Assembly: GCA_024638765.1 (NCBI GenBank)
Contig: JAHEJT010000005.1
Span: 1 to 64,000 of the forward strand
Source of the DNA: Verrucomicrobiales bacterium
GTDB lineage: Bacteria; Verrucomicrobiota; Verrucomicrobiia; Verrucomicrobiales; DEV007
Direction of reading: 5' to 3'
DNA: 64,000 nucleotides
This document shows positions 1 to 64,000 of the stretch, one piece after another. How positions within the stretch are numbered: position 1 is the first letter of the stretch; the number at the start of each line of letters is the position of its first letter. The translations under genes were made by a program, and so were the position numbers. The notes under the pieces are model-generated. The model did no database searches, was not told the DNA's origin, and saw only the letters and a program-made list of their open reading frames with translations.

Positions 1-42
1 CGGACCACCGGGTTATGGAAAACCAAACTACCTGCGAAGGGA

Positions 43-420
43 ATGAATCAGGCATGTGAACCTCTGCTTCTGATCGTCGATGACGACGCCGTCCTGCGGG
101 AAAGCCTCCAGGTCGTCCTCGAAATGAGCGGGTACCGGGTGGAACTCGCCCACGATGCCGAAGAAGCCCTCACCCGGCTCAAGATGATGCATCCTGACCT
201 TATTCTCATGGACTGGAGCCTCCCCGGAATTTCGGGAGAGGACGCCACCCGTCAAATCCGCAGCCGCTATCCTGAAACCCCCGTTATCGGTCTTAGCTCT
301 GAAATGGCGCGTGCACAAAGAATGCGCACCGCCGGGGCTGCGGCGTTCATCCCGAAACCCTTCGAAATGAAAGCCCTTGTTTCTACGATCCGGGACATCG
401 TGACGGCCGCCGGACACTGA
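43..420 (+). CDS. Single-domain response regulator (CheY-like receiver)
   Basis: The 125-residue protein is a stand-alone receiver domain. Seen: an acidic pocket (Asp13-Asp15), the likely phospho-acceptor Asp57 in LILMDWSLPG, a conserved Ser85 and Lys105 before a Pro. There is no output domain, so it should act by phosphorylation-dependent protein contact, with a partner kinase that is not in the window. The reading frame stays open to base 1, so an upstream start outside the window is possible. The chosen ATG directly follows a purine-rich GAAGGGA, which is too close for a normal ribosome binding site. The family call is secure; the signalling pathway is unknown. Confidence 0.85.
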   Translation: MNQACEPLLLIVDDDAVLRESLQVVLEMSGYRVELAHDAEEALTRLKMMHPDLILMDWSLPGISGEDATRQIRSRYPETPVIGLSSEMARAQRMRTAGAAAFIPKPFEMKALVSTIRDIVTAAGH

Positions 421-432
421 GGGGCCGCCATC

Positions 433-456
433 CCCGCTTTTGCGCGCGGGCTTTTA
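433..456 (+). terminator. Possible terminator after the response regulator
   Basis: A short GC-rich hairpin (CCCGC pairing with GCGGG) is followed by CTTTTATTT, between the response regulator stop and corA. The stem is only five pairs, so the call is tentative. Confidence 0.35.
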
Positions 457-509
457 TTTCGGCGCTTCGCGGAGTAAGAAAGGGGCAAACCACAACCGCA
501 TCTCAACCC

Positions 510-1625
510 ATGCCGAAGTTCGACCTCAGACATCTCAATCCCCTCGGGCTCGCAAAGGTCCTCACGCGCGAGTTCGGGCATCACGCCAAGCCTCCCGCCA
601 TGCCGCCGGGGGCTCTCGTCCATGTTGGTGAACAGCTCACCGACAAGGTCACGTTTCGCATCGTCGAGTACAACCGCGAAAATATCACCATCGAGGATAC
701 CGATAACGTTGCTGAGTGTTTGCGGTTCAAGGACACCAAGCCCGTGACCTGGATCCAGGTGACCGGGTTGCACGAAATCGAGAAGATATCCGAATTGGGT
801 CAGCGGTTCGAGATTCACCCGCTGGTGCTCGAGGACATTCTCAACACATCGTCGCGGCCCAAGGCCGAGGTGTTCGACGATTACGTATTTATAGTGTCAA
901 AACTGTTGCGTTATGATCACGACACCAAGAACGTCGAAGTTCAGCAATTTGCCCTGGTGGTGTTCAAGACGGTGGTCATCAGTTTTCTGGAAGCGCCGAC
1001 GCCGATCTTCGATCCCGTGCTCGACCGCATCAAGAAAGGCATGGGGAGGATTCGCGGCGCGGCGCAGGATTACCTCGCCTGGGCCCTCCTGGACGCGGTG
1101 GTGGACAACTACTTCGGCGTTATTGACGGCGTAGACCAGCAGTTGACCGACCTCGACGACGCCCTCCAGAAAGACGCCGCGGGTGTCGAAGCCAACGTGC
1201 TTTTCACTGCGAAACGGGAGGTTTCCGAGTTGCACCGCCTGGTCAGGCCGATCCGGGAAATCGCCACCGCGCTTTACCGCGGCGATTCCGCGCTTCTCAC
1301 CGAATATTCGAAGCCGTTCTTCCGCGACCTTTACGACCACGCGATCCAGGCGATCGAGAGTGTCGAGGATCTGCGCGAACTGGCCGCGGGACTGCGGGAT
1401 TTTTATCTTTCGGCGGTGAGCAACCGCATGAACGAGATCATGAAAGTGCTGACGTTGTTTGCGTCTTTCTTCCTGCCGCTCACCTTTCTGGCGGGAATTT
1501 ACGGGATGAATTTCGAGCACATGCCCGAGCTTGCGATTCCGTGGGCCTATCCCGCCCTCTGGGGCGTCTTCATCGTGCTGGCCCTGGGAATGCTCGTCCT
1601 CTTCAGGAAAAAGCGGTGGTTCTGA
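510..1625 (+). CDS. corA: CorA-type magnesium/cobalt transporter
   Basis: This 371-residue protein matches the CorA family in length and layout. It has a long soluble cytoplasmic part, a central coiled-coil region (about residues 200-290) and two C-terminal membrane helices. The diagnostic Gly-Met-Asn selectivity motif is at residues 332-334, after the first membrane helix, and the C-terminus is basic (RKKRW). CorA forms a pentameric inner-membrane channel for Mg2+ and Co2+ uptake. It lies between a response regulator and a DUF1080 gene, with no sign of an operon. The ATG follows a weak upstream region with no clear Shine-Dalgarno. The family call is firm; the ion preference is inferred. Confidence 0.92.
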   Translation: MPKFDLRHLNPLGLAKVLTREFGHHAKPPAMPPGALVHVGEQLTDKVTFRIVEYNRENITIEDTDNVAECLRFKDTKPVTWIQVTGLHEIEKISELGQRFEIHPLVLEDILNTSSRPKAEVFDDYVFIVSKLLRYDHDTKNVEVQQFALVVFKTVVISFLEAPTPIFDPVLDRIKKGMGRIRGAAQDYLAWALLDAVVDNYFGVIDGVDQQLTDLDDALQKDAAGVEANVLFTAKREVSELHRLVRPIREIATALYRGDSALLTEYSKPFFRDLYDHAIQAIESVEDLRELAAGLRDFYLSAVSNRMNEIMKVLTLFASFFLPLTFLAGIYGMNFEHMPELAIPWAYPALWGVFIVLALGMLVLFRKKRWF

Positions 1626-1766
1626 CGCGGGCGCCGACCCGAAGGATGCGGCCCCTCGCCGCCGGCGCAAGAGCGAGCCGGGGGCGTTTGCCGGCAGCCG
1701 GCTCCGGAAGCGCCGCCCACTTTCCCGTTGCCGCAGGCGCGGGGAGACTCTTAGGATGCCGGGAAC

Positions 1767-2531
1767 ATGGTTACAAAATCCCCGTCCCCCGCCCTCGGCG
1801 CGATGTTCTGCCTCGCGCTTTTTGCCATTGTGCCAGCCTCGAACTGTAAGGCCAAGGACCTCCCTGCAGACGCGGATGGCTGGCGCACGCTTTTCGACGG
1901 GAAATCGCTGCAGGGATGGAAACCCAGCACCGATAGCCCTTCTTCCTTCAGCGTGGTCGACGGCGAATTGAAACTTTCCGGTAACCGCGCCCACCTTTAC
2001 TACATCGGCGACGATGGAAAAGCGGAGTTCAAGAACTTCGAGCTGAAACTGAAGGTGAAGACGATGCCGAATTCGAATTCGGGCGTTTACATCCACACGC
2101 GCTACCAGGATCAGGGCTGGCCGTCGATCGGGTACGAGTGCCAGGTAAATTCGACGCAGAAAGATCCCAAGAAAACGGGCAGCCTTTACGGGGTGATGAA
2201 CGTTTTTGTGGATCCCCCGGACGGCAGCGGGACCGACAAGTTCGCGCCCTATCTCATTTACGACGAGAAAAAGATGATTCACATGCGCGTCCCCAAGTCC
2301 TTGAGCAAAGACGGCGAATGGTTCGACTATTACATCAAGGTCCAGGACAAGACGATTACGATCAAGGTGAACGGCCGGACCACGGTGCAGTTCACCGAGC
2401 CGGAGGGCTGGGGCGGTCGGGATCCCAAGAAAGCCGGCCGCAAGCTTTCCAGCGGGACGATCGCGCTGCAGGCGCATGACCCGGGCAGCACCGTGTTCTA
2501 CAAGGACATCCAATTGAAGGTGCTGAATTGA
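1767..2531 (+). CDS. Secreted DUF1080 (3-keto-disaccharide hydrolase-like) protein
   Basis: The 254-residue protein begins with a hydrophobic export signal (about residues 10-27) and continues as a DUF1080 domain. Seen: the opening TLFDGKSLQGWK motif (about residues 40-51), SGVYIHTRYQ in the middle, and the closing segment ending FYKDIQLKVL. DUF1080 is a concanavalin-like beta-sandwich. Members act on, or bind, polysaccharides outside the cytoplasm and are abundant in Planctomycetota and Verrucomicrobiota. The enzymatic role here is inferred only. A Cys near the signal cleavage region (PASNC) could make it a lipoprotein, but the lipobox is poor. A palindromic repeat and a terminator follow the stop codon. 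Confidence 0.85.
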   Translation: MVTKSPSPALGAMFCLALFAIVPASNCKAKDLPADADGWRTLFDGKSLQGWKPSTDSPSSFSVVDGELKLSGNRAHLYYIGDDGKAEFKNFELKLKVKTMPNSNSGVYIHTRYQDQGWPSIGYECQVNSTQKDPKKTGSLYGVMNVFVDPPDGSGTDKFAPYLIYDEKKMIHMRVPKSLSKDGEWFDYYIKVQDKTITIKVNGRTTVQFTEPEGWGGRDPKKAGRKLSSGTIALQAHDPGSTVFYKDIQLKVLN

Positions 2532-2540
2532 GGGCGTAGA

Positions 2541-2596
2541 GTAGCACAGGCTTCCAGCCTGTGGTTGAGCAGACACAGGCTGGAAGCCTGTGCTAC
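2541..2596. repeat. GTAG-footed palindromic repeat pair (REP/BIME-like)
   Basis: Two 23-bp arms (2541-2563 and 2574-2596) are perfect inverted copies separated by 10 bp. Each arm is itself a hairpin: GTAG, then CACAGGCT, a TCC loop and AGCCTGTG. The GTAG foot and small inner hairpin match the architecture of REP elements mobilised by RAYT transposases in other bacteria. No RAYT gene is visible here. Related copies lie at 37404-37462 and 40390-40448. Confidence 0.85.
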
Positions 2597-2606
2597 TTGC
2601 AAGAAA

Positions 2607-2645
2607 GGCGGCGCCGGAGAGGAGAAATCCGGCCGCCGCCTTTTT
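2607..2645 (+). terminator. Rho-independent terminator
   Basis: A strong GC stem (GGCGGCGCCGG with CCGGCCGCCGCC, one bulge) is followed by five Ts at 2641-2645. It lies 76 bp after the DUF1080 stop. On the other strand the stem is followed by TTTCTT, so it may also terminate the convergent gene ending at 2722. Confidence 0.75.
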
Positions 2646-2721
2646 GCCCTCTCGGCGGGGAGAGGCAAGGGGCTTCGCCGGCGGGGCGGGGTCGGTCCCC
2701 CCGCCCGCCGACATGGCTGGC

Positions 2722-3297
2722 TTAGTAACGGTGACGGTTGCGTCTCGCTTCAAAGATGGCCGCGAGGACGTGGGCGAAGACTTCGCCCCGGGCGGATCCA
2801 CGACGGTATTCGCCGGGGCTTTGCTCGTATTCGGGCTCGACCACGGGCGCGGGCGGACGATAGGTGTATTGGCTGACGCCGCGCTCCACCGCGCAGAGGA
2901 CATCGTTCGCTTCGTGAATGACTTCGCGAATGTGCCGGGGCAGATAGAGGCAGGAGGCGGCGCGGTTGACCCGGTCGGCGGCTTCGCGCGTGGCGCAGAC
3001 GTGTTTCTTGACCGCGTGCATGTCATTGCATTTGAGCGCTTCGCGCACCTGGTCGACGCAGCGTTCAAACTCGCAAATCGCGTCGTAAAGGATTTTCTCG
3101 CGGCCGCACGGTTTCCAGTTACAGGTGCGCTTCAACTCGCAGACGTAGTCGTTGAGTAATTCGTTGGTGACACTATCCAGGGATTTGACGTCGTAATAGA
3201 GACGGTCATGCTCATGGCCGGCAAATACCGGCGACAGAGTCAGGCCCAGCGCCAGAAATCCCATGGATACGGTTTTCAGCAGAGTGTTCGTTTTCAT
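2722..3297 (-). CDS. Cys-rich secreted protein of unknown function
   Basis: The family is not recognised. The 191-residue protein starts with a classical signal peptide (Lys near the N-terminus, hydrophobic stretch, VFA-G cleavage near residue 26). The mature part is mostly helical in appearance and holds about nine Cys at roughly heptad-like intervals between residues 50 and 135, suggesting disulfides in the periplasm. The C-terminal 45 residues are Arg/Tyr/Pro-rich and basic. It converges with the DUF1080 gene and is separated from the upstream OmpA-like gene by a GTAG palindrome. No function is proposed. Confidence 0.65.
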   Translation of the reverse strand: MKTNTLLKTVSMGFLALGLTLSPVFAGHEHDRLYYDVKSLDSVTNELLNDYVCELKRTCNWKPCGREKILYDAICEFERCVDQVREALKCNDMHAVKKHVCATREAADRVNRAASCLYLPRHIREVIHEANDVLCAVERGVSQYTYRPPAPVVEPEYEQSPGEYRRGSARGEVFAHVLAAIFEARRNRHRY

Positions 3298-3430
3298 GAC
3301 AGTATGTGGTGTTAGTTCGGAGGGTAAGACGGTGTCCCGCTGGGATTATTCATAGAATTCACCCTGCTTGGTTCTGCGGAGGGGGCCGCTGCGGCTTCTC
3401 CCGACACGTCGGGACAGAATTGATGAGAAC

Positions 3431-3455
3431 TACTGCGGCAAGATGCCGCAGCTAC
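3431..3455 (-). repeat. Single GTAG-footed palindrome
   Basis: Read on the minus strand this is GTAG, then CTGCGGCA, a three-base loop and TGCCGCAG, ending in TAG. The stem is the same as in the repeat at 37404-37462. It lies between the Cys-rich protein and the OmpA-like gene. Confidence 0.7.
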
Positions 3456-3475
3456 TGCCGGGAAGGCGCAATGCC

Positions 3476-5761
3476 TTACTTTGCGACGCGTGCGGCGCTG
3501 ATATTCGCCGCGGGGCCGCCAGACGTGATCCATTCGTCTTCCAGTCGGACGATGAATTCCACCGATTGGTTGCGGCGGGCGGCGTCGGGATCGGTGGTAT
3601 CCACGGGGCGATCCCCCAGTGGCACCAGCGCCAGCGGATCGATGGCGGATTCTTCGGCCAGGATGAGATTGCGCGCGTGCTCGGCTCGATCCTGGGCGAT
3701 GCCCAGATGGCGGGCGTCAAAGGGCTCGGTGGGGTTGGCGTATCGGCCCAGGATCCGTATGGCGATCGGGATCTCTGCGACCGCGGCATCCTGCTGAAGG
3801 TTAAGGATGAGGTCGGCGGTCTTGCGAAGATCGTCGGGTAGAATCACCGGTTTGAGTGAATCCCCGGAATCAAAAGCGATGCGTTGCGCGATGAGTTGAC
3901 GGGCGGAGGTGCGGCAGGACTCGAGATCGAGGTTGGTGACGCCGGAGAGTTCGAGGGTCAGTCCTGGCGGAAGCGTGGCTTTGATTTTTTCGGAAGCGCG
4001 CAACCAGTTTCCGTGTGCGGCGCCTGTGGCAACGATGCGATCATCTTCGAAGCGCAGGGTGATTCCTTCGGGAGCTTGCAAGGCGGCGCGGGCGCGCCGT
4101 TTCGCGATGACCGGATGCGGAGAATGATAGGGGGAGAAATTGAGGGCGAGTTCGTCGGCGAAAAAGCCCTCTTGCTGGACGATAGTAAGGGGATCGACCG
4201 CGAATTCATCCCGAAGGCCGATGATTGCCGGGGGCCGGCTGAAGGCCGAGGCCTGGCTGATTTCAATACCGGGGGTTCGCTTCATGGCGTCGACGACGCC
4301 GTTCCAGCGGTAGAGATGCCAGAGCGAAAATGCGGAGCCGACGACGGCCGCGAGCATGAGGACGACCGCCGCAATTCCGGCCGCCTGGATCCAGCGGGTG
4401 GGCGAGACCAGGTGCCGGTTCGGGAGAGAGACGAGCTCCTGCATGTAACGGGTGAGAATTTCCTTGCGGCCGGCATTGACGGTTCCCGAGGAGCCGGCGG
4501 GATCCTTGGCGAGACCCTGTTGAATGGCCATGAGGGTGAGGCGGAGGCGTTGCCGGAAACGACGCGGGGCGATTCCCTGGACGGTGGCGGCGAGGGCAAA
4601 ACCCGATCCGCGGCAGACCACATAATTCTTCCGGGCAGTGTTGTTGGCGTCGACGAGGAGCGCGAGCTTGGAAGAAAAGCGAGTTTTAATCCGCTTGGGG
4701 CGGCGACGGAATCCAGCGGATCCACCGGCCAGGGAAAAGAAGGAAGGAGGAGCGGACTTAAGGAGGATGGGGAGTTTGGCGTCACGAGAATTACGGCTCG
4801 CGCTGGCGAGGACCTGTCCCTTGACGTTTACCAGAGCGATTTCCAGGGGAAGAAATGGAACCTCGTTGGCGATGGCTTCGGCCTCATGAGAGCGGCGCCG
4901 CAGGCGTGCCCAGAGGAGACGCAATTTCTTGCGGAGGATGAAATCATCGAGCCGCTGGTTGCTGCGGCGCACGAGCAATTGAAAAAAGTCCTTGAGAAGG
5001 ACGAGGACCTTTTCGTCGAAGAATTCGAGGCCATCTTCCGACGCGGTGAATTCGCGTCCCGCGATGTTAAAACGGAATTTGGGATCGATGAGGGACTCGA
5101 TGGCCTCTTTGAGTTCGACTTCCGCGAGGCGCAACTCCCCGGGAGTGAGGGGACGCGGACTGTCATCTTGCGCGGAGTCCCCTTTGGCATCGGCGCGTTT
5201 GCGGAACGGTTTCTTGGCGAGGGCTTCTCCGGCGGTCCAAGCGGGCAGCGCATCCTCAAGTTCCCTGCGTGCCGTCTCCGGGTCATCAATGCCGGGCTCT
5301 TGCCGGGGCGCGCTCCCGTCGGCCGTGAGATCGGCCATAAAGGGAAGCTGCAGAGTCAGAGTATCCTTGAAGACAGGCGCATCGGGATCCGGTTCCCAGT
5401 CCGGCCCCGGGCCGAAAGGAGTCGGGGCGCCGGGCTGCGGGACGACGCGGGAGGCGTCGGTTTCCGAGCCGTTCGCGGAATCCGGCGCCGCGGGTGTGGT
5501 CTTGGTATTCTCAGAGCTCGCGCGGGTTGATTTGCGCCGGGCGGCCTTTCCTGTGCCCGTCTTCTTGCGGGAAGCGGCACGCTTGCGCGGGGTGCTCCGA
5601 GTCTTGGTTTTGGAGGCGGAAGATCGGGAAGCCGGAGGGGATTTGGGCGCGTCGGAACCGGCGGTGCCGTCCTCACCGGGATGAGGAGAATCCCGGGAGA
5701 CGCTGTCGTCTTGCGACGGGCGGATTTCTTCGGCTGGCGCTTTCTCTCCCCGCGGACTCAT
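3476..5761 (-). CDS. Large OmpA/BON-like envelope protein with disordered N-terminus
   Basis: The 761-residue protein has four parts. Residues 1-115 are Lys/Ser/Thr/Ala/Pro-rich and likely disordered. Residues 215-450 form a folded cytoplasmic region that includes VKGQVLASASR. One membrane helix follows at about 459-482. After it come a BON-like segment (about 575-625, ITLRFEDDRIVATG) and an OmpA-like C-terminal region (about 635-750) with RAEHARNLIL and NQSVEFIVRL. A similar order (soluble domain, helix, BON, OmpA) occurs in some large OmpA-family proteins of other phyla, where it is thought to bind peptidoglycan. There is no signal peptide, so the N-terminus should be cytoplasmic. Domain calls are by eye. 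Confidence 0.6.
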   Translation of the reverse strand: MSPRGEKAPAEEIRPSQDDSVSRDSPHPGEDGTAGSDAPKSPPASRSSASKTKTRSTPRKRAASRKKTGTGKAARRKSTRASSENTKTTPAAPDSANGSETDASRVVPQPGAPTPFGPGPDWEPDPDAPVFKDTLTLQLPFMADLTADGSAPRQEPGIDDPETARRELEDALPAWTAGEALAKKPFRKRADAKGDSAQDDSPRPLTPGELRLAEVELKEAIESLIDPKFRFNIAGREFTASEDGLEFFDEKVLVLLKDFFQLLVRRSNQRLDDFILRKKLRLLWARLRRRSHEAEAIANEVPFLPLEIALVNVKGQVLASASRNSRDAKLPILLKSAPPSFFSLAGGSAGFRRRPKRIKTRFSSKLALLVDANNTARKNYVVCRGSGFALAATVQGIAPRRFRQRLRLTLMAIQQGLAKDPAGSSGTVNAGRKEILTRYMQELVSLPNRHLVSPTRWIQAAGIAAVVLMLAAVVGSAFSLWHLYRWNGVVDAMKRTPGIEISQASAFSRPPAIIGLRDEFAVDPLTIVQQEGFFADELALNFSPYHSPHPVIAKRRARAALQAPEGITLRFEDDRIVATGAAHGNWLRASEKIKATLPPGLTLELSGVTNLDLESCRTSARQLIAQRIAFDSGDSLKPVILPDDLRKTADLILNLQQDAAVAEIPIAIRILGRYANPTEPFDARHLGIAQDRAEHARNLILAEESAIDPLALVPLGDRPVDTTDPDAARRNQSVEFIVRLEDEWITSGGPAANISAARVAK

Positions 5762-5911
5762 GGGTGTGATTTTCGCGTTCCGGTTTGCGTGCCGTAAGGG
5801 TCAGAGGCGGCAACTTGGCGAGGCGTGGAGCCGCACCTCCCAGGCTTGGGAAGCGGCGGCGCTCCCGCCTCGCGACGGGCAGTGGTGGTCTGATAAAGGT
5901 TTGATCCCGGA

Positions 5912-6460
5912 TTACTTTCCGCGGGCTGCAGGCGACAGGCTGCCGGAGATGTTGTTGAAGAGGTTCGAGAGATCGCTCTTCGCCACCATCTTGCTGGCCA
6001 GGTCATCCTGCTGCTGCTTCACAAGACGCGTAAGTTCCGCGACTTGCTTGGAGAAATCCTCGTACATTTGACGAATTTGATCCGCGAGCGCGCTCTTGAG
6101 GGCTTCATGGCTCTCTTCCAGCGCGGCGAGGCGTTTGACGCCGCCGCGCATCTCGTCACGAAGCTTGGCGTCCTGCCGTTTGAGATCTTCGATCTTCTCG
6201 TCAAACCCGGAACTCAGGTTTTCGATTTCCGCCTGACTGAGCGTCTGGACGGCTTCGAACTTTGAGCTGAGTTTGGTGACGAGTTCCGCGTAATGGGCTT
6301 CAAGGCTCTTTTCGAAAGAGTTGAAGCGATCGGTGATGTTGCGGACCTGATCTCCGACGATGATGTCGCGGAGAGTGTTGATGCTTTGCAAGGCCTCATC
6401 CGTCGCGGGGGACGCGGAGGATTGAGAGCCGGAGTCTGGAGCGGACTTTGGTGTGATCAT
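5912..6460 (-). CDS. Coiled-coil protein of unknown function
   Basis: The protein is 182 residues from the ATG at 6460. After a Ser/Pro/Ala-rich start it is almost entirely heptad-patterned coiled coil (about residues 20-170), rich in Glu, Lys, Gln, Ala and Leu, with no membrane segment. A longer frame starting with TTG at 6559 exists. However, that codon lies between the -35 and -10 of a near-consensus promoter, so it would not be in the transcript; the ATG is therefore preferred. No Shine-Dalgarno is visible. A structural or scaffolding role is possible but unproven. Confidence 0.65.
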   Translation of the reverse strand: MITPKSAPDSGSQSSASPATDEALQSINTLRDIIVGDQVRNITDRFNSFEKSLEAHYAELVTKLSSKFEAVQTLSQAEIENLSSGFDEKIEDLKRQDAKLRDEMRGGVKRLAALEESHEALKSALADQIRQMYEDFSKQVAELTRLVKQQQDDLASKMVAKSDLSNLFNNISGSLSPAARGK

Positions 6461-6539
6461 GGTGGTAGTATGGTTGGTGGGGGGTGATGGAGAACTTGAA
6501 AGGCTGAGACGCAAAATTGAGAATTTATTGAATTTGATA

Positions 6540-6567
6540 ATTATAACCGATTTCTGCAACTAAGCAA
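6540..6567 (-). promoter_or_regulatory. Sigma-70-like promoter of the coiled-coil gene
   Basis: On the minus strand, TTGCTT (6567-6562) is separated by 16 bp from a perfect TATAAT (6545-6540). The region is strikingly AT-rich compared with its surroundings. The predicted start of transcription lies about 70 bp upstream of the ATG at 6460. Confidence 0.6.
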
Positions 6568-6668
6568 AAAATTCCTTCAATTTCTGCGCACCCGACACCG
6601 GCTGGAAACCTTCAAGGCGTGCCACCGGCAGATGGTTTCCATGGGCGTGAAATGCACGGCGGGGAGGC

Positions 6669-7466
6669 TTAACTCCCGGGCACTTCGCCCCTGAATTCCC
6701 GGACTGCGGCGGCGACGTCATCCGCGCGCATCAGGGATTCGCCGACGAGGACGGCGTCTGCTCCCCAGGCGTGGATCTGGCGCGCGTCTTCAGCGGATTT
6801 GATTCCGCTCTCGCTGACGAGGATGACGTCGTCACCGGCCTCCTCGGCGAGGCGTTCGGTGGTCTGCAGATCGACATCGAAGGTTTTGAGATTGCGATTG
6901 TTAACTCCTATGATGCGAGCCTCCGTATCGAGCGCCCGCTCGAGTTCCTCGAGGTCGTGCACCTCGACGAGGACCTCCAGTTGGTAGGTGTGTGCGGTGT
7001 CGAGAAGGTGTTGGAGTGTGTGTTGTTCGAGGGCGGCGACGATGAGCAGGATGGCGTCGGCTCCGGCGACCACGGACTCGAAAATCTGCGCTTCGTGAAT
7101 AATGAAATCCTTGCGCAGCAAGGGCAGACTGGTGGCATCGCGGATCCTGGTGAGATAGGAAAGGTGGCCCTGGAAGAATTTTTCGTCGGTGAGCACCGAG
7201 ATGGCATCCGCGCCGGCGTTCTCGTAGCTCTTCGCGATGGCGAGGGGATCAAAGTCTACGGCGATGGTGCCGGCGGAAGGAGAGGCCTTTTTCACTTCGG
7301 CGATGAGAGCGAGCCCGGATCTGTCCTCTCCCTCGCAGCGCAGGGCATTGGCCAGGGAGCGGAAGTCATTGCGCTCGACGGCGCCATATCGGAGTTTCTC
7401 GGCGCGAGGAAGCAGCACTTCGAGTTCCGCGCGTTTCTGGTCGATAATTTCAGCGAGTTTGTCCAT
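6669..7466 (-). CDS. trpC: Indole-3-glycerol phosphate synthase
   Basis: The enzyme closes the indole ring in tryptophan synthesis, converting carboxyphenylamino-deoxyribulose phosphate to indole-3-glycerol phosphate. The 265-residue protein has the usual single-domain TIM-barrel length. Seen: IAEVKKASPSAG (residues 55-66, with the catalytic Lys), LTDEKFFQGH, LRKDFIIHEAQI, IGVNNRNLKTF and VSESGIKS near the phosphate site. It stands alone; no other trp gene is in the window, so the pathway genes are dispersed. The ATG at 7466 fits family starts. Confidence 0.96.
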   Translation of the reverse strand: MDKLAEIIDQKRAELEVLLPRAEKLRYGAVERNDFRSLANALRCEGEDRSGLALIAEVKKASPSAGTIAVDFDPLAIAKSYENAGADAISVLTDEKFFQGHLSYLTRIRDATSLPLLRKDFIIHEAQIFESVVAGADAILLIVAALEQHTLQHLLDTAHTYQLEVLVEVHDLEELERALDTEARIIGVNNRNLKTFDVDLQTTERLAEEAGDDVILVSESGIKSAEDARQIHAWGADAVLVGESLMRADDVAAAVREFRGEVPGS

Positions 7467-7522
7467 GAATTCCCGCGGGCTGCCGGCCCGCCGAAGACCT
7501 TAGCAGTCCATCTGCCTTTTTG

Positions 7523-7552
7523 AACCGCGGATTTCGCGGATTTCCGCGGATG
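7523..7552. repeat. Nonamer-array repeat (AACCGCGGA type)
   Basis: Three consecutive words of nine to ten bases (AACCGCGGA, TTTCGCGGA, TTTCCGCGGA) form a short imperfect tandem array upstream of trpC. It is related to the arms around the GxxExxY cassette at 55643-56111. Confidence 0.55.
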
Positions 7553-7740
7553 GGTCAGGGAGAGCCAAGAGAGACGAAAGGCAGGACGGAGTCGGCGCGC
7601 GAAAGGGACGCCCGTAGAATCCCAGTGATTGATCCTCACCAATGCGTCCGGAGTGATTTTCGGAAATTCAGCTTGATTCGGCGGCCTTCCGGCCAATATT
7701 TTGACTTTCCCTCCGGCCGGTTCGGAGTCTCAAGGGAAAT

Positions 7741-7815
7741 GCGGGTGTAGCTCAGGGGTAGAGCGCAACCTTGCCAAGGTTGAAGTCGTGAGTTCGAATC
7801 TCATCACCCGCTCCA
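7741..7815 (+). tRNA. tRNA-Gly (anticodon GCC)
   Basis: The acceptor arms GCGGGTG and CACCCGC pair fully. A D-arm (GCTCAGGGGTAGAGC), an anticodon stem CAACC/GGTTG around loop TTGCCAA (anticodon GCC at 7773-7775), and a T-arm containing GTTCGAATC are all present. The CCA end is encoded (7813-7815). The gene lies between trpC and prmA and is followed at once by a hairpin. Confidence 0.97.
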
Positions 7816-7820
7816 TTCCC

Positions 7821-7837
7821 CCGTTCCGGGGGAACGG
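7821..7837 (+). terminator. Hairpin directly after tRNA-Gly
   Basis: CCGTTCC and GGAACGG form a perfect seven-pair stem with a GGG loop, five bases after the tRNA CCA end. There is no U-run, so it may act as a processing or end-protecting hairpin rather than a classical terminator. Confidence 0.4.
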
Positions 7838-7838
7838 A

Positions 7839-7966
7839 GTTAACCGTTAATCTGCCCGCAAAGGGATCCCCTGGTCGCAGATGGTTTCCCGGAAGCTGCT
7901 CCCCTGATTTTCAACTGCCACCACCCGCCGGAGATTCGTCGCCGTTTAACGCTTAACGCTTAACGA
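7839..7966. repeat. Heptamer repeat with inverted arms (GTTAAGC type)
   Basis: The left arm (7839-7852) reads GTTAACC, GTTAATC. The right arm (7946-7966) reads, on the minus strand, three GTTAAGC-type heptamers. The right arm ends one base before the prmA start codon, leaving no room for a Shine-Dalgarno sequence. Confidence 0.65.
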
Positions 7967-8842
7967 ATGTTCATCTGGAGCAAGCTCTCCTCCACGAAAT
8001 GGCGCGATGCCTGGGAGGAACGCTTTCATGGCCTCGGCCAGACCGATGCGGTTATTTCCGAATTGCCCGGTCGGAAGTCGATTCGGATCGAGGTCTATTG
8101 TGAATCGGAGGAGCAAGCGGAAACGATTCGTCGCGAGTTCGGAGGCACGGTGCGCCCGCTCAAGGAGTGGAATTGGACGCACATGCCGGCCGCCAAGGCG
8201 CCTCCCATCAAGATCCGGGGTGCGTTGCTGATTGCGTCCAGCGACGACAAAGCCGTGATCTCACGCCTGCGACGTGAACATCCGCGCCGCCAAGTGATCG
8301 CGATACCACCCGAGATGGCCTTTGGGACGGGCGATCACGTGACCACGGCGACCTGCCTGCGATTCCTCGTGGACATCAGCCGGGAGCTGGAGCGGCAGGG
8401 AGAGCCATGGAATCAGCTCGACCTCGGCTGCGGATCGGGGATTCTCGCGATCGCGGGTAAACTGCTGGGAGCCCGCGCGGTGGAGGCGTGTGATTACGAT
8501 GCGCGGGCGGTGCGCATTTCGAAGCGAAACGCGAAACGCAACGGCTTGCGGAACCGGGAGATTCGGTTTGCAGAAAAGAACGTGCTCGATTGGAAACCCG
8601 CGGCCCGGGAGAAGGGCACGTATGCCTGCGTGACCGCCAATCTCTTCAGCGACGTCCTTGGGGCGGCCTTTCCCAAAATCGCGGTGGTTACGGCGCCCGG
8701 CGGATTCGTGGTGGTCTCCGGGATCCTCGCGGATCAGGCGGAGGCCTGCCTGGATGCGGGGGAGAAAGAGGGGGTCCGCTTTGAAAAGGTGGTGCGGCGG
8801 GGAAAATGGGTGAGCGCCTGGGGGAGGGTGGATGAAAAATGA
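7967..8842 (+). CDS. prmA: Ribosomal protein L11 methyltransferase
   Basis: PrmA trimethylates ribosomal protein L11 using S-adenosylmethionine. The 291-residue protein has the two-part layout of the family: an N-terminal substrate-binding region and a class I methyltransferase domain. Seen: IPPEMAFGTGDHVTTATCL (residues 113-131), the SAM loop DLGCGSG (152-158), and ANLFSDVL in place of the usual Asn-Ile-Leu catalytic segment. The length is close to the E. coli enzyme. The start codon directly abuts a heptamer repeat and no internal Met lies before residue 73, so translation probably starts without a Shine-Dalgarno. Confidence 0.9.
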   Translation: MFIWSKLSSTKWRDAWEERFHGLGQTDAVISELPGRKSIRIEVYCESEEQAETIRREFGGTVRPLKEWNWTHMPAAKAPPIKIRGALLIASSDDKAVISRLRREHPRRQVIAIPPEMAFGTGDHVTTATCLRFLVDISRELERQGEPWNQLDLGCGSGILAIAGKLLGARAVEACDYDARAVRISKRNAKRNGLRNREIRFAEKNVLDWKPAAREKGTYACVTANLFSDVLGAAFPKIAVVTAPGGFVVVSGILADQAEACLDAGEKEGVRFEKVVRRGKWVSAWGRVDEK

Positions 8843-9107
8843 AGGATCCGGGATGAGGAGTCTGATTCGTGATTGGCGAAGGGGCGGGGGCGTCCGGGGG
8901 CCTTTGAAAGGGCGGTAGACCCCGCTGTCGCCCCGGAGGAGCCAGTCGCTGCAATTCTCCGGCAGAATTTCACTTGAATCGATCTCGATTTAGGGTATCA
9001 CAACCTACTCGACCCGCGGTTCACGGGACTGCCGGTTTCTTTTACCCAATCTGCGAAAGCACTAGCGTCCCGGAATTCGGGCCTGGTGTTTTTTTAGGCC
9101 GCAGAGC

Positions 9108-10343
9108 ATGGGATCAAACTTGGCATACGCGTTGATTACGCCTCACTCGATCAGTAAATCGAGAACGGGAAATATTTTGTCGCGCCTGATTTCCCGCACC
9201 GGTCTCGAGTTGGTGAGCGGGGCCGTGTTTTCGCCGAGCCGGGAGCTGGCGGAACGGTATGCCGACCTTGTGGAATTCGGTTCCAATGGGAGCACGCCCC
9301 CCACGAGCAGGTTGATCGCCGATTACTTGAGGGAAAAATTCGTCACTGCGCCACCGGCCGGCACGCCGCGGCGCCGCATGCTCATACTGGTCTTCCGCGG
9401 AGAGGACGCGGTCTCGCGGATGCGGGAGGTCGCCGGTGAGGTCGGCCTTCAGAAGGGCGGCGGGGAGACCATCCGGGACACCTACGGCGAATACGTGACC
9501 GATACCCAGGGGAAGGTCCTCTTTTTCGAGCCGGCCCTGTTGATTGGGAAAACCGACGAAGAGGTGCGTGAACACCTGGAGTTGTGGGCGCTTTTTTCGG
9601 ACGTCGACGGAGGGATCCAGGAAGACGTGGGGTGTTACCGGGAAGATGAAGCGGCGCGCGTGGAGAAAACGCTGGTTTTGATCAAGCCGGACAACTTCCG
9701 CTTCCCGAACATCCGCCCCGGAGCCCTCATCGATGTATTTTCGAGGACGGGTCTCTACATTGTGGGCTTCAAGGTGCATCGCATGAGCGTGGCCCAGGCC
9801 GAAGATTTTTATGGCCCGGTCCTGCCGGTCCTGGAGGAGCATTTCAAGACCAGCCATGGCCCTACGGTTAAAGAAATGGTGGAAGATAAATTCTCCATCA
9901 TCTTGCAAGAGGAGGATGGCCGGGCCATCGCCGAGGTCATCGGGCCGATCATGGGCCGCCGCTACTGGGAAAATCTCATCAAATTCATGGCCGGCTCTCG
10001 CCCCAGCGAGACCAAGAACGTCGCTGCCCGGGAGGCCCCGGGAGAGCAGAAATCCATCGCCCTGATTTACGAGGGCATCGATGCCGTGAAAAAGATCCGG
10101 GACGTCCTCGGTCCGACCGATCCGGCCAAGGCGCCCGCCGGGACCATCCGGCGCGAGTTCGGGACCACCGTAATGATCAACGCCGCCCACGCATCCGACT
10201 CCGCGGAAAACGCCCGCCGGGAGATGGATTTGATCGGGGCGGAAGAAAATCAATTCCTTGATTTCGTGACTGATTATTACGGGGCGAGCCGCGGCAGAAA
10301 GAGGCCCGGAGTCGTGAAAAAGATCCGAAATCTCTTTCATTGA
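9108..10343 (+). CDS. Two-domain nucleoside diphosphate kinase-like protein
   Basis: The 411-residue protein looks like two fused NDK domains, against about 140 residues for a usual NDK. The N-terminal unit (about 1-165) has ITPHSI where NDKs have KPD, keeps GGGETIRDTYGEY, and lacks the catalytic His (FEPALLIGKT occupies that place). The C-terminal unit (about 187-385) has LIKPDNF, an insertion of about 50 residues, PAGTIRREFG and INAAHASDS, with the catalytic His at 361. Only the second unit should transfer the gamma phosphate between nucleotides. It is followed 43 bp later by an aminotransferase gene in the same direction. Confidence 0.8.
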   Translation: MGSNLAYALITPHSISKSRTGNILSRLISRTGLELVSGAVFSPSRELAERYADLVEFGSNGSTPPTSRLIADYLREKFVTAPPAGTPRRRMLILVFRGEDAVSRMREVAGEVGLQKGGGETIRDTYGEYVTDTQGKVLFFEPALLIGKTDEEVREHLELWALFSDVDGGIQEDVGCYREDEAARVEKTLVLIKPDNFRFPNIRPGALIDVFSRTGLYIVGFKVHRMSVAQAEDFYGPVLPVLEEHFKTSHGPTVKEMVEDKFSIILQEEDGRAIAEVIGPIMGRRYWENLIKFMAGSRPSETKNVAAREAPGEQKSIALIYEGIDAVKKIRDVLGPTDPAKAPAGTIRREFGTTVMINAAHASDSAENARREMDLIGAEENQFLDFVTDYYGASRGRKRPGVVKKIRNLFH

Positions 10344-10386
10344 AGAAAGAATCACGCTTTATAGACCAACCGAAGATCCAGAGACC

Positions 10387-11595
10387 ATGCAGACAGTAAG
10401 CACCCAGCAGAAAGCCCTCCAAAGTTACACCGATATCATTGCGACGCGGATCGCCGAGATTCCGCCCTCCATGACGTTGTCCATCACGAGCCAGGCCAAG
10501 GCAATGCAGCAGGAAGGCCGCGACGTGTGCAACTTCGGTGCCGGTGAACCGGATCTGGATACGCCGGATCACATTAAGGAAGCGGCGATTGAGGCGCTGC
10601 GCGAAGGGCACACCAAGTACACGCCCAGCTCCGGTATCATGGAACTGCGGGAGGCCTTGTCCGCGAAGCTGCTTGAGGACAACAGCCTGGAATACGATCC
10701 CAGCCAGATCGTGGTGAACTGCGGCGCCAAGCATTCCTGTTTCAACGCGATTCTAGCGATCTGCGAACCGGGCGACGAGGTCATTATTCCGGCGCCTTAC
10801 TGGGTCAGCTATCCCGAAATGGTGCGCATGGTCGGAGCGGAGCCCGTGGTGGTGCAAACTCGCCAGGACAACGGCTGGAAACTGACGCCCGAGGATTTCG
10901 AAGGCGCCATGAGTCCCAAGACGAAAATGATTATTCTCAATAGTCCTTCCAATCCCACCGGCGCGGTTTACAGCCGCGAGGAATTGGCGGCGCTGGGCGA
11001 GGTGGCGGCGTCGGAGGACATCGTCGTTCTTTCCGATGAGATTTACGAAAAGCTGGTCTACGGGGAACGCGAGCACGTGAGCATTGCTTCTCTTAGTGAA
11101 GAGCTTCACGGGCTGACGATCACAGTCAACGGATTCAGCAAGGCCTATTCCATGACCGGTTGGCGCCTGGGATACACGGCTGCTCCGGAACCGATCGCCA
11201 AGGCGGTCGCGACGATCCAGAGTCATTCGACTTCGAATGCAACTTCCTTTGCACAATATGGCGCCTTGGCGGCGTTGCAGGGGGATGAGCAGTTCATCGA
11301 GGATATGCGAGAAGAGTACGACATGCGGCGCCAGTACATGTTTGGCAGGTTCCAGGCGATATCCAACATCAGCGTGGCGGAGCCGGCGGGAGCGTTCTAT
11401 TTCCTCGTTAACATCGGCAAAATGGGCCTGACCTCGGTGAATCTCGCGGAGAAGCTGCTCTCGCGTTATGAGGTCGCGGTGGTTCCAGGAATCGCCTTTG
11501 GCGATGACCGCACCATTCGCTTCAGTTACGCTACCGGCCTCGATGTCATCAAGAAGGGCATCGACCGTTTCGAGGAGTTTTGTAAGGCGCATTGA
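10387..11595 (+). CDS. Class I pyridoxal-phosphate aminotransferase (aspartate type)
   Basis: The 402-residue protein is a fold-type I aminotransferase. Seen: GAGEPDLDTP (residues 51-60), NSPSNPTGAVY (185-195), SDEIYEKLVY with Asp217 and Tyr220 contacting the cofactor, and NGFSKAYSMTGWRLGY with Lys252 forming the Schiff base. This pattern is typical of the subgroup annotated aspartate (or aromatic/prephenate) aminotransferase. The first about 20 residues extend beyond usual homologues, so a later start is possible. A GC hairpin and a heptamer repeat follow the stop. Confidence 0.9.
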   Translation: MQTVSTQQKALQSYTDIIATRIAEIPPSMTLSITSQAKAMQQEGRDVCNFGAGEPDLDTPDHIKEAAIEALREGHTKYTPSSGIMELREALSAKLLEDNSLEYDPSQIVVNCGAKHSCFNAILAICEPGDEVIIPAPYWVSYPEMVRMVGAEPVVVQTRQDNGWKLTPEDFEGAMSPKTKMIILNSPSNPTGAVYSREELAALGEVAASEDIVVLSDEIYEKLVYGEREHVSIASLSEELHGLTITVNGFSKAYSMTGWRLGYTAAPEPIAKAVATIQSHSTSNATSFAQYGALAALQGDEQFIEDMREEYDMRRQYMFGRFQAISNISVAEPAGAFYFLVNIGKMGLTSVNLAEKLLSRYEVAVVPGIAFGDDRTIRFSYATGLDVIKKGIDRFEEFCKAH

Positions 11596-11612
11596 TCGGG
11601 CGGAGCCCGATC
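11594..11612 (+). terminator. Hairpin at the end of the aminotransferase gene
   Basis: GATCGGGC and GCCCGATC form a perfect eight-pair stem with a GGA loop, overlapping the TGA stop codon. There is no T-run, so this is only a possible terminator. Confidence 0.4.
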
Positions 11613-11623
11613 GATGAGTTGTC

Positions 11624-11693
11624 CGTTATTAGTTATTAGTTAACAGGCTCCGAATCGTGTGCCCTGATAACTGATAACCATTAACCGATAACG
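11624..11693. repeat. Heptamer repeat with inverted arms (GTTATTA type)
   Basis: The left arm reads GTTATTA, GTTATTA, GTTAACA, then GG. The right arm, read on the minus strand, is GTTATCG, GTTAATG, GTTATCA, GTTATCA, then GGG. Both keep a strict seven-base period, and they are separated by a short core. It lies between two convergent genes. Confidence 0.8.
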
Positions 11694-11706
11694 AACGAAA
11701 ATCGCC

Positions 11707-12705
11707 CTAGCGATTTTCGTTCAGACTCCAGTCATAATCCATGAAGGAGACTTTGGCGGAGGCGGGAATGGGAGTGGCCCGGAAGCGGTTGATGTAGGGG
11801 ATCAGGCCTCCGGCGGCCTCGAAATCATCCCCATACCAGTCAAAAATTTTTGAGACGCGGACTTTTTTGCTTCCGGACTCGAATTGCACTCCACGTGGAT
11901 TGCCGTTGACAAAATTTCGGGTGAGAAGGGTGAGGTCACGGTCAAGAGCGGTGGCCCGGAAGGCGCGGTCCTGGAGCGGAGGACAACTCGCGCTGGCGCA
12001 ATTGAGCGCAAAATGGATGCGGGGTTCCTTGAAGCGCGGGCGGATGATGTCGTTCTCCAAGCCCGAAAAGCTCATTTGCTGTCCTGCGACCTCGATGCTC
12101 TTGCTCTTGAAGAAGTAAGCGCGCTTGAGAGCGTTGCCGTTGCCGGGACCTTTCACGGGATACGCCTCGATTATCTTCTGAAGAATCCAGGCGTTGTATG
12201 CGTTGAGGTAAAAGGCGAGCTGATCGTCACGGCTTTTCCCTGACAGATTTTGCGCGGCGACCGCATTGACGACTTCGCGCAGCCGGCTGACATCGGCGGC
12301 ATTGTTTTTCCAGGCGGCATAGCGGACTCCGGCACTGGAAGCGTATTTCTTGAGGAGATCGCTGTAATGATCCTCCCAGTTCCTGGGGGCGGCCGGTTTG
12401 GCGGGAGCGGGCACACTCGATGCCGCGGGTGCGGGGAGAGCCGGGGGCGCCGGTTTCGAGGCGGCGGACGCCTGGGTGGCCGGCTGTGGTTGGGTCGGAA
12501 CCGCGGAGGCGGATTCGTTTGCGGGGCCGGCTGAGGCGGGCGTTGCCGCGGCAAGGGCGAGTTTGGGGCTGCTTGCGGCGGCCACGGCCGGGGCCGCCGG
12601 GCTCTTATCGCCGACCACCTCGGTGCCTCCGCGGACAGGGAGGATGCCGGTCGAACTCGTGACTAGCAGCGTCGAAATGGCAAAATAATGAGCGAAGCGA
12701 TTCAT
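11707..12705 (-). CDS. DUF547 secreted protein with Ala/Pro-rich linker
   Basis: From the ATG at 12705 the protein is 332 residues. It has a signal peptide (about 1-24), an Ala/Pro/Ser-rich linker (about 30-110) and a DUF547 domain (about 115-310). DUF547 landmarks seen: FYLNAYNAWILQKI, HFALNCASASCPPL, FDWYGDDF. DUF547 resembles a thiol-protease-like fold, but its function is unknown. A longer frame from 12819 would overlap the upstream permease gene and bury the signal peptide, so it is rejected. The segment SSTGILPV right after the signal region looks like the translation of a GTAG-palindrome half. Confidence 0.82.
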   Translation of the reverse strand: MNRFAHYFAISTLLVTSSTGILPVRGGTEVVGDKSPAAPAVAAASSPKLALAAATPASAGPANESASAVPTQPQPATQASAASKPAPPALPAPAASSVPAPAKPAAPRNWEDHYSDLLKKYASSAGVRYAAWKNNAADVSRLREVVNAVAAQNLSGKSRDDQLAFYLNAYNAWILQKIIEAYPVKGPGNGNALKRAYFFKSKSIEVAGQQMSFSGLENDIIRPRFKEPRIHFALNCASASCPPLQDRAFRATALDRDLTLLTRNFVNGNPRGVQFESGSKKVRVSKIFDWYGDDFEAAGGLIPYINRFRATPIPASAKVSFMDYDWSLNENR

Positions 12706-12811
12706 GAGGTTCCGTGGGTGCATTTGGAGTGAGACGTGGGAGTGGCGCAGAATATTGCAGAAAACATTTGCCGGCCTCATCCGGTCAATGGGCAGGGAGT
12801 TTCGGCAATGC

Positions 12812-14047
12812 TCATTCATAGCGGAGCGCTTCGATGGGATCGAGACGGGCGGCGCGGAAGGCGGGGTAAATGCCGGCGAGCAGGCCGATGGTGACGCTGG
12901 CGCTGAAGCCTGCGATGACGCCGAATACCGTAAACACGGGAGGAGACGTTTCCGTCATGACCTGTTGGAGCCAATAGATGAGCGCCTGCCCGCAGGCGAC
13001 GCCGAGCAAACCGCCGACGAGGGAGAGGGTTACGGATTCGACGCAGAACTGGAAGAAGATGTCGCGACCGGTGGCGCCGACAGCTTTGCGGACTCCGATT
13101 TCGCGCACGCGTTCGTTTATTGATGCGAGCATAAGATTCATGATGCCGATGCCGCCGACGATAATGGTAACCAGGGAGATGGCGGCGCCGGCGGTAAGCT
13201 GGCTGCGTTCCTGCTGCTCGATGTCTTCGGTCCAGGATTCATTGGTGTTCGGATCCACGTCGGGCACGCCTCGGTGGACACTGCGCAAAGTATTTGCGAT
13301 TTGATCGACGACGCGCCCGAGATAGGCGACATCCGCGACCTGGACGTCGATTTCGTCGAGTCTTGGAGAGTTACGAATCTTGAGTTGGGCGGTGCGGAGA
13401 GGGATAAAAGCGACCTCGTTCTTCCAGCTCAGCCAATCGCGGCCATGAGTCATCTGGTAGTGCTTGAGGACGCCGACGACTTCAAAAGGGATATCTTCGA
13501 TGATCACGGATTTCCCGAGAGGTTCCTCGAGCTTGTCGAAGAGCCGGTCGCGGATATAGGTGCCGATGACGACGACCTGGTTGACTCGCTGGTTATCGAG
13601 GTCCGTGATGAAACGGCCGCGGCCCATTTCGTAGCGTTCGATATCGAGAGTCTGCGGTTCGACCGCTTCGATCCCGGCGCGTCCGGCGCGAGCCGATTTT
13701 CCGTTCCGAAGAATGCGGCTGCCCATGAGTTCAATCACGGGACCGACTCGCCGGACGTTGCTCACATGGCGGCGGATGGCGCGGATATCGTCGAGCGTGC
13801 GACCCGGAGAAATAGACTCCAGGTGTTCAAGTTCTTCAGGGAGTTCTTCGTTCTGGACCCGGATTCGCTCGATACCGCCGCGTTCGTTGAGGTAGGTGCG
13901 CCAGTTCTGAGTGAGGCTGCGCATGTAAGCCACGGTGATGACGACCGACATGACCCCCAGGAGGACACAGAAGAGGGAGAGAAGAGAGCGGACTTTGTGC
14001 CCCCAGATTTCGCGCAATCCTATGGCGATAGCGGATAAGATTCTCAT
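12812..14047 (-). CDS. MacB-type ABC transporter permease (FtsX domain)
   Basis: The 411-residue protein has one N-terminal membrane helix (about 20-42), a large periplasmic MacB-type domain (about 45-285) and three C-terminal helices, the standard MacB/FtsX permease plan. Seen: the N-terminal start with HKVRSLLSLFCVLLGV, the coupling segment INERVREIGVRKAVGA, and the end IYPAFRAARLDPIEALRYE. MacB in E. coli carries an N-terminal ATPase that this protein lacks. The adaptor gene lies 88 bp upstream on the same strand. No ATP-binding subunit is adjacent, so the ATPase must be encoded elsewhere. The substrate is unknown. Confidence 0.9.
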   Translation of the reverse strand: MRILSAIAIGLREIWGHKVRSLLSLFCVLLGVMSVVITVAYMRSLTQNWRTYLNERGGIERIRVQNEELPEELEHLESISPGRTLDDIRAIRRHVSNVRRVGPVIELMGSRILRNGKSARAGRAGIEAVEPQTLDIERYEMGRGRFITDLDNQRVNQVVVIGTYIRDRLFDKLEEPLGKSVIIEDIPFEVVGVLKHYQMTHGRDWLSWKNEVAFIPLRTAQLKIRNSPRLDEIDVQVADVAYLGRVVDQIANTLRSVHRGVPDVDPNTNESWTEDIEQQERSQLTAGAAISLVTIIVGGIGIMNLMLASINERVREIGVRKAVGATGRDIFFQFCVESVTLSLVGGLLGVACGQALIYWLQQVMTETSPPVFTVFGVIAGFSASVTIGLLAGIYPAFRAARLDPIEALRYE

Positions 14048-14135
14048 CTTAGGGAAAGTAGTCGGTGATCAGTGATCACACCCACGGGCTCGGAAGCGGC
14101 CCCGTAAACTTTTCGTCTGAGTAATGATTACTGAG

Positions 14136-15269
14136 CTAAGTGCGCCGAGCCTTGGAATCGGGATCCGATTTGTTGGGATCAAAGCCTTCGGGCCGGGAAG
14201 TCGCGAGCGATTCCCCTTTCTTGAGTCCGGATTTGATTTCGACGTAATCGTGGTCGTTGATCCCGATTTCGACGACACGGCGGTCGAAGGAATCCCCCGT
14301 CTTCACGTAAACGACGTTTTCCCCGTCCTCGAGGAAAAGAGTGGGCAGCTCTGCTGCGAGCACGTCTTGCACAGAGTCGAGGACGATCGTGACCTGGGCG
14401 GTCATCCCGGGCCGGACGCGGACGTTATTTGTGGAAAACGCCACGGTGATGGGAAAGACGCGGGCGTTTCCGGATTGCGAGGAAAGGCTGCTCTTGGGTT
14501 GGGCGGAGGGAGAAATGAACGTAATCTTGCCGGGGAGTTCGACTCCCGGGAGAGAATCGAAAGTGAGCGTGACCGGCTTGTCGGCTGCGATCTTGACGAC
14601 GTCCACCTCGCTGACCTCGGTCTTCACGAGTAATCCGTTTAGCTGGGCCACTTGCATGAGGACGTCGCCGTTGGACACGGAGGAGGCGCCGGTAATGACG
14701 GTGCCCTCGGTTAATTCATCCCCGAGGATAACGCCGCTGTGCGGCGCCTTGATGGTGGTCTTATCAAGCTTGTCCTGGAGAAGCTGGGAGCGCGCCTTTT
14801 GAATATCGAGTTCGTTCTTGGCAATCGCGTAATCGATTTCGGCATCCTGGAACTCGCGCGCGGGCACGAATTGTTTCTCGTGCAGATCCTTCTTGGATTC
14901 ATAATCGAGCCGGACTTTCTCGAGAGCGAGACGCGAGGCTTCGATGGCGAGGACGGCCTCACGGATCTGCGTTTCAAGTTCGCTGCGATCGAGTTCGACG
15001 AGGACGGCATCCTTCTCGACGCGGTCACCCGGTTTCACGAGCACCTTTTCGATGCGTCCGCTCACTTCGGATTTCAGCTCAGTGAAAAGAGAGGGCTCCG
15101 CTTCGCCCACGCAGGTGACCGTTTGGACGATGTCCTGGGTGCTGACCTCGGCAATTTCTACGGGGAGCGCTTTTTGGGCGCCGGACGAAATGAAGCTGCG
15201 ACCGAAAAAATAGCCTCCTCCCAGCAGCAAGGCTACCGCGATGAGGGAAAATAGAACCCGGACAGGCAT
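14136..15269 (-). CDS. MacA/HlyD-type periplasmic adaptor protein
   Basis: From the ATG at 15269 the protein is 377 residues. It has an N-terminal membrane anchor (about 5-25), a biotinyl-lipoyl-like barrel (VSGRIEKVLVKPGDRVEKDAVLVELD), a coiled-coil hairpin (about 85-165), a return lipoyl half (TTIKAPHSGVILG) and beta-barrel and membrane-proximal domains. It would couple the inner-membrane MacB-like permease encoded just downstream to an outer-membrane channel. A TTG start 36 bp further upstream is possible but would put charged residues before the anchor. An RND-pump adaptor is the main alternative; the adjacent MacB permease favours the ABC assignment. Confidence 0.88.
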   Translation of the reverse strand: MPVRVLFSLIAVALLLGGGYFFGRSFISSGAQKALPVEIAEVSTQDIVQTVTCVGEAEPSLFTELKSEVSGRIEKVLVKPGDRVEKDAVLVELDRSELETQIREAVLAIEASRLALEKVRLDYESKKDLHEKQFVPAREFQDAEIDYAIAKNELDIQKARSQLLQDKLDKTTIKAPHSGVILGDELTEGTVITGASSVSNGDVLMQVAQLNGLLVKTEVSEVDVVKIAADKPVTLTFDSLPGVELPGKITFISPSAQPKSSLSSQSGNARVFPITVAFSTNNVRVRPGMTAQVTIVLDSVQDVLAAELPTLFLEDGENVVYVKTGDSFDRRVVEIGINDHDYVEIKSGLKKGESLATSRPEGFDPNKSDPDSKARRT

Positions 15270-15368
15270 ACCAGGTAATAGATCAGAACCCGCCGGGGAA
15301 ATCAAATAGAGGTGCCCGCATGTCGCTCCCGGCCGAAGGGCGTGTCGATCCCCGGGGGTCGGTATTGC

Positions 15369-16460
15369 CTAGAGCTTAACTCCAAAATGATCGCTCGGCT
15401 TGATGGAGCGCACGAAGGCGCTGAGAAGGTCGATCACTTTCTGGACGTCGTCGAGATCCACCATCTCTACGATGGAATGCATGTAACGCAGCGGCAGGGA
15501 CACCAAGGCGCTGGGAATACCCTCACCGACGTGATAAATCTGGTCGGTGTCTGTCCCGCTGTAGCGGGATGAGGATTCGTGCTGCAGGGGGATGCGCGCC
15601 CGTTTGGCGACCTGCATGAGGCGTTCGACCAGATGCGGATGATTGCAGGTGCCGTGGGTCAAGGAGGGGCCGCCTCCGAGGGTGACATGGCCGTGCTTGC
15701 TTTTTTCGATTCCGGGCGTGTCGGTCGAGTGAGTGACGTCCAGCACGATCGCAAGGTCCGGCATCAAGCGGTGCGTCACCATCTTGGCGCCGTACCCCCC
15801 TATTTCCTCCTGCACCGCGTTGACCGCGTAGAGCGTGGCGTCGGGCCGGCTCTTGGCTTTGAAAAGGCTGGCGAGCACTTCGGCGATGATGTAACCACCC
15901 ATGCGGTTGTCGAGCGCGCGCCCCACGATGCGCTTTTTCCCAAAGGGTTCCGCACTGTCGACATAAACCGCGGGATGTCCGATGCGAATTCCCATTTTCT
16001 CGACTTCCTTGTCGTTCGAAGCGCCGATGTCGACGTAAAGCTCGTGGATTCTCGGCGCCTTCTCGCTGTCGCGGCCTTCGCGGATATGAATCGCAGTATT
16101 TCCGATGATACCGTGGATTTCTCCTTTGTCTCCGAGAATAGCGAGCTTGCGTCCGCGGGCCGTGGCGACATCGGATCCTCCAATGCGATCGAGGTGGAGA
16201 AACCCCTCCGAAGTGACGTGCTTGACGATGTACCCAATTTCATCCGCGTGCGCCTCGAGCATGATGGTCGGGCCCGGCTTTTTCCCCGTTGCCACTTTAC
16301 CATTGAGCGTCGCCCACGCCGTGCCGTAAGCGTCGTTCTCCACGCTATCGGAGAATTTCTTCGCGTACTTGGCCCACTTGCGTTGACCCTCAATTTCGAA
16401 CCCGGTGGGGCTCGGGGTATTGAGGAGATCAAAGAGAAACTTCTTGGACGCGGCGTTCAT
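15369..16460 (-). CDS. M42 family metallo-aminopeptidase
   Basis: The 363-residue protein matches M42 peptidases (glutamyl aminopeptidase, formerly endoglucanase M), cytosolic dodecamers that trim N-terminal residues from peptides. Metal and catalytic motifs seen: EAHADEIG (first His and Asp), VGRALDNRMGG (bridging Asp), NAVQEEIGGYGA (catalytic Glu pair), VLDVTHSTDTPG (Asp) and SLPLRYMHSIVE (last His). All five metal positions look intact, so it should be active. It stands between unrelated genes on the same strand. The true substrate range cannot be read from sequence. Confidence 0.92.
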   Translation of the reverse strand: MNAASKKFLFDLLNTPSPTGFEIEGQRKWAKYAKKFSDSVENDAYGTAWATLNGKVATGKKPGPTIMLEAHADEIGYIVKHVTSEGFLHLDRIGGSDVATARGRKLAILGDKGEIHGIIGNTAIHIREGRDSEKAPRIHELYVDIGASNDKEVEKMGIRIGHPAVYVDSAEPFGKKRIVGRALDNRMGGYIIAEVLASLFKAKSRPDATLYAVNAVQEEIGGYGAKMVTHRLMPDLAIVLDVTHSTDTPGIEKSKHGHVTLGGGPSLTHGTCNHPHLVERLMQVAKRARIPLQHESSSRYSGTDTDQIYHVGEGIPSALVSLPLRYMHSIVEMVDLDDVQKVIDLLSAFVRSIKPSDHFGVKL

Positions 16461-16491
16461 GCGGGGATTGTCTCGTGTTCCCTATCAAGTT

Positions 16492-17901
16492 TCAAGAGGT
16501 AGATGCGTCCTCCAGCGGGACGGATTCCGGAAGGTCCAGGAGCTGTCGCATCTTCCTGGTGGCGGCCCGCAGCTTCACAGGGTCGCAGTAAAACCCGAAA
16601 GGCAGCACGAATTCCGATCCGATTATTTCACCCCGGAATGACGGGACGTGATTCACTTCATAGGGACAGCGCACCACCCGGACGTCGTGGATTTCGTGCC
16701 TGGAGAGGCGCCGCTGGTCCTTTTCGCTTCCGCCGCGAACCCGCGACCACTCGGCTCCGCCCCGAGTGACGCGAAGCACGGTGCGGGAATTCCGGTTGCC
16801 GAATGCGAAAGCCAGCATGGCGGCTCCCGCAATTCCGAAAACCGCTCCCAGCAACAGCGGGAAGATCCCGAAGAGCAGACCGAGGATGGCAAATAAAAGC
16901 CCGCCGGCTCCTTCCTGGGAACCGGAGTCCAATCTTGCAAGAGAGCCGAACGCCTGGACGAAGAGGAAAACCGCGGCAGCCAGAAAAATCGCTCCGATGA
17001 GCCCCAGGAGCCACTCGAAGCGCCCCGCCGGAGTCACGATCTCAAGGCTCCCGCCGGATTCCGTCACCTGGAGCCTTCGTTTTGTCTCCCTGACTTTGTG
17101 CGCTGCCTTGTCGGAGCCGGAAGCGTGCTCTGTCCCGATGATTTCTTCCTCTCCGCTGAGGCCGAGGACGCGGCGGATGTCCTGGCAAAGCCAGAGCTTC
17201 TCGTCCTCGTCCAAGGCGCTCCCGAAGCGGAGTTTGCCGGTCGTGCCGCGAATCTCAATGCCGTATACCGGTTCGTAATTCTGCTGGTAAAAAACTTTCA
17301 TCTGCACCGAAGTGACGGTGCCCGGTGGGAGATTGATTCGCTTGCGAGTATTGAAGAGTTTGCGCTCCAGGAGTACGCCGGCAGGACCGACTCCGAGCAG
17401 GTGCGTGGAAAATTTCTGCCGCACTCCCCAATAAAGCAGAAAGATGCCGATCGCCGGAAAGAGGAAGACGAAGATCGCGGGGCCGGCGAGTTTGTCGGGC
17501 TCGTTGACGATGAAGGCGACTGCGAGGCCCACGCAAATGAGATTCCAGAGGACGGCGAAGACAAACAGGAAACTTCCCCCGCTGCCGCGCGGTATATTCC
17601 AGACCACGGATCCGTCATCCGACTCGAGACGTTGAATCTCGGAGTAAGAGGGTTGCTCCATCGGGGGCGCGGGCGATCCGTCCGGGTTCTCCCCGGGCGT
17701 GGTGAGTTCATCTCTCTTGCGAGCCCATTCCAAGACCGAGGCGCGGCGGCCGCAGGAGGGACAGGCGAGGACGCCATCGAGTTCGTGAGGCGGAAGCTCG
17801 AGAGGCGGCTCCAGGGTTTGGCCGCACCCGACGCAGGGACAGTGTTGCGTCGATTTGTTGAGCAGCCAGCCGAGGCCAAGGCGCCAGAGACTCCGTAACA
17901 C
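16492..17901 (-). CDS. Membrane protein with N-terminal zinc ribbon
   Basis: The family is not recognised. The 469-residue protein begins with a probable zinc ribbon: Cys23/Cys26 and Cys47/Cys50. Two membrane helices follow (about 110-160), then a soluble region, and a second membrane pair (about 300-370) with Gly/Ala/Phe-rich helices. The last 90 residues are soluble. The two halves each have the order helix pair then beta-rich domain, suggesting internal duplication. The start codon is GTG at 17901. It may sense or scaffold at the inner membrane, but no function can be assigned. Confidence 0.7.
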   Translation of the reverse strand: MLRSLWRLGLGWLLNKSTQHCPCVGCGQTLEPPLELPPHELDGVLACPSCGRRASVLEWARKRDELTTPGENPDGSPAPPMEQPSYSEIQRLESDDGSVVWNIPRGSGGSFLFVFAVLWNLICVGLAVAFIVNEPDKLAGPAIFVFLFPAIGIFLLYWGVRQKFSTHLLGVGPAGVLLERKLFNTRKRINLPPGTVTSVQMKVFYQQNYEPVYGIEIRGTTGKLRFGSALDEDEKLWLCQDIRRVLGLSGEEEIIGTEHASGSDKAAHKVRETKRRLQVTESGGSLEIVTPAGRFEWLLGLIGAIFLAAAVFLFVQAFGSLARLDSGSQEGAGGLLFAILGLLFGIFPLLLGAVFGIAGAAMLAFAFGNRNSRTVLRVTRGGAEWSRVRGGSEKDQRRLSRHEIHDVRVVRCPYEVNHVPSFRGEIIGSEFVLPFGFYCDPVKLRAATRKMRQLLDLPESVPLEDASTS

Positions 17902-17946
17902 GCGCGGAGCATAGCTGATAGCGGGTTTTTCTGGAAGCCCGATCGG

Positions 17947-18315
17947 TCAGGTCACGTCATCGAGTGCGTATTCCTCGAGAATGCTGCGCGAGACCAGCCG
18001 GAGGGCGGCTTCGTGAGTCGACTCGAGCACCACGGGAGGGGCGACGCCGGCATCCAGCGCCTCTTTCCATCGGGCGGCGCAGAGGCACCAGCGGTCTCCG
18101 GGGCGCAGGCCGGGAAATCCGTGTGCCGGCTCCGGTGTGGAGAGATCGTTGCCCCGGGATTTCGAGAAACCGAGAAATTCTTCGGTCACCTCGGCGCAGA
18201 CGGCGTGGCAACCCACGTCTTCGGAGCCGGTCGCGCAGGAGCCGTCGCGGTAAAAACCGGTGAGAGGGTCGAGACTACAGGGCCGGAGTTCGGCGCCGAG
18301 GACGTTTTTGGGCAT
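17947..18315 (-). CDS. DUF2237 family protein
   Basis: The 122-residue protein matches DUF2237 across its length. Seen: KNVLGAELRPCSLDPLTGFY at the start, GSEDVGCHAVCAEVT, FSKSRGNDLSTP, and GFPGLRPGDRWCLCAARW, with conserved Cys residues. The family is a small conserved cytoplasmic protein of unknown function. It ends 45 bp from the zinc-ribbon gene start and lies 21 bp after the TPR gene, all on the minus strand, so the three may be co-transcribed. Confidence 0.9.
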   Translation of the reverse strand: MPKNVLGAELRPCSLDPLTGFYRDGSCATGSEDVGCHAVCAEVTEEFLGFSKSRGNDLSTPEPAHGFPGLRPGDRWCLCAARWKEALDAGVAPPVVLESTHEAALRLVSRSILEEYALDDVT

Positions 18316-18336
18316 GATTGCAGGAAGGCCGGTCTG

Positions 18337-21300
18337 TTACCTCGTATGCTCCGCCCGGAGGATTTTCACGTTTTCCTCGAGATTCTTGACGGTGTCGTTG
18401 CTGATCTTGAGGTGACGATACCGGTTGAGAGCTTGTTCCCAATACTCAAGGGTGCGGGTCCGGTTGGCCATGCGAAAGTACAGGCTCCCGAGCGAATAAT
18501 AGAAATCCGCGACCGCAGCGGAATCGTCCTCGCCGAGTTCGTTTAGCATAGCTATGGCATCGAGAGTATGGTTCACCGCCTTCGGGTATTCCGCCAAATC
18601 CGCGTAGATTTGGGCGATTTGGGATATGGCGTTGATTGTGTCGAAACCGGGGCCGAAATACTTCTTGCGGAAGACGAGCGAATTCTCGAAGAGCTGCAGC
18701 GCCTCGCGTGGCCGGCCGGCATTTGCATGCAGGACACCCAATTCATGACGAAGGGAGTCGAACAATTCGGTGTCCTCCCCATAGAGCTCCTTTGCCAGCA
18801 GGGAGCACTGGATCAACTCTTTTTCGGCCTCGATTTCGTTGCCCAGCCTCCCGTGGCAGCTGGCGAGAAATCTACGGTGATCGAGAAGTGAGGCACTCCC
18901 TTCTCCGTGGAAGACTCGAGCGGCTTCCAGCGCTTTGCTGAGATATTCCTCCGCATCTTCGAACCGTTCTAATCGGAAGAGAGCGATTCCAAGGCGTTGG
19001 TAAGCCCGAATTGCCGAATCGTTTGCCTTGGGAAAGAATTTCTCAGCGAGCCGGACGGATTCGCGAGCGATTTTTTCAGCCTGCGCGTATTCCCTCTTAG
19101 CATCGAGGGCAAGCCCCAGGTTGGTCATGCCGTTAATGAGCCGGGCATGCAGATCGGGATGTTTCTCGGCGAGATCGAGTGTCTTCTGAATCTCACCCTC
19201 CGATGCTTCGAGATCCCCGGTGGAAAGGTAGACGTGGACATTGGCGAAACGCACATCAAAGACTTTTCCGGGATCGGCGGTGTCCTGATTCTGCGTGAGG
19301 ATTGCACCAACCTCCTCAACCATGCGCAGCCCCTCCTCGGGGTCGCCTCCCTTGGCAATGATAGCCGCCAGATCGGACTTAAATTCCGCGGCTCTAATTG
19401 AATCCGAGCCATACCTCTTTTCCGCGAGCTCAAGGGCGAGGCGGAGTTGATCGGCGCTTTCACCATACCGCGCCCGCTTCATCAACCAGAGCGCAAGTTC
19501 CTTGTAGGATCTGATGATTGCCGGGTGCGCTTCAGGGTAGATGCCCTCGGCTATCTTAAGAGCTGCACGAAAGTTGTTGCCGGCATCCTCCAGGTGGCCG
19601 GTCCGATCGAAGAGTATTGCGTATCTTCTCGCGATATTCATCATGGCGAGGCTCCTCTGTCCGTGAACTTGCGTGGTGATATCGCGGGCCTGCCGGAGCT
19701 GGAGCTCCGCCTGTCCTGTCTTGTTCGCGAGGGTATACGCGGCGCCGAGTAAAGTGCGGGAACGGACCACATCGTCATGTCTCGGGTGTAGATGCTTGAG
19801 GCGAACGCGCAGGGCTTCTTCTGCATGCCTTGCGCAGTTCTCGCCATCCTCCAACAAATACATCGTGCGGCTCAGACAATCCTGTAATTCGGCGAGGCCG
19901 AGGATGTCGGCATTCAGTGTGTCGCCGGGACGATTGAGAGCTTCAACACATTGCTTCCTGGCTTGCTCGTATTGTCCTTCTTCGAGGAGAATACGCGCAA
20001 GACACGCCTCTGTAATCAGGCATTTCTCATGAGTTTCACCCAGGGTCTCGCGCTGCAACTTAAGGTTTTCCTTGAAGGCGGCAGTCGCTTCGTCATATCG
20101 CGCAAGTGAGGTGAGAACGATTCCCAAGTGATGTCTCGTCGCGAGCGCCAGGGACGAAGAAGGGCCCTTTTCCTTCGTGAAAACCTCCAGCGCGGTTTGA
20201 AAATATTTCTCCGCATCTTCGAATTTAGACGCGGCATAGTTGCTGCGGCCCAAGAGGTATGCGAAATACGCGGTGCGGGGATGTGACTCGCCGTAATCTG
20301 CAACGGATTTTTTCTGGAGGTGGTCGAGAAAACGGTTCGCCTCCCCGGTGATGCCGTGCTCCAGGTAAAACCTGACGACGCGAAGGGCCGCATGTACGAA
20401 CCGGGGATGATCGCCTCCCAGATCGGCTTGGGACTGCCTGAAATTGGCGGCCAGCAGGGATTCTGCCGCCTCTGCCTCGCCGACGGCGTCCAGCGCAAGC
20501 GCTGCGAAATCGAATGCCTCAAGGTATTCCGTCGATTTGAACTTCTCGTCCTCTTCGCGCGACGCCGTAAGCGGGTCGAGTAGCGCGCGCGCCTTGGCAT
20601 CCTCTCCCAGAAAGGCGAGGCAAGCGGCAAACCGGGCGGTTGCCTCGTAAGCCTGGGGAGAATCCGCGCCAAAAAGGCGCCGGGCGAGCTTGGCGGCTTC
20701 CTCGAAGATGGGGCGCTGGGCCGGCGCGGTGCCGTCGTGAAAGGACACGATCCCTGCGCCATCCAGGGCGGCGAAAAGCTTTTCCCCTTTGTTCCCCTGC
20801 TGCCTGTAAATCCGAAGCGCTTCCGAGAAACCGGCGCCGGCCGCCTCTGCATCGAGGAAAATATCGAAGTCCAGCCGCGCCAACTCGACGAGCAGGTCGG
20901 CGACCGCCACGTGGTCCTTCCCGAGCGAAGATGTCAAACTTCGGATCGAGCTGCGCCAATACTGTCGTGCGAGGCCGACGCGACCCGACTCACGCAGCCA
21001 TTCGGCCGCCTTGGCCTGGGCCAGGCCGGTGCGTTCCTGATTTGCCCCGAGATATTTTTGGCAAGCCTCGGCGTGCTCCACCGCGTGCTCCACTGCAGCT
21101 TCAGTCCGGTCCAGGGCCCGGTTGGCGTCGGCCAGGGATTCCGTAGAGGTGAGGTAAAACTGGATTGGCTCCTCCTCATCGAGTTTTCTCTCCGACAGCA
21201 TCCCGTGGGCGCGTGAAAGCTCTGCGACGCCACGGTCTCCCTTTCCCGATTCCAATTGCAGGCGGCCGAGGGAGACGAGACCCTTGATCAGCTCAATCGA

Positions 21301-21684
21301 ATTCGAGGGGAGATGGTTTTCGGCAATGGAGACGGTTTTGCGAAATGCCTCGATGGCCTCGCCCGAACGACGGAGCCGGGACAGGCTATCACCGATTCTG
21401 AAATACACAGTGCTCAGGGAATCGGCGTTTTCCCCGGGAGCCAGCGCGAGCACGGGCGCGGCCTTTTGATACAATTCAAGAGCCGGATCGTAAGCGCCCT
21501 CCTCATAAAAGATGGCGGCGTCCTTCACGAAAACGAGAGCTTGCGCATGGGTGTAGCGCGGGGCCGAGGACTCTTCGCTTCGCTTCGAGGGAGTGCAGGT
21601 GGCGAGCGTGCATGCGGTTCCCAGGAGGAGGACCAGCTTGGAAGCCCGTAATTCTGAAGCTTGGTCTGCGTATGCGCGGTTCAT
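18337..21684 (-). CDS. Large tetratricopeptide-repeat protein, probably exported
   Basis: From the ATG at 21684 the protein is about 1115 residues. A hydrophobic N-terminus with Cys residues (LVLLLGTACTLATC) suggests export, possibly as a lipoprotein, but the lipobox is imperfect. Most of the rest is TPR or Sel1/kinesin-light-chain-like repeats of about 42 residues. Recurrent patterns are A-x-x-Y-x-x-A, L-x-x-A-L and G-x-x-H-P-x-x-A, for example LGGDHPRFVHAALR, YGESHPRTAYFAYLLG and LGETHEKCLITEACLA. Such arrays bind protein partners. A longer frame from 21750 lacks sense as a signal peptide. No enzymatic domain is seen. Confidence 0.85.
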   Translation of the reverse strand: MNRAYADQASELRASKLVLLLGTACTLATCTPSKRSEESSAPRYTHAQALVFVKDAAIFYEEGAYDPALELYQKAAPVLALAPGENADSLSTVYFRIGDSLSRLRRSGEAIEAFRKTVSIAENHLPSNSIELIKGLVSLGRLQLESGKGDRGVAELSRAHGMLSERKLDEEEPIQFYLTSTESLADANRALDRTEAAVEHAVEHAEACQKYLGANQERTGLAQAKAAEWLRESGRVGLARQYWRSSIRSLTSSLGKDHVAVADLLVELARLDFDIFLDAEAAGAGFSEALRIYRQQGNKGEKLFAALDGAGIVSFHDGTAPAQRPIFEEAAKLARRLFGADSPQAYEATARFAACLAFLGEDAKARALLDPLTASREEDEKFKSTEYLEAFDFAALALDAVGEAEAAESLLAANFRQSQADLGGDHPRFVHAALRVVRFYLEHGITGEANRFLDHLQKKSVADYGESHPRTAYFAYLLGRSNYAASKFEDAEKYFQTALEVFTKEKGPSSSLALATRHHLGIVLTSLARYDEATAAFKENLKLQRETLGETHEKCLITEACLARILLEEGQYEQARKQCVEALNRPGDTLNADILGLAELQDCLSRTMYLLEDGENCARHAEEALRVRLKHLHPRHDDVVRSRTLLGAAYTLANKTGQAELQLRQARDITTQVHGQRSLAMMNIARRYAILFDRTGHLEDAGNNFRAALKIAEGIYPEAHPAIIRSYKELALWLMKRARYGESADQLRLALELAEKRYGSDSIRAAEFKSDLAAIIAKGGDPEEGLRMVEEVGAILTQNQDTADPGKVFDVRFANVHVYLSTGDLEASEGEIQKTLDLAEKHPDLHARLINGMTNLGLALDAKREYAQAEKIARESVRLAEKFFPKANDSAIRAYQRLGIALFRLERFEDAEEYLSKALEAARVFHGEGSASLLDHRRFLASCHGRLGNEIEAEKELIQCSLLAKELYGEDTELFDSLRHELGVLHANAGRPREALQLFENSLVFRKKYFGPGFDTINAISQIAQIYADLAEYPKAVNHTLDAIAMLNELGEDDSAAVADFYYSLGSLYFRMANRTRTLEYWEQALNRYRHLKISNDTVKNLEENVKILRAEHTR

Positions 21685-21816
21685 GTAAGCAGGCGCACCC
21701 GGTCGCCAAGGTGTGCAGATACTTATACCCCGCGGGTGCAACCGGGGCAACGATCGCGCGGCGGGACCGGTCCCGGGCCGCGGGCAGGCTGGATAACCTG
21801 GCCGATACCGACGCGA

Positions 21817-22464
21817 TTACTCCATGGAGCGGATAAAGCGGTCGGCTTCGGCGATGGACGCCTGCATCTCGCGGATGAGTGAGGTGGTGTTTAGTTCGAC
21901 GGAGCGCAGCTCATTGCGCAGGGAACCGATGGCGCGCGCATTAAGGTTGTGTTTCAAGAAGAGCACGTGATCGCGGAAGGTGCTAAGGACGGGGGCAGTG
22001 CTCTTTTCGGCGCGGCGCATGGCGCGCATCAGATCTTCATAGCGGGCGCGAGTTTGAGAGAGCTGCTGCGCGCTCGAGTTGCGCAGGCTGCTGTTGGTGT
22101 ATTGCTTAAGCTCGTTCTCCCATTCCCGGAAGAGCGCCTTGGCGACGCTCTCGACTTCGTCGTTGCGCTCGCGCACCGCGGCGGCGCGGGCTTCGCTGCG
22201 CTCGAACTCGGCGTTGAGTTTGTTGTAAACGGATTCCAGTTCACCGCCCTGGAAGTTGACGAGAGTGGAAAATTGCTCCAGGGCCGATTGGAATTGTTCC
22301 ACGGTGTCTTCCTGGGCGTCGCGTGCCTTGGTTACGCGCTTGACGAGTAGGTCGCGCTTGGGCAGCCCGAGGCCCTCCATGGCTTCGTAATAGACACTGG
22401 AACAGGCCGGGAGAATCAGGGCGAATAAAGCGAGGAGCAGCAGGCTGGGAGGAATCGGGTTCAT
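21817..22464 (-). CDS. DUF2959 lipoprotein
   Basis: The protein is 215 residues from the ATG at 22464. It has a signal peptide ending in a good lipobox (LILPACSS), so it should be lipid-anchored. The mature part matches DUF2959: YYEAMEGLGLPKRDLLVKRVTKARDAQ near the start (the typical 'KRD.LV.RV..ARDAQ' pattern), followed by long heptad-patterned helices. DUF2959 proteins are predicted periplasmic coiled coils of unknown function. A start 75 bp further upstream would hide the signal peptide. It is separated by 67 bp from the upstream TPR gene. Confidence 0.88.
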   Translation of the reverse strand: MNPIPPSLLLLALFALILPACSSVYYEAMEGLGLPKRDLLVKRVTKARDAQEDTVEQFQSALEQFSTLVNFQGGELESVYNKLNAEFERSEARAAAVRERNDEVESVAKALFREWENELKQYTNSSLRNSSAQQLSQTRARYEDLMRAMRRAEKSTAPVLSTFRDHVLFLKHNLNARAIGSLRNELRSVELNTTSLIREMQASIAEADRFIRSME

Positions 22465-22607
22465 GGGAAGGGAGGGGCGTGCGTCCAGTGGATACCGATA
22501 CACGGTTTGCGGCATAAGACGAAACCCGAATCGAATCAATTCGAGGGAGAGGACCCCCCAGGACGGATTTCGGCCGGAAAACGACGTGGGCCGGGGCCCG
22601 CGTGGCC

Positions 22608-23393
22608 TCAGCGGCGGCGCCGGAGGCGTGCGATGGTAACGGCGACACCCAGGGCAAAGAGAGCCGCAGGCTCCGGGATGGGCACGGGAGCTCCCGAGAC
22701 GTCATCAAAGGAGGTTCCCACCGCGATGTCATCGATCGTGCCGGCGTCGAGAGAAAAACTATCGAAGCCGAAGCTGCCAAGGTCAGTGAGAGAGGAACGC
22801 GCGGCGGAGAAGGTGGGCGTGCTGGAGGTCAACAAAGGGGTGTCCGTTTCCGCGCTGGGATCGATCCAGAGGTTGATAATATCATTGCCGGAATCGATGC
22901 GCGTGAGACGGGTGACAAGACGATAAGTAACGTTAGGATCCACGCTGCCGCCGTCGCCGCCGCCATTGAGGGTGAACATGGAGCCACTCACGCCGAACGT
23001 CCAGGAGTCACCCGCACCGGAAGCGGCGAGAGTGACGACAAACCTCTCGAGTTTACCGTCAGCGAGAGGTGAGATTTTCATGTCGAACGCAGCGTAGAGG
23101 GACTCTCCGTCGTCAGGGACCGGGGCCCCGCCGGCGATGGGCCGGCTGGCAAGGTCAAAGCTGAAAGGCGCGGTCGGCTGATAATTCATTGCCCCGGCGG
23201 CGACGCCGAATTGGCTGAAGGCGGTCCAGGGGCCGGCGAAGCCAGCGGTGGCGCCGCCTTTGCCATGGAGTGGGCCGTCGGGGTAGCTGAACGCTTCCCC
23301 GACAATGAGAACCGCCTGGGAGGGGGGAGGTGCGCAAAGCCCGAAACCGAGTGTCGCGGCGAGGACAATCCCGAAAAAAGAAGAGCGATTCAT
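22608..23393 (-). CDS. PEP-CTERM sorting-domain protein
   Basis: The 261-residue exported protein has a signal peptide (about 1-27). It ends in a PEP-CTERM tripartite tail: Pro-Glu-Pro (VPIPEP), a membrane helix (ALFALGVAVTIARL) and an Arg cluster. The tail is recognised by an exosortase, which cleaves it and targets the protein to the cell surface or extracellular polysaccharide. The exosortase gene is not in the window. The body (about 30-230) is Gly/Ser/Asp-rich and beta-sandwich-like, resembling other PEP-CTERM proteins with a LamG-like fold. A near-consensus promoter lies upstream. Confidence 0.9.
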   Translation of the reverse strand: MNRSSFFGIVLAATLGFGLCAPPPSQAVLIVGEAFSYPDGPLHGKGGATAGFAGPWTAFSQFGVAAGAMNYQPTAPFSFDLASRPIAGGAPVPDDGESLYAAFDMKISPLADGKLERFVVTLAASGAGDSWTFGVSGSMFTLNGGGDGGSVDPNVTYRLVTRLTRIDSGNDIINLWIDPSAETDTPLLTSSTPTFSAARSSLTDLGSFGFDSFSLDAGTIDDIAVGTSFDDVSGAPVPIPEPAALFALGVAVTIARLRRRR

Positions 23394-23426
23394 GAGTCCA
23401 TTAATTATGTTAATTATGGTATTTAT

Positions 23427-23454
23427 AAGATATCCTCGAAGTGCCAGCTGTCAA
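23427..23454 (-). promoter_or_regulatory. Sigma-70-like promoter of the PEP-CTERM gene
   Basis: On the minus strand a perfect TTGACA (23454-23449) lies 16 bp before TATCTT (23432-23427), in an AT-rich stretch upstream of the ATG at 23393. An alternative -10 (TATAAA) is 21 bp away. The rest of the spacer to 23687 shows nothing I can name. Confidence 0.5.
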
Positions 23455-23687
23455 CCGCCCGGAAATACTTAAATCCCGGGAATTTATGCGGTTCGTCCTT
23501 TTTTCCCCCTTGGCGGCGACTGCAGCTCTCGCCGCGGGGGAAATCGCCTTTTGCGCAGGATGTCGCGCAGGCTCGAGGCCGCACTCCCATGCCGGCACGC
23601 GCCGTCCTCAACGCCCCGTTGCGCGCGTTTCCACGGGTCTTCCTGCGCCTGCCCGTCGTGAAGATTTAACGGGAGATCGCCTTCCGC

Positions 23688-24185
23688 TTACGAAAACATC
23701 CGCGGATAAAGATGTTTGAGAAGACTGGCGCAGTTTTCCCCCGCGTCTCCCCAGTGTTCGACATCCAGCTGCAGATCGGCCACGGCGCATGTCGGCATTC
23801 GTTCGACGGAATCGGCGCGGAGCAGGGCGTTGGTCACGTTTTCGAAACCCGGGTTATGACCGATCAGGACCGCATGATTGATGTTTTCATCAATCCGGTT
23901 GATGACGCCGATAAGTTCTCCCTCGGACGCCATGTAGATGTCCGGGTCCTCGACAATAGCATCGGGATCGAACCCGATTTTTTCGGCGATGATTCGCGCG
24001 GTGGTGATGGCACGGACGGCGGTGCTGGAGATGAGGGTTTCGGGCTGGAATCCGTTCTTCGCGAGGGCACTTCCAATCAGCGGGGCCGCCTCTTGCCCGC
24101 GCGCGTTGAGAGGACGGTCATGATCAGGCAGCGCGGATTGATCCCAGCTCGACTTTGCATGGCGAATGAGGGTGAGGTGCTTCAT
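23688..24185 (-). CDS. sixA: SixA-type phosphohistidine phosphatase
   Basis: From the ATG at 24185 the protein is 165 residues, the usual SixA length. Seen: the histidine phosphatase signature LIRHAKSSW (residues 4-12), the RPLNARG segment, STAVRAITTA, and the second His in LIGHNPGFE. SixA dephosphorylates phosphohistidine on phosphorelay or PTS proteins. A frame extended to 24251 runs through a TAAAAGG heptamer repeat and is not believed. The tail ending LLKHLYPRMFS is typical length. No kinase partner is nearby. Confidence 0.9.
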   Translation of the reverse strand: MKHLTLIRHAKSSWDQSALPDHDRPLNARGQEAAPLIGSALAKNGFQPETLISSTAVRAITTARIIAEKIGFDPDAIVEDPDIYMASEGELIGVINRIDENINHAVLIGHNPGFENVTNALLRADSVERMPTCAVADLQLDVEHWGDAGENCASLLKHLYPRMFS

Positions 24186-24195
24186 CGAAATATGA

Positions 24196-24292
24196 GTAAA
24201 AGGTAAAAGGTGGGAAAGTAAAAGGTTATGTCGCGGCGCCTTTTCAACCAATTGCCGGTGTGTGGAAAGACTTTTTACCTTTTACTTTTTAC
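24196..24292. repeat. Heptamer repeat with inverted arms (TAAAAGG type)
   Basis: The left arm (24196-24228) carries TAAAAGG, TAAAAGG and a third degenerate copy. The right arm (24271-24292) carries the same words inverted. The right arm overlaps the sulfatase gene end: it encodes the last five residues and the TAA stop. Confidence 0.75.
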
Positions 24293-25858
24293 TGCGACGC
24301 CGGTCGCATCCGCCCAGGCGTGCCACTTTCGGGTGAGTTCGGTTACGAGCTCGGGGTGCCGGGCGGCGAGATCGTGAGCCTCGGTGCGGTCGGCAATGAG
24401 ATCGTAAAGTTCCCATGTCTTTGCATGCTTGTCCCAAGCGAGTTTCCAATTGTCTTTTCGCGCAGCGCGGTTCGTCGACCAATGCCAAAATAAATACTCA
24501 TGAGGCACGCGTTTCTTGCCCTGAAAAACAGGCAAGAGAGATTTGCCTTCCAGCGGGAGGGTATCCTCGCCGAATTCGGGATGGGCCGCCGGGTAATCCG
24601 CGCCGGCGATATCGAGGAACGTGGGGAGGAAGTCAATGATATGGCCCACCTGGTCGGCGCGCGTGCCGGGAGTGATGGTCGCCGGCCAGCGCGCGACCAT
24701 GGGGGTGGCGATGCCACCCTCGTGACAGTACTGTTTGTAGCGCCGGAAAGGCGTGTTCGACGCGGTGGCCCAGCCCGGGCCGACATGGCTGTAATACTCG
24801 CGCGGGCCGGGGACCTGCGAGGGATCGTCGCCGCCGGGAGTCTCCGCGCAGCCGCCGTTGTCGGCGAGGAAGATCACGAGCGTGTTCTCCGCAATGTCGA
24901 GTGCATCAAGGACGTCGAGGATTCTGCCGATGTTCTGGTCCATGGAATCGATCATGGCGGCGTAAACTTCCATCCGGAGATTCTGCCATTCTTCATCGAG
25001 GGTTTTGGCCTGGTCCCAGGCCTCGGCGAGGTCATCGCGCTCGATGACTTCCCAATCAGCCTTGGCGAGACCGAGTTCGCGTTGTCGGGCGAGCCGCTGC
25101 TGTCGCAGGGCGTCCCAGCCTTCGGCGTAACGTCCCTTGTATTTGGTGATGTCTTCGGGCTTTGCGTGAAGCGGGTAATGCGGAGCGGTGTAGGGGATGT
25201 AGTGGAAAAAAGGCTGGGCCTTTTTTCCCGCCTCAAGTTTCAAGTTTTCAGTTTCAAGGTGCTCCCGGATCGTTTCGATGGCGTGATCGGTGAACGCGTC
25301 GGTGGTGTAATAATCATCGGGGAAGTCGTCGAACTCGAGAAAGACGTCGTTGTGACCGAAGGGACGGACCCTGCCGCCTTTAAATTTAGGATCCGGGATC
25401 TTGGGATTAAAGAAATTACAGCACCCGTCCCATAGTCCGTAGGCTTCGTCGAAGCCGCGGTCGTAGGGACGGGTGCCCTCGGTTTTCCCGTTGTGCCATT
25501 TGCCGGACATGCCGGTGGCATATCCGGCGTGTCGCATGGCTTCGCCGAGCGTGAGCATATTTTTCTGGATGAGTTCGTGCTGCCCCCGTCCGCCGTTGCG
25601 TGGATAAAGGCCGGTGAGCAGGGAGGCGCGGGTGGTGGTGCACTTGGCGTTATTGTAAAACTGGGTGAAGAGGATGCCTTCGGCGGCGATCCGATCGATG
25701 TTGGGAGTCTCGATTTCGCCGCCGTAACAGCCGAGATCCGACCAGCCCATGTCGTCGGCCATGATCAAAACCACGTTTGGCCGCGGTGCGGCCCAAGTGG
25801 GAAAGTGGGAAAGCGGGAAGGCGAAAAGCAGGACTAGAAAGACGTTGAGGGATTTCAT
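24275..25858 (-). CDS. Secreted arylsulfatase-family enzyme
   Basis: The 527-residue protein has a signal peptide (about 1-24) and a type I sulfatase domain. Metal site: ADDMGWSD with Asp35/Asp36. Formylglycine site: CTTTRASLLTG with Cys73, a variant of C-x-P/A/S-x-R with Thr in the third place. Also seen: SGKWHNG, PFFHYIPYTAPHYPLHA, and FLADNGG. It should hydrolyse sulfate esters on polysaccharides in the periplasm after modification by a formylglycine-generating enzyme, not present here. Two oddities: a heptamer repeat is translated in frame (around bases 25233-25258), and the C-terminal end and stop come from another repeat. Confidence 0.93.
   Translation of the reverse strand: MKSLNVFLVLLFAFPLSHFPTWAAPRPNVVLIMADDMGWSDLGCYGGEIETPNIDRIAAEGILFTQFYNNAKCTTTRASLLTGLYPRNGGRGQHELIQKNMLTLGEAMRHAGYATGMSGKWHNGKTEGTRPYDRGFDEAYGLWDGCCNFFNPKIPDPKFKGGRVRPFGHNDVFLEFDDFPDDYYTTDAFTDHAIETIREHLETENLKLEAGKKAQPFFHYIPYTAPHYPLHAKPEDITKYKGRYAEGWDALRQQRLARQRELGLAKADWEVIERDDLAEAWDQAKTLDEEWQNLRMEVYAAMIDSMDQNIGRILDVLDALDIAENTLVIFLADNGGCAETPGGDDPSQVPGPREYYSHVGPGWATASNTPFRRYKQYCHEGGIATPMVARWPATITPGTRADQVGHIIDFLPTFLDIAGADYPAAHPEFGEDTLPLEGKSLLPVFQGKKRVPHEYLFWHWSTNRAARKDNWKLAWDKHAKTWELYDLIADRTEAHDLAARHPELVTELTRKWHAWADATGVAVKSKR
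25233..25258 (-). repeat. Heptamer array inside the sulfatase coding sequence
   Basis: On the plus strand the words GTTTCAA, GTTTTCA, GTTTCAA follow each other with a seven-base period. They are the same words as in the arms around 35389-35813. In the sulfatase frame they encode about ten residues (LETENLKLEA) just before the conserved PFFHYIPY segment. Confidence 0.8.
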
Positions 25859-25885
25859 GGTGCGGGCGGGGGCTTTCTGATTCCC

Positions 25886-25944
25886 CAGGCACGAGCCGGA
25901 AGCCTGCGGATTGTGGTTGGCCAGAGACTCAAAGCTTGTGCTAC
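25886..25944 (-). repeat. Degenerate GTAG palindrome pair
   Basis: Read on the minus strand it begins GTAGCACAAGCTT and ends in AGGCTTCCGGCTCGTG, a decayed version of the pair at 2541-2596. It lies between the sulfatase and the dehydrogenase, just before the latter's start codon. Confidence 0.5.
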
Positions 25945-25955
25945 TTTCCTACCGA

Positions 25956-26987
25956 ATGAAAGCGCTGACCCTCACCGCCTATAAAAAGTTCGAATACGGA
26001 GAGGCTCCGGAGCCCGAGTGCGGGCCGGAGGACGTGGTGGTGTCGGTGAAAGCCTGCGGGATCTGCGGGAGCGACATTCACGGTATGGATGGAAGCAGCG
26101 GCCGCCGGATCCCTCCCATCATCATGGGGCACGAGGCCTCCGGAGAAATTTTTTCGGTCGGGGATAAAGTTTCCGGTTGGAGAGCGGCTGATCGAGTGGC
26201 TTTTGATTCAATGACCTATTGCGGCGAATGTGAAGTTTGCCGTTCAGGCAACGTCCATCTCTGCCCGGAACGCCAGGTGATCGGCGTGTCCTGCGAGGAG
26301 TATCGCCGGCACGGCGCGTTCGCCGAGCGAGTGGTGGTCCCGGCGCGATTGCTGGTCAAGGTGCCGGACGCGTTGAAATTTGAAGAAGCAGCCTTCGGCG
26401 AGCCGGTCGCGGTGGCCATGCATGCCGTGGAAAGGGTAGCCCCTGAAAAGGGCGAGAACGCAGTGGTAATCGGCGCCGGCCTGATTGGTTTACTGGTGGT
26501 GCAGGTATTGAAGAATGCCGGATGCGGGAGCGTCATGGCGGTGGACCTCGACGATTCCCGGCTGGCGCTGGCGCGCGAATTGGGGGCGGATGCGGTCTTT
26601 AATTCAAGAACTGCCGATGTGGTGGGCGGGGTCTTGGCACAGACTGGCGGGGAGGGCGCCGATATCGCCATGGAGGTGGTCGGGCTGACGCCGACAACAA
26701 AACTGGCGATCGCTTGCGTCCGCAAGGGAGGCAGGATCGGCGCGGTCGGCAACATCCAGGCGGAAGTCGATTTTCCCTTGCAGGAAGTGGTGACCCGGGA
26801 GATTTCCGTGGTGGGATCCTGCGCCGCAGGCGATCTTTATCCCAAGGCGGTGGAAGCGGTTGCGGACGGGAGTGTGCGGGTAAAGCCGTTAATCAGCGCC
26901 ACGGCGGATCTGAGTGAAGGCGCCGACTGGTTTGGGCGACTTTACGAAGGGAAAGAGGAGTTGTTGAAAGTGATACTACGGCCGTGA
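25956..26987 (+). CDS. Zinc-dependent medium-chain dehydrogenase (sorbitol/threonine type)
   Basis: The protein is 343 residues from the ATG at 25956. It is a medium-chain dehydrogenase with catalytic zinc ligands Cys37, His59 and Glu60, and four structural-zinc Cys at 89, 92, 95 and 103. The Rossmann motif VIGAGLIGLLVVQ follows at about residue 169. The pattern ACGICGSDIHGMDG fits the galactitol-1-phosphate, sorbitol or threonine dehydrogenase branch. It should oxidise a polyol or similar alcohol with NAD(P). A start 45 bp upstream would run into a degenerate repeat and is not preferred. The SDR gene 325 bp downstream could act in the same sugar pathway. Confidence 0.9.
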   Translation: MKALTLTAYKKFEYGEAPEPECGPEDVVVSVKACGICGSDIHGMDGSSGRRIPPIIMGHEASGEIFSVGDKVSGWRAADRVAFDSMTYCGECEVCRSGNVHLCPERQVIGVSCEEYRRHGAFAERVVVPARLLVKVPDALKFEEAAFGEPVAVAMHAVERVAPEKGENAVVIGAGLIGLLVVQVLKNAGCGSVMAVDLDDSRLALARELGADAVFNSRTADVVGGVLAQTGGEGADIAMEVVGLTPTTKLAIACVRKGGRIGAVGNIQAEVDFPLQEVVTREISVVGSCAAGDLYPKAVEAVADGSVRVKPLISATADLSEGADWFGRLYEGKEELLKVILRP

Positions 26988-27025
26988 GAAGAGCGATCAC
27001 GTTGACCAACGGATACCACAAAGAA

Positions 27026-27237
27026 CCCCTCACCCTAACCCTCTCCCCCAGGGAGAGGGGATCGAGGAATTAAGGCTTTGGGAAACAATTGTGACGAAGG
27101 AATCACCGAAAGAAATTATATTTGGATAGCTTCCAGCTATTTTGAAGTTCGGTGCGGCAGTAATCCGGCGGGCAGATTCGCCCTGCGGAGGATTTTTCCT
27201 GTTCCCTCTCCCCCTGGGAGAGGGGTAGGGTGAGGGG
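27026..27237. repeat. Inverted pair of CCCTCACCCTAACCC-type repeats (fills the 325-bp gap)
   Basis: The left copy (27026-27060) and the right copy (27204-27237) are near-complementary and face each other, each with its own CCTCTCC/GGAGAGG hairpin. The type (CCCTCACCCTAACCC) is known from many unrelated genomes. The AT-richer middle shows no gene. The remaining bases of the gap hold nothing else I can identify. Confidence 0.75.
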
Positions 27238-27312
27238 CCTTCTTCCTGGGAGAGGTTCCAAGCAGAAATGGCACGGAAGATAGAAATCGATTCTTAGCTA
27301 AGGAAAGCAGGA

Positions 27313-28122
27313 ATGAGCGAAGAGAATTCCGGAGAAGATCTTTTTGATTTGGAGGGGCAAGTGGCGTTCGTGAGCGGGGCCAGTCGCGGATTGGGCGAAC
27401 ATTTTGCTGAAGTGCTGGCCGCTGCGGGTTGCGACGTGGTGGTGACGAGCCGGGACAAGAAATCGCTCCAACTCGTCGAAGACCGTATCGAGGGCCTGGG
27501 CCGGCGGTGTCAATCGGTAGAACTCGATGTCACCGATCACGAGAGCATCCGCAAGGCGGTGGATGAAGCCATCATCGGGTTCGGTAAGATCGATATCGTG
27601 GTATGCAACGCCGGCTGCAACCGCCGGAAACCTTCCGTGGACGTTACCTGGGAGGATTGGGATTACGTGGTCGACACCAACCTGAAAGGGTCTTTTTTCC
27701 TGGCGCAGGAAACGGCGAAGCGATCGATGCTGGAAGCGGGGCACGGCCGCATCATTATGATCGGGTCGGTAACCAGCGTGCACGGATATGCGGGGCTGGC
27801 CCCTTACGGCGCGAGCCGCGGCGGGATTCGTCAACTGGTGATGAGCCTGGCGGACGACTGGGGGCCCGCGGGAATCACCGTGAACTGCCTGGCGCCCGGA
27901 TGGTTCAAAACCCAGCAGAATGCGATGATGTACGAGGACGAAGGCTGGGTAGAATATCTTTCCGAGCGCATTCCCCTGCGGCGTCCCGGAAACATGGAGG
28001 ATCTCGATGGAGCCCTGATTTTCCTCGCCAGCGAATCGAGCCGATACGTCACGGGACAGACGCTGCTGGTGGACGGCGGGATCTCGACCGGGCGGCTGCG
28101 TGCGATGCCGAAGGAAAAGTAG
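27313..28122 (+). CDS. Short-chain dehydrogenase/reductase with Arg in place of the catalytic Lys
   Basis: The 269-residue protein is a classical SDR: GASRGLG cofactor loop (residues 22-28), CNAG (98-101), catalytic Ser152 and Tyr165, and the C-terminal VTGQTLLVDGG. The gluconate 5-dehydrogenase/3-oxoacyl reductase branch is closest by eye. The YxxxK motif reads Y165-G-A-S-R169, so the Lys that lowers the Tyr pKa is Arg. This could reduce activity or mark a specialised subfamily. AGGA eight bases before the ATG supports the start. It lies downstream of a sugar-alcohol dehydrogenase in the same direction. Confidence 0.87.
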   Translation: MSEENSGEDLFDLEGQVAFVSGASRGLGEHFAEVLAAAGCDVVVTSRDKKSLQLVEDRIEGLGRRCQSVELDVTDHESIRKAVDEAIIGFGKIDIVVCNAGCNRRKPSVDVTWEDWDYVVDTNLKGSFFLAQETAKRSMLEAGHGRIIMIGSVTSVHGYAGLAPYGASRGGIRQLVMSLADDWGPAGITVNCLAPGWFKTQQNAMMYEDEGWVEYLSERIPLRRPGNMEDLDGALIFLASESSRYVTGQTLLVDGGISTGRLRAMPKEK

Positions 28123-28160
28123 CCGCCGTCGTAAGACGGTGGACGGTGTCGGAACGGCGG

Positions 28161-31025
28161 TTACGTCAGGAGCGCGCGCGCTTTTTCCAAGAAGGCGACG
28201 ATCTGGCTGGGATCGTCACCCGCGCCGCGCGCCATCTCGGGTTTTCCGCCGCCGCGGCCGCCGACGATGGGCGCCAGTTCCTGCATGATCTTTCCGGCCT
28301 GGAACTCACCGGTCCTTTCCTTGGCGACGTAAATGCCGATATGCACTTTGCCGCCCTCCGGCGCGGCGAGGATTGCAACCCCGGGAAACTCTTTCTTCTT
28401 TAAACTGTGGAGAAACTCCTGGAGCAGGCCGGGGTCGGCGCCTTCGAGCTGCTCGACGATGCAGGGTGTCGCGCCGTCGGCGTCCTCCGTGGAGGCGGCG
28501 ATCAGCTCGGCGATTTTCGCGTCGGCCGCGCGCGCCAGGGATGCCCCGGCCTGTTTCTTGAGGCGTTTATCGGCCTCGATAGCGGCTTGCTTGAGGCCGT
28601 CGCGATGGGCCGTCAGGGCGTCGAGCGCGGCGTCGATTTCCTCGATGCGGCCCGCGGCATCGTGGGTGACCGAGGTAAGAATCTGATAGGGCTCCTCCGA
28701 GATGGAGGGAGCGGAAACGGGTTCCGCATGCGCGCCCTCGAGCTCGATGTTGGTGGTGCTGAGTTTCCCATGCAGGACGTCGATTTCCGCACGGAGCGCG
28801 TCCGCGGTTTCGGCAAGGTATTGCGCCGCGTGCGCGCCGCAGACCGCTTCAATGCGCCGGACACCGGCGGCGATGGCTTCCTCCTTGCGAATCTTGAATA
28901 GTCCGATCTCCCCGGTTTTTCTCACGTGGGTGCCGCCGCAGAGTTCCATGGACCAGCCGTCCAGGGAGCCTTCCACGCCGCCGATCTGGACGACGCGGAC
29001 ATTGTCCCCGTATTTGTCTCCGAAGAATTGCATGATGTCCTTGCGTCCGCGGACATCGGCATGCGGCACCTCGGTCCAGGCGACGGCGTCGTCTGCGGCG
29101 ATTTTTGCATTGGTGCGCTTTTCGATCTCGCGGATCTGATCGGCGTTGAGGGCTTTACTGTTGAAATCGAAGCGCAGGCGATCGGGCCCGACGTAAGAGC
29201 CTTGCTGGGCGGCGTCGGCGCTGACGGCTTCGTGCAGCGCCCAGTGGAAGATGTGGGTGGCGGTATGGTGTTTCTCGACGTCGCGCCGGCGGCCGGTGTC
29301 GATCTCGAGCTCGGCGTCGAGCGGTTGCTCCCGCCAGGCGGAGGGGCGGCGATCGATTGCGAGCGCGGTGGCGCGGCCGAACTGGACGACTTGGCGCACT
29401 TCGATCTCCTCGTCCCCTACCCTGAGCACGCCCGTGTCCCCGACTTGACCCCCCATTTCCACATAAAAGGGCGAAATATCGATGATCGCAAAGAGGCGAT
29501 CATCCTCGTCGACGATACTGTGGATGATGGCAAGGGCGCTGTCTTTCTCGTATCCCACAAAGGCGGTTTCAATGTTCGTTTCGAATTCGATGGCCTTGAT
29601 CGTTTCGGTCTGCTGGGCGGCGCGCCCGCGGTCGCGCTGCGCCTCCATGTGCTTCTCGACTTCCGCGAGGTCGAGGTGCAAGCCGCGCTCCCCGGCCATC
29701 AGTGCAGTGAGATCGGTGGGGAAACCGTAGGTATCGTAGAGCTCGAAGGCCACTTCCGCGGGGAACGCAGGCCCGGTGACTTGTGCGGCCGCCACATTGA
29801 AAAGCTTGATGCCGCGGTCAAGGGTCTTATTGAAGCTGGTTTCTTCGGCCTCGAGGGTTTCCTCGATCTGGGACCGGCGTTTTCTCAGCTCGGGGAAAAC
29901 GTCTCCGAACTGTGCGACGAGATCGGGGACGAGTTCGGGGAGGAAATTCTTCCCTTGTCCGCCGAGCTCGAGGTTGCGACCGTAGCGGACCGCGCGCCGC
30001 AGGATCCGGCGGAGGACGTAATTGCGATCCGTGTTGCCGGGGAGGATACCGTCGGCGATGGCGAAGGAAAGCGTGCGGATGTGGTCTGCGATTACCCGAA
30101 ACGCGATCGCCGATTTCAGATCCGGAGCGTGGCTGTCATAGTCTTCGTGCGACAGCGGATAAATGTCGATGTATCCGTGCCCGCTGAGGTGTTCAAGTTT
30201 CGCGATGGTCGGGTAAAAGACGTCGGAATCGTAATTCGAAGGCAGCTTTGAGAAATCGGTGAAATTTTCCGTGCCCTGCATGACGGCGCAGACGCGCTCG
30301 AAGCCCATCCCGGTATCGACATGGCGGGCGGGCAGGGGATGAAAAGAGCCGTCTTCCTCGGCGTTGTATTGGATGAAAACGAGGTTCCAAATCTCGATGC
30401 AGCGTGAGTCGTCGGCGTTGACGAGGCTCCCCTTCGTGATGCCGCCGGGGGTGAGGTCCATGTGGATCTCCGAGCAGGGACCGCAGGGACCGGTGTCACC
30501 CATCATCCAGAAATTGTCCTTCACGTCTCCGTCGACGATATGGACGTCCGGATCGAGGCCGGCTTTTTCGAAAAGCGCTCTCCAATGATCATAGGCGTCC
30601 TGATCGAAGGTGCTGGGGTCGCCCTCGCCCGGTTTGTAGACGGTGGCATAGAGGCGGTCGGGTGGAAATTTCCAGCGATCGACGAGCAGTTCCCAAGCCC
30701 AGCCGATGGCTTCCTCCTTGAAGTAATCTCCGAAGGACCAGTTGCCCAGCATCTCGAAGAGGGTGTGATGATAGGAATCGTTCCCGACGTCTTCGAGGTC
30801 GTTGTGTTTGCCGCCGGCGCGAATGCACTTCTGGGTATCGGCGGCGCGCGGCGGAGAGTAGGGAGCCTTTTGCGCGCCCAGGAAGAAAGGCACGAACTGG
30901 TTCATGCCCGCGTTGGTAAAGAGCAGGTTGGGGGATGTGGGCAGGAGAGAGGCGGAAGGGACGATGGTGTGGTCCTTCTCCTGGAAGAAATCGAGGAACG
31001 ATTGTCGGATCTCGGCGGAGGTCAT
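28161..31025 (-). CDS. alaS: Alanyl-tRNA synthetase
   Basis: AlaRS charges tRNA-Ala and edits mis-acylated Ser and Gly. The 954-residue protein is longer than the E. coli enzyme (876). Seen: the class II core (TSPNLLFTNAGMNQFVPFFLG, GNDSYHHTLFEMLGNWSFGDYF, MGDTGPCGPCSEIH), the editing domain (HHTATHIFHWAL and CGGTHV) and a C-terminal DHHA1-like domain ending in GGGGK-related GGRGGGKPEMARG. Extra length lies partly in an insertion with IDIYPLSHEDYDSHAPDLKS, also seen in some other phyla. The ATG at 31025 is preferred over an upstream TTG inside a heptamer repeat that directly abuts the gene. Confidence 0.97.
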   Translation of the reverse strand: MTSAEIRQSFLDFFQEKDHTIVPSASLLPTSPNLLFTNAGMNQFVPFFLGAQKAPYSPPRAADTQKCIRAGGKHNDLEDVGNDSYHHTLFEMLGNWSFGDYFKEEAIGWAWELLVDRWKFPPDRLYATVYKPGEGDPSTFDQDAYDHWRALFEKAGLDPDVHIVDGDVKDNFWMMGDTGPCGPCSEIHMDLTPGGITKGSLVNADDSRCIEIWNLVFIQYNAEEDGSFHPLPARHVDTGMGFERVCAVMQGTENFTDFSKLPSNYDSDVFYPTIAKLEHLSGHGYIDIYPLSHEDYDSHAPDLKSAIAFRVIADHIRTLSFAIADGILPGNTDRNYVLRRILRRAVRYGRNLELGGQGKNFLPELVPDLVAQFGDVFPELRKRRSQIEETLEAEETSFNKTLDRGIKLFNVAAAQVTGPAFPAEVAFELYDTYGFPTDLTALMAGERGLHLDLAEVEKHMEAQRDRGRAAQQTETIKAIEFETNIETAFVGYEKDSALAIIHSIVDEDDRLFAIIDISPFYVEMGGQVGDTGVLRVGDEEIEVRQVVQFGRATALAIDRRPSAWREQPLDAELEIDTGRRRDVEKHHTATHIFHWALHEAVSADAAQQGSYVGPDRLRFDFNSKALNADQIREIEKRTNAKIAADDAVAWTEVPHADVRGRKDIMQFFGDKYGDNVRVVQIGGVEGSLDGWSMELCGGTHVRKTGEIGLFKIRKEEAIAAGVRRIEAVCGAHAAQYLAETADALRAEIDVLHGKLSTTNIELEGAHAEPVSAPSISEEPYQILTSVTHDAAGRIEEIDAALDALTAHRDGLKQAAIEADKRLKKQAGASLARAADAKIAELIAASTEDADGATPCIVEQLEGADPGLLQEFLHSLKKKEFPGVAILAAPEGGKVHIGIYVAKERTGEFQAGKIMQELAPIVGGRGGGKPEMARGAGDDPSQIVAFLEKARALLT

Positions 31026-31032
31026 TGGGGGG

Positions 31033-31130
31033 AGTTTCAAGTTTCAAGTTTAAAGTTTATCTCGCTGGCGCGAGCTCTGCAATCAGGCTCCGCCAGAATG
31101 TGAGCGCTAACGCGCCATGGCAGTCAAGTA
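31033..31130. repeat. Heptamer array (GTTTCAA type) with an adjoining core repeat
   Basis: Bases 31033-31058 read GTTTCAA, GTTTCAA, GTTTAAA with a strict seven-base period. The following segment (about 31070-31125) contains CTCTGCAATCAGGCTCCGCC and ends near GGCAGT. It resembles cores at 33078-33136 and 60530-60590, which have different outer arms. No matching right-hand heptamer arm is seen here. Confidence 0.6.
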
Positions 31131-31230
31131 GAACTAAGGAGACCCGCTTTGGGAGATTGGAGGCGGTGAGGAGGAGGAAACCTTGTGTTTGAGGTTGAGC
31201 GCGACGAACAAAGGCTGTTGGGTTGAGATC

Positions 31231-32109
31231 ATGAAATTCAGGCGAACCGCGTATTTTCTCTTACTGACGGGTCTCCTCCTGGCGGGCACTGCCACGGCGC
31301 TCTCCGGGGCGGATAAGGCCCAAGCGGGTGCGGAGTTGCCGCGCGGGACGCTGGTTTTCGAGAAGACCGGCATGAACTCGATGACCCACTGGGACGAATA
31401 CAGCTGGGAATTCGAGGCCATCCGCTGGGGACGCTATCGGGTGGAGGTGGATTATCACGGCCTGCGGCGGGCCATGGGCGTCCAGGCGAGGCTCCGGGAG
31501 AGTGAAGCGCGCGCCAAGGGATTCTTGAAGCCGGGAGGGACCCCGGACTCGCCGAGGACAGGAAGCCTGGGGGAGATTTATATACCGGCGCACGGAGTGC
31601 ACGAGTTGGTCCTGTTCACCCCGCAGGATGATCCGATTTACGATTTCAAACTGTCGGCCTTACGCCTGCTGCCGGCTCCGGAGGGCGAGCCGATCGTGCA
31701 GGCGGATGACGGCGGCGTGACGCTGTTGGCGAAGAACGCGATTACATTTTCCGAAAAAATGCGGTACGAACCGAAGGAAGAGAAGAACTGCCTGGGGTTC
31801 TGGATTTTCAAGGACGACTGGGCACAGTGGGAGTTCGAAGTAAAAGCGCCGGGTGAATTCGCGGTGACGGTTTACCAGGGCTGCGGCAAAGGGAACCATG
31901 GCAGCGAAGTGGCGGTGGAACTCGGGGATCAGCGTAAGACTTTCGTGGTCAAAGACACCGGGGGGTTTCAGAACTGGGAGCCGGTGGAGCTGGGTCAAAT
32001 GAAAATCGATCGCGCCGGGAAACACCGCTTGTCGATCAAGCCGGTCACCCAGGCGGGCAAGGCGGTGATGGATATTCAGAAGATCTTGCTTCGCAGGATC
32101 GGTGATTAG
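31231..32109 (+). CDS. Secreted carbohydrate-binding-like protein
   Basis: The protein is 292 residues from the ATG at 31231. It has an N-terminal signal peptide (about 1-26) and two beta-sandwich-like halves. The second half (about 175-290) contains WAQWEFEVKAPGEFAVTVYQ, GCGKGNHGSEVAVELG and KHRLSIKPVTQ. This resembles the carbohydrate-binding-like module found attached to fucosidases and sulfatases in planctomycete-type bacteria. The first half may be a diverged copy. The TAG stop codon is part of a heptamer repeat shared with the convergent gene. The function is inferred to be binding, not catalysis. Confidence 0.7.
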   Translation: MKFRRTAYFLLLTGLLLAGTATALSGADKAQAGAELPRGTLVFEKTGMNSMTHWDEYSWEFEAIRWGRYRVEVDYHGLRRAMGVQARLRESEARAKGFLKPGGTPDSPRTGSLGEIYIPAHGVHELVLFTPQDDPIYDFKLSALRLLPAPEGEPIVQADDGGVTLLAKNAITFSEKMRYEPKEEKNCLGFWIFKDDWAQWEFEVKAPGEFAVTVYQGCGKGNHGSEVAVELGDQRKTFVVKDTGGFQNWEPVELGQMKIDRAGKHRLSIKPVTQAGKAVMDIQKILLRRIGD

Positions 32110-32224
32110 TTATCAGGCCGCGATCGGAAGCGATGCGCTCCATCTGGCATCGTGCACAGCTTGCGGTTGAGGCTGCCGGGTTCGCCTCTCCCTGATAACT
32201 ATTAACCAATAACCAATAACTATC
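32105..32224. repeat. Heptamer repeat with inverted arms that ends both flanking genes
   Basis: The left arm (32105-32117) has ATTA, GTTATCA, GG. The right arm, read on the minus strand (32224-32190), has GTTATTG, GTTATTG, GTTAATA, GTTATCA, GGG. A GC-rich core of about 70 bp lies between. The left arm supplies the TAG stop of the plus-strand gene, and the right arm supplies the TAG stop of the minus-strand gene. Confidence 0.8.
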
Positions 32225-33035
32225 TCGGCTCCACTCCCACGAAGTTGCGGACGCGGGCGAAGCCGCGGGAGTGGTGCGGCTTGAGACCGGCGCCGCGGTC
32301 GAAATAAAGAGAAGTCGAGGAACCGCCGTCGAGGTTGAGCGCGCGCGTGACCCGGATCTCCGGGAGGATCGAGGCGTCGCCGAGAATGGTTCCGAGATCG
32401 GCGAGGCTGAGACTGCTGGCAGTGCCGATAGCCCATTGGCCGGCGTCGTCAGTCAGGATGAAGGTGCGGTTCCGGGCCGGACCGGTCGAGAGACCCGCAA
32501 CAGTGCGGCCGCCGTCGACGAGGAAGGGGCCGCTCTGAAGCAGTTGATCGATATCCTCATGATCGCGAAATTCCTTCCGGCGCAGGATGCGGGGACCGTT
32601 CTTGTCGGCGAGGAGGACGCCGCTGAGGAGTTTGGCATTTTCAAAGCGATTGATGCGGACCCCGTCGGCGATGACGAGTCCGGCGGGGCGGAAATCGGGA
32701 TGGAAGAATCCGCCGTTGCAGCCTGCGATACAGAAGTTCTGTCGCATCGCCTCGGCGAGGTCCTGGTGTCGGCCCGGTTTGGTGTCGCCTTGATCGATGA
32801 TCTTGAGGCGGAAATTCTTTTTGTCGAACAGGATGAGACGAATGGTGCGTGCGGGGGCATCGGTGGAAGTTGAGCGCCGCACGGATTTCACGAGCGCGGC
32901 GATGCCGGGGCCGAGGGATTCGGGTGGCGATTGGCGGGCGAGCTCCCATTCGGCAGCCCGGGCCGGCGAGGGGGGGAGCAGGGCGGACCCGATGAGAAGA
33001 GCGAACAGGAGCCTGGAGGCTTGAAATGTGCGCAT
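32220..33035 (-). CDS. Phosphodiester glycosidase (NAGPA-domain) family protein
   Basis: The 271-residue protein has a signal peptide (about 1-27) and a NAGPA (DUF2233) domain, named after the mammalian enzyme that removes GlcNAc from mannose-phosphate diesters. Landmarks seen: CIAGCNGGFFHPDF, QSGPFLVDGG and ALNLDGGSSTSLYF. Bacterial members act outside the cytoplasm on sugar phosphodiesters or spore and wall polymers. The natural substrate is unknown. The TAG stop is supplied by a heptamer repeat. It converges with the carbohydrate-binding-like gene. Confidence 0.88.
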   Translation of the reverse strand: MRTFQASRLLFALLIGSALLPPSPARAAEWELARQSPPESLGPGIAALVKSVRRSTSTDAPARTIRLILFDKKNFRLKIIDQGDTKPGRHQDLAEAMRQNFCIAGCNGGFFHPDFRPAGLVIADGVRINRFENAKLLSGVLLADKNGPRILRRKEFRDHEDIDQLLQSGPFLVDGGRTVAGLSTGPARNRTFILTDDAGQWAIGTASSLSLADLGTILGDASILPEIRVTRALNLDGGSSTSLYFDRGAGLKPHHSRGFARVRNFVGVEPR

Positions 33036-33059
33036 GAAGGGATCGAGATTCGATGGAAT

Positions 33060-33149
33060 GTAGCGGCGGCATTATCCGGCTTCGCCGGCTCTGCATTATG
33101 ACTCCGTATCCTGTATCGCGCTTCGCGCTTGGCAGTCTGCCGCCGCTAC
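33060..33149. repeat. GTAG palindrome pair with long core
   Basis: The outer arms GTAGCGGCGGC (33060-33070) and GCCGCCGCTAC (33139-33149) are perfect inverted copies. The core carries CTCTGCATTATGACTCCG and GCGCTTGGCAGT, shared with the cores at 31074-31120 and 60530-60590. The right GTAG provides the TAG stop codon of the sahR-like gene. Confidence 0.75.
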
Positions 33150-34099
33150 TTTTTTCGGGCCGCGGGCTTGGAGCCGATGGCGAGGAGGGTTTGAAAGTGG
33201 GGCGCTTTCTTTTCCCGGCTGACGATGGCGAGTTCGATGTCCACGAAGCCCGCCTTCTTCAGATACCCTGTCAGCTCAACTTCCGAAAACCCCAGGTGGA
33301 TGTCGGCGTAATGTTCGCGGGCGTCCTCGAAATTGTGCTTGAGAAGATCGAGGACCACGATGCGTCCGCCGGGTTTGATAATATTGCAGGCGGCGCGCAG
33401 GGCGACGCCGGGTTTGCGGGCGTGGTGGAGCGCCTGGCTGAAAAACGCGATGTCCACGGTGCCCGGATCGATGGGGGGCTCCTGAATATCTCCGTGGCGG
33501 TATTCGAGATTCTTGAAGCCATGCTCCTCCGCAAGTTTGGCTCCGAATTCGACCATCTTCTCCGAGTTATCGACGGCGATGACCTTTTTTGCGCGTTGGG
33601 CGAGGAGTTGGGAAAGGGTGCCCTCACCGGCGCCGAGATCGGCGATCACGAGCGGAGGCATCAGTTTGAGAAGCGTTTCACCAAGCGCCTTCCAGGATCG
33701 TCCCGGGCAATAACTGCGCCCGAATTTCCCCGCAAGCTGATCGAAATAAGCGCGGGCCTTGTCCTGGCGTTTTGAAAGAGTGAGTTTGAGGGCCGCTTCG
33801 TCGTCTGCGATCTCGTCGATCTCGGCGGAGGCCAGCTCGATGGTTTCGGCGAGGTTGCGTGCGACGGGGGAATCGCCATTGGGGGTGTTGAGGGTGTAGA
33901 GGATATTTTTGCCGGAGCGGCGGTCTTCGACGAGGCCGGCGCGCTTGAGTTGGGCGAGCTGGGAGGAGATCCGGGACTGGCCCATGGAGAGGACTTCCTG
34001 GAGTTCGGCGACGGAGAGTTCCTCGCGCCGGAGGAGGGCGAGGATACGGATCCGGGTGGGATCGGCGATGAGCCGGAGGGTTTTTATGATTGACTCCAT
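33146..34099 (-). CDS. sahR: ArsR-family regulator fused to a SAM-dependent methyltransferase domain (SahR-like)
   Basis: Residues 1-80 form an ArsR-type winged helix (DPTRIRILALL, recognition helix around SMGQSRISSQLAQL). Residues about 120-310 are a class I methyltransferase with the SAM loop ADLGAGEG near 153. The same fusion defines SahR, described in Proteobacteria as the repressor of S-adenosylmethionine-cycle genes, responding to S-adenosylhomocysteine. Here the gene is divergent from metK and ahcY with only 63 bp between, exactly as expected for that role. ArsR metal-binding Cys are absent. Function is by family and context; DNA binding is not shown. Confidence 0.88.
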   Translation of the reverse strand: MESIIKTLRLIADPTRIRILALLRREELSVAELQEVLSMGQSRISSQLAQLKRAGLVEDRRSGKNILYTLNTPNGDSPVARNLAETIELASAEIDEIADDEAALKLTLSKRQDKARAYFDQLAGKFGRSYCPGRSWKALGETLLKLMPPLVIADLGAGEGTLSQLLAQRAKKVIAVDNSEKMVEFGAKLAEEHGFKNLEYRHGDIQEPPIDPGTVDIAFFSQALHHARKPGVALRAACNIIKPGGRIVVLDLLKHNFEDAREHYADIHLGFSEVELTGYLKKAGFVDIELAIVSREKKAPHFQTLLAIGSKPAARKK

Positions 34100-34109
34100 C
34101 GATTTTGAG

Positions 34110-34147
34110 CTTATATCAACATATCACGATTTGTAAATATAAGTCAA
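34110..34147. promoter_or_regulatory. Candidate sahR promoter and operator
   Basis: The 63-bp divergent spacer contains an inverted repeat CTTATAT (34110-34116) and ATATAAG (34137-34143), with direct ATATCA words between. On the minus strand TTGACT (34147-34142) lies 18 bp before TATGTT (34123-34118), which could drive sahR. Autoregulation and control of metK are inferred. Confidence 0.5.
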
Positions 34148-34162
34148 AAGAAGCCTGTTTCC

Positions 34163-35368
34163 ATGTCAAAATCCTACATTTTCTCCTCTGAATCCGTGAC
34201 CGAGGGGCATCCCGACAAGGTTGCCGACACCATCAGTGATTTCGTGGTCGATGCCTGTTTTGAAGACGACAAGCATAGCCGGGTGGCCTGCGAGACCATG
34301 GTCAAAGACAATATGGTGATCCTCGCGGGAGAGATCACCACCAACAGCGATTTCAATTACCAGACCATCTGCCGGCGGGCGATTAAAGACATCGGATACG
34401 TGCACGACGACTGCACCTTTCATGCCGATCGGTTCGTGTTCATCAACGGGTTGGGGCAGCAATCTCAGGACATTGCGCAGGGAGTGGACGCGGAAGCCGC
34501 CGAGGGGAAAGACACGGCGGAACAGGGTGCAGGGGACCAGGGTTTGATGTTCGGATATGCCTGCAAAGAAACCCCCGAGCTCATGCCGGCGCCCATCGTA
34601 TACGCGCACCAGCTCGGCCGCGAAGTGACGCGTGTGCGTAAAGCGGGCGAGATCGACTGGCTGCGCCCGGATTCAAAGACGCAGGTGTCGGTGCAGTACG
34701 TGGACGACAAGCCGGTGCGCATCAGTGCAATCGTGATTTCGACGCAGCACAGCGAAGATGTCTCCCACCAGGAGATCAAGGAGGCCATGACCGAACAGGT
34801 AATCCGGAAAATATTGCCGCAGGACAAGATCGATAACGACACGGAGATGCATATCAATCCGACGGGTCGATTTGTGATCGGCGGTCCGCAGGGCGATTGC
34901 GGGCTTACGGGCAGAAAGATCATTGTCGATACCTACGGAGGGATGGGCCGTCACGGCGGAGGCGCCTTTTCCGGGAAGGATCCCAGCAAGGTCGATCGCT
35001 CGGCCACCTACATGTGCCGCTGGGTTGCCAAGAACATCGTGGCGGCGGATCTCGCGGATAAATGCGAACTCCAGGTCGCCTACGCCATCGGTTATCCCAA
35101 TCCGGTGAGCATCAGCGTGAATACTTTCGGCACCAACAAGGTGGATGATTCCGCGATTGTGGATGCGGTCAAGCAGGTCTTTTCTTTCAAGCCGGCCGAC
35201 ATCGTCACGCAACTTGATCTGATGCGCCCGATTTACAAGTTCACCACGAATTACGGGCACTTCGGCCGGGAAGACAATCTCGATGCCCTTACCTGGGAGA
35301 AAAAGGACAAGGTCGATGCGTTGAAGGCGGCGGCTAAATCGGGGAAGAGCGTGGCGGTTGGTTCCTGA
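34163..35368 (+). CDS. metK: S-adenosylmethionine synthetase
   Basis: MetK makes S-adenosylmethionine from methionine and ATP. The 401-residue protein has [14 protein letters not shown] (residues 9-22), [26 protein letters not shown], the active-site stretch [20 protein letters not shown], and [16 protein letters not shown]. All are standard motifs, and the length is close to the typical 385-400. It is the first gene of a metK-ahcY unit, interrupted by a small cassette, and divergent from the sahR-like regulator. No SAM riboswitch fits in the 63-bp leader. Confidence 0.97.
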
Positions 35369-35388
35369 ACTCCCAGGGGTCGTTCAGG

Positions 35389-35813
35389 AGTTTCAAGTTT
35401 CCAGTTCCAAGGAGGAGATCAATACGGTGGCTTATCAATCGTTCGAAGATCTTCAAGTATGGCAGCGCAGTTGCGACTTGACGGTCGAAATCTGTCAGGA
35501 ACTGGAAGACTGCAGGAACTACACTTCTAGAGATCAGATGCAACGTGCGGCACTATCGGTTCCATCGAACATTGCTGAGGGCTCGGAGCGAGACAGCAAA
35601 GGAGATTTTATTCGATTTCTGCGAATTGCCAAAGGCTCGGCCGGGGAGCTGCGCACCCAGGCGTACATCGCAAAGCGTCTCAACTTAATCTCATCCGGCA
35701 AGGCCGATTCCTACGTAAAGGAAACAAAGGAAATCGGCGCGATGCTGCAGGGGCTGATCCGCTCCATGCAATCCTCAACTTGAAACTGAAAACTGAAAAC
35801 TTGAAACTTTAAT
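35389..35813. mobile_element. Four-helix-bundle gene cassette with inverted heptamer arms
   Basis: The left arm (35389-35410: GTTTCAA, GTTTCCA, GTTCCAA) and the right arm (35776-35813), read inverted as GTTTCAA, GTTTTCA, GTTTTCA, GTTTCAA, bracket a single small gene. Positions 35389-35406 and 35792-35809 match at 17 of 18 bases when inverted. The unit lies between metK and ahcY. No target-site duplication is obvious and no transposase is present. A mobile origin is inferred. Confidence 0.65.
35427..35783 (+). CDS. Four-helix-bundle protein (23S rRNA intervening-sequence protein family)
   Basis: From the GTG at 35427 the protein is 118 residues. It matches the family by FEDLQVWQRS at the start, LSVPSNIAEG in the middle and FLRIAKGSAGELRTQ. 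Homologues form pentameric four-helix bundles and were first found inside 23S rRNA intervening sequences; they also occur in scattered single-gene insertions. AAGGAGG, 11 bases before the GTG, is one of the best Shine-Dalgarno sites in the window. A start at 35358 would overlap metK and is rejected. The TGA stop lies within the right heptamer arm. Confidence 0.88.
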   Translation: MAYQSFEDLQVWQRSCDLTVEICQELEDCRNYTSRDQMQRAALSVPSNIAEGSERDSKGDFIRFLRIAKGSAGELRTQAYIAKRLNLISSGKADSYVKETKEIGAMLQGLIRSMQSST

Positions 35814-35816
35814 ACT

Positions 35817-37256
35817 ATGAGCACAGCGACAACCACAGAAGGACAGGATTTTAAGATCAAAGACATTGCCCTTGCGGAATTCGGCCGCAAGGAAATCGGT
35901 ATTGCCGAACAGGAAATGCCGGGATTGATGTCGGTGCGCGAGAAATACGCGGCGGAAAAACCGCTCCAGGGGGTCCGCATCATGGGCTCGCTGCACATGA
36001 CGATCCAGACGGCGGTGCTCATTGAGAGCTTGAAGGACCTCGGCGCGGATGTGCGCTGGGCCTCCTGCAACATTTTCTCGACCCAGGATCACGCGGCTGC
36101 GGCGATCGCTAAGGCGGGAGTGCCGGTTTTCGCGTGGAAAGGGGAAACCCTGGAGGAATACTGGGATTGCACCATCAGGGCGATGACCTGGCCGGACGGC
36201 AAGGGTCCGGAAATGATCGTGGACGACGGCGGGGACGCCACTCTTCTCATACACAAGGGTGTCCAGCTTGAGGATGGCAGCGACTGGGTAAACACCGAGT
36301 CCGGCAGCCACGAGGAACAGGTGATTAAAGATCTACTCAAAAAGGTTCACGCCGAAGATCCGCTGAAGTGGCACAATTACGTCAAGGATTGGAAAGGTGT
36401 TTCCGAGGAGACCACCACCGGGGTGCATCGCCTCATTGAAATGGCCGCGAGCGAGGAATTGCTGGTGCCGGCCATCAACGTGAACGACTCGGTCACGAAG
36501 AGCAAATTCGACAACCTTTACGGATGCCGTGAATCGCTGGTGGACGGCATCAAGCGCGCCACGGACGTGATGGTCGCCGGCAAGACCGCGGTCATCTGCG
36601 GGTATGGCGATGTGGGCAAGGGCTGCGTCCAGGCTTTGAAGGGGCTTGGCGCCCGGATCGTGGTAACGGAAATCGACCCCATTTGCGCGCTCCAGGCCGC
36701 GATGGAGGGTTACAAGGTGACGACCGTGGAGGAAACCCTCGGAGAAGGGGACATTTACGTCACCACGACCGGCAACAAGGACATCATCACGGCGGAACAC
36801 ATGTCGAAGATGAAAGACCAGGCGATCGTCTGCAACATCGGCCATTTCGACAACGAGATCCAGGTCGACAAGCTCGACAACTTTCCCGGGATCAAAGTGG
36901 AAGAGATCAAGCCGGAAGCCGAAGGCTCCGTGGACCGGTACACCTTCCCCGGCGGCAACGCGATTTACATGCTCGCCAAGGGCCGCCTCGTCAATCTCGG
37001 CTGTGCGACAGGGCACCCGAGTTTCGTGATGTCGAACAGCTTTGCCAACCAGGTGCTTGCGCAGATCGATCTCTGGGCGAACAAGGAAACCTACGTCCCC
37101 GGCGTTTACCTGCTTTCGAAGAAACTCGACGAGGAAGTGGCGCGGCTGCACCTCGAAAAAATCGGCGTCGTGCTCACGGAGTTGAGCGCAGAGCAGGCTG
37201 AATACATTGGCGTGCCGGTCGAAGGGCCTTACAAGCCGGATACTTACCGGTATTGA
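35817..37256 (+). CDS. ahcY: Adenosylhomocysteinase
   Basis: The enzyme splits S-adenosylhomocysteine to homocysteine and adenosine, removing the product that inhibits methyltransferases. The 479-residue protein has [33 protein letters not shown], the long internal insertion typical of bacterial enzymes (about 150-190), the NAD-binding loop [10 protein letters not shown] and NIGHFDNEI. It follows metK in the same direction, with a cassette between them. A strong terminator lies downstream. With metK and the divergent regulator it forms a SAM-cycle unit. Confidence 0.97.
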
Positions 37257-37260
37257 TTCG

Positions 37261-37275
37261 GTAAAAGGTAAAAGG
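37261..37275 (+). repeat. Single TAAAAGG heptamer arm
   Basis: Two TAAAAGG words follow each other five bases after the ahcY stop codon. No opposite arm is seen. The same words flank the sulfatase end at 24196-24292. Confidence 0.5.
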
Positions 37276-37299
37276 TTCGAAGGTCAAAAATAATCTTTG

Positions 37300-37327
37300 G
37301 CGGGCGCTGCGGCGCCCGCTTTTTTTT
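37300..37327 (+). terminator. Rho-independent terminator of the metK-ahcY unit
   Basis: GCGGGCGC and GCGCCCGC form a perfect eight-pair stem with a four-base loop, followed by eight Ts (37320-37327). It is the strongest terminator in the window. Confidence 0.9.
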
Positions 37328-37403
37328 GACATGGGGATCGTGGGGCGCGAGTAGTGCAGTGTAACATTGATTTTTGACGACCGGTGTTTGCGATCGAAGG
37401 AAA

Positions 37404-37462
37404 GTAGCTGCGGCTTCCAGCCGCAGAATCCGCTTTGGACTGCGGCAGGATGCCGCAGCTAC
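37404..37462. repeat. GTAG-footed palindrome pair
   Basis: The 59-bp element starts GTAG and ends CTAC. Each half contains a CTGCGGC hairpin with a three-base loop (TCC on the left, GGA on the right). It is the same length as the copy at 40390-40448. Confidence 0.85.
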
Positions 37463-37489
37463 TCTCTGTCCGCGTCACCGGGTGCTTGA

Positions 37490-38338
37490 TTACATTCCGT
37501 AATCCAGAAGCATGTCGATGGTAAAGGGATCGATGCCGTTCCAGACTTCGACGCCAATGAAAGAGCGCTGCTCATCGAGGGTGACGGCTTTTTCCGCGCT
37601 CAAAGCCTGGTGGATCTGGACGTAGACCCCGTCGTAAAACTCGCGCCGCTGCGCTCTCCAGTCCTCCAGGTTTTCGCCGGGCCGGGAGGCGTAATTGATT
37701 CCGATGTCACCCGCGTCGCGATAGGCCTTATCCAGAATAGCGCGGACCTGCGAAGCTTCAAACTCGGACAGCGAGGCCAATTGCTTGAGCAATGCGGCCT
37801 GGTATCGGGAAGCTTCGCGGGGTTCGCTGTCCAACTCCTTGACCGAGTCAGCGATAGCCATGAATGAGAACCACTCCTGGAGCAGTTGCTCCTGCTGCGC
37901 TGTGCGCGCGGAGTCGTTTGTGAGAGCTTCTTCGAGTTCGTCGAGGTGTTGCAGGAAAGCCCCGATATTTTCTCCGGCTTCCTCAAAGGTGCCGTAGGTG
38001 ATGAGGAGCTCGTCGTTGAGCTTGGTCAGTTCTCCGTAGACCTCATCGCGCTCTTCGGTGACGGTGTCCAGTTGATGCTGTGTGTTCTCCAGGCTGGAAC
38101 GAAGCTCATTGAGCTGCGATGCCAGCCGCTCCCGGCGCGGGATATCGAGTGAAATTCGAACCTGGGTCGAAGGTGGCGTCGGTTTCCCAAGGGCCGCGCC
38201 CAGCACGGGCGAAACCAGCTGCGGTGGTGCGCCGGTGTCGAGGCGCAGGTAAAGGCGCAAGCCGAGGGCGGCCGCGATGCCGGCGGCCACGCCGGCGGCG
38301 AAAAAAATCGACCACTTCCAGGATCGGGAGACTTTCAT
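37490..38338 (-). CDS. Membrane-anchored coiled-coil protein of unknown function
   Basis: The family is not recognised. The 282-residue protein has one N-terminal membrane helix (about 10-30, Ala/Gly-rich), a Pro-rich linker, and a coiled coil (about 65-145, with many Glu, Leu and Gln). A helical domain with Trp/Phe and acidic residues fills the rest. The topology suggests an inner-membrane anchor with the bulk in the periplasm. It is followed downstream by a GTAG palindrome and lies 127 bp from the ABC transporter gene upstream, on the same strand. Confidence 0.65.
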   Translation of the reverse strand: MKVSRSWKWSIFFAAGVAAGIAAALGLRLYLRLDTGAPPQLVSPVLGAALGKPTPPSTQVRISLDIPRRERLASQLNELRSSLENTQHQLDTVTEERDEVYGELTKLNDELLITYGTFEEAGENIGAFLQHLDELEEALTNDSARTAQQEQLLQEWFSFMAIADSVKELDSEPREASRYQAALLKQLASLSEFEASQVRAILDKAYRDAGDIGINYASRPGENLEDWRAQRREFYDGVYVQIHQALSAEKAVTLDEQRSFIGVEVWNGIDPFTIDMLLDYGM

Positions 38339-38465
38339 CTGTGGAGAGGGACGCGAAACTTCCTGGTTCCGCGCAGGAATTTCACCCTACGCCAGGGGCG
38401 GGGACGGGTCGAGGAAGATTGCTGCAGCGCGGCCGATTGTGAATAACCAGCCGTCCGCGCAGCCT

Positions 38466-40388
38466 TCAGCCGGGGACGGTCGGCGGCGCTTCGGAGACAG
38501 GTTCCGGCTCCAGGATATTGAATTGCAGATTATAGAGGTTGCGATAATCCTCCGAGCGATCGAGCAACTCTTCGTGGCGGCCGGAATCGACGACCCGTCC
38601 CTGTTCCATGAGAATGATGGAGTCGGCTTTGAGAATGGTGGAGAGACGGTGGGCGATCGCGATCACGGTTTTTCCTTCCGCGAGTGACTCCAGGGCGGAC
38701 TGGATCTTGCGTTCGGATTCCGAGTCGAGGGCGGAAGTGGCTTCATCGAGGAGGAGGATGGGCGCGTTACGCAGGACGGCGCGGGCGATCGAAAGACGCT
38801 GCTGTTGACCCCCGGACAGCGCGCATCCCTTTTCGCCGACAATGGTGTCGTACCCCTTGTCCTGTTCGAGAATGAACTCGTGGGCGTAAGCTTTCCTGGC
38901 CGCCTCCTCGACTTCCTTCCTGGTGGCGTCGAGTCTTCCGTAAAGGATATTCCGGTAAATGCTGTCGTGAAAAAGAAAGGTTTCCTGGCTCACCAGGCCG
39001 ATATTATCACGAAGAGAACGCTGGGAGATCTTGCGGATATCGATGCCGTCGATCCGGATCTCCCCGGAGCCCGGGTCATAGAACCGCATCAGCAGGGAGA
39101 GCATGGTGGATTTTCCGGCCCCGCTGCGGCCGACGAAGGCGTAGGATTTTCCGGGCTCAAAATCCAGAGTGATGTGCGAGACGGCTTGGGTGCCCTTGAC
39201 ATAGGCAAAAGAGACGTCGTTAAACGCGAGCTCGCCCTTGCATTCCTTCAATTCGACGGCTTCGGAATGGTCGCGAATGTCGGGAATTTCATCCATGGTG
39301 GCGAACACCTTTGAAGTGGCGACGATGGACTTCTGCAGTTGGATCTGGATGCGGCTGAGCGCCTTGGCATGCGGATACATGCTCATGAGGGCCATGTTGA
39401 GCAGAATAAAATCCTGTGCCGACATCTGGCTGGCCCACGCGTAGACGAGGCCTGCCGCCATGCCCATCGAGGCCACGGTTTCCACCAGCGGACCCACGAG
39501 TTCCATGGCTTTGCGCCAGCGCATGATGAACTCGAGCATCTTGTTACTGGCCTTGTTGAATTTCTGTCTTTCGAAATCCTCGCGGGCGTGCGCCTTGACG
39601 ACGCGGATGCCCGCAAAACTCTCCTGCATGGTGACCATGAGCATCCCGGCCTCCTCTTCTTCGCGCCCGCCGGCTTTACGGACTTTCTTGCTGACGAGAA
39701 TCACCGGGAGCAGGCAGAGCGGAAAGACCACCAGTGCAGCGACGGTATAAAGGGGATCCTGGAGGACGAGGAAGGTGACAATGGAGAGAATGGAGACCGG
39801 GTGCTTGATGATGTCGCTGGCAGTCTGGGTGCTGGCGGCTTGCGCGATGCGCGTCTGGTTAAAGACGGTTTGAATCAGTTCCCCGGTCTTGGCCTTGTTA
39901 TAAAAACTTTGCGACTGGCTCATGAGACTGGAGAAAGTCTCATCGCGGAGCTGAAACAGGATTTTGTTGCCCACCCACACCATGCAGTACTGGTGCATGT
40001 AACCGAGCAAACCCCGGATCAGGATCATGACGGGGATGATGCTGCAGATCAGGAGAATGATAAAAATGTCTCCATCCCCCCCGACCTCGGGCATGGGGAA
40101 ATCGTAGGTTTTATCCGAGAAGGGAATACCGATCCGGTTGACGGGATCATCGCCGGGCTTCTGTTCGCTCGGCAACACCATGTGGAAGACGAACTTCAGA
40201 GTGAAGAGGAGCACGAGGTTGAAGAGTCCCGCGGCCACTCCGAAGAGGATGCCCGCCCCGAAACGAAAGCGATAGGGTTTGAGATACCCGAGGAGCCGCC
40301 CGTAGGGCCCGCGCGCGTTGCGCATAAAATCGCCCATGGACATGTCGGACATGTCCTTCCGGCTGATTTTTTTGATCGGTTCTCCCAT
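38466..40388 (-). CDS. ABC exporter half-transporter (MsbA-like)
   Basis: The 640-residue protein joins a six-helix ABC exporter membrane domain (about 35-350) to an ATPase domain (about 380-620). Seen: Walker A GRSGAGKST (420-428), Q-loop VSQET, signature LSGGQQQ (524-530) and Walker B ILLLDEA (544-550). It should work as a homodimer moving a lipid or lipid-linked glycan across the inner membrane, fitting the polysaccharide genes next to it. The ATG at 40388 is only one base from a GTAG palindrome and has no Shine-Dalgarno. Met16, preceded by AAGGA at ten bases, may be the real start. Confidence 0.92.
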   Translation of the reverse strand: MGEPIKKISRKDMSDMSMGDFMRNARGPYGRLLGYLKPYRFRFGAGILFGVAAGLFNLVLLFTLKFVFHMVLPSEQKPGDDPVNRIGIPFSDKTYDFPMPEVGGDGDIFIILLICSIIPVMILIRGLLGYMHQYCMVWVGNKILFQLRDETFSSLMSQSQSFYNKAKTGELIQTVFNQTRIAQAASTQTASDIIKHPVSILSIVTFLVLQDPLYTVAALVVFPLCLLPVILVSKKVRKAGGREEEEAGMLMVTMQESFAGIRVVKAHAREDFERQKFNKASNKMLEFIMRWRKAMELVGPLVETVASMGMAAGLVYAWASQMSAQDFILLNMALMSMYPHAKALSRIQIQLQKSIVATSKVFATMDEIPDIRDHSEAVELKECKGELAFNDVSFAYVKGTQAVSHITLDFEPGKSYAFVGRSGAGKSTMLSLLMRFYDPGSGEIRIDGIDIRKISQRSLRDNIGLVSQETFLFHDSIYRNILYGRLDATRKEVEEAARKAYAHEFILEQDKGYDTIVGEKGCALSGGQQQRLSIARAVLRNAPILLLDEATSALDSESERKIQSALESLAEGKTVIAIAHRLSTILKADSIILMEQGRVVDSGRHEELLDRSEDYRNLYNLQFNILEPEPVSEAPPTVPG

Positions 40389-40389
40389 A

Positions 40390-40448
40390 GTAGCGGCGGC
40401 ATCCTGCCGCCGGATGGATTTAAAACGGCGGCAGAATGCCGCCGCTAC
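40390..40448. repeat. GTAG-footed palindrome pair at the ABC exporter start
   Basis: The 59-bp element has outer arms GTAGCGGCGGCA and its inverted copy, each half with a GGCGGCA hairpin. It ends one base from the annotated ATG of the ABC exporter on the minus strand, taking the place of a ribosome binding site. Confidence 0.85.
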
Positions 40449-40474
40449 TTCCCTTTCGAACCCGTAACGTATGC

Positions 40475-41263
40475 CTAAGAGCCAGCGGATTCACTTGTTG
40501 CACTGGGATAGGACGACTCAAGGTATTTCTCCCAGTCGTCGGGTAACGGCGCCCGCTCGATATCGCTGGCGATACGGCCCTCGTGCTCGGGCTCAAACGT
40601 CGTGCTGGTGCCATATACCATGATCAAGTCCTGGGAGCTGCAGGAGCGAACCGCATGCGCGACGCCGGCTGGAATGACTACGCCGGCGTTATTGGGACCG
40701 GGAAGGTCGTCGCCGTCGATGACAAACCGCATGACGCGGCGGGAGAGGCCGGCGCGTTCGTCGACGAGAACGATCTCGGCGATGCCGCGCACAAAAAACA
40801 TGATATCCCATTGTTCCTTGTCGTAAGGGCGCAGTGAGTAATTCCCGGGTTCTTCAATATAGAGACGACGCAGCCAGGCCTCCGGGTCTTCGCCTTCCGG
40901 GATATGCGGGGGATGAATATGAAAGCCCTTGGCGCTCTCCGAATACATGGTGGCGACCGACCATTGGCGCAGTTCGAGTCCGACGCGGCGGATTGGTCCC
41001 TCGGTGGTGCGCGCCATCTCTGCGAAATAGCCCCGGCTGCGTTGATGATAGACGGTGCGTTGAAATATTTCGACAGCCGGAATCCAGGCGTCTTCCAGTC
41101 CTTCGTTGGAAAAAACCTCACAGGCACGCACTCCGGTGTCCGCGAGGCGCACGGCGATCTCTTTCCGTGAGTAATCGCGAGTCTCGAGTTTGTTTTCCGC
41201 TTCGGCGCGGACTCCCCGCCATAATTCGCGCGGGTTGGAAGATGATGGGTCGCGGTCGTTCAC
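40475..41263 (-). CDS. Divergent dTDP-4-dehydrorhamnose 3,5-epimerase-like cupin
   Basis: The 262-residue protein has a double-stranded beta-helix (about 85-235) with KGFHIHPPHIP, where RmlC has its catalytic His motif, and VVIPAGVAHAVRS, the RmlC-like closing motif. It lies directly next to rmlA and rmlB on the same strand, so it probably takes the rmlC place in dTDP-rhamnose (or related deoxysugar) synthesis. It is longer than RmlC (about 185), with an N-terminal extension and an Asp/Glu-rich insertion. Several RmlC residues are replaced, so another epimerase or isomerase activity is possible. The start is GTG. Confidence 0.65.
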   Translation of the reverse strand: MNDRDPSSSNPRELWRGVRAEAENKLETRDYSRKEIAVRLADTGVRACEVFSNEGLEDAWIPAVEIFQRTVYHQRSRGYFAEMARTTEGPIRRVGLELRQWSVATMYSESAKGFHIHPPHIPEGEDPEAWLRRLYIEEPGNYSLRPYDKEQWDIMFFVRGIAEIVLVDERAGLSRRVMRFVIDGDDLPGPNNAGVVIPAGVAHAVRSCSSQDLIMVYGTSTTFEPEHEGRIASDIERAPLPDDWEKYLESSYPSATSESAGS

Positions 41264-41284
41264 AGGAAGCGGAAGGTGGCTTTG

Positions 41285-42181
41285 TCAGAGCGAGGCGAGA
41301 TAAGCACCGTAAGCGGTATTGGCGTAGTTGGCAATCAGAGCGTCAAGCTGATTACGGTCGATGCGGCCTTGATGGTATGCGATTTCTTCCGGGCAGGCCA
41401 TCTTGAGCCCCTGGCGATGCTGGATGACGCGGACGAACTCGGTGGCCTCTGCAAGGGCATCCGGGGTGCCGGTGTCCAGCCAGGCAGTGCCTCGTCCCAG
41501 CGGCTGGACCGTGAGTTCCCCCCTCTCCAGGTAACGGTTGATCAGGTCCACGATTTCGAGTTCTCCCCGAGGCGAAGCTTTCAACTCCTTCGTGAATTGC
41601 ACGGCGCGGCCGTCGAAGAAATAAATACCGGGGACAGCGTAATTGGACTTGGGATGTTCGGGTTTCTCTTCCAGCGAGATGGCGTTCCAATTGTCGTCGA
41701 ACTCCACGACGCCGTATTGTTCCGGATTAGAGGTGCGATAGCCGAATACGGTGGCGCCTTCTTTTTTCCGGGCGGCCGCGAGGAGGTGTTGGGGCAGATC
41801 CTGTCCGTAAAAAAGGTTGTCGCCGAGAGCCAGACAGGAAGGCTCCCCCTGGAGAAAGTCTTCTCCAATGAGAAATGCCTGCGCCAGTCCTCCGGGGTTG
41901 GGTTGTTCGGCGTAGGAAATGCGCAGGCCCCATTGCGACCCGTCCGCGAGTAGACGCCGGAAGAGAGGCAAGTCCTGCGGCGTTGAAATCACCAGTATCT
42001 GGCGCACCCCCGCCAGCATCAGGACGCTGAGGGGATAATAGATCATCGGCTTATCATAGACCGGCATGAGCTGTTTGCTCACGGCGTGGGTCATTGGGAA
42101 AAGGCGGCTGCCGTTGCCCCCGGCGAGAATGATCCCCTTGCGCAGATCCAGGTCGGATTGGTCCTTAACAGTCGGGGGCAT
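41285..42181 (-). CDS. rmlA: Glucose-1-phosphate thymidylyltransferase
   Basis: RmlA activates glucose-1-phosphate with dTTP to dTDP-glucose, the first step of dTDP-rhamnose synthesis. The 298-residue protein has LAGGNGSRLFPMT (nucleotide loop), SKQLMPVYDKPMIYYPLSVLMLAGV, EQPNPGGLAQAFLIGEDFL and GDNLFYGQD, all characteristic, and ends at the usual length. It lies between rmlB upstream (14 bp) and the rmlC-like gene downstream (21 bp) and is surely co-transcribed with them. The N-terminal dozen residues before KGIILAGG are extra. Confidence 0.96.
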   Translation of the reverse strand: MPPTVKDQSDLDLRKGIILAGGNGSRLFPMTHAVSKQLMPVYDKPMIYYPLSVLMLAGVRQILVISTPQDLPLFRRLLADGSQWGLRISYAEQPNPGGLAQAFLIGEDFLQGEPSCLALGDNLFYGQDLPQHLLAAARKKEGATVFGYRTSNPEQYGVVEFDDNWNAISLEEKPEHPKSNYAVPGIYFFDGRAVQFTKELKASPRGELEIVDLINRYLERGELTVQPLGRGTAWLDTGTPDALAEATEFVRVIQHRQGLKMACPEEIAYHQGRIDRNQLDALIANYANTAYGAYLASL

Positions 42182-42195
42182 GGGCGTGGGTAATC

Positions 42196-43266
42196 TCAGT
42201 CCAATGTGCCGAGGCGTTCACCCCGGTAACTGCCGCTCTGGATATCGCCGATCCAGTCTTGATTGTCGAGGTACCAACGCACGGTTTTAGCCAGGCCGGA
42301 GGCGAAATTTTCGCGCGGGCTCCAGCCGAGTTCGGATTCGATCTTGCGGCAATCCATGGCATAGCGGCGATCGTGTCCGGGCCGGTCGGCGACGAAGGTG
42401 ATGAGGTCGTCCGCGCCGCGCGTGGCGCTCTCGGGAGCCAATTCATGGACGACGGCGATGAGTTGGCGGACGAGATCGAGATTCTTCATCTCACAGTTGC
42501 CGCCGATATTGTAAACCTCCCCGGGCCGGCCCTTGAGCAGCGCGGTTACCAGTCCGCGGCAGTGGTCCACGACGTAGAGCCAATCGCGCACGTTCTGGCC
42601 GTCTCCGTAGACCGGCAGTGCTTCCCCTCGCAACGTCTTCAGGATCATCAAGGGGATGAGTTTTTCCGGGAACTGGTAAGGGCCGTAATTGTTGGAGCAA
42701 TTGGTGGTGATGACCGGGAGTCCATAGGTGTGGAAATAGGCGCGCGCCAGGTGATCGCTGCCGGCCTTGGACGCGCTGTAAGGGCTGTTGGGGGCGTAGG
42801 GCGTCGTTTCGGAGAAAGCGGAGTCGTCCGGCCGAAGGGAACCGTAAACTTCGTCCGTGGAGACATGGAGGAATCGAAAGTCCGAGGGACCGCCGTTGGC
42901 AGAGTATTGTTTCGCGGCATGCAGGAGCCGGAAAGTGCCGATGACGTTGGTATTGATAAATTCTTCCGGCGAATCGATGGAGCGATCGACGTGGGATTCC
43001 GCGGCCAGGTGCATGACGGAGTCGATAGAGTGCTCCCGCAACAGTCGGAGCACGAGGGTCTCGTCGCAGATATCGCCGTGGAAGAAGACGTGGCGGGGAT
43101 CGTTTTGGAGGCCGGCGAGGTTCTCGAGGTTGCCGGCGTAGGTGAGTTTGTCCAGGTTGACGACCTTGGAGACGTCGCAACCGTAATCTCGGGAGGCTTC
43201 CTCCAGCAGGTAATGGACGAGGTTGGAACCGATGAATCCGGCGCCGCCGGTAACGAGGATATTCAC
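42196..43266 (-). CDS. rmlB: dTDP-glucose 4,6-dehydratase
   Basis: RmlB converts dTDP-glucose to dTDP-4-keto-6-deoxyglucose. The 356-residue protein is an extended SDR: NAD loop [21 protein letters not shown], the catalytic Thr-Asp-Glu in STDEVYG, and [11 protein letters not shown] with the Tyr/Lys pair. It starts with GTG. It heads the rml unit on the minus strand. A second, truncated copy of its first half lies at 45990-46463. Confidence 0.96.
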
Positions 43267-43520
43267 GAGTGGACTTGCCGCGGGGCTATTTGTTGACCGG
43301 GCCCGAGACCCATTACAGTTAGACGGGATTCTGAAAATTCCAAGCCCTTCCTGCCCTCAAGCTGAACCGAGGCGACTTTTGGTTTGGGCGAGGGCACCGT
43401 GGCAGGTCCGGCCACCCCGGCGACGGGCCTGCCCGGGTGGGGCCGCAGCATGTTGAGGGAAGCTGTCGAATGGTTGGACTCCGCTATAAGGGCTGGTATG
43501 ATCAAAAGGAGGCCATGGAT
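43267..43520. other. Divergent intergenic region of the polysaccharide island
   Basis: The 316-bp gap separates the divergent rmlB (minus) and aminotransferase (plus) genes and must hold both promoters. I see no convincing -35/-10 pair. One GC-rich inverted segment is present around 43400-43440 (CCGGCCACCCCGG and CCCGGGTGGGG), a possible hairpin. The last part carries a strong Shine-Dalgarno for the short leader frame at 43521. Confidence 0.3.
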
Positions 43521-43586
43521 ATGCCTGTCAAATCACGTAACGATTCGCAGACCCACGCTGCCGCGCTGGAAATCGGGCGCCTATGA
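43521..43586 (+). CDS. Possible 21-residue leader peptide, translationally coupled to the aminotransferase
   Basis: AGGAGG lies eight bases before this ATG. The frame reads 21 codons (MPVKSRND at the start, GRL at the end) and its TGA overlaps the aminotransferase ATG as ATGA. An alternative ATG is two codons upstream. The aminotransferase itself has no good ribosome binding site, so translation could couple through this overlap. The peptide has no known family, and the coding status is inferred from layout only. Confidence 0.4.
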   Translation: MPVKSRNDSQTHAAALEIGRL

Positions 43587-44776
43587 AAGTTCCCTTGCTG
43601 GATCTCCAGGCGCAGTATCGCGCCCTTAAGCCGGAACTGGACTCCGCTATCGCGGAAGTGATGGAGACCCAGCAATTTATCATGGGACCGAAAGTGGAAG
43701 AGTGCGAGAGCGCCATTGCGCGTTACAGCGGATGCGCTTTCGGGGTGGGAGTTTCCTCCGGCACTGACGCCCTGCTCGCCTGCCTGATGGCGGAGGGAAT
43801 CGGGCCGGGGGACGAGGTCATTACCACCCCCTACACGTTTTTTTCGACCGTCGGATCCATCGCGCGAACGGGAGCTAAGCCGGTCTTTGTAGACGTCGAT
43901 CCCGCGAGCTACAATCTCGATGTGTCCCAGATCGAGGGGAAGATCACGGAGCGGACCCGGGCGGTTTTGCCGGTCCATTTGTACGGCCAGATGGCGGAAA
44001 TGGACGCCCTGCTGCAGCTTGCGGAGAAGCACGAATTGGTGGTCATCGAAGACGCGGCCCAGGCAATCGGCGCCGAGCATGGCGGCCGGCGGGCCGGATC
44101 CCTGGGTCACTACGGGTGTTTCTCGTTTTTTCCCTCAAAGAACCTCGGCGCCGCCGGAGACGCAGGCATGGTGGTCACCAACGACGCAGAGCGCGCCGAA
44201 AAGTTGCGCTGCCTGCGGTCGCACGGTGCGAATCCGAAATATTATCACAAGGCCATCGGGGGCAACTTCCGGCTGGACGCCCTGCAGGCGGCGATTATTT
44301 CGGTGAAGCTCAGGCACTTGGACGCATGGACTTCGGCACGCCAGCAGAACGCCGAGCGATACCGGGATTTGTTTTCCAAGAGCGAGCTGCGCGTTGCGGA
44401 GAGCACCGCACACCCGGGGAGCGGCGGTGGCGCGCGCTCTGAGAATGGCCCCGTGGACCTTTACTTTCCGAGCGTTGTGACCGACCGCCACATTTTCAAC
44501 CAGTATGTGGTCCGGGTGGCCGACCGGGACCGATTGAAGGTGGAACTTGCGGCAAAGGGAGTCAGCACGGAAATCTATTACCCCGTGCCGATGCACATGC
44601 AGGAATGCTTTGCACACCTGGGTTATGGCGAAGGCGATTTTCCGGAGAGCGAGGCTGCGGCCAAGACAACGCTGGCCTTGCCGGTCTATCCCGAACTGAG
44701 CGAGGAGAGCTGCGCGTTCGTGGTCGGGTGTCTGCAGGATTTCATTGAGAGTGGACGCTGTGTCTCCGCGAACTAG
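43583..44776 (+). CDS. DegT/DnrJ/EryC1/StrS-family sugar aminotransferase
   Basis: The 397-residue protein transfers an amino group to a nucleotide-linked keto-sugar using pyridoxal phosphate. Seen: PLLDLQAQYRAL at the start, VSSGTDALLACL, EDAAQAIGAEHGGRRAGSLG, and SFFPSKNLGAAGDAGM with the Schiff-base Lys. Residues about 275-300 hold a Gly/Ser-rich insertion. Given the neighbouring rmlA/rmlB it may act on a dTDP-keto sugar. It is transcribed away from the rml genes. The start overlaps the stop of a short leader frame. Confidence 0.92.
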   Translation: MKVPLLDLQAQYRALKPELDSAIAEVMETQQFIMGPKVEECESAIARYSGCAFGVGVSSGTDALLACLMAEGIGPGDEVITTPYTFFSTVGSIARTGAKPVFVDVDPASYNLDVSQIEGKITERTRAVLPVHLYGQMAEMDALLQLAEKHELVVIEDAAQAIGAEHGGRRAGSLGHYGCFSFFPSKNLGAAGDAGMVVTNDAERAEKLRCLRSHGANPKYYHKAIGGNFRLDALQAAIISVKLRHLDAWTSARQQNAERYRDLFSKSELRVAESTAHPGSGGGARSENGPVDLYFPSVVTDRHIFNQYVVRVADRDRLKVELAAKGVSTEIYYPVPMHMQECFAHLGYGEGDFPESEAAAKTTLALPVYPELSEESCAFVVGCLQDFIESGRCVSAN

Positions 44777-44897
44777 CGCCGATAATCTCTAAAATGTAGA
44801 GGAAGATGCGAAATCTTCCGATCGCGAGAAGGCTCCTGGGGATGGCGATGAATCCGAGGCAGTAGTGCCGCCGGAAACGTGGCGGCTGAGAACCCGG

Positions 44898-45794
44898 TTA
44901 AGCCCGCAAGATGGCCGCATCCTGGCCGTTCAAGCCGATGTCGACGATTCGGATTTCCTTGAACCGAGGAGACCAGATTCGCTCGATGTAATCGCGGGTA
45001 TGAAACGTTGTTAGATAGTAGTCCGGCAGATCGGTGGTCCGGCCCAGATCCAGGTGCAGGAATCCCGTTTCCTGAAAATCCGCCAACGACTCTGCGGGGA
45101 TGAAGTGGTGGAACGAGGGACCGTGAAAGGTTGCGAGGAGGAATCCTCCCGGCGCGAGCCTGGATGCGAGTTCTTCGAGCCAACGGTGCTGGAGGTCTTC
45201 CGGCAAGTGCGTGAAAACGGACTGGGCCAGGATCAGGTCGAATTGCGGAAGGTCGCCGGGAAGAGGGGGAGAGTCGGGAGAAACGAAATAATGTCCGGAA
45301 TTCTTCAAGGCGCTTTGGTTCCAGGCGATCGCGGCTTCATCAATATCGCAGCCGTATATCTCCGGATCGTGGGATCCGGCGAGGCCCTTCAAAAATCTGG
45401 TGACGCGGGCGCAACCACAGCCGAAATCCAGGACCGCCGACAGTTGATCGGGACTGAAGCCCTCCGTCTCATGCAGCAGTCGTCGAACCTCGAGCATTGA
45501 GAGATATCCGCCGTGGAGAAAATCCAGAGAAGGGTCGAGTGATTCGCGTCCTTTGACGAAGGTGACATGATGAATCAATTCCTTGCTGGGCGTTTCCAGC
45601 TCGTAGGCGGAAGCGGCATGCGCCTTCCAGAGAGCCAGGTGATCCGCCCGTAGGATTTCCGTACGGCGCAGGGATTTTTCGAGCTTCCACCGGAGCTTGC
45701 CCTTGGCCGTGTCATACTGGTCGCGCTGCGCCCGCGCCTTATCGAGGTTCGCGCGCAGTTGCCCGATTTTCTCGTCCCGCCAGTTGCGCTTCAT
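44898..45794 (-). CDS. Class I SAM-dependent methyltransferase with N-terminal coiled coil
   Basis: The protein is 298 residues from the ATG at 45794. The first 45 residues are a short Lys/Arg/Glu coiled coil. The methyltransferase domain (about 100-230) has VLDFGCGCARVTRFL, a CDIDEAAI acidic loop and ILAQSVFTHLPEDLQ. Such genes are common in polysaccharide islands, where they methylate sugars, but the substrate is unknown. A frame extended to 45962 would include sequence that looks like a decayed sulfotransferase start and is not preferred. Confidence 0.83.
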   Translation of the reverse strand: MKRNWRDEKIGQLRANLDKARAQRDQYDTAKGKLRWKLEKSLRRTEILRADHLALWKAHAASAYELETPSKELIHHVTFVKGRESLDPSLDFLHGGYLSMLEVRRLLHETEGFSPDQLSAVLDFGCGCARVTRFLKGLAGSHDPEIYGCDIDEAAIAWNQSALKNSGHYFVSPDSPPLPGDLPQFDLILAQSVFTHLPEDLQHRWLEELASRLAPGGFLLATFHGPSFHHFIPAESLADFQETGFLHLDLGRTTDLPDYYLTTFHTRDYIERIWSPRFKEIRIVDIGLNGQDAAILRA

Positions 45795-45978
45795 AGGCGA
45801 GAAGCGGCGTGATGTGGCTGCGCATCGCAAGATTTCGTGCCGCAGGCGGGTCCCGGAGCGCCGAGCCCCCCGGGGAGTGACGAGGTGATGGCAGCCCAAC
45901 AGCCGCGCTTCGAGGTGAGATTTTCGATGAGCGCTTTTATCATGAACAGGAAAAGCTGGCAATCGCCGGTGCGGGGCG
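45795..45978 (-). pseudogene. Possible remnant of a sulfotransferase gene 5-prime end
   Basis: On the minus strand this region shares blocks with the start of the intact sulfotransferase gene at 47596. They are CCGGCGATTGCCAGCTT upstream, then ATGATAA, then CGCTCCGGGACCC followed by CTGC. The spacing is similar (83 versus 75 bases from ATG to the last block). One frame still reads RRSGTR, like QRSGTH in the intact protein. It is interpreted as a decayed paralogue fragment. Confidence 0.4.
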
Positions 45979-45989
45979 TGGCCCGGCCT

Positions 45990-46463
45990 TTAAGCCTGCC
46001 CTGACGCATCAGAACGAGGGTCTTCGGCTCCGAGTGAACCGTAAACATCATCGGTGGATACGGGCCGGAACCGGAATCCGGAAGCGCCGTCAATCCCGGC
46101 ATACTGCCGCGCGGCGTGGAGAAGCCGGTAAGTGCCAATGACATTGGTCGTGATGAATTCCTCCGGCGACTCGATGGAGCGGTCGACGTGGGATTCCGCG
46201 GCCAGGTGCACGACGGCGTCGACGGCATGCTCTCGGAGCAGGCTGAGGACGAAGCCTTCGTCGCAGATATCTCCCTGCACGAAGACGTGACGGGGATCGC
46301 TCTGGAGGCCGGCGAGGTTCTTAAGGTTTCCGGCGTAGGTCAGTTTGTCCAGGTTGACGACTTTGGAGACTTCGCAACCGTAATCTCGGGAGACTTCCTC
46401 GAGCAGGTAATGGACGAGATTGGAACCGATAAAGCCGGCGCCGCCGGTGACCAGGATATTTAT
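45990..46463 (-). pseudogene. Truncated second copy of rmlB
   Basis: The frame encodes 157 residues that match the first half of the intact rmlB (42196-43266) from the start through STDDVYGSL, then departs and ends after DASGQA. The codon at the start position is ATA, where the intact gene has GTG. DNA similarity to the intact gene is high by eye. Lacking the catalytic YxxxK half and a start codon, it is a pseudogene from duplication and recombination. Confidence 0.85.
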
Positions 46464-46657
46464 TCGGAAGGCGTGCGGTTCAAGGCCGGAGAAAGCTGGA
46501 ACTTGAGGCCTTTGTTAGCCTACCCGCATTGCCCCGGCAGGCAAAGCCAAATCAAATCGGAGGGAGATCGACAGGTGGACCACCCCTTCGGGCATTGCAG
46601 GTGCGGACATTGCTTTGAGGTGCCGCCGCGCGGGCGACCGCCTCGAGGTGCGAGTGA

Positions 46658-47596
46658 TCAAGGATTTACCAGCGCCGCAAGCCGGGATCGCCACGAAACA
46701 GAGGATGCGGGGGCCGTGGATGCCGCCGGAACAGAGTGGTTGTCAGAATCCAGAAACGCCTCAAATTCGGTTCCGCAAAGAGCGCTTCGCACCTCTTCCC
46801 AATTCTCGATCATGTCCGCCAGCTGGTTGCTGCCCTGTTTAACGATGTGCGGCTTGAGAGAAAAGCGATTTTCAAGATCCAGGAACTGGGCGATTTGCCG
46901 CACGCTTTCCGGGGAGACGAGATTTCCGTCCGGGGCAGGGTCGCAGAGATCTTCGTAATAGAGCGAGAGCGTGCGATCGGATCGGCGTTGCAATAAGCTG
47001 CTGGCGCGGGCGACACTGTCGCGCCGCTGCTCGAGATCGCGGAGCAGTGTGATCGTGTCGATGGAGATCTTGGATTCATGCTTCTCGGCTTCCGAGTAAG
47101 CTGCGAACCGCTGCGAGGCGTGGGCGGTGTACATGGAGACCACGGCCTTGAGAATATTGCGGCGCACCATGTGAATGATCTTGGTCTTCCGGTTGAAGAA
47201 TATCTTTAGCACGGGAGGCGGCGCCTGGAGCTCGTGCGTCTCCACGGGGATCTGATGAAGTTGATCATACTTGATATCGAGAAGGATGTGGCGTTGGTCG
47301 GGGTAACTGTCCTCGATGCGGTCGACATAATCATGGAACATAGCCTTTCCGTGCAAAGGCGTGCAGTCTTCGGGATTCTTCTGCATCCGCTCCTTCAAGT
47401 AGAGGTGGTAACGGAGAGGGAGGACTTCCGCGGCCTTCGGATTGGGATTGAGGACTTCGTCGAGGGAACAGATCGCCGGATGTGAATTGAGGATACTGCC
47501 GAGCAGATGGGTCCCGGAGCGTTGTGCAGCCAGGAGGAGAAGCACTTCGCAGTTTTTCCGGCTCGATGAGGTTTCGATTATATCTAAGATTATCAT
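46658..47596 (-). CDS. PAPS-dependent sulfotransferase family protein
   Basis: The 312-residue protein has the 5-prime phosphosulfate loop AAQRSGTHLLGSIL (residues 23-36) and a 3-prime-phosphate segment HMVRRNILKAVVSMY (about 141-155), as in Stf0-like bacterial sulfotransferases. It should transfer sulfate from PAPS to a hydroxyl of a glycan or lipid. Its setting in a glycan island, together with a sulfatase elsewhere, fits a sulfated surface polysaccharide. The C-terminal tail is Ser/Ala-rich. The upstream flank is partly duplicated at 45795-45978. Confidence 0.85.
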   Translation of the reverse strand: MIILDIIETSSSRKNCEVLLLLAAQRSGTHLLGSILNSHPAICSLDEVLNPNPKAAEVLPLRYHLYLKERMQKNPEDCTPLHGKAMFHDYVDRIEDSYPDQRHILLDIKYDQLHQIPVETHELQAPPPVLKIFFNRKTKIIHMVRRNILKAVVSMYTAHASQRFAAYSEAEKHESKISIDTITLLRDLEQRRDSVARASSLLQRRSDRTLSLYYEDLCDPAPDGNLVSPESVRQIAQFLDLENRFSLKPHIVKQGSNQLADMIENWEEVRSALCGTEFEAFLDSDNHSVPAASTAPASSVSWRSRLAALVNP

Positions 47597-47707
47597 AATA
47601 CCGGGAAGCTGGCAATCGCCGGGAACCGGAATCTGAAGCTGCTCTCTCGGTTGCGGGCCGGATCGCTGGCATTGTGGCTTGAGAAAGTTGGCCTGAGAGA
47701 CGTATAA

Positions 47708-49459
47708 ATGGAAAGCCGCCTGCGCTCACCGGAGTCACCCGCGATCTTGGCCTCAGAATTGAAGAAGATTCTCTTTGTCGCCCACGAGGCCAGCCGAACT
47801 GGCGCGACCATTTTTTTGCTTCATTTCCTCGATTGGCTCAAGAAGCACAGCGATGCCCGTTTTGTGGTGGCCCTCAAGCGGGGAGGTGTGATGGTCGAAG
47901 ATTTCCGCGCTTTGGCTCCGACTTTCAGGCTGGACCGCGAAATGGTGCCGCCCGAATGGTTACAGGACCTCTCGGTGGTTCACTGCAACACGGCGACTAA
48001 CGGCCGTTTCGCGGAGTTTTTTGCGAAACGAGGCGTGCCCGTGGTGACCCACGTGCATGAATTGCGCCACGAGATCGAATTGACGGGCGTAGAAAACCAG
48101 CGGCGGGTGTTCGAATGCAGCGATCGGCTGGTGGCTTGTTCCTCAGCCGTAAGACGGTGTCTCCAGGCAATGTCCGGGATCGATCCGGCGCGCATCCCGG
48201 TGATCCATGAAATGGTTCCGGTCGCCGAACTCCGGGCCGCGGCGGTAGAGCAGAGCGCGGAAGCCGTCCGCGAAGAACTGAAGATCCCGCCGGAAGCATT
48301 TGTCGTTGGTTGCGCCGGAACGGTTTCCTGGCGCAAGGGCGCGGACCTTTTTCTCCAGTTGGCGGGAATGATGCGTCGCGACTCCAAGGAAGCCGCTCGA
48401 CCGGTTTACTTTGTGTGGATCGGGAGTCTCGAAAAGAGCGAGCGGCGGCGTGAATTGGAGCATGACCTGGGTTTGTTGGGGCTCACCGACGTCGTTCGAT
48501 TCACGGGTGAAAAAACCAATCCGCATCCTTACTACCAGATTATGGATCAGTTCTGTCTTTTCTCGCGTGAAGATCCATTTCCCCTGGTCATGATCGAGGC
48601 AGGAGCCTTGGGAAAACCGGTGCTGGCCTTCGAGGGATCCGGCGGCGCGGAGGAGTTTTGCGAGGTCACCGGCGGGGCTCTGGTGGGCTATGGGGACTTG
48701 CCCTCGATGGCGGACCGCATCCGGGAGGCAGCCGGCGCGCCTGTTTCCGGCCCGGCGGTTTCCCCGCGGACGGCCGAGGCCGTCGCCGGAAATTATGACA
48801 CCCTGGTGGTCGCCCCCCGGCTGCTGGAGATCCTGGAGGATGCAGTTCGCCGGCAGGGCGGAGCTGACCGGCGGGAACCGGCCCCTGGCGATCCCGAAAA
48901 GCTGTCCTCGCTCGCGCAGAACGAAGTCAAAGCCAGGTTGTACATCTCCGGCAGCGCCGGGTTTCCGAAACGGCCCCACCGGAAGTGGGCGATGCTCCCA
49001 GGGGAAGAGGTGGAAATAACGATTCCTGCCGCCATCCCTCCGGGGGAGGAGGCGGAAGTTCGCTTCCGGCTGGAGCCGTCGGATCGCGCCGCCGTGGTGG
49101 CGATTCACCAGTGGACTCTTCGGGATGGGACGGACGGAACGGTCGTCCGGGATTTCCTGGAAACCGCTCCCGGGCCGGACACCGGCCGGAGCCCAGCGAT
49201 TAGCTTTTCCGAGACCGTGGTGGCGCTGGATCCCGGTGCGACACCGGTGAAGCTGGCGGTTTTTGATTCCCGGTCGCGGGTTTACACCCCGAAAATTGAT
49301 TGCGGAGGAATGCCGAAAGCATTGGAGGTGCACCTGATCCTGCGCGTGGAAACCGATCTTGCCGGGGAAATGAGCGAGCGGATCGAGCGACCCGAGGCTT
49401 CGGAGCTTCGCCCGCACATCGTGGAGCGCCTCAAGAAGGCTATCCGGCCGGACTCATGA
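47708..49459 (+). CDS. GT4-type glycosyltransferase with C-terminal extra domain
   Basis: The 583-residue protein has an N-terminal acceptor domain (ILFVAHEASRTGATIFLLHFL, about 21-41) and a GT4 donor domain (about 195-390). The latter has VGCAGTVSWRKGADLFL, VRFTGEK and the donor-site SREDPFPLVMIEAGALGKPV. Residues about 410-583 form an extra beta-rich domain, ending in ERIERPEASELRP, which I do not recognise. It would transfer an activated sugar in surface glycan assembly, in the cytoplasm. It is transcribed opposite to the sulfotransferase gene, 111 bp away. Confidence 0.88.
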   Translation: MESRLRSPESPAILASELKKILFVAHEASRTGATIFLLHFLDWLKKHSDARFVVALKRGGVMVEDFRALAPTFRLDREMVPPEWLQDLSVVHCNTATNGRFAEFFAKRGVPVVTHVHELRHEIELTGVENQRRVFECSDRLVACSSAVRRCLQAMSGIDPARIPVIHEMVPVAELRAAAVEQSAEAVREELKIPPEAFVVGCAGTVSWRKGADLFLQLAGMMRRDSKEAARPVYFVWIGSLEKSERRRELEHDLGLLGLTDVVRFTGEKTNPHPYYQIMDQFCLFSREDPFPLVMIEAGALGKPVLAFEGSGGAEEFCEVTGGALVGYGDLPSMADRIREAAGAPVSGPAVSPRTAEAVAGNYDTLVVAPRLLEILEDAVRRQGGADRREPAPGDPEKLSSLAQNEVKARLYISGSAGFPKRPHRKWAMLPGEEVEITIPAAIPPGEEAEVRFRLEPSDRAAVVAIHQWTLRDGTDGTVVRDFLETAPGPDTGRSPAISFSETVVALDPGATPVKLAVFDSRSRVYTPKIDCGGMPKALEVHLILRVETDLAGEMSERIERPEASELRPHIVERLKKAIRPDS

Positions 49460-49595
49460 TGCAAGGGTGGCGCCGGGGCGCGTGCAAAAAGATATGGTTC
49501 TGCATCGACAGCGTGGTGCCGAGTGATTTAGGGACATAGAGGCGTCATGAATTTGATCTCGTCCATCGGCGGGATGGTGGGGAGACAACCGATAT

Positions 49596-50681
49596 ATGGC
49601 AACCAACTTGCAGGCAATCATCTTGGCGGGACTGGCCGTCTTGATGTTTCTGATTTTTAGAAACTTAAAACGGCGACTCAAGGAAGTCAGCGCAAGCGTG
49701 AACCGGGTGCGGACTATCGTCCGCCGCATTGAAGATCGGCTGCAGTCGACCGCGACCGGAAAGCCGCATTCTCAATCGCCGGATGCGGCTGCGGCACCAG
49801 GCGCTGCGCGCGAGCCCACTGAAGTGGGCATGACCACGCAGAACGAGCAATGGTTTTACTCGCGCTGCACGCGAGAGCTTTACCGGGGGGAAGGCGAGAT
49901 CGTCGATCTGGGCTGCTGGATGGGATCGACGACCATTCAGATGGCGCGCGGCCTCAGCGAAAACTCCCTGCTAACGGCTCAGGGGAAAAAGATTCACGCT
50001 TACGATCGGTTTCGCTGGGAACAGTACATGGAGGATATCGTTACCGAGTTCAATATGCCTGTGGGACGCGATCTCGAGCCCGGCGAATCATTTCTGCCGG
50101 ATTTCGAAAAGAGGCTGGGTGATTACGCGGAATACGTGGACGTTCACGTCAGCGACCTGGGGGAAGAAACCTGGCCGGGGGAACCCATCGAGATTTTGTT
50201 GGTGGATGCCATGAAGTCTTGGGGCCTGACGAATAATATTCTCTCGCAGTTTTTCCCGAGCTTGATTCCCGGAAAGAGTATTCTCATTCATCAGGATTTT
50301 AAATATCATCTTACTTATTGGATCCACCTGACCCAGTACCGGCTTCGAGAATACTTCGAGTTGTTTGAGAACGTTCCCCAGGCGTTCACGATGGCTTTCC
50401 GTAACACCAAGGAAATACCCTCGGAGTTGCTTAACCAGAATTACTCTTTGGAATCGTTCAGCAGGGAGGAGATTGATGAGGCCATGGATTACTGGCACTT
50501 GATCGCCCGCAGTGACGGCGAGGGGTATGGTCGGAACCTGATCGCCGCCAAGGCCAAGCTGTTGCTCGACTTGGGCGATCTTGAGGGCGCGCGCCGCACG
50601 ATCGATACGCGTCGCGAATTTGCCTATGAACTCGATAAAGATCTGGCGACGGTCGACGCCATGATCGTGAAGGCTTCCTAG
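49596..50681 (+). CDS. Membrane-anchored SAM-dependent methyltransferase-like protein
   Basis: The 361-residue protein has an N-terminal membrane helix (about 6-22), a basic coiled segment and a linker. The methyltransferase-like domain (about 85-260) has EIVDLGCWMGSTTIQMARGL as SAM loop and ILLVDAMKSWG. The C-terminal 70 residues are helical. It overlaps the next gene by one base (TAG/GTG), so they are co-translated. The substrate is unknown; a glycan sugar is likely from context. Confidence 0.78.
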   Translation: MATNLQAIILAGLAVLMFLIFRNLKRRLKEVSASVNRVRTIVRRIEDRLQSTATGKPHSQSPDAAAAPGAAREPTEVGMTTQNEQWFYSRCTRELYRGEGEIVDLGCWMGSTTIQMARGLSENSLLTAQGKKIHAYDRFRWEQYMEDIVTEFNMPVGRDLEPGESFLPDFEKRLGDYAEYVDVHVSDLGEETWPGEPIEILLVDAMKSWGLTNNILSQFFPSLIPGKSILIHQDFKYHLTYWIHLTQYRLREYFELFENVPQAFTMAFRNTKEIPSELLNQNYSLESFSREEIDEAMDYWHLIARSDGEGYGRNLIAAKAKLLLDLGDLEGARRTIDTRREFAYELDKDLATVDAMIVKAS

Positions 50682-51466
50682 TGGACCAACTGAAAATCAG
50701 TGCTGAGGCGCGGGCCGCGATAGACGAGATGTATCACCCGCCGGAATGGGTGACTGGAAACGTCAATTCAGATGATGCCGTGTTCCTTTACGAGATGATC
50801 CTCCGTGAGAAGCCGGATCGGATCGCGGAGGTTGGCACCGCCTCGGGCGTGTCCACGAGCGTGCTGCTCCATGCCATGGCCGAGATGCGAAGGCGCGAAG
50901 GAAAGTCCGTCGATTGCATGAATGTGTTTGCTTTCGATTTGATGAAACAATGTTACTTCGACGAAAAGAAACGTGTGGGAGAGGCTGTCAGAGAAATGGT
51001 CCCGGAACTCGCGGAAAATGCATTGCTCTGCCTCGGCGAAGGCGCGGCCAGGGTGCGCAGGTACTTCCGGAAGGGCGCCTTAAGTTTTGCGTTCATCGAC
51101 GGCGATCACCGGCATCCGCATGCGACGCTGGATTTGATTGCGATTTTGCCGGTGCTGGCGCCGCGTGCCTGGGTTGCTTTTCATGATATTCATCTTCCGG
51201 ATATCACGGACAACCCGGACTGGAAAGTTTACGGGCCCCAGCACGTCATCAATCACTGGAGTGGAGAGAAAATGACCGCGCCCCCGGGCCAGGGTAACAG
51301 CTTGCCGAATATGGGCGCCGTGAGGGTGCCGGAAGATCCCGAAGCCTGCCGTCCTGAGTTGATCGAAATGCTCCAGCTTCCGTGGGAAGAAAACGTCAAC
51401 GATGCTTATCTTCGCGGTATCGGCGTCGAACCACGCGAAGTCGAAGGTCACGCCGTCAAAGGGTAA
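50681..51466 (+). CDS. SAM-dependent methyltransferase (Methyltransf_24-like)
   Basis: The 261-residue protein has a class I fold with IAEVGTASGVSTSVLL (SAM loop, about 48-63) and LSFAFIDGDHRHPHATLDL, where the DGDH motif binds metal in the related O-methyltransferases. FHDIHLPD follows. It starts with GTG, overlapping the previous stop by one base. It probably O-methylates a sugar in the surface glycan. Confidence 0.82.
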   Translation: MDQLKISAEARAAIDEMYHPPEWVTGNVNSDDAVFLYEMILREKPDRIAEVGTASGVSTSVLLHAMAEMRRREGKSVDCMNVFAFDLMKQCYFDEKKRVGEAVREMVPELAENALLCLGEGAARVRRYFRKGALSFAFIDGDHRHPHATLDLIAILPVLAPRAWVAFHDIHLPDITDNPDWKVYGPQHVINHWSGEKMTAPPGQGNSLPNMGAVRVPEDPEACRPELIEMLQLPWEENVNDAYLRGIGVEPREVEGHAVKG

Positions 51467-51488
51467 CCGAAAACAGCCGCCGGGGTCC

Positions 51489-52433
51489 TCAGCCGGATCT
51501 GCGAAGATAGCCGTTCGAGTTCCAGGTCACATTGGAACCGAAGAAGTCGCAGTAATAGTTGTCGATCTCGTAGAGATCTCCGTGCTCTCCCAGGAATTCT
51601 TCCAGCGCCTGGTGCGGCCCGCTGAGAGGGGCATCCTCTCCACACATGTCGGTGATGATGCCGTCCTCCACCACGATATACTCCCCCTTCCTGAGATGAG
51701 GGTGAAAAAATCGAAGAATTGCTATCGAAGTTTCATAGGCGTGATCTGCGTCATCGATGATGAGCCAGGGCCGCCGAAGCGATGCAAGTTTGTCGGGGGG
51801 CAGCGTGCTTGCCAGGTCGCGGCCGTCTCCCCCGTAAAAGGTGAGCCGGCGGTGGGTCACGCCTTCTACTTTGACGATATCGATCGAATGAATATGTCCG
51901 TCTACTTCCTGGGAATCGAGCATCTCTGCGAACCAAAGTCCGCTCCCGCCGTCCTTGGACCCGATTTCGATGATGGTTCGCGGCCGGGTGTTCCAGATTA
52001 ATAACGGGTAGATCGCAAGATCGAAAGGGTTCTTCAACAAGGGAACTCCCTTGTAGGAGTAGTTCATGGTGCCTCGTTGAATCGACGTCAGCAGGTTGCC
52101 CGGGATGGCCGATCTCCACTCGCGCTCTGAAAGTTGTTGGCCGCCGCTTCCCGGCTGCGGGGCTGAGAGAGAGACTGAAAGTTCCGCGGCGAGATTGCGG
52201 GCGTCCTTGAAGTCGGGCTCCAAGGCGAGCGCTTTTTCGACGGCGGTAAAGCTTTCCCGGTGCCGGCCGATCACCGCAAGGCAGCGGGCATGAATGAAAT
52301 GTGTCTGCGCATCGGAGGTATTCTCCCTGGCGGACGCCTCGGCGAGCTGAAGTGCCTCCAAAGGTTTGCCGCTATTCAGCAATTCGAGAATGTGATCCGC
52401 CGTGCTGAGGCTGGAAGGAACGGTTTCTGACAT
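51489..52433 (-). CDS. CmcI/rhamnosyl O-methyltransferase-like protein with N-terminal TPR
   Basis: The 314-residue protein has one or two TPR-like helices at the start (about 10-80). A CmcI-type methyltransferase domain follows (about 110-300): TIIEIGSKDGGSGLWFAEML, HSIDIVKVEG, WLIIDDADHAYETSI and VEDGIITDM. Family members methylate rhamnose in surface lipids or act in cephamycin synthesis. Given the rml genes, rhamnose or a related deoxysugar is a reasonable substrate, but this is inferred. It converges with the methyltransferase pair at 49.6-51.5 kb. Confidence 0.82.
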   Translation of the reverse strand: MSETVPSSLSTADHILELLNSGKPLEALQLAEASARENTSDAQTHFIHARCLAVIGRHRESFTAVEKALALEPDFKDARNLAAELSVSLSAPQPGSGGQQLSEREWRSAIPGNLLTSIQRGTMNYSYKGVPLLKNPFDLAIYPLLIWNTRPRTIIEIGSKDGGSGLWFAEMLDSQEVDGHIHSIDIVKVEGVTHRRLTFYGGDGRDLASTLPPDKLASLRRPWLIIDDADHAYETSIAILRFFHPHLRKGEYIVVEDGIITDMCGEDAPLSGPHQALEEFLGEHGDLYEIDNYYCDFFGSNVTWNSNGYLRRSG

Positions 52434-52560
52434 GGAGACTTGCGGAAACTCGGCCGCGTTGTCCGAGCGTGCGCCCGGCTCCGTGGTTGACCTTCCTGAA
52501 ACTGAATGCTGGGCGGGTTCAAGGCAAGACGAGAATCTGGTTCTAAGAATTCGAATTTCC

Positions 52561-52590
52561 GCGAGCCTGCCGGCGCAAGGATTGTGCTAC
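52561..52590 (-). repeat. Decayed GTAG palindrome half
   Basis: Read on the minus strand the sequence starts GTAGCACAATCCTTGCGCC, similar to the decayed copy at 25886-25944. Its GTAG supplies the TAG stop codon of the glycosyltransferase gene ending at 52587. There is no opposite arm. Confidence 0.4.
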
Positions 52591-54902
52591 TTATAACTAT
52601 TGGGCAGAGCGATGTCCCCGAAGTAATCGCATCCCTCGGGCCTTTCCATGGTGCCAGGCGCCGCGACCGGATTTTTTTCAAGGACGGAAAGAATCACTTG
52701 CTCATATTCCTCCGCCATTCGCGCGACCGTGAATTTTTCAGCGAAAACATCCCGGGCCGCGCGCGAAACGCGAGCCCAGAGCTGCGGATCCTCGAGGAGC
52801 TGGCCAATGACGTCCGCGAACTTGTTAAGGTCGCAGCCGGGTATAATGAATCCATCGACCCCGTCGGTGACGGCCTGCGGGATGCCGCTGTCGATGTCCG
52901 GGACGACAGGGACGCATCCGTGAGAAATGGCTTCCAGAAGCGAGAGGGGCAGGCCTTCGAAGTCGGACGTCAGGATGAACACGTGACTTCTCGAGAGAAT
53001 CCGATCGATATCGTCTTTGGGGAGCTTGCCGGTGAAATGCACGTTTCCCGAGGAGACGGACCGATCGAGGCGCCACATCAGTTCCGACTTGTCGAGGCCC
53101 TCCCCGACGATGGTGAAGTGATAGGGAATCCCGCGGCTTTCCAACTCTTTGACCAAAGGGACAAACCGGAAAACCCGCTTCTGATCATTTACGACCCTCC
53201 CGGTATAAACCAGCCGGATGGGCGCATTGCCACGGGGTGGCTGCGGCGCCGCTTCCTCATCTACAGGCCGAATGCCGTAGGGGATAACGCTGGTCTTGGT
53301 TTCCCATTCGGGATGACGGCTAAGGAGGCCGCCTCGGATCTGGTCCGCGACCGCGACGATATGTCGGAAGTGGTGCCCGAGGCGTTCCGCCTCGGCGTAA
53401 TAGACCGGGTCGTCGCTGTGCAGGACGCCGACAAAAGAAGTGTGATGGCCGGCCACCGAGGCCAGGGAATTGAATCGGAAATCGTAACCTGTGAACAGCA
53501 CGGCAGGCCCCAAGCTTTCCAGAAAGTCGCGTGCGGCGTTCCACCACATACTGGTCTTGGTGCAGGGGAGATCAAAATCCATCCGAGGCACCTCCGGAAG
53601 CTCGGAAGGATCGCTGTAGCGCCTCAATTCGTTGGAGACGAGAAGATTCACGTTCCAGCCTCGCGCCTGCAACTCGAGACTGAGGTTCTCGATCCAGCGG
53701 TTCACGCCGCTAATAGACCAATCGAGCACGGGGAACAGAATGGGTGTCTCCTTGGGATCAGGTCTCGGCGCCTTTCCGGGGACGGCGGAGTCTGGCCGCG
53801 GGCGCACCCTTCGTAAATTCGCGGGCAACTTCTTCCTCGTATCCCGTATGCTGGAAACGTCGATGTAATCCAGAAGCGGTTGCAGGCGCTCGGGTTGATC
53901 GGAAAGCACGAGCGTCGGTTTGTGGGGGCTCTTGAGCGCGGCGAGTAGAGTCGCCAGTTCCGCTGAGAAACCGGGGTGTCGCACCAGTTTTTCAAGGGTG
54001 TAGGGGGCGTCCAGCCATCGGCATTTTGGAGACTGTAGAAGATGTTTCGAGGCTACCAGGAAGACCTCCGCGTCCCGTCTTATCAGCCTCCAGGTCCGGC
54101 GCACTCGACATCGAGCCAGCCAGCGCAGTTTTCTGGCGAAGAGGACCATGATGATCCGTTGGGGCAGGTATCCGTCCGCAAACAGCCCGTCCTCCAGGTG
54201 CAGAGATCGGATGACGTACCGACTGACCTTGTTGGAAATCAGCCGCCCGTGTTTCCATCCGTGGCCGAGGTAGAATTCAAGAGGTGTTATCTCGCCGGTG
54301 CGAGTCTCCCGGTTGTGTTTTTTGAAATATTCCGTATCAAAAAGGCGATTGGGATTCGCGAGCGCCTCCTCCCCGGTATGGCAAAGGTAGTGTTCCAACA
54401 ATGATGCTGTAAGCTCTTGCCCGCCCAACTGGGAGTGATAGTAAGCGGAATCGAAAAACGGATTGGGATCGTAGTTGGCGCCCCCGCTCTGCAGATAGTG
54501 CACCAGCGGATTGAGCCGCTGCTCTCTTACCTCGGGATACCTCCAGTAATAGAACGCCGTATCGAAGAGTAAGTGTGGGTTGAGGGCAGGCTCCCCGGCG
54601 GCGCCTTCCGTCAGGAAGTGGTAGAGGGGATTAATTCCGGCCTCGGCAAGATTCGGGCATTGGGCTTGGTAAAACGCAGAATCGAAAAGCGGGTGCGGAT
54701 CCAGGCTCTCTCGATAGCCGCGGTCCACATAGTGATCGAGCGCTTCTCCAGCCGACATATCCTCGCTCGTTAGGGCGCGGTAATGAGCCGGGTCAAAGAG
54801 ACCGCTTGCTTGAATGACAAGCTTTACCGTATCGCGGTCACGGGGTGGTGGAACCATTCCGGCTAGTGGTTCAACGGGGCTCCACGGAAGAGCAGACCAC
54901 AT
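52587..54902 (-). CDS. GT4 glycosyltransferase with five N-terminal Phe-Asp repeats
   Basis: The 771-residue protein begins with five repeats of about 35 residues (about 34-215). Each has the pattern P-x-x-x-F-D-x-x-Y-Y, then N-P-L-x-H-Y-L, for example LFDTAFYYWRYPEV and NPLVHYLQSG. Such repeats occur in front of glycosyltransferases in several phyla, with unknown function. A linker region (about 220-385) follows, then a GT4 domain (about 390-740): IRLVYTGRVVNDQKRV, SRSHVFILTSDFEGLPLSLLEA. The start at 54902 has no Shine-Dalgarno; ATG 54857 is an alternative. The TAG stop comes from a repeat. Confidence 0.85.
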   Translation of the reverse strand: MWSALPWSPVEPLAGMVPPPRDRDTVKLVIQASGLFDPAHYRALTSEDMSAGEALDHYVDRGYRESLDPHPLFDSAFYQAQCPNLAEAGINPLYHFLTEGAAGEPALNPHLLFDTAFYYWRYPEVREQRLNPLVHYLQSGGANYDPNPFFDSAYYHSQLGGQELTASLLEHYLCHTGEEALANPNRLFDTEYFKKHNRETRTGEITPLEFYLGHGWKHGRLISNKVSRYVIRSLHLEDGLFADGYLPQRIIMVLFARKLRWLARCRVRRTWRLIRRDAEVFLVASKHLLQSPKCRWLDAPYTLEKLVRHPGFSAELATLLAALKSPHKPTLVLSDQPERLQPLLDYIDVSSIRDTRKKLPANLRRVRPRPDSAVPGKAPRPDPKETPILFPVLDWSISGVNRWIENLSLELQARGWNVNLLVSNELRRYSDPSELPEVPRMDFDLPCTKTSMWWNAARDFLESLGPAVLFTGYDFRFNSLASVAGHHTSFVGVLHSDDPVYYAEAERLGHHFRHIVAVADQIRGGLLSRHPEWETKTSVIPYGIRPVDEEAAPQPPRGNAPIRLVYTGRVVNDQKRVFRFVPLVKELESRGIPYHFTIVGEGLDKSELMWRLDRSVSSGNVHFTGKLPKDDIDRILSRSHVFILTSDFEGLPLSLLEAISHGCVPVVPDIDSGIPQAVTDGVDGFIIPGCDLNKFADVIGQLLEDPQLWARVSRAARDVFAEKFTVARMAEEYEQVILSVLEKNPVAAPGTMERPEGCDYFGDIALPNSYK

Positions 54903-55028
54903 TCTTGAGATTCGAGAGGAGGATGCACCTGATCCCGGATTGGTTCAACAAAATATGGATGCGCCGACGCGCGTGTGCGCGACTTGCGGAAGTCCAGTTG
55001 TGAGGCTGAGCCGGGGGCAACGGCCTTG

Positions 55029-55631
55029 TCAGGAAGCCATGTAGCGCAGTGCTTTCGCGGTGGCTTCGGTTGCCTGCGCACCCTCGAGCAACTCTCCGAT
55101 GGGATCCCAGCGGCCGTGGACGAGGGCGTCGTGGGCGCTCTCGGGAATGTCGACCGCAAAGCTTTCTTCACCGTAATGGACCCGGCGGTTTTCGACGTTG
55201 ATGCGGATCTCCGTGGAGGGATCGGCGTCCACGGCAGCGGTCAGTCCCTTAATTTCTTGCGCCGAGGCGGCGACACAGGGCACGCCCAGGGTCGCGCAGT
55301 TGCCGAAAAAAATCTCCGCGAAGGATTCGGCGATGACGGCGCGGAAGCCGTAGCGGTAAAGCGCCTGCGGGGCGTGCTCGCGGGAGGAGCCGCAGCCGAA
55401 ATTGGAACCCGCAATGAGGATGGCGGCATCCTTGAACTGGGGATCGTTGAGCGGGTGGTTCTTTTCCGTGCCGTCTTCGTTGAAGCGGACGTCGTAGAAC
55501 AGGTATTCACCGAGCCCATCGAAGGTGACGCATTTCATGAAGCGGGCCGGGATGATTCGGTCCGTATCGACATCGGAACCCGGGACGTAAACGCCCTTGC
55601 CGGTGACTGAAGTAATCTTATCAAGTGCCAT
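55029..55631 (-). CDS. leuD: 3-isopropylmalate dehydratase small subunit
   Basis: LeuD pairs with LeuC to isomerise 2- to 3-isopropylmalate in leucine synthesis. The 200-residue protein from the ATG at 55631 has DVDTDRIIPARFM, GSNFGCGSSREHAPQAL and the swivelling domain. A longer frame to 55739 runs into the cassette inserted upstream and is not real. The inverted arm of the cassette begins 11 bases before the ATG, so the original leader and ribosome binding site have been replaced by TTTATTAAAAAAA. The gene order is leuC, cassette, leuD on the minus strand. Confidence 0.96.
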   Translation of the reverse strand: MALDKITSVTGKGVYVPGSDVDTDRIIPARFMKCVTFDGLGEYLFYDVRFNEDGTEKNHPLNDPQFKDAAILIAGSNFGCGSSREHAPQALYRYGFRAVIAESFAEIFFGNCATLGVPCVAASAQEIKGLTAAVDADPSTEIRINVENRRVHYGEESFAVDIPESAHDALVHGRWDPIGELLEGAQATEATAKALRYMAS

Positions 55632-55642
55632 TTTTTTTAATA

Positions 55643-56111
55643 AACCGCGAAAGACGCTAAAGAAGCGAAAATTCAGATTCTTCCTTTGGATTTGATGTCC
55701 GGACAATTCGCTCCCATTCCACTTGGGGGTGATGCCCAAAATTTACGAGAAGGCCGAGCTGAAAATTGCCTGCCTTCAGGTAGTTGAAAAGTTGGGCCCG
55801 ATGTTCGTCCAAGAGCTTCTTCACCGCCTTTAATTCGACGACAATCTTCCCGAAACAAACAAAGTCAGGTTCGAACTTCTTTTTGAGGGTGACACCCTTA
55901 TACGCAATGTCCAGATGGGGCTTGGGTATGGCTGGAATGTCCTGATACCCGAATTCCATTTCCAAAGATTCCTGGTATACCTCTTCCACAAATCCGCACC
56001 CTTCTTCCTTGTACACCTCAAAGCACGCCCCCATAATCCGGTAGCTCTCGTCTTTAAAAAGAATCTCCTCCCCCTTTTCCATTTTTCGCTTCTTTCGCGT
56101 TTTTCGCGGTT
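55643..56111. mobile_element. GxxExxY gene cassette with 29-bp inverted nonamer arms
   Basis: Bases 55643-55671 and the inverse of 56083-56111 match at 27 of 29 positions. Both arms are made of nonamers: AACCGCGAA, AAACGCGAA or AGACGCTAA, then AGAAGCGAA. The enclosed gene starts on the base after the right arm and stops inside the left arm. The cassette fills the leuC-leuD spacer (12 bp to the leuC stop, 11 bp to the leuD start). No target duplication or transposase is seen. Confidence 0.75.
55657..56082 (-). CDS. GxxExxY protein (PD-(D/E)xK nuclease-like)
   Basis: The 141-residue protein has the signature Gly30-x-x-Glu33-x-x-Tyr36 and a PD-(D/E)xK-type core with Asp73 in EPDF and Glu83/Lys85 in VELK. 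GxxExxY proteins are a small family related to PD-(D/E)xK nucleases; the biological role is unknown. Active-site residues look intact here. The start codon directly follows the right inverted arm, and the TAG stop lies inside the left arm. It sits between leuC and leuD in the same direction and is thought to be a mobile gene. Confidence 0.9.
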   Translation of the reverse strand: MEKGEEILFKDESYRIMGACFEVYKEEGCGFVEEVYQESLEMEFGYQDIPAIPKPHLDIAYKGVTLKKKFEPDFVCFGKIVVELKAVKKLLDEHRAQLFNYLKAGNFQLGLLVNFGHHPQVEWERIVRTSNPKEESEFSLL

Positions 56112-56123
56112 AGCAATCCGGGA

Positions 56124-57551
56124 CTAGGCGGGGACGGGGTCGCCGACGTGGAAGACTTCGCGGGCGTCGCTGATCACGCCGGTCACAGCGGCGGCGGCCA
56201 CCATCACCGGGCTCATCAGCACGGTGCGTCCCGTGGGACTGCCTTGGCGGCCCTTGAAATTCCGATTGCTGGAGCTGGCGCAAAGCTCGTCGCCGACCAG
56301 CTTGTCCGGGTTCATCGCCAGGCACATGGAACATCCCGCCCCGCGCCATTCGAAGCCGGCTTCTTCGAAAATCTTGTCGAGGCCCTCCTCCCGGCATTGC
56401 CGGGCCACGATCTGCGATCCCGGGACGGCAATCGCTTTTACGTTGGGGGCGACGCGGTGACCCTGAATATACTTCGCGACTTCCTGGAAATCCGAGAGAC
56501 GCCCGTTGGTGCAGCTGCCGAGAAAGGCGACATTAACAGGGGTGCCCTTGATGGGCGCGCCCGGCGCGAGATGCATGTGCTCGAGCGCTTCGGTGACCGA
56601 CGCTTTCCGGGCTTCGTCTTCAATCGCCTCGGGATCGGGCAGGTTCTCGTTGATGAACATGCCGTGATCCACACTGATGCCCCAGGTCACGGAAGGCTCG
56701 ATGTCCTCCGCGCGGATGTTGATCACATCGTCGTATTCCGCATCCGGATCCGAAGCCACCGCTTTCCAGTTGGCGACGGCGGCGTCCCATTCCGCGCCGG
56801 AAGGGCAATAAGGCCTGCCCTTGAGATAAGCAAACGTGGTCTCGTCGGGATTGACGTACCCGCACCGCGCCCCGCCCTCGATCGACATGTTGCAGACCGT
56901 CATGCGTTCCTCCATGGAGAAATTGTCGAAGACCGAGCCGCCGTATTCGTAGGCGAAGCCGATGCCGCCCTTGGCGCCGAGCGTCTTAATGATGTCCAGG
57001 ATGACGTCCTTGGCGTAAACGCCGGGCGGCAGCTCCCCGTCGACATTGATGCGGCGGACCTTGAGCTTGCTCATGGCCATGGTCTGAGTGGCGAGGACGT
57101 CGCGCACCTGGGTGGTGCCGATGCCAAAGGCGATCGCGCCGAAAGCCCCGTGCGTGGAAGTGTGTGAATCCCCGCAGGCGATCGTGGTGCCCGGCTGCGT
57201 GATTCCTTCCTCGGGACCGACCACGTGGACGATGCCCTGTTTGCCGCTCTCCAGATCGAAGTAAGTGATGCCGAATTCCTCCGCGTTCGTGCGGAGTTCC
57301 TTGATCATGGCGTCGGCCAACGGGTCCGCGAACGGTTCCTCTTGGCGGTCGGTGGGGACGATGTGATCCACGGTGGCAAAGGTGCGCTGCGGGTACTTTA
57401 CCTTGAGGCCGAGGTCACGGAGCATTCCGAAGGCCTGCGGACTGGTGACCTCGTGAATCAGGTGCGTCCCGATCAACAATTGCGTTTGCCCGTTGGATAG
57501 GGTGCGCACCGCGTGCGCGTCCCATACTTTTTGAAATAGATTTTGTCCCAT
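56124..57551 (-). CDS. leuC: 3-isopropylmalate dehydratase large subunit
   Basis: LeuC carries the 4Fe-4S cluster and most of the active site of isopropylmalate isomerase. The 475-residue protein has [54 protein letters not shown] and the [20 protein letters not shown] end motif. Cluster Cys residues are in SCTNG and CSMC. It is transcribed toward leuD with the GxxExxY cassette between them. The 245-bp upstream region has no clear leader peptide or attenuator. Confidence 0.97.
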
Positions 57552-57796
57552 GGCGGTTTCGGAGGGGCTGGATTCCCGTGAGTCGGCAACGGAGAATCCG
57601 CGCGCCTTCCGTCCGGAAAGGATTGGACCTTAGCACAGCAATCCGGCCAAGACAACGGGGAGTCCGGCCTTCCGGGAGCCCGGAAAGCGCCATTGACCGG
57701 GCGAGGGGGTGGGTATTCCGGTGCGTTCCTACTGCCCCTACTGTTCAGGGATCATTTGACGCCCAGCCGAGGAGTTTGTAGGATACCATTCTTCAG

Positions 57797-59398
57797 ATGT
57801 CGGTTATGGCACAATCCCCCCCCGGCCATTGCCCGGCGATTCGGCGCGGGCACGTCTTTCTCGGGGTAACCGCCGCCGCCTTCCTTTACGGAAGCTTTAC
57901 ATTCACAGTTTCGGCGCAGGATTACCTCGAGGGGATGGGATTTGGGAAATTGAAGGAAGCCCTGGGCACCGGGGTGCCGACGGGTGCGGGCATCCAGGTG
58001 GCCCACGTGGAGGCTTCCGTGTCCACGGTGACGCTTCGTTATCTCCCGCAATCCGGCACCGGCACGTTTGCCGGGGGCGGCAATTTTTCCGGCAAAACTT
58101 TCACCGAGGAAACCACGGGGGATGGGATTGCCTCCGGGCACGCCATTAGCGTGGGGAACTTCTTTTACGGGAACCGGACCGATCCTTCGCTGGGCGACGC
58201 CAGCATGGCGCCCGGGGTGACCATGATCAGCTGCTATGAAGCGAGCAATTATATCACCGGCAATTATGCTTCGGCGACCGGCGACAAGGTGCATTCCAGC
58301 GCGTGGATCGGCAACGACCCGACCTCGAATTCGTTGCTGCTCAACTTTGACGATTCAATCGAAAGTAACGGCTTCCTGGCGGTGGTCGGTCTGAACAACG
58401 GGGCCGCCACCGCGGTGCCGGAACTGCTGGCCTCCGCTTACAATGTCCTTTCGGTGGGCCGCTCCGACGGCCAACACAGTTCCGGGACCACGCCCGGCAC
58501 CGTGGACGGTCCGGGGAGGATCAAGCCGGAACTGGTCGCGGATTACACCGCGACCAGCTGGGCCACCGGCGGAATCAGTTCCCTGGCGACACTGCTTTAC
58601 GCAACGGCCGACTCGAATCCTTCCTGGTCCGAGGCGTTCGATCACAACCAGGTCATGAAGGCGATCGTAATGGCGGGCGCGACCAAGCAGGAGTTTCCAT
58701 CGTGGGGCCGAACCACGTCTTCACCGCTCGATTCCACCTTCGGCGCGGGCGAAGCGAATGTCTTCGAAAGCCACCGGATCCTGACCTCAGGAGATCAGGC
58801 TGCGGGAGGCGCTGTCTCAAGACAGGGCTGGGATTTTGACAGCGCGCCGGATGATGCGGCGGTCCGGGAATACACGGTGACGGTGCCCGCGGGACTTCAC
58901 GCCGACGAGCTCTCCATTGTCTTGAATTGGAACCGGCTGGTCGTGGACCCCCCCGGCCCGGTGAAAGTGGCGGGACGGGTCCCGGATCTCGCCCTGGAAC
59001 TGCTCAGTCCCGGCGGGGCGACGCAATGGGATCTGAGCGACAGTGCCGTGGATAACGTGGAGCACATCTATTACCGCAATCTTCCGCCGGGTCAGTACCT
59101 CATCCGCGTGACACGGAATGACAGTCTCAGTGAAAACGCGGAATACGGCATCGCCTGGCGCACGGTGCTTGGCGGCGGCCCGAAGATGACCCTGGATCTG
59201 ACTTCGGGCACGACCTTGGACATGATCCGGCTCGATCCGCGCATCGGTTACACCATCCAGCGCACCACTGATCTGGATCCCTGGGCGGATGTGCACACCT
59301 TCACGCCATCGACCCCCACCGCGCAGTGGACTGACCCCGCCCCGCCCGCCGGACCGCGAGTGCATTACCGGCTCAAGTGGACGCCTTATACCAATTAG
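57797..59398 (+). CDS. Secreted subtilisin-fold protein with altered catalytic triad
   Basis: The 533-residue protein has a signal peptide (cleavage after VSA-Q, residue 41) and a subtilisin-like (S8) fold. Seen: GAGIQVAHVEAS where the catalytic Asp should be (Glu72 instead), GHAISVG with His115, the oxyanion-hole-like VVGLNNG with Asn201, and KPELVADYTATSWATGG with Ser254. The Asp-to-Glu change suggests weak or absent protease activity. The last part has a P-domain-like beta fold, then a C-terminal module ending YTIQRTTDLDPWADV, frequent in Verrucomicrobiota exported proteins. It stands alone. Confidence 0.72.
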   Translation: MSVMAQSPPGHCPAIRRGHVFLGVTAAAFLYGSFTFTVSAQDYLEGMGFGKLKEALGTGVPTGAGIQVAHVEASVSTVTLRYLPQSGTGTFAGGGNFSGKTFTEETTGDGIASGHAISVGNFFYGNRTDPSLGDASMAPGVTMISCYEASNYITGNYASATGDKVHSSAWIGNDPTSNSLLLNFDDSIESNGFLAVVGLNNGAATAVPELLASAYNVLSVGRSDGQHSSGTTPGTVDGPGRIKPELVADYTATSWATGGISSLATLLYATADSNPSWSEAFDHNQVMKAIVMAGATKQEFPSWGRTTSSPLDSTFGAGEANVFESHRILTSGDQAAGGAVSRQGWDFDSAPDDAAVREYTVTVPAGLHADELSIVLNWNRLVVDPPGPVKVAGRVPDLALELLSPGGATQWDLSDSAVDNVEHIYYRNLPPGQYLIRVTRNDSLSENAEYGIAWRTVLGGGPKMTLDLTSGTTLDMIRLDPRIGYTIQRTTDLDPWADVHTFTPSTPTAQWTDPAPPAGPRVHYRLKWTPYTN

Positions 59399-59462
59399 CC
59401 GGACTGTTTTGTGAGATTGATCCACGGAACGGCAGATTCATTGAGAACCTATGGGAAGATAT

Positions 59463-59496
59463 CCCCTCTCCCGGGGGAGGGGGCCAGGGTGAGGGC
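59463..59496. repeat. Single CCCTCTCCC-type repeat
   Basis: The sequence CCCCTCTCCCGGGGGAGG followed by CCAGGGTGAGGG is the same type as the inverted pair at 27026-27237. It lies after the subtilisin-fold gene and forms a GC hairpin that could also help end transcription. Confidence 0.5.
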
Positions 59497-59561
59497 GATT
59501 CCGCCTGGCGCGCCAAACCCGGAGTGCGCGATCTCCGCAAAAGGATCACTCCCGTGTGGTA

Positions 59562-60134
59562 TTAAGCCGGCAGCTGCCAATCCACCTCGACCGATTGTTC
59601 GCGGTTGAAGCGGTCGGCGTACTTGACCCGGCCGTGCTGGGCGCCGAACTCATGCACCAGCTTGGTGACCTTGACGTCGAAACAGCAGTATTCGGCGATC
59701 TTCATGAGGGGGGCGACGTCGCTGGTGGATTTGTACTCCTGCCACCAGCGAATAGCCTGCAGACCTTCCGCGGTTTTTCCGGTGCCAAGTGACGCGGATG
59801 CCACCGAGTCCAGTTTCAAGCGGTGGCCGAGCTGCCGTTCCAGATCAGTCATCAGGTCGAGGCTGCGGACCTGGCTCTTGAGATCCAGGATGGTGTGCCC
59901 CATGAGGACTTCGTAATCGAAGTTGATGTGATTGTACCCGATGACGAGGTCTGCCTTGGTGAGTTGTTCGACGAGTTCGTTGATGCGGTCCTCGCCGTAA
60001 ACAATGTACCTTCCTAGGCGGGTGCTGTAGGTCACCGCCACCGAGATACCCATTTGATCTTTATTACCCCAGCCGCCGACATCGTTGGCCGAGCGCTGAG
60101 TTTCCAGGTCGAAGTATACGTAATCGGGTGGCAT
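59562..60134 (-). CDS. RNase H-like 3-prime-5-prime exonuclease family protein
   Basis: The 190-residue protein begins YVYFDLETQ, with Asp9 and Glu11 as first metal ligands of the DEDD fold. It continues with ADLVIGYNHINFDYEVL (second Asp) and ends with the DVKVTKLVHEF segment. This fits a compact DEDD exonuclease of the YprB/RNase_H_2 type, which is often next to a helicase gene. No helicase is in the window. The order of acidic residues looks intact, so activity on DNA or RNA ends is plausible. Confidence 0.75.
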   Translation of the reverse strand: MPPDYVYFDLETQRSANDVGGWGNKDQMGISVAVTYSTRLGRYIVYGEDRINELVEQLTKADLVIGYNHINFDYEVLMGHTILDLKSQVRSLDLMTDLERQLGHRLKLDSVASASLGTGKTAEGLQAIRWWQEYKSTSDVAPLMKIAEYCCFDVKVTKLVHEFGAQHGRVKYADRFNREQSVEVDWQLPA

Positions 60135-60168
60135 GAATCTGAAACAAAGCCTTTCTCAGACGATTATT

Positions 60169-60597
60169 AACCGCGAATGGACACACTGCCAAGCGCGGAG
60201 CGCATCTCATCGACCGAAGGCATTCTGCAGAGCCCGCCGTAGGCGGGATAAATGAACACTAATTACTTTTCAATTGTCATCCTGAGCGGAGTCGAAGGAT
60301 CTCTCTTAATGGTATTACCGCGTTCTCAAGTCGAAAAGGGTTTGATACAGCGTGGGCTTACAAATGTATCCAGTTCTTCTTCGCCTTCTAGATCGTCCTG
60401 GACCGACAGCGAGATCCCTCGACTCCGCTCGGGATGACACGAAAGGGAGATTGGTAAGACACAAGTCGGAAAACGATCCCACATCGGCTCCTTTAAAGAT
60501 TCGTGTCCATTTATCACGGCCCTTCGGGCCGCGCTCTGCAGTCAGGCTTCGCCATTTATTCCGCGCTCTGCGCTTGGCAGTGCGTCCATTCGCGGTT
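60169..60597. repeat. Nested inverted repeats filling the 478-bp intergenic region
   Basis: The outer arms begin AACCGCGAATGGAC and continue with CACTGCCAAGCGC. The left copy (60169-60203) and the inverted right copy match at about 33 of 35 positions. The right unit contains the core CTCTGCAGTCAGGC and GCGCTTGGCAGT, also present at 31074-31120 and 33078-33136. A second, different inverted pair lies inside (60276-60438). No gene is seen in the gap. Confidence 0.75.
60276..60438. repeat. Inner inverted pair of GTCATCCTGAGCGGAGTC-type repeats
   Basis: GTCATCCTGAGCGGAGTC at 60276 and its inverted copy ending at 60438 match at about 26 of 29 positions over their length. The type is widely scattered in bacterial genomes. 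It lies wholly within the outer pair 60169-60597, showing that one repeat was inserted into another. Confidence 0.75.
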
Positions 60598-60612
60598 TTC
60601 CTTTCAGGCTCC

Positions 60613-62256
60613 TCATCGCGGCGCGTAGATCCGCCAGTCAAGCTTCGGGAAAATAGTGTCCCGCGTTTCGCAGCCCGCCAGAAATTCCTGGTCGATCCGC
60701 TTTTCCACCAGCTGATCGCGCAGCTGGCGAAAGCGATGCAGATGATCGCGTGTCCGCTTGACGGCGTACTCCCGGGCGGTGCCGGTCTTCATGAGAAACG
60801 CCCAGTCACTCGATTGCGCCAGGAGGAGTTCCCGCGCCATCTGGCTCAGGCAGCGACGCTGTCGCGCGCTGGGCTTTCCGGCGGCCGCATACTTTGCAAG
60901 CGATGTGAGTTCCGCTGCCGCGTGATGCAGGTGGGGATAGATCCAGGTGTTCTCCTCATCCAGCCAGGATTCCAAATGTCCGTTGTATCCCCAGGTCGAT
61001 GCGCTTGGCTGGACGCGTTCGAGCCACTCGCTCCGCTTAAGATATGCGCTCGGCGATGTGATGCAAAAACCGTCCGCGCCACTGTTCCTTCGCACTGCCG
61101 CGTGGCGAATCAGCTCTTCCAGAAACTGGACCCCCTCAAACCACCAGTGACCGAACAACTCCGCATCGAAAGCGGATACCACCACGGGTTCGCCTTCGAC
61201 GGCGGATTCCACCGAAGCAAGCTGTGCCGCGCGATCGTCGATAAAGCCGGCCGCGTGTGTCTTCGCGAGGCGGGAGGCGGCCTCCGGATCGTAGAGAGCC
61301 TTTTCTTCCGTCGGACCGGTGATTCGGTGGTATTTCAATCCCGTGAAGCGTCGCACATCACTGGTCTCCAGGTATTCGCGGAGCTCTTCCAGAGACAGTT
61401 CGTGCCCTAGATCGCGATAAAACTCGCGGTAATCCGGGGCGCCCGGGTATCCGTCTTCCGCGCTCCAGACCTGGCGGCTGGACTCCGGATCGCGGCCGAA
61501 GACCGCCAGTCCGTTGGGAGTGCGGCAGGGTTTGAAGATGGCGTTGGCCGGTGTCGGCTCCCCGTGATAGAGCCCGTGGGCCTCCACCGCAAACCACTGG
61601 ATTCCTTCTTCCATCAGAAAGGGTTCCACTTCGGCGGAGTAAGCGCACTCCGGGAGCCAGAAACCTTTCGGTGACTCACCAAAGCACTCGCGGTAACTGT
61701 CGCACCCGAGCCGCACCTGGGCCCGGACCGCTTCCGGGCTCTCGAGGAGGAGCGGCAGGAGGCCGTGGGTGGCCGCCGACGCGATGATCTCGAGACAGCC
61801 TGACTCCTGGTAGTAACGGAAGGCGCCCACCAGGTCCCGCTTCCAGACGTCGTTGTAAGTGTTTTCGATTTCCTGGAGATGATCCCGGTAAAATTGCGCC
61901 AGCGCGCGTCGTTCATGATCGCCGTGGGCGCGGTTGCGGCCGATATCGTCGTCCGCCAGCAGAATGGTCCGCTCGAGGTAATCGTTGTAGCGCTTTTGCA
62001 GCAGCGGATCGCGCAGCATGCCGGTCAAACTCGGCGTCATGCTCAGCGTGAGTTGAAAAGAAAAGTCCTCATCCTCCAGGCGCGCCAGCATCAGGAGCAG
62101 GGGAATGTAACACTCCGTGATGGCTTCGAAGAGCCAGTCCTCCTCGAGGAACCGCTCGTGTTCCGGATGGCGGACGAAGGGCAGGTGCGCGTGCAGAAGG
62201 AGGCAGCAGTGGCGCTCGGGGCTGTCGGTGGAGTCGTCGATGGCGATTGATGGCGT
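60613..62256 (-). CDS. GH57 1,4-alpha-glucan branching enzyme, non-standard start
   Basis: The protein adds alpha-1,6 branches to glycogen-like glucan. Seen: WLPECAYS with the nucleophile Glu, DAELFGHWWFEG with the acid/base Asp, and a long C-terminal domain. GH57 motif 1 (HAHLPF) and FVRHPEHERFLEEDWLFEAI lie upstream of the first ATG (62091), in frame. Between the TAA at 62263-62265 and that ATG no ATG, GTG or TTG exists in frame. A non-standard start is therefore needed, for example ACG at 62256 (AAGG eight bases before) or ATC at 62247; otherwise the start codon has been lost. From 62256 the protein is about 547 residues, the usual length. Confidence 0.82.
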   Translation of the reverse strand, partial: TPSIAIDDSTDSPERHCCLLLHAHLPFVRHPEHERFLEEDWLFEAITECYIPLLLMLARLEDEDFSFQLTLSMTPSLTGMLRDPLLQKRYNDYLERTILLADDDIGRNRAHGDHERRALAQFYRDHLQEIENTYNDVWKRDLVGAFRYYQESGCLEIIASAATHGLLPLLLESPEAVRAQVRLGCDSYRECFGESPKGFWLPECAYSAEVEPFLMEEGIQWFAVEAHGLYHGEPTPANAIFKPCRTPNGLAVFGRDPESSRQVWSAEDGYPGAPDYREFYRDLGHELSLEELREYLETSDVRRFTGLKYHRITGPTEEKALYDPEAASRLAKTHAAGFIDDRAAQLASVESAVEGEPVVVSAFDAELFGHWWFEGVQFLEELIRHAAVRRNSGADGFCITSPSAYLKRSEWLERVQPSASTWGYNGHLESWLDEENTWIYPHLHHAAAELTSLAKYAAAGKPSARQRRCLSQMARELLLAQSSDWAFLMKTGTAREYAVKRTRDHLHRFRQLRDQLVEKRIDQEFLAGCETRDTIFPKLDWRIYAPR

Positions 62257-62365
62257 GCCGCGTTACCTTACAAGACTTTACGCCGCATCCGCGAGGAATT
62301 GTTGCCGCCGGAAGAAGAATCCAGCCAGGGGCGTGGCCGGCTCTCGAGGGCGATGGCCGGCCGGA

Positions 62366-63157
62366 TCAAACCGAGCCCGAGAGATTGAGCAGCAGGGCGA
62401 TGGCAAGGAAGACGCCCAAGGCGGCAAAGATCCGGCGGTCGCCAATGACGTCGTGGCGGACGAGCAGATCCTGTGCTTTGTCCCAGGAGGTGATGCCCTC
62501 ATGGGTGAGGCGGTAATAAGCGAACAATTTGACGAGATAAATGAGAACCGGGATGCCCATGGCCTGGCCGGATAACCAGACGTGAAAGCTGCGCAGCAAC
62601 GCGGACCGGTAACTGAGACGCGAACCGTCGGCATTGCGCACCTGGATGCAAAGCAGTGCCTTGCCGAGGGTGGCGCCGTAGGTGGAAAGAAGAAACGCTT
62701 CCACGAAATTCCATGCGAACAAAATTCCGGCGTTGATCCAGGTGAGCCGCCAGATCTGGGCGTAAGCAACATCAGCTTCCTCCGCGGTGGTGGGCGGGTC
62801 CGGGAAATCGTAATTGTCGATAAAGAGGGCGATGAGAGCCGTGAAGAGCGCGATATCCATGCCTCGTGCCAGGAAGCGGACCACCGGCCGGATCTGGCTG
62901 CATCGGAACGCCGGCGCGGCGGGCTCCCCGGACCCCGGCGTCGCCGGCGCGATCTCTTCGTTGCGGATTCGATCGTCATCCAGCCCCTTGAGCACGGTTT
63001 GCAGCGCGGGAATCTCCTTTACTGGAATCCACTTCTCGAGACCGTCGTGCCAGCCGAGATCCTCCGGAGTAAATTCCTTCTGGAGCAGTTTCTCCCGCAC
63101 CTGGTATCCAGTGAAGGGGCCGCTCTTTTCCTGGTTGCTGGCGAGATAGAATTGCAT
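62366..63157 (-). CDS. RDD-family membrane protein with N-terminal GYF_2-like domain
   Basis: The 263-residue protein has an N-terminal GYF_2/DUF4339-like domain (about 1-55: FYLASNQEKSGPFTGYQVREKL, then GWHDGLEKWIPV). An RDD domain follows: RFLARGMDIALFTALIALFI with the Arg-Asp pair, GKALLCIQVRNADG, and further helices. About four membrane helices are expected. RDD proteins are inner-membrane proteins, some linked to ion transport; the role here is unknown. A heptamer array lies 13 bases before the start. Confidence 0.85.
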   Translation of the reverse strand: MQFYLASNQEKSGPFTGYQVREKLLQKEFTPEDLGWHDGLEKWIPVKEIPALQTVLKGLDDDRIRNEEIAPATPGSGEPAAPAFRCSQIRPVVRFLARGMDIALFTALIALFIDNYDFPDPPTTAEEADVAYAQIWRLTWINAGILFAWNFVEAFLLSTYGATLGKALLCIQVRNADGSRLSYRSALLRSFHVWLSGQAMGIPVLIYLVKLFAYYRLTHEGITSWDKAQDLLVRHDVIGDRRIFAALGVFLAIALLLNLSGSV

Positions 63158-63170
63158 GCGAGTTGTGGAG

Positions 63171-63329
63171 GTATCAGGTATCAGGTATCAGGAAGACACA
63201 GCCCGGGAATATAATCCCGTTTCCTGTCCGTGCACATCGATTAATGAAGCGGCGGGCGGTCTCTGCCACCCCGGATCTCCCAGCAGTCGCCGCCTATCTC
63301 TGCCGGATACCCGTTACTCCGATACCTGA
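63171..63329. repeat. Heptamer repeat with inverted arms (GTATCAG type)
   Basis: The left arm (63171-63192) has three GTATCAG words in tandem. The right arm, read on the minus strand, has GTATCGG and GGTATCC, more decayed. It lies between the RDD gene start and the end of the permease gene. Confidence 0.6.
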
Positions 63330-63334
63330 ATTCC

Positions 63335-64000
63335 CTACTGGTCGTTACGCAACGCTTTTGCGGGATCGAGCCTGGCTGCGGCGTATGCGGGCAGCAAGGC
63401 GGCGAGGGCGCAACTGATGAAAGCCGCGGTGCAAATGGCCACCACGTCCGAGGGGACGACTTTGGCGGGCAGTTCTCCCAATAAATAGACATCCTCGGGG
63501 AAAATCGTGATGTGAAAGGTGTTCGCCAGCCAATTGATGACATGATTGCGATAGCGGATCAGCAGCCCGCCGGCAATCAGTCCGCTCACGGTGCCGATGA
63601 TGCCGACGACAATTCCCTGGCTGAGGAATACCCACACGATCTGTCCGATCTGCGCGCCCAATCCCTTGAGGAGGCCGATTTCCCTGCGTTTCTGGACGGT
63701 GACGGTGATCATGGTGTTCATAATGCAGAAGCCCGCCACGATCATGATAAAGAAGAGCAGGAAGAACATCATCTTGCGCTCCATTTCCACGGCGCTGAAC
63801 ATGTGCTGGTTCATATCCATCCAGGTGTAGGCCTGCAATCCCGGCCGTCCGGTCTCCAGGAACGCGGTCTTGACCTGGTGCGCCCGGTAAGGATCGGCGG
63901 TTTGCACCGCGAGACCGTGGACCGCAGGTCCCAGGTTATAGAGTTCCTGTCCGATGAAGAGCGGGATGAAAATGACCTCGCTGTTAAAGTCGAAGCGCCC
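63335..64000 (-). CDS. LolC/E-like ABC permease, 3-prime part only (continues beyond the window)
   Basis: The frame is open to the right edge, so the N-terminus lies outside. The visible 221 residues contain FDFNSEVIFIPLFIGQELYNL, the periplasmic end of a LolC/LolE-type domain. Three membrane helices follow, with VTVQKRREIGLLKGLGAQIGQI as coupling helix and the FtsX-type end YAAARLDPAKALRND. LolC and LolE form the lipoprotein-releasing permease with LolD. The family call is firm; C versus E cannot be decided. Confidence 0.85.
   Translation of the reverse strand, partial: GRFDFNSEVIFIPLFIGQELYNLGPAVHGLAVQTADPYRAHQVKTAFLETGRPGLQAYTWMDMNQHMFSAVEMERKMMFFLLFFIMIVAGFCIMNTMITVTVQKRREIGLLKGLGAQIGQIVWVFLSQGIVVGIIGTVSGLIAGGLLIRYRNHVINWLANTFHITIFPEDVYLLGELPAKVVPSDVVAICTAAFISCALAALLPAYAAARLDPAKALRNDQ

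Follow-up and report, generated by a model that had tools for sequence, protein, structure and literature searches.

Nearly every copy of the four-helix-bundle gene family PF05635 is packaged between inverted arrays of its own private word of 7-8 nt. We describe one such package in a stretch of 64,000 nucleotides from a Verrucomicrobiales bacterium (hereafter the window), and the rule holds for most other copies in the genome of this bacterium, for its phylum and for a set of loci from many other phyla. What is new is that an element of the intervening sequence (IVS) type lies outside rRNA and is bounded on either side by an array of a 7-8-nt word private to the copy. In the open-access literature we found no report that joins heptamer repeats to an IVS-type gene or that states the private-word rule.

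PF05635 proteins are usually annotated just as "four helix bundle protein" and to our knowledge no function of the family is known outside rRNA intervening sequences. The private-word rule gives this family ends, a likely binding site, as we predict, and a role that can be tested. It further suggests why bacterial genomes may be so rich in heptamer repeats, an excess for which polymerase slippage has been held responsible so far. We offer this explanation because in a small sample arrays were seen only in genomes which carry the gene and because in the window's genome these arrays reuse the gene's own words.

The cassette between metK and ahcY

The cassette and its surroundings have the following features.

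34163..35368, plus strand: metK, the upstream host gene, an open reading frame that served as tblastn query
35389..35809, about 420 bp in the gap between metK and ahcY: the cassette, a PF05635 gene between inverted arrays of the word GTTTCAA
35389..35411, plus strand: 5' arm, about three heptamer units (GTTTCAA, GTTTCCA, GTTCCAA), reading AGTTTCAAGTTTCCAGTTCCAAG
35410..35415, plus strand: Shine-Dalgarno sequence AGGAGG, read directly, overlapping the last unit of the 5' arm
35427..35783, plus strand: IVP (four-helix-bundle) gene, GTG start, 118 aa, TGA stop at 35781-35783
35777..35809, minus strand: 3' arm, GTTTCAA GTTTTCA GTTTTCA GTTTCAA on the minus strand, reading AAGTTTCAAGTTTTCAGTTTTCAGTTTCAAGTT
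35817..37256, plus strand: ahcY, the downstream host gene, in the same direction as metK and the IVP gene

A first-pass annotation, made from the letters of the window, had described a small gene with a Shine-Dalgarno sequence between inverted heptamer arrays and with its stop codon in an arm. The coordinates confirm this description: the TGA stop falls within the 3' arm, and from the end of this arm to the start codon of ahcY there are 7 nt. The same annotation took the whole for a cassette that has a single gene and inverted arms of short words and that was inserted in the direction of the operon. This reading is supported, and metK, the IVP gene and ahcY indeed all lie on the plus strand. 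In their best-matching stretch the arms pair at 17 of 18 positions (35389-35406 with 35791-35808). As arm score we used the alignment of the upstream flank with the reverse complement of the downstream flank; by chance a score of at least 14 is reached in 8 of 300 random intervals of the same genome. One-sided GTTTCAA arrays are also present elsewhere in the window, at 25233-25258 and 31033-31058. Thus, the word alone is not unique to the cassette, but the inverted pair around a gene is. Single GTTTCAA arrays can lie within long and apparently unbroken open reading frames, namely of 557 aa on the minus strand for the array at 25233-25258 and of 720 aa for an array at 1489-1519 of contig locus L024.

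The encoded protein belongs to the family by three models, scoring 117.2 bits against PF05635 (cut-off 33.8), 116.2 bits against TIGR02436 (cut-off 24) and 152.7 bits against NF008912 (cut-off 124). None of the PADLOC defence models matched it, and among the open reading frames of the cassette there is neither a transposase nor a reverse transcriptase.

Inverted arrays as a rule of the gene family

We compared the score of each copy with a null distribution obtained by swapping arms between copies. The window's genome (5.4 Mb in 309 contigs, 93% complete) has 16 PF05635 matches. Fourteen of them score 15-36 with their own partner, as against a mean of 11.3 with foreign partners, and their words differ at nearly every copy (GGAAGAT, CGTTAAT, GTTATCA, GTGTTCA, GGATGAA and others). 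The two armless copies, L014 and L015, both with a score of 9, seem to belong to another subfamily. Together with 70 further copies from the phylum, taken as the best-scoring ones and not as a random draw, the set comprises 86 copies; 67 of these exceed the 95th and 56 the 99th percentile of the swaps, L065 and L069 being one orthologous site. Of 71 armed loci, 62 have 7 as their best period and 6 have 8, and within the aligned arms the identity at lag 7 is 0.58 versus about 0.25-0.3 at other lags, 14 excepted. When the consensus word of one arm is set against that of its partner, 32 of 56 loci match at 6 or more of the 7 letters, as against 2.7% of random pairs.

A far set of 80 loci was drawn from Bacteroidetes, Alpha-, Beta- and Gammaproteobacteria, Firmicutes, Planctomycetes, Cyanobacteria, Acidobacteria, candidate phyla and more. 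One locus was too short, and of the remaining 79 loci 65 lie above the 95th percentile of the swaps. Here the period is 7 in 47 loci, 8 in 17 and another in 2, with 13 loci having no arm (66 armed). For validation we took 40 further loci from 30 of the far-set genomes, and 38 of them score at least 15; as L379 is the same locus as L331, this set holds 39 new loci. In the genus g19, 28 of 29 loci score at least 16. We kept these loci out of the main counts because many of their arms mix words with palindromes. In L182, L184, L188-L192, L196, L200 and L202-L204 the word ATATCGT, TTCTTCA or CTTTCAC alternates with private palindromes, many of which have GCAG loops. The absence of arms from other copies of the family, which the first-pass annotation had named as speaking against its reading, is therefore not what we observe: arms are present in the own genome and in the phylum, far and validation sets.

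Composition and polarity of the arms

The strand that runs inward has more G than C in 49 loci and the reverse in 2. The dinucleotide AG is present in 91 of 112 arm words, where 65 would be expected after shuffling of the letters, and in the far, own plus phylum and validation sets it is the dinucleotide most often chained at a spacing of 7-8 nt. Chains of at least four AG are found in 69% of the 158 arms of the far set, in 52% of the 172 arms of the own plus phylum set and in 50% of the 80 arms of the validation set, control spacings giving 3-7%. Words without AG do exist, for instance at L362, L365 and L368. Five is the most frequent chain length in the far set (24 of 79 arms upstream, 32 of 79 downstream); the 40 validation loci do not show this peak and in the phylum set the distribution is broad. 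Avd is pentameric, and the relatives with PDB entries, 2gsc and 2rld, have five chains each. A peak at five would suit a pentamer, but as it does not recur we do not rely on it. The idea that each of five subunits has its own AG unit looked striking in the 79 far loci but was not repeated in the next 40, and it survives only within the TRAP-like alternative weighed below.

The two arms share their word, but an order of variant units common to both was found by unit permutation in only 5 of 55 loci at the level of 5% or less. This speaks against a simple copying of one arm from the other, and in-register copying as a general rule is ruled out.

Filled and empty sites

We searched 58 genomes belonging to the same family as that of the window and located ahcY in 49 of them. 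We fetched 30 loci, and metK adjoins in 28 of them, our own included. Only 2 of the 27 relatives (L032 and L048) have a PF05635 cassette in the gap between metK and ahcY, with the words GTTTTCA/GTGTTCA; 24 gaps hold at most 168 bp and one (L033) holds an unrelated insert of 894 bp. Inspection of these spacers in relatives had been proposed in the first-pass annotation as a check, and the outcome is a patchy and not a fixed presence. The IVP proteins of the three filled gaps are the nearest relatives of each other (57-67% identity), so that one old insertion which was often lost is as likely as repeated insertions. The site may represent one old insertion lost many times and not recent movement. 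From copy to copy the words differ, and they do so in either arm. We also considered as a gene-less element an insert of about 157 bp that L027 has relative to L031, with GTTTTCAG/CTGAAAAC near its ends; it is too weak to be counted.

In the genus g19 filled and empty sites show insertion. At site 4 (8 loci) the element is present in G241, G251, G253 and G274 and absent in G269, G290, G294 (about 5 nt from stop to start) and G295. At site 2 (9 loci) six loci have the element, three in each gene orientation, and three do not. The insertion at this site is within a terminator hairpin of the host, AAGTCCGGGC...GCCCGGACTT, which is empty in G266 and G268; G285, the third locus without the element, does not have such a hairpin either. 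Site 1 gave no empty locus, as each of its 8 loci has the element or a decayed form of it. Depending on the species, this position is taken by one or the other of two element types, which differ in their words, and a decayed one is in G081. A target-site duplication could not be fixed at any of the filled and empty sites, the empty ones being too diverged, and no transposition event itself was seen. We also observed that L205, L212 and L225 on the one hand and L220, L223 and L226 on the other have opposite gene orientations at one site in related species, as if the inverted arms let the element flip.

Selection on the gene and its distribution

The IVP gene is under purifying selection. At site 1 of g19 dN/dS is 0.03-0.14 within each element type and at site 4 it is 0.07-0.30 where dS could be computed. 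Insertion in the direction of the operon, noted in the first-pass annotation for the window, holds generally: with the longest open reading frame taken as neighbour, the upstream gene is co-directional at 101 of 136 loci (p 1e-8) and the downstream gene at 106 of 136 (p 4e-11). No rRNA was detected with Rfam in 60 loci, the window locus included. One armed copy (L009, 421-1290) adjoins a run of five tRNA genes.

IVP is a widespread family among bacteria, and in the phylum 140 of 194 genomes have the gene. A reverse transcriptase of family PF00078 (RVT_1) is encoded by 59 of these 140 genomes and not by 81; of the 54 genomes without IVP, 9 have it and 45 do not. RVT_1 is hence commoner together with IVP, an association which probably reflects genome size or the load of mobile elements. 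In the own genome (93% complete, 16 IVP matches) no RVT_1 was found.

Arrays without a gene

The own genome was searched for arrays in 430 kb of its 5.4 Mb, on contigs chosen partly for holding PF05635 copies. The search returned 30 arrays of period 7 and none in the Markov control; other periods, except 14, gave 0-2. Among the arrays away from PF05635 copies 25 of 28 match an arm word of the same genome at 6 or 7 letters, whereas with an equal number of words from other genomes (500 draws) the mean was 9.4 and the maximum 19. Arrays near PF05635 copies are left out of this count, and the array at L140 12403 is just outside the limit. In six genomes without an intact PF05635 gene there was no array in 400 kb, as against 39 arrays in 766 kb of six genomes with the gene. 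The own genome contributes 31 of these in 366 kb and the other five IVP genomes 8 in 400 kb, that is, seven in G156, one in G148 and none in G179, G138 and G140 (80 kb each).

Some of the gene-free arrays of the own genome are inverted pairs with short loops and many are single. Gene-less inverted heptamer pairs with short loops, possibly relics, are located at 63169-63327 of the window and at L128 13773-13900, L142 4219-4341 and L126 12068-12225. The own genome also has a perfect CACTGAA array of 128 nt (L127, 12712-12839).

GxxExxY cassettes

The window holds a second one-gene cassette.

55643-56111, minus strand: GxxExxY (PF13366) cassette with inverted arms AACCGCGAAAGACGCTAAAGAAGCGAAAA of period about 9

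The first-pass annotation had taken this cassette and the IVP cassette for one common package and had suggested a shared route of mobilisation. Both families are indeed made up of one gene between inverted arms of short private words, and 27 of 34 GxxExxY loci lie above the 95th percentile of the swaps. However, the GxxExxY unit measures about 9 nt, longer than the 7-8 nt of IVP arms (of 29 armed loci 14 have 9 as best period), ACC is found near both outer ends in 14 of 30 GxxExxY loci versus 5 of 148 IVP loci, and GxxExxY arms have no AG chain. With its arm period of 7 and its PF05635 gene the window's IVP cassette likewise does not qualify as a GxxExxY cassette. The two families have the same style and not the same package; the claim of a common package is not borne out, and a shared route is in our view improbable.

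Possible mechanism and alternatives

We lean towards reading the cassette as a minimal IVS/S23-type insertion element with a protein that recognises the arrays at its two ends. We suggest that the encoded Avd-like protein, probably a pentamer, would bind the arrays as repeated sites, AG recurring every 7-8 nt on the inward strand in most words. The arms would then be the ends of the element. The arrays could lengthen and shorten by slippage, and exchange between the paired arms could keep one word on both sides while the word drifts. Loss of the gene would leave the arrays behind as solo arrays. In transcripts pairing of the arms around the gene would ease the cutting of the insertion out of a polycistronic RNA. 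For rRNA such cutting-out of intervening sequences has been shown by others.

A rather unlikely alternative is that the arrays are regulatory. A TRAP-like protein ring would attach to its own 5' UTR, with one AG for each subunit, and would regulate its expression, and mobility would be secondary. The AG chains at 7-8 nt spacing, far above the control spacings in all three sets, suit such a reader, as do the peak at five in the far set and the five chains of 2gsc and 2rld. But no such peak shows up in the following 40 loci, the phylum set gives only a broad one, AG is lacking altogether from some words and the mirrored downstream arm is left unexplained. It is unlikely, too, that the element acts at the level of RNA, with arms that form a transcript stem cut by RNase III as in 23S rRNA and with movement in DNA being incidental. 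The 23S rRNA IVS of Coxiella burnetii is, in the accessible text of its description, bounded by a 28-bp terminal stem which RNase III cleaves in vitro, and it has tandem GACAGAT heptamers in variable number upstream of the S23p gene (PMC4990558). Of the first-pass suggestion that the arms may fold in RNA like the stems of rRNA intervening sequences, the folding itself stands: in the predicted transcript of the cassette the arms pair and close a stem (-135.7 kcal/mol, z -1.84, 4 of 100 shuffles as good). The g19 element within the terminator hairpin at site 2 also resembles intervening sequences in the tips of rRNA helices. If pairing in RNA mattered, however, wobble pairs should be in excess among the arm mismatches, and over 65 loci there are 81 G-U versus 129 A-C mismatches (by locus 20 versus 27). 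This is slightly the reverse of an excess and thus no sign of selection for RNA pairing, which we reject, and the Rfam scan of 60 loci gave no rRNA.

It is also conceivable, if distinctly doubtful, that the words are written instead of just being copied. A machine advancing by a constant 7 or 8 nt would place one and the same freely chosen word on each of the 3' ends where the insertion takes place, much as telomeres receive templated repeats, with the IVP ring as its measuring or holding part. Such writing would fit a step that is constant while the letters are free, a word that both arms share although its variants follow no common order, the G-rich strand running inward (49 versus 2) and the solo arrays which reuse the genome's own words. 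As no RVT_1 was found in the own genome or in 81 of 140 IVP genomes, an ordinary reverse transcriptase of this kind is improbable as the writer, and on the same counts we rejected a reverse transcriptase acting in trans. If true, word writing would tie the long-known heptamer excess of bacteria to one gene family. Very improbable, and already disfavoured, is an account by ordinary arrays made by polymerase slippage next to an old, vertically inherited gene, in which the arms pair just because slippage has hot spots. An excess of heptamer repeats is known from many bacteria, and slippage has been proposed for it in the accessible parts of the reports (PMC4692102, PMC4679880); the element at site 1 of g19 is old as well, being present or decayed throughout. 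Yet slippage acting separately on each side of a gene would not yield one common word in inverted orientation, and it does not account for the fixed inward polarity and the empty sites.

Comparison with known systems

Some of the parts are known from elsewhere. The window's IVP protein is a distant homolog of the Avd accessory proteins of diversity-generating retroelements (DGRs; phrog_3206, E 1e-4), but with 21.5 bits against NF033474 it stays far below the equivalog cut-off of 80 and the genome gave no PF00078 match, so the protein does not class as a DGR Avd protein. REP palindromes tagged with GTAG/CGTC (PMC3733652) resemble some g19 arms, in which a CGTC-containing word alternates with palindromes; the arms in the window differ from them in having neither palindrome nor tag.

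Tandem heptamers have been described as a puzzle in Beggiatoaceae (TAACTGA; PMC4679880) and in Xanthomonas (GGGAATC, in convergent inverted pairs; PMC4692102). They are tandem 7-nt words as ours are, and TAACTGA is the reverse complement of an AGTTATC-type word found here. As far as the accessible text goes, these reports differ in treating one word or word type per genome; the term "four helix bundle" does not occur in the available portions of either, nor do "S23" and "23S" in that of PMC4679880.

There is also a likeness to the IVS of Coxiella burnetii, which by the accessible portion of PMC4990558 shares the protein family by name, the terminal inverted repeats around one small gene, the heptamers and a similar size (428 nt). 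That portion describes heptamers in one species only, and the private-word rule, solo arrays and intergenic copies do not figure in it. The cassette of the window thus has an S23p gene enclosed by terminal inverted repeats, just as a 23S rRNA intervening sequence has, but it is located between protein genes instead of in the 23S rRNA gene.

Follow-up and report, generated by a model that had tools for sequence, protein, structure and literature searches.

In the 64,000-nt stretch analysed here (the window), from the draft genome of a Verrucomicrobiales bacterium, the genes leuC and leuD are separated by a spacer of 492 bp, of which 469 bp (55643-56111) are taken up by a compact element, a GxxExxY gene enclosed by two inverted arms. 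The features of the locus are the following:

55029..55631, minus strand: leuD, downstream operon gene, on the same strand as the GxxExxY gene
55643..55671, plus strand: 3' arm (inverted), AACCGCGAAAGACGCTAAAGAAGCGAAAA, with the stop codon inside
55646..55652, plus strand: 3' arm core 1, CGCGAAA
55655..55661, plus strand: 3' arm core 2, CGCTAAA, spacing 9
55664..55670, plus strand: 3' arm core 3, AGCGAAA, spacing 9
55657..56082, minus strand: GxxExxY gene, 141 aa, PD-(D/E)XK nuclease with motifs GxxE...D...(E/D)xK...QxxxY
56083..56111, minus strand: 5' arm (gene sense), AACCGCGAAAAACGCGAAAGAAGCGAAAA
56084..56090, minus strand: 5' arm core 3, AGCGAAA, spacing 9
56093..56099, minus strand: 5' arm core 2, CGCGAAA, spacing 9
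56102..56108, minus strand: 5' arm core 1, CGCGAAA
56124..57551, minus strand: leuC, upstream operon gene, on the same strand as the GxxExxY gene

The arms, 29 nt each and 411 nt apart, are complementary at 27 of 29 positions. The architecture proposed in the initial annotation was thus confirmed at 55643-55671 and 56083-56111: the ATG abuts the 5' arm, the stop codon lies inside the 3' arm, and the element fills the spacer almost exactly. Its description of the arms as nonamer repeats holds in that there is a repeated unit, but this unit is better given as three 7-bp cores at spacing 9,9, preceded in the window element by a NAC lead. In the entire 64-kb window, just a handful of inverted pairs up to 2.5 kb apart are as long and as well matched. 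Allowing up to three mismatches, the window-arm sequence has 18 matches in its own 5.4-Mb draft genome and its reversed control has none; this marks the arm as a dispersed repeat rather than a chance resemblance. The element ends are placed to 2-3 bases, by arm comparison alone. A search of Rfam over window positions 55000-57000 gave no match.

Several other repeats were observed in the window. A second element (35389-35850), co-directional with its neighbours metK (34163-35368) and ahcY (35817-37256), consists of a gene for an S23 four-helix bundle and arms made of heptamers (AGTTTCA AGTTTCC...). Throughout the phylum, genes of the S23 family (TIGR02436) located outside rRNA (L026-L041, L102-L130) likewise have inverted tandem-heptamer arms, each element with a heptamer of its own; the best arm period is 7 in 68 of 74 cases and 8 in the remaining six. 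A lone core triple, CGCGGAT x3 (9,10), occupies the intergenic positions 7526-7551 between divergent genes. Arms of 35 nt beginning with AACCGCGAATGGAC delimit the region 60169-60597, which represents another repeat family, has no GxxExxY gene and contains a nested second pair, TGTCATCCTGAGCGGAGTCGAAGGATC, at 60275-60439. Short GTAG-like hairpins, similar to the REPs of RAYT systems, are found at 2540-2597, 37400-37466, and 40389-40449.

The assignment of the gene to the GxxExxY family and to PD-(D/E)xK-like proteins was borne out by full-length profile matches (TIGR04256 GxxExxY, E 7.9e-38; PF13366 PDDEXK_3, E 1.4e-37), scoring 129 bits against curated cut-offs of 35 and 22, and by the conserved motifs. 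Among 19 diverse members, residues G30, E33, D73, K85, Q97, Y101, and N114 are invariant, and residue 83 is E or D; the active site of the window protein (E33, D73, E83-L-K85, Q97, Y101) is intact, and the nuclease residues are conserved. The best PDB folds for the structure model (pLDDT 83 from a five-sequence alignment, 34 from the single sequence) were SSO0001 (E 4.9e-5, TM 0.54), which we take to be a Cas4, followed by alkaline and lambda exonucleases; Hjc resolvases were weaker. The GxxExxY protein thus models as a minimal RecB/Cas4/lambda-exonuclease-like nuclease. No significant solved relative was found by sequence, the best result of the profile search being T7 endonuclease I (E 0.8). 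The Pfam scan returned PF13366 alone, with neither an HUH/Y1 nor an S23 four-helix-bundle domain, and the protein matched no known transposase family. Membership in a defence system or a phage family was rejected, as the matches were weak and partial. To our knowledge, no biochemical activity of a GxxExxY protein has been described.

Inverted arms surround 88% of the 89 GxxExxY loci of the phylum, while swapped-flank controls reach the same score in 4.9%. The expectation that other GxxExxY genes would be flanked by such arms is therefore largely borne out, but about one gene in ten has no detectable arms (L006 and L100 are examples), and these genes count against reading the family as selfish elements. 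The general arm consists of three copies of the core CRCNNAN at an element-specific spacing of 8-11 bp, with C at position 3 in 387 of 390 core units and A at position 6 in 388 of 390. The two arms of one element agree at 95% of core positions and 50% of linker positions (33% for linkers between elements), and the identity drops just outside the cores and arms. The genome of the window has seven GxxExxY matches, five of them with both flanks, and arms are found in four of these five; their cores differ by copy: CGCAGAT (L001), CGCGAAA (the window element), CGCTGAT (L004), and CGCAAAA-type (L005), whereas no arms were detected in L006. The reading frame of copy L001 (1501-1842 of G000:C76) is broken by an in-frame TAG, and its 38-nt arms are nested; it is a decayed GxxExxY copy within a repeat cluster.

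GxxExxY was met in at least six phyla. Arms were found around the genes of Bacteroides finegoldii (between radA and a gene for an FAD protein), Sphingomonas (fabD-fabG), Bernardetia, and Gemmatirosa; the Prevotella gene has related repeats, Treponema is a weak case, and the flanks in Persicobacter and a Fusobacterium lack arms of the triple-core kind. A relative in a Planctomycetota MAG, with a protein 64% identical to that of the window, has CACGAAA arms at an unrelated site, its gene being opposed to the flanking genes. Three relatives occur on viral contigs, and two of these (L190 and L191, IMG/VR) have AT-rich inverted arms of different make-up. On the Fusobacteria plasmid pZRK30-1 (L274), the GxxExxY gene is flanked by direct repeats, CAGATTTAATCCGTGTACCTAT, in place of inverted arms.

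The initial annotation had taken the gene and its arms for a compact mobile unit and proposed looking for empty leuC-leuD sites in close relatives, with vertical occupation of the locus in all relatives as the refuting outcome. Mobility is supported by comparisons of operon junctions, and the locus is unoccupied in relatives: the GxxExxY element is absent from all 14 family relatives with adjacent leuC and leuD, which are distant (LeuD 65-74% identical) and have spacers of 23-122 bp, except one with an unrelated insertion. In that spacer (L052 in G007, 1086 bp), different inverted repeats flank an unrelated gene. The gatA-gatB junction offers a closer comparison: full elements (452-503 bp) are present in six genomes, a 221-bp version with a truncated GxxExxY reading frame in G076, gene-less pairs with CGCGAAT cores in G157 and G118, and gene-less pairs that are mostly like S23-type heptamer repeats in G149, G133, G146, and G106, other genomes having short spacers. 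G097 has the element at this junction and G106 does not, at 93% identity of gatA and 96% of gatB. Within one genus, the junction between alaS and a gene that we take, from its sequence, to be leuB is empty in six species (94-105 bp), holds GxxExxY elements in two species (cores CGCAGAT and CGCGAAT, spacing 10,10), and in three others holds a gene in heptamer arms whose product, judging by the sequences, is presumably S23. Together, these comparisons show gain, loss and replacement of the element at the operon junctions of related genomes. Some insertions look vertical over several genera, which counts against the selfish-element reading; loci with similar cores (L096/L177/L181 and L157/L179) are common to several genera within a single family. 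Direct repeats were not in excess in 38 clean elements; thus, there is no target-site duplication and no transposition footprint, another point against this reading.

Arm design follows the protein rather than the host. On a tree of 88 GxxExxY proteins (115 columns), in which many forks are open and from which only tests independent of single forks were drawn, the core class changes 26 times, against 41.9 times with shuffled labels (minimum 36 of 300) and 37.7 times with labels shuffled within genomes only (minimum 32 of 300). For the genome of origin, 74 changes were counted against a mean of 74.0 after shuffling; therefore, copies within one genome are no closer to each other than random ones; the closest protein relative sits in another host family for 55 of the 88. 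In comparisons across host families, proteins that are more alike also have more similar core letters (rho 0.330, against 0.046 +/- 0.043 for permutations within genomes, 0/1000) and spacing (rho 0.152, 0/1000 permutations), and multi-family clades share a design: GAAA/GAAT at 9,9; TGAT/TAAT at 10,10; GGAT/AGAT at 9,10; and ACAA at 10,9. These patterns indicate that core and spacing go with the protein clade across host families, and that the gene and its arms are inherited as one unit. For S23 proteins, the correlation with the arms is weaker (rho 0.138, 16/1000).

Arms of the same variants also occur around the genome as gene-less inverted pairs or as single copies. Over some 445 kb of the genome of the window, 28 core triples were counted from searches and retrieved stretches, compared with three when the complete 845 kb examined were replaced by an order-1 Markov copy. 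Gene-less inverted pairs in this genome span 116-175 bp with CGCGAAA at 9,9, while others have CGCAGAT at 9,10 or CGCTGAT at 10,10, the cores being those of the resident elements. Their interiors look unrelated by eye, so the pairs did not arise simply by internal deletion from a single copy, which counts against the selfish-element reading. In a set of 32 genomes, those with a known resident of this class have 4-38 CRCGAAA arms, and mostly none are found elsewhere (p = 2e-5). The dispersed arms also show the variant of the resident itself, such as the middle core CACGAAG in G144 and CACCAAA in G133. An exception that also counts against this reading is G157, in which 21 CRCGAAA arms were found and a matching resident was not.

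With codon-scored orientation calls, and with 11 GxxExxY orientations corrected by HMM, both neighbours are on the element's own strand for 60 of 72 GxxExxY elements and on the opposite strand for three, nine being arranged otherwise; since the same-strand baseline for neighbours is 0.60-0.63, only about 31% would be expected to be co-directional. For S23 elements, 28 are co-directional, five opposed and none otherwise. Gene-less arms are at the baseline (14 in same-strand settings, seven in others) and show no operon preference. Hence gene-bearing copies are almost always co-directional inside host operons, and gene-less arms are not. We read this setting as a sign that intact elements need to be transcribed by the host, rather than that operons are targeted.

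Four other explanations were weighed. The arms could be moved by another enzyme, most likely a resident Y1/RAYT transposase, with GxxExxY as cargo or otherwise employed. Y1/RAYT genes are indeed present in all 17 genomes tested (18 Y1 transposase matches in the genome of the window), three arm copies adjoin one Y1 gene in G096, and RAYTs have been proposed to act on REP doublets whose spacers vary (PMC3116915). However, none of 20 Y1/RAYT loci of these genomes has paired triple-core arms, any paired repeats that they do have being mostly GTAG-type palindromes, and RAYT was rejected as the owner of the arms; moreover, the arm variant goes with the GxxExxY clade and the arm copy number with resident GxxExxY elements. 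We consider this explanation unlikely. The arms could also act as RNA, the element being an intervening sequence of polycistronic mRNA that folds into a stem and is cut out by RNase III, as S23 intervening sequences are from 23S rRNA, with the protein as a passenger. The strong co-directional operon setting fits, the sense transcript is able to fold into the complete stem of the two arms (MFE -154, z -2.0), and excision by RNase III has been shown for the S23 intervening sequence of Coxiella, which has tandem heptamers GACAGAT and a 28-bp terminal stem (PMC4990558). Yet arm mismatches in the sense transcript have no G-U bias (87 of G-U type vs 106 of A-C type, p = 0.19; 21 vs 39 for S23) and the linkers match far more loosely than the cores, which makes the arms look more like sites recognised in DNA than like an RNA stem. 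Neither test supports a stem, gene-less arms of the same families have no operon preference, and co-variation of the core with the protein clade is needless for a plain stem, which makes an RNA role decidedly unlikely.

The repeated occupation of the same conserved-gene junctions, presence and absence among congeners, and the decaying reading frame in G076 could also be expected of a homing-type selfish nuclease, which would cleave empty junctions and spread when these are repaired by recombination; the arms would then be mere end structures or regulatory sites. What argues against homing is that one junction takes different cores and even S23 elements, that one core class is found at many unrelated junctions, that it is the arms and not the flanks that contain conserved, recognisable sequence, and that gene-less arms are dispersed; this mode of spread seems more improbable still. 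Finally, the gene might be a vertically inherited, non-mobile host gene, e.g., a regulator tuning its operon through the arms, as the loci common to several genera of one family (L096/L177/L181 and L157/L179) might suggest. As a general account, this is contradicted by the within-genome copies that are no closer than random ones and by the states of the leuB-alaS junction; the absence of the element from leuC-leuD in relatives, junction states changing within genera, and the many closest relatives in other families also speak against it, leaving it very little probability.

Taken together, the data point to miniature mobile elements of a family not yet described. The element is probably a selfish unit that combines a single nuclease gene with recognition sites of its own, following a REP/RAYT-like logic by means of an unrelated nuclease, and we infer that this nuclease moves it. 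That the protein could cut or process its arms, as the initial annotation suggested, gains indirect support from the way arm core and spacing co-vary with the protein clade and from the intact RecB/Cas4-like active site. The co-directional position in operons, the gene-less derivatives, and the S23/heptamer elements at shared junctions come in addition to what that annotation noted. The GxxExxY nuclease would bind the three cores of each arm as DNA, bring the two inverted arms together, and nick or cut at or near their outer ends; this step would set off the copying or transposition of the element itself and, acting in trans, of arm pairs that lack a gene. The element appears to be promoterless and transcribed by the host operon, which may be why intact copies are those in the direction of the operon. 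A broader reading is offered tentatively: GxxExxY proteins would be transposases of a new type, single-domain Cas4-like PD-(D/E)XK enzymes that recognise paired inverted arrays of three 7-bp cores and spread themselves and gene-less arm pairs without target duplication, and together with the S23/heptamer elements they would make up a superclass of selfish elements living in operons, to which the rRNA intervening sequences would also belong. With the selfish-unit reading, a family of unknown role gains a candidate substrate in the form of a defined recognition array, and there would be an explanation for a class of iterated repeats, CCACAGAGGCACAGAGGACACAGAG and related ones, that is dispersed between the genes of these genomes. 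No earlier description of GxxExxY arm elements was found in the open-access literature searched, although publications elsewhere could hold one; the titles and abstracts of open-access papers naming GxxExxY or PDDEXK_3/PF13366 make no link to repeats.

Like MITEs and single-gene insertion sequences, the elements have terminal inverted repeats, one gene, and gene-less derivatives; unlike them, they encode no known transposase family, leave no target-site duplication, and have arms built of repeated cores. The nuclease shares the fold and the motif order GxxE...D...ExK...QxxxY with Cas4 and lambda exonuclease, but is shorter (141 vs about 200 residues), has no conserved Fe-S cysteines in the alignment, and stands alone between arms with no CRISPR or recombinase partner seen. 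The S23 intervening sequences also place a small ORF between inverted arms of short tandem units, and the S23 elements of this phylum, with their heptamer arms, are found at the same operon junctions as GxxExxY elements. Their protein, in contrast, is a four-helix bundle and not the unrelated nuclease found here, their arm period is 7-8 instead of 8-11, and the intervening sequences reside in 23S rRNA and are excised by RNase III, whereas GxxExxY elements reside in protein-coding operons and a function of their arms as RNA stems is unsupported. Since S23 elements share junctions and architecture, with a different repeat period, rRNA intervening sequences may be placed in a wider class of promoterless elements between co-transcribed genes, with leuC-leuD, gatA-gatB, nuoD-nuoE, metK-ahcY, and fabD-fabG as example junctions.

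In RAYT systems, gene-flanking repeats are dispersed as inverted pairs and singlets, the variant matches the resident gene, and copies are often closer to copies in other genomes (PMC3116915). The elements described here resemble REPIN-RAYT systems in having one nuclease-type gene between repeats and intergenic dispersal of these repeats, in the resident-matched variant, as inverted pairs and singlets, and in that a copy is often closer to copies of other genomes. They differ in the enzyme, PD-(D/E)XK here and HUH Y1 in RAYT; in the arms, which consist of three direct cores CRCNNAN, while REPs are short GTAG/CGTC-tagged palindromes; and in the co-directional position of gene-bearing copies in operons. 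GxxExxY elements would thus add a REPIN-like system built on an unrelated nuclease.
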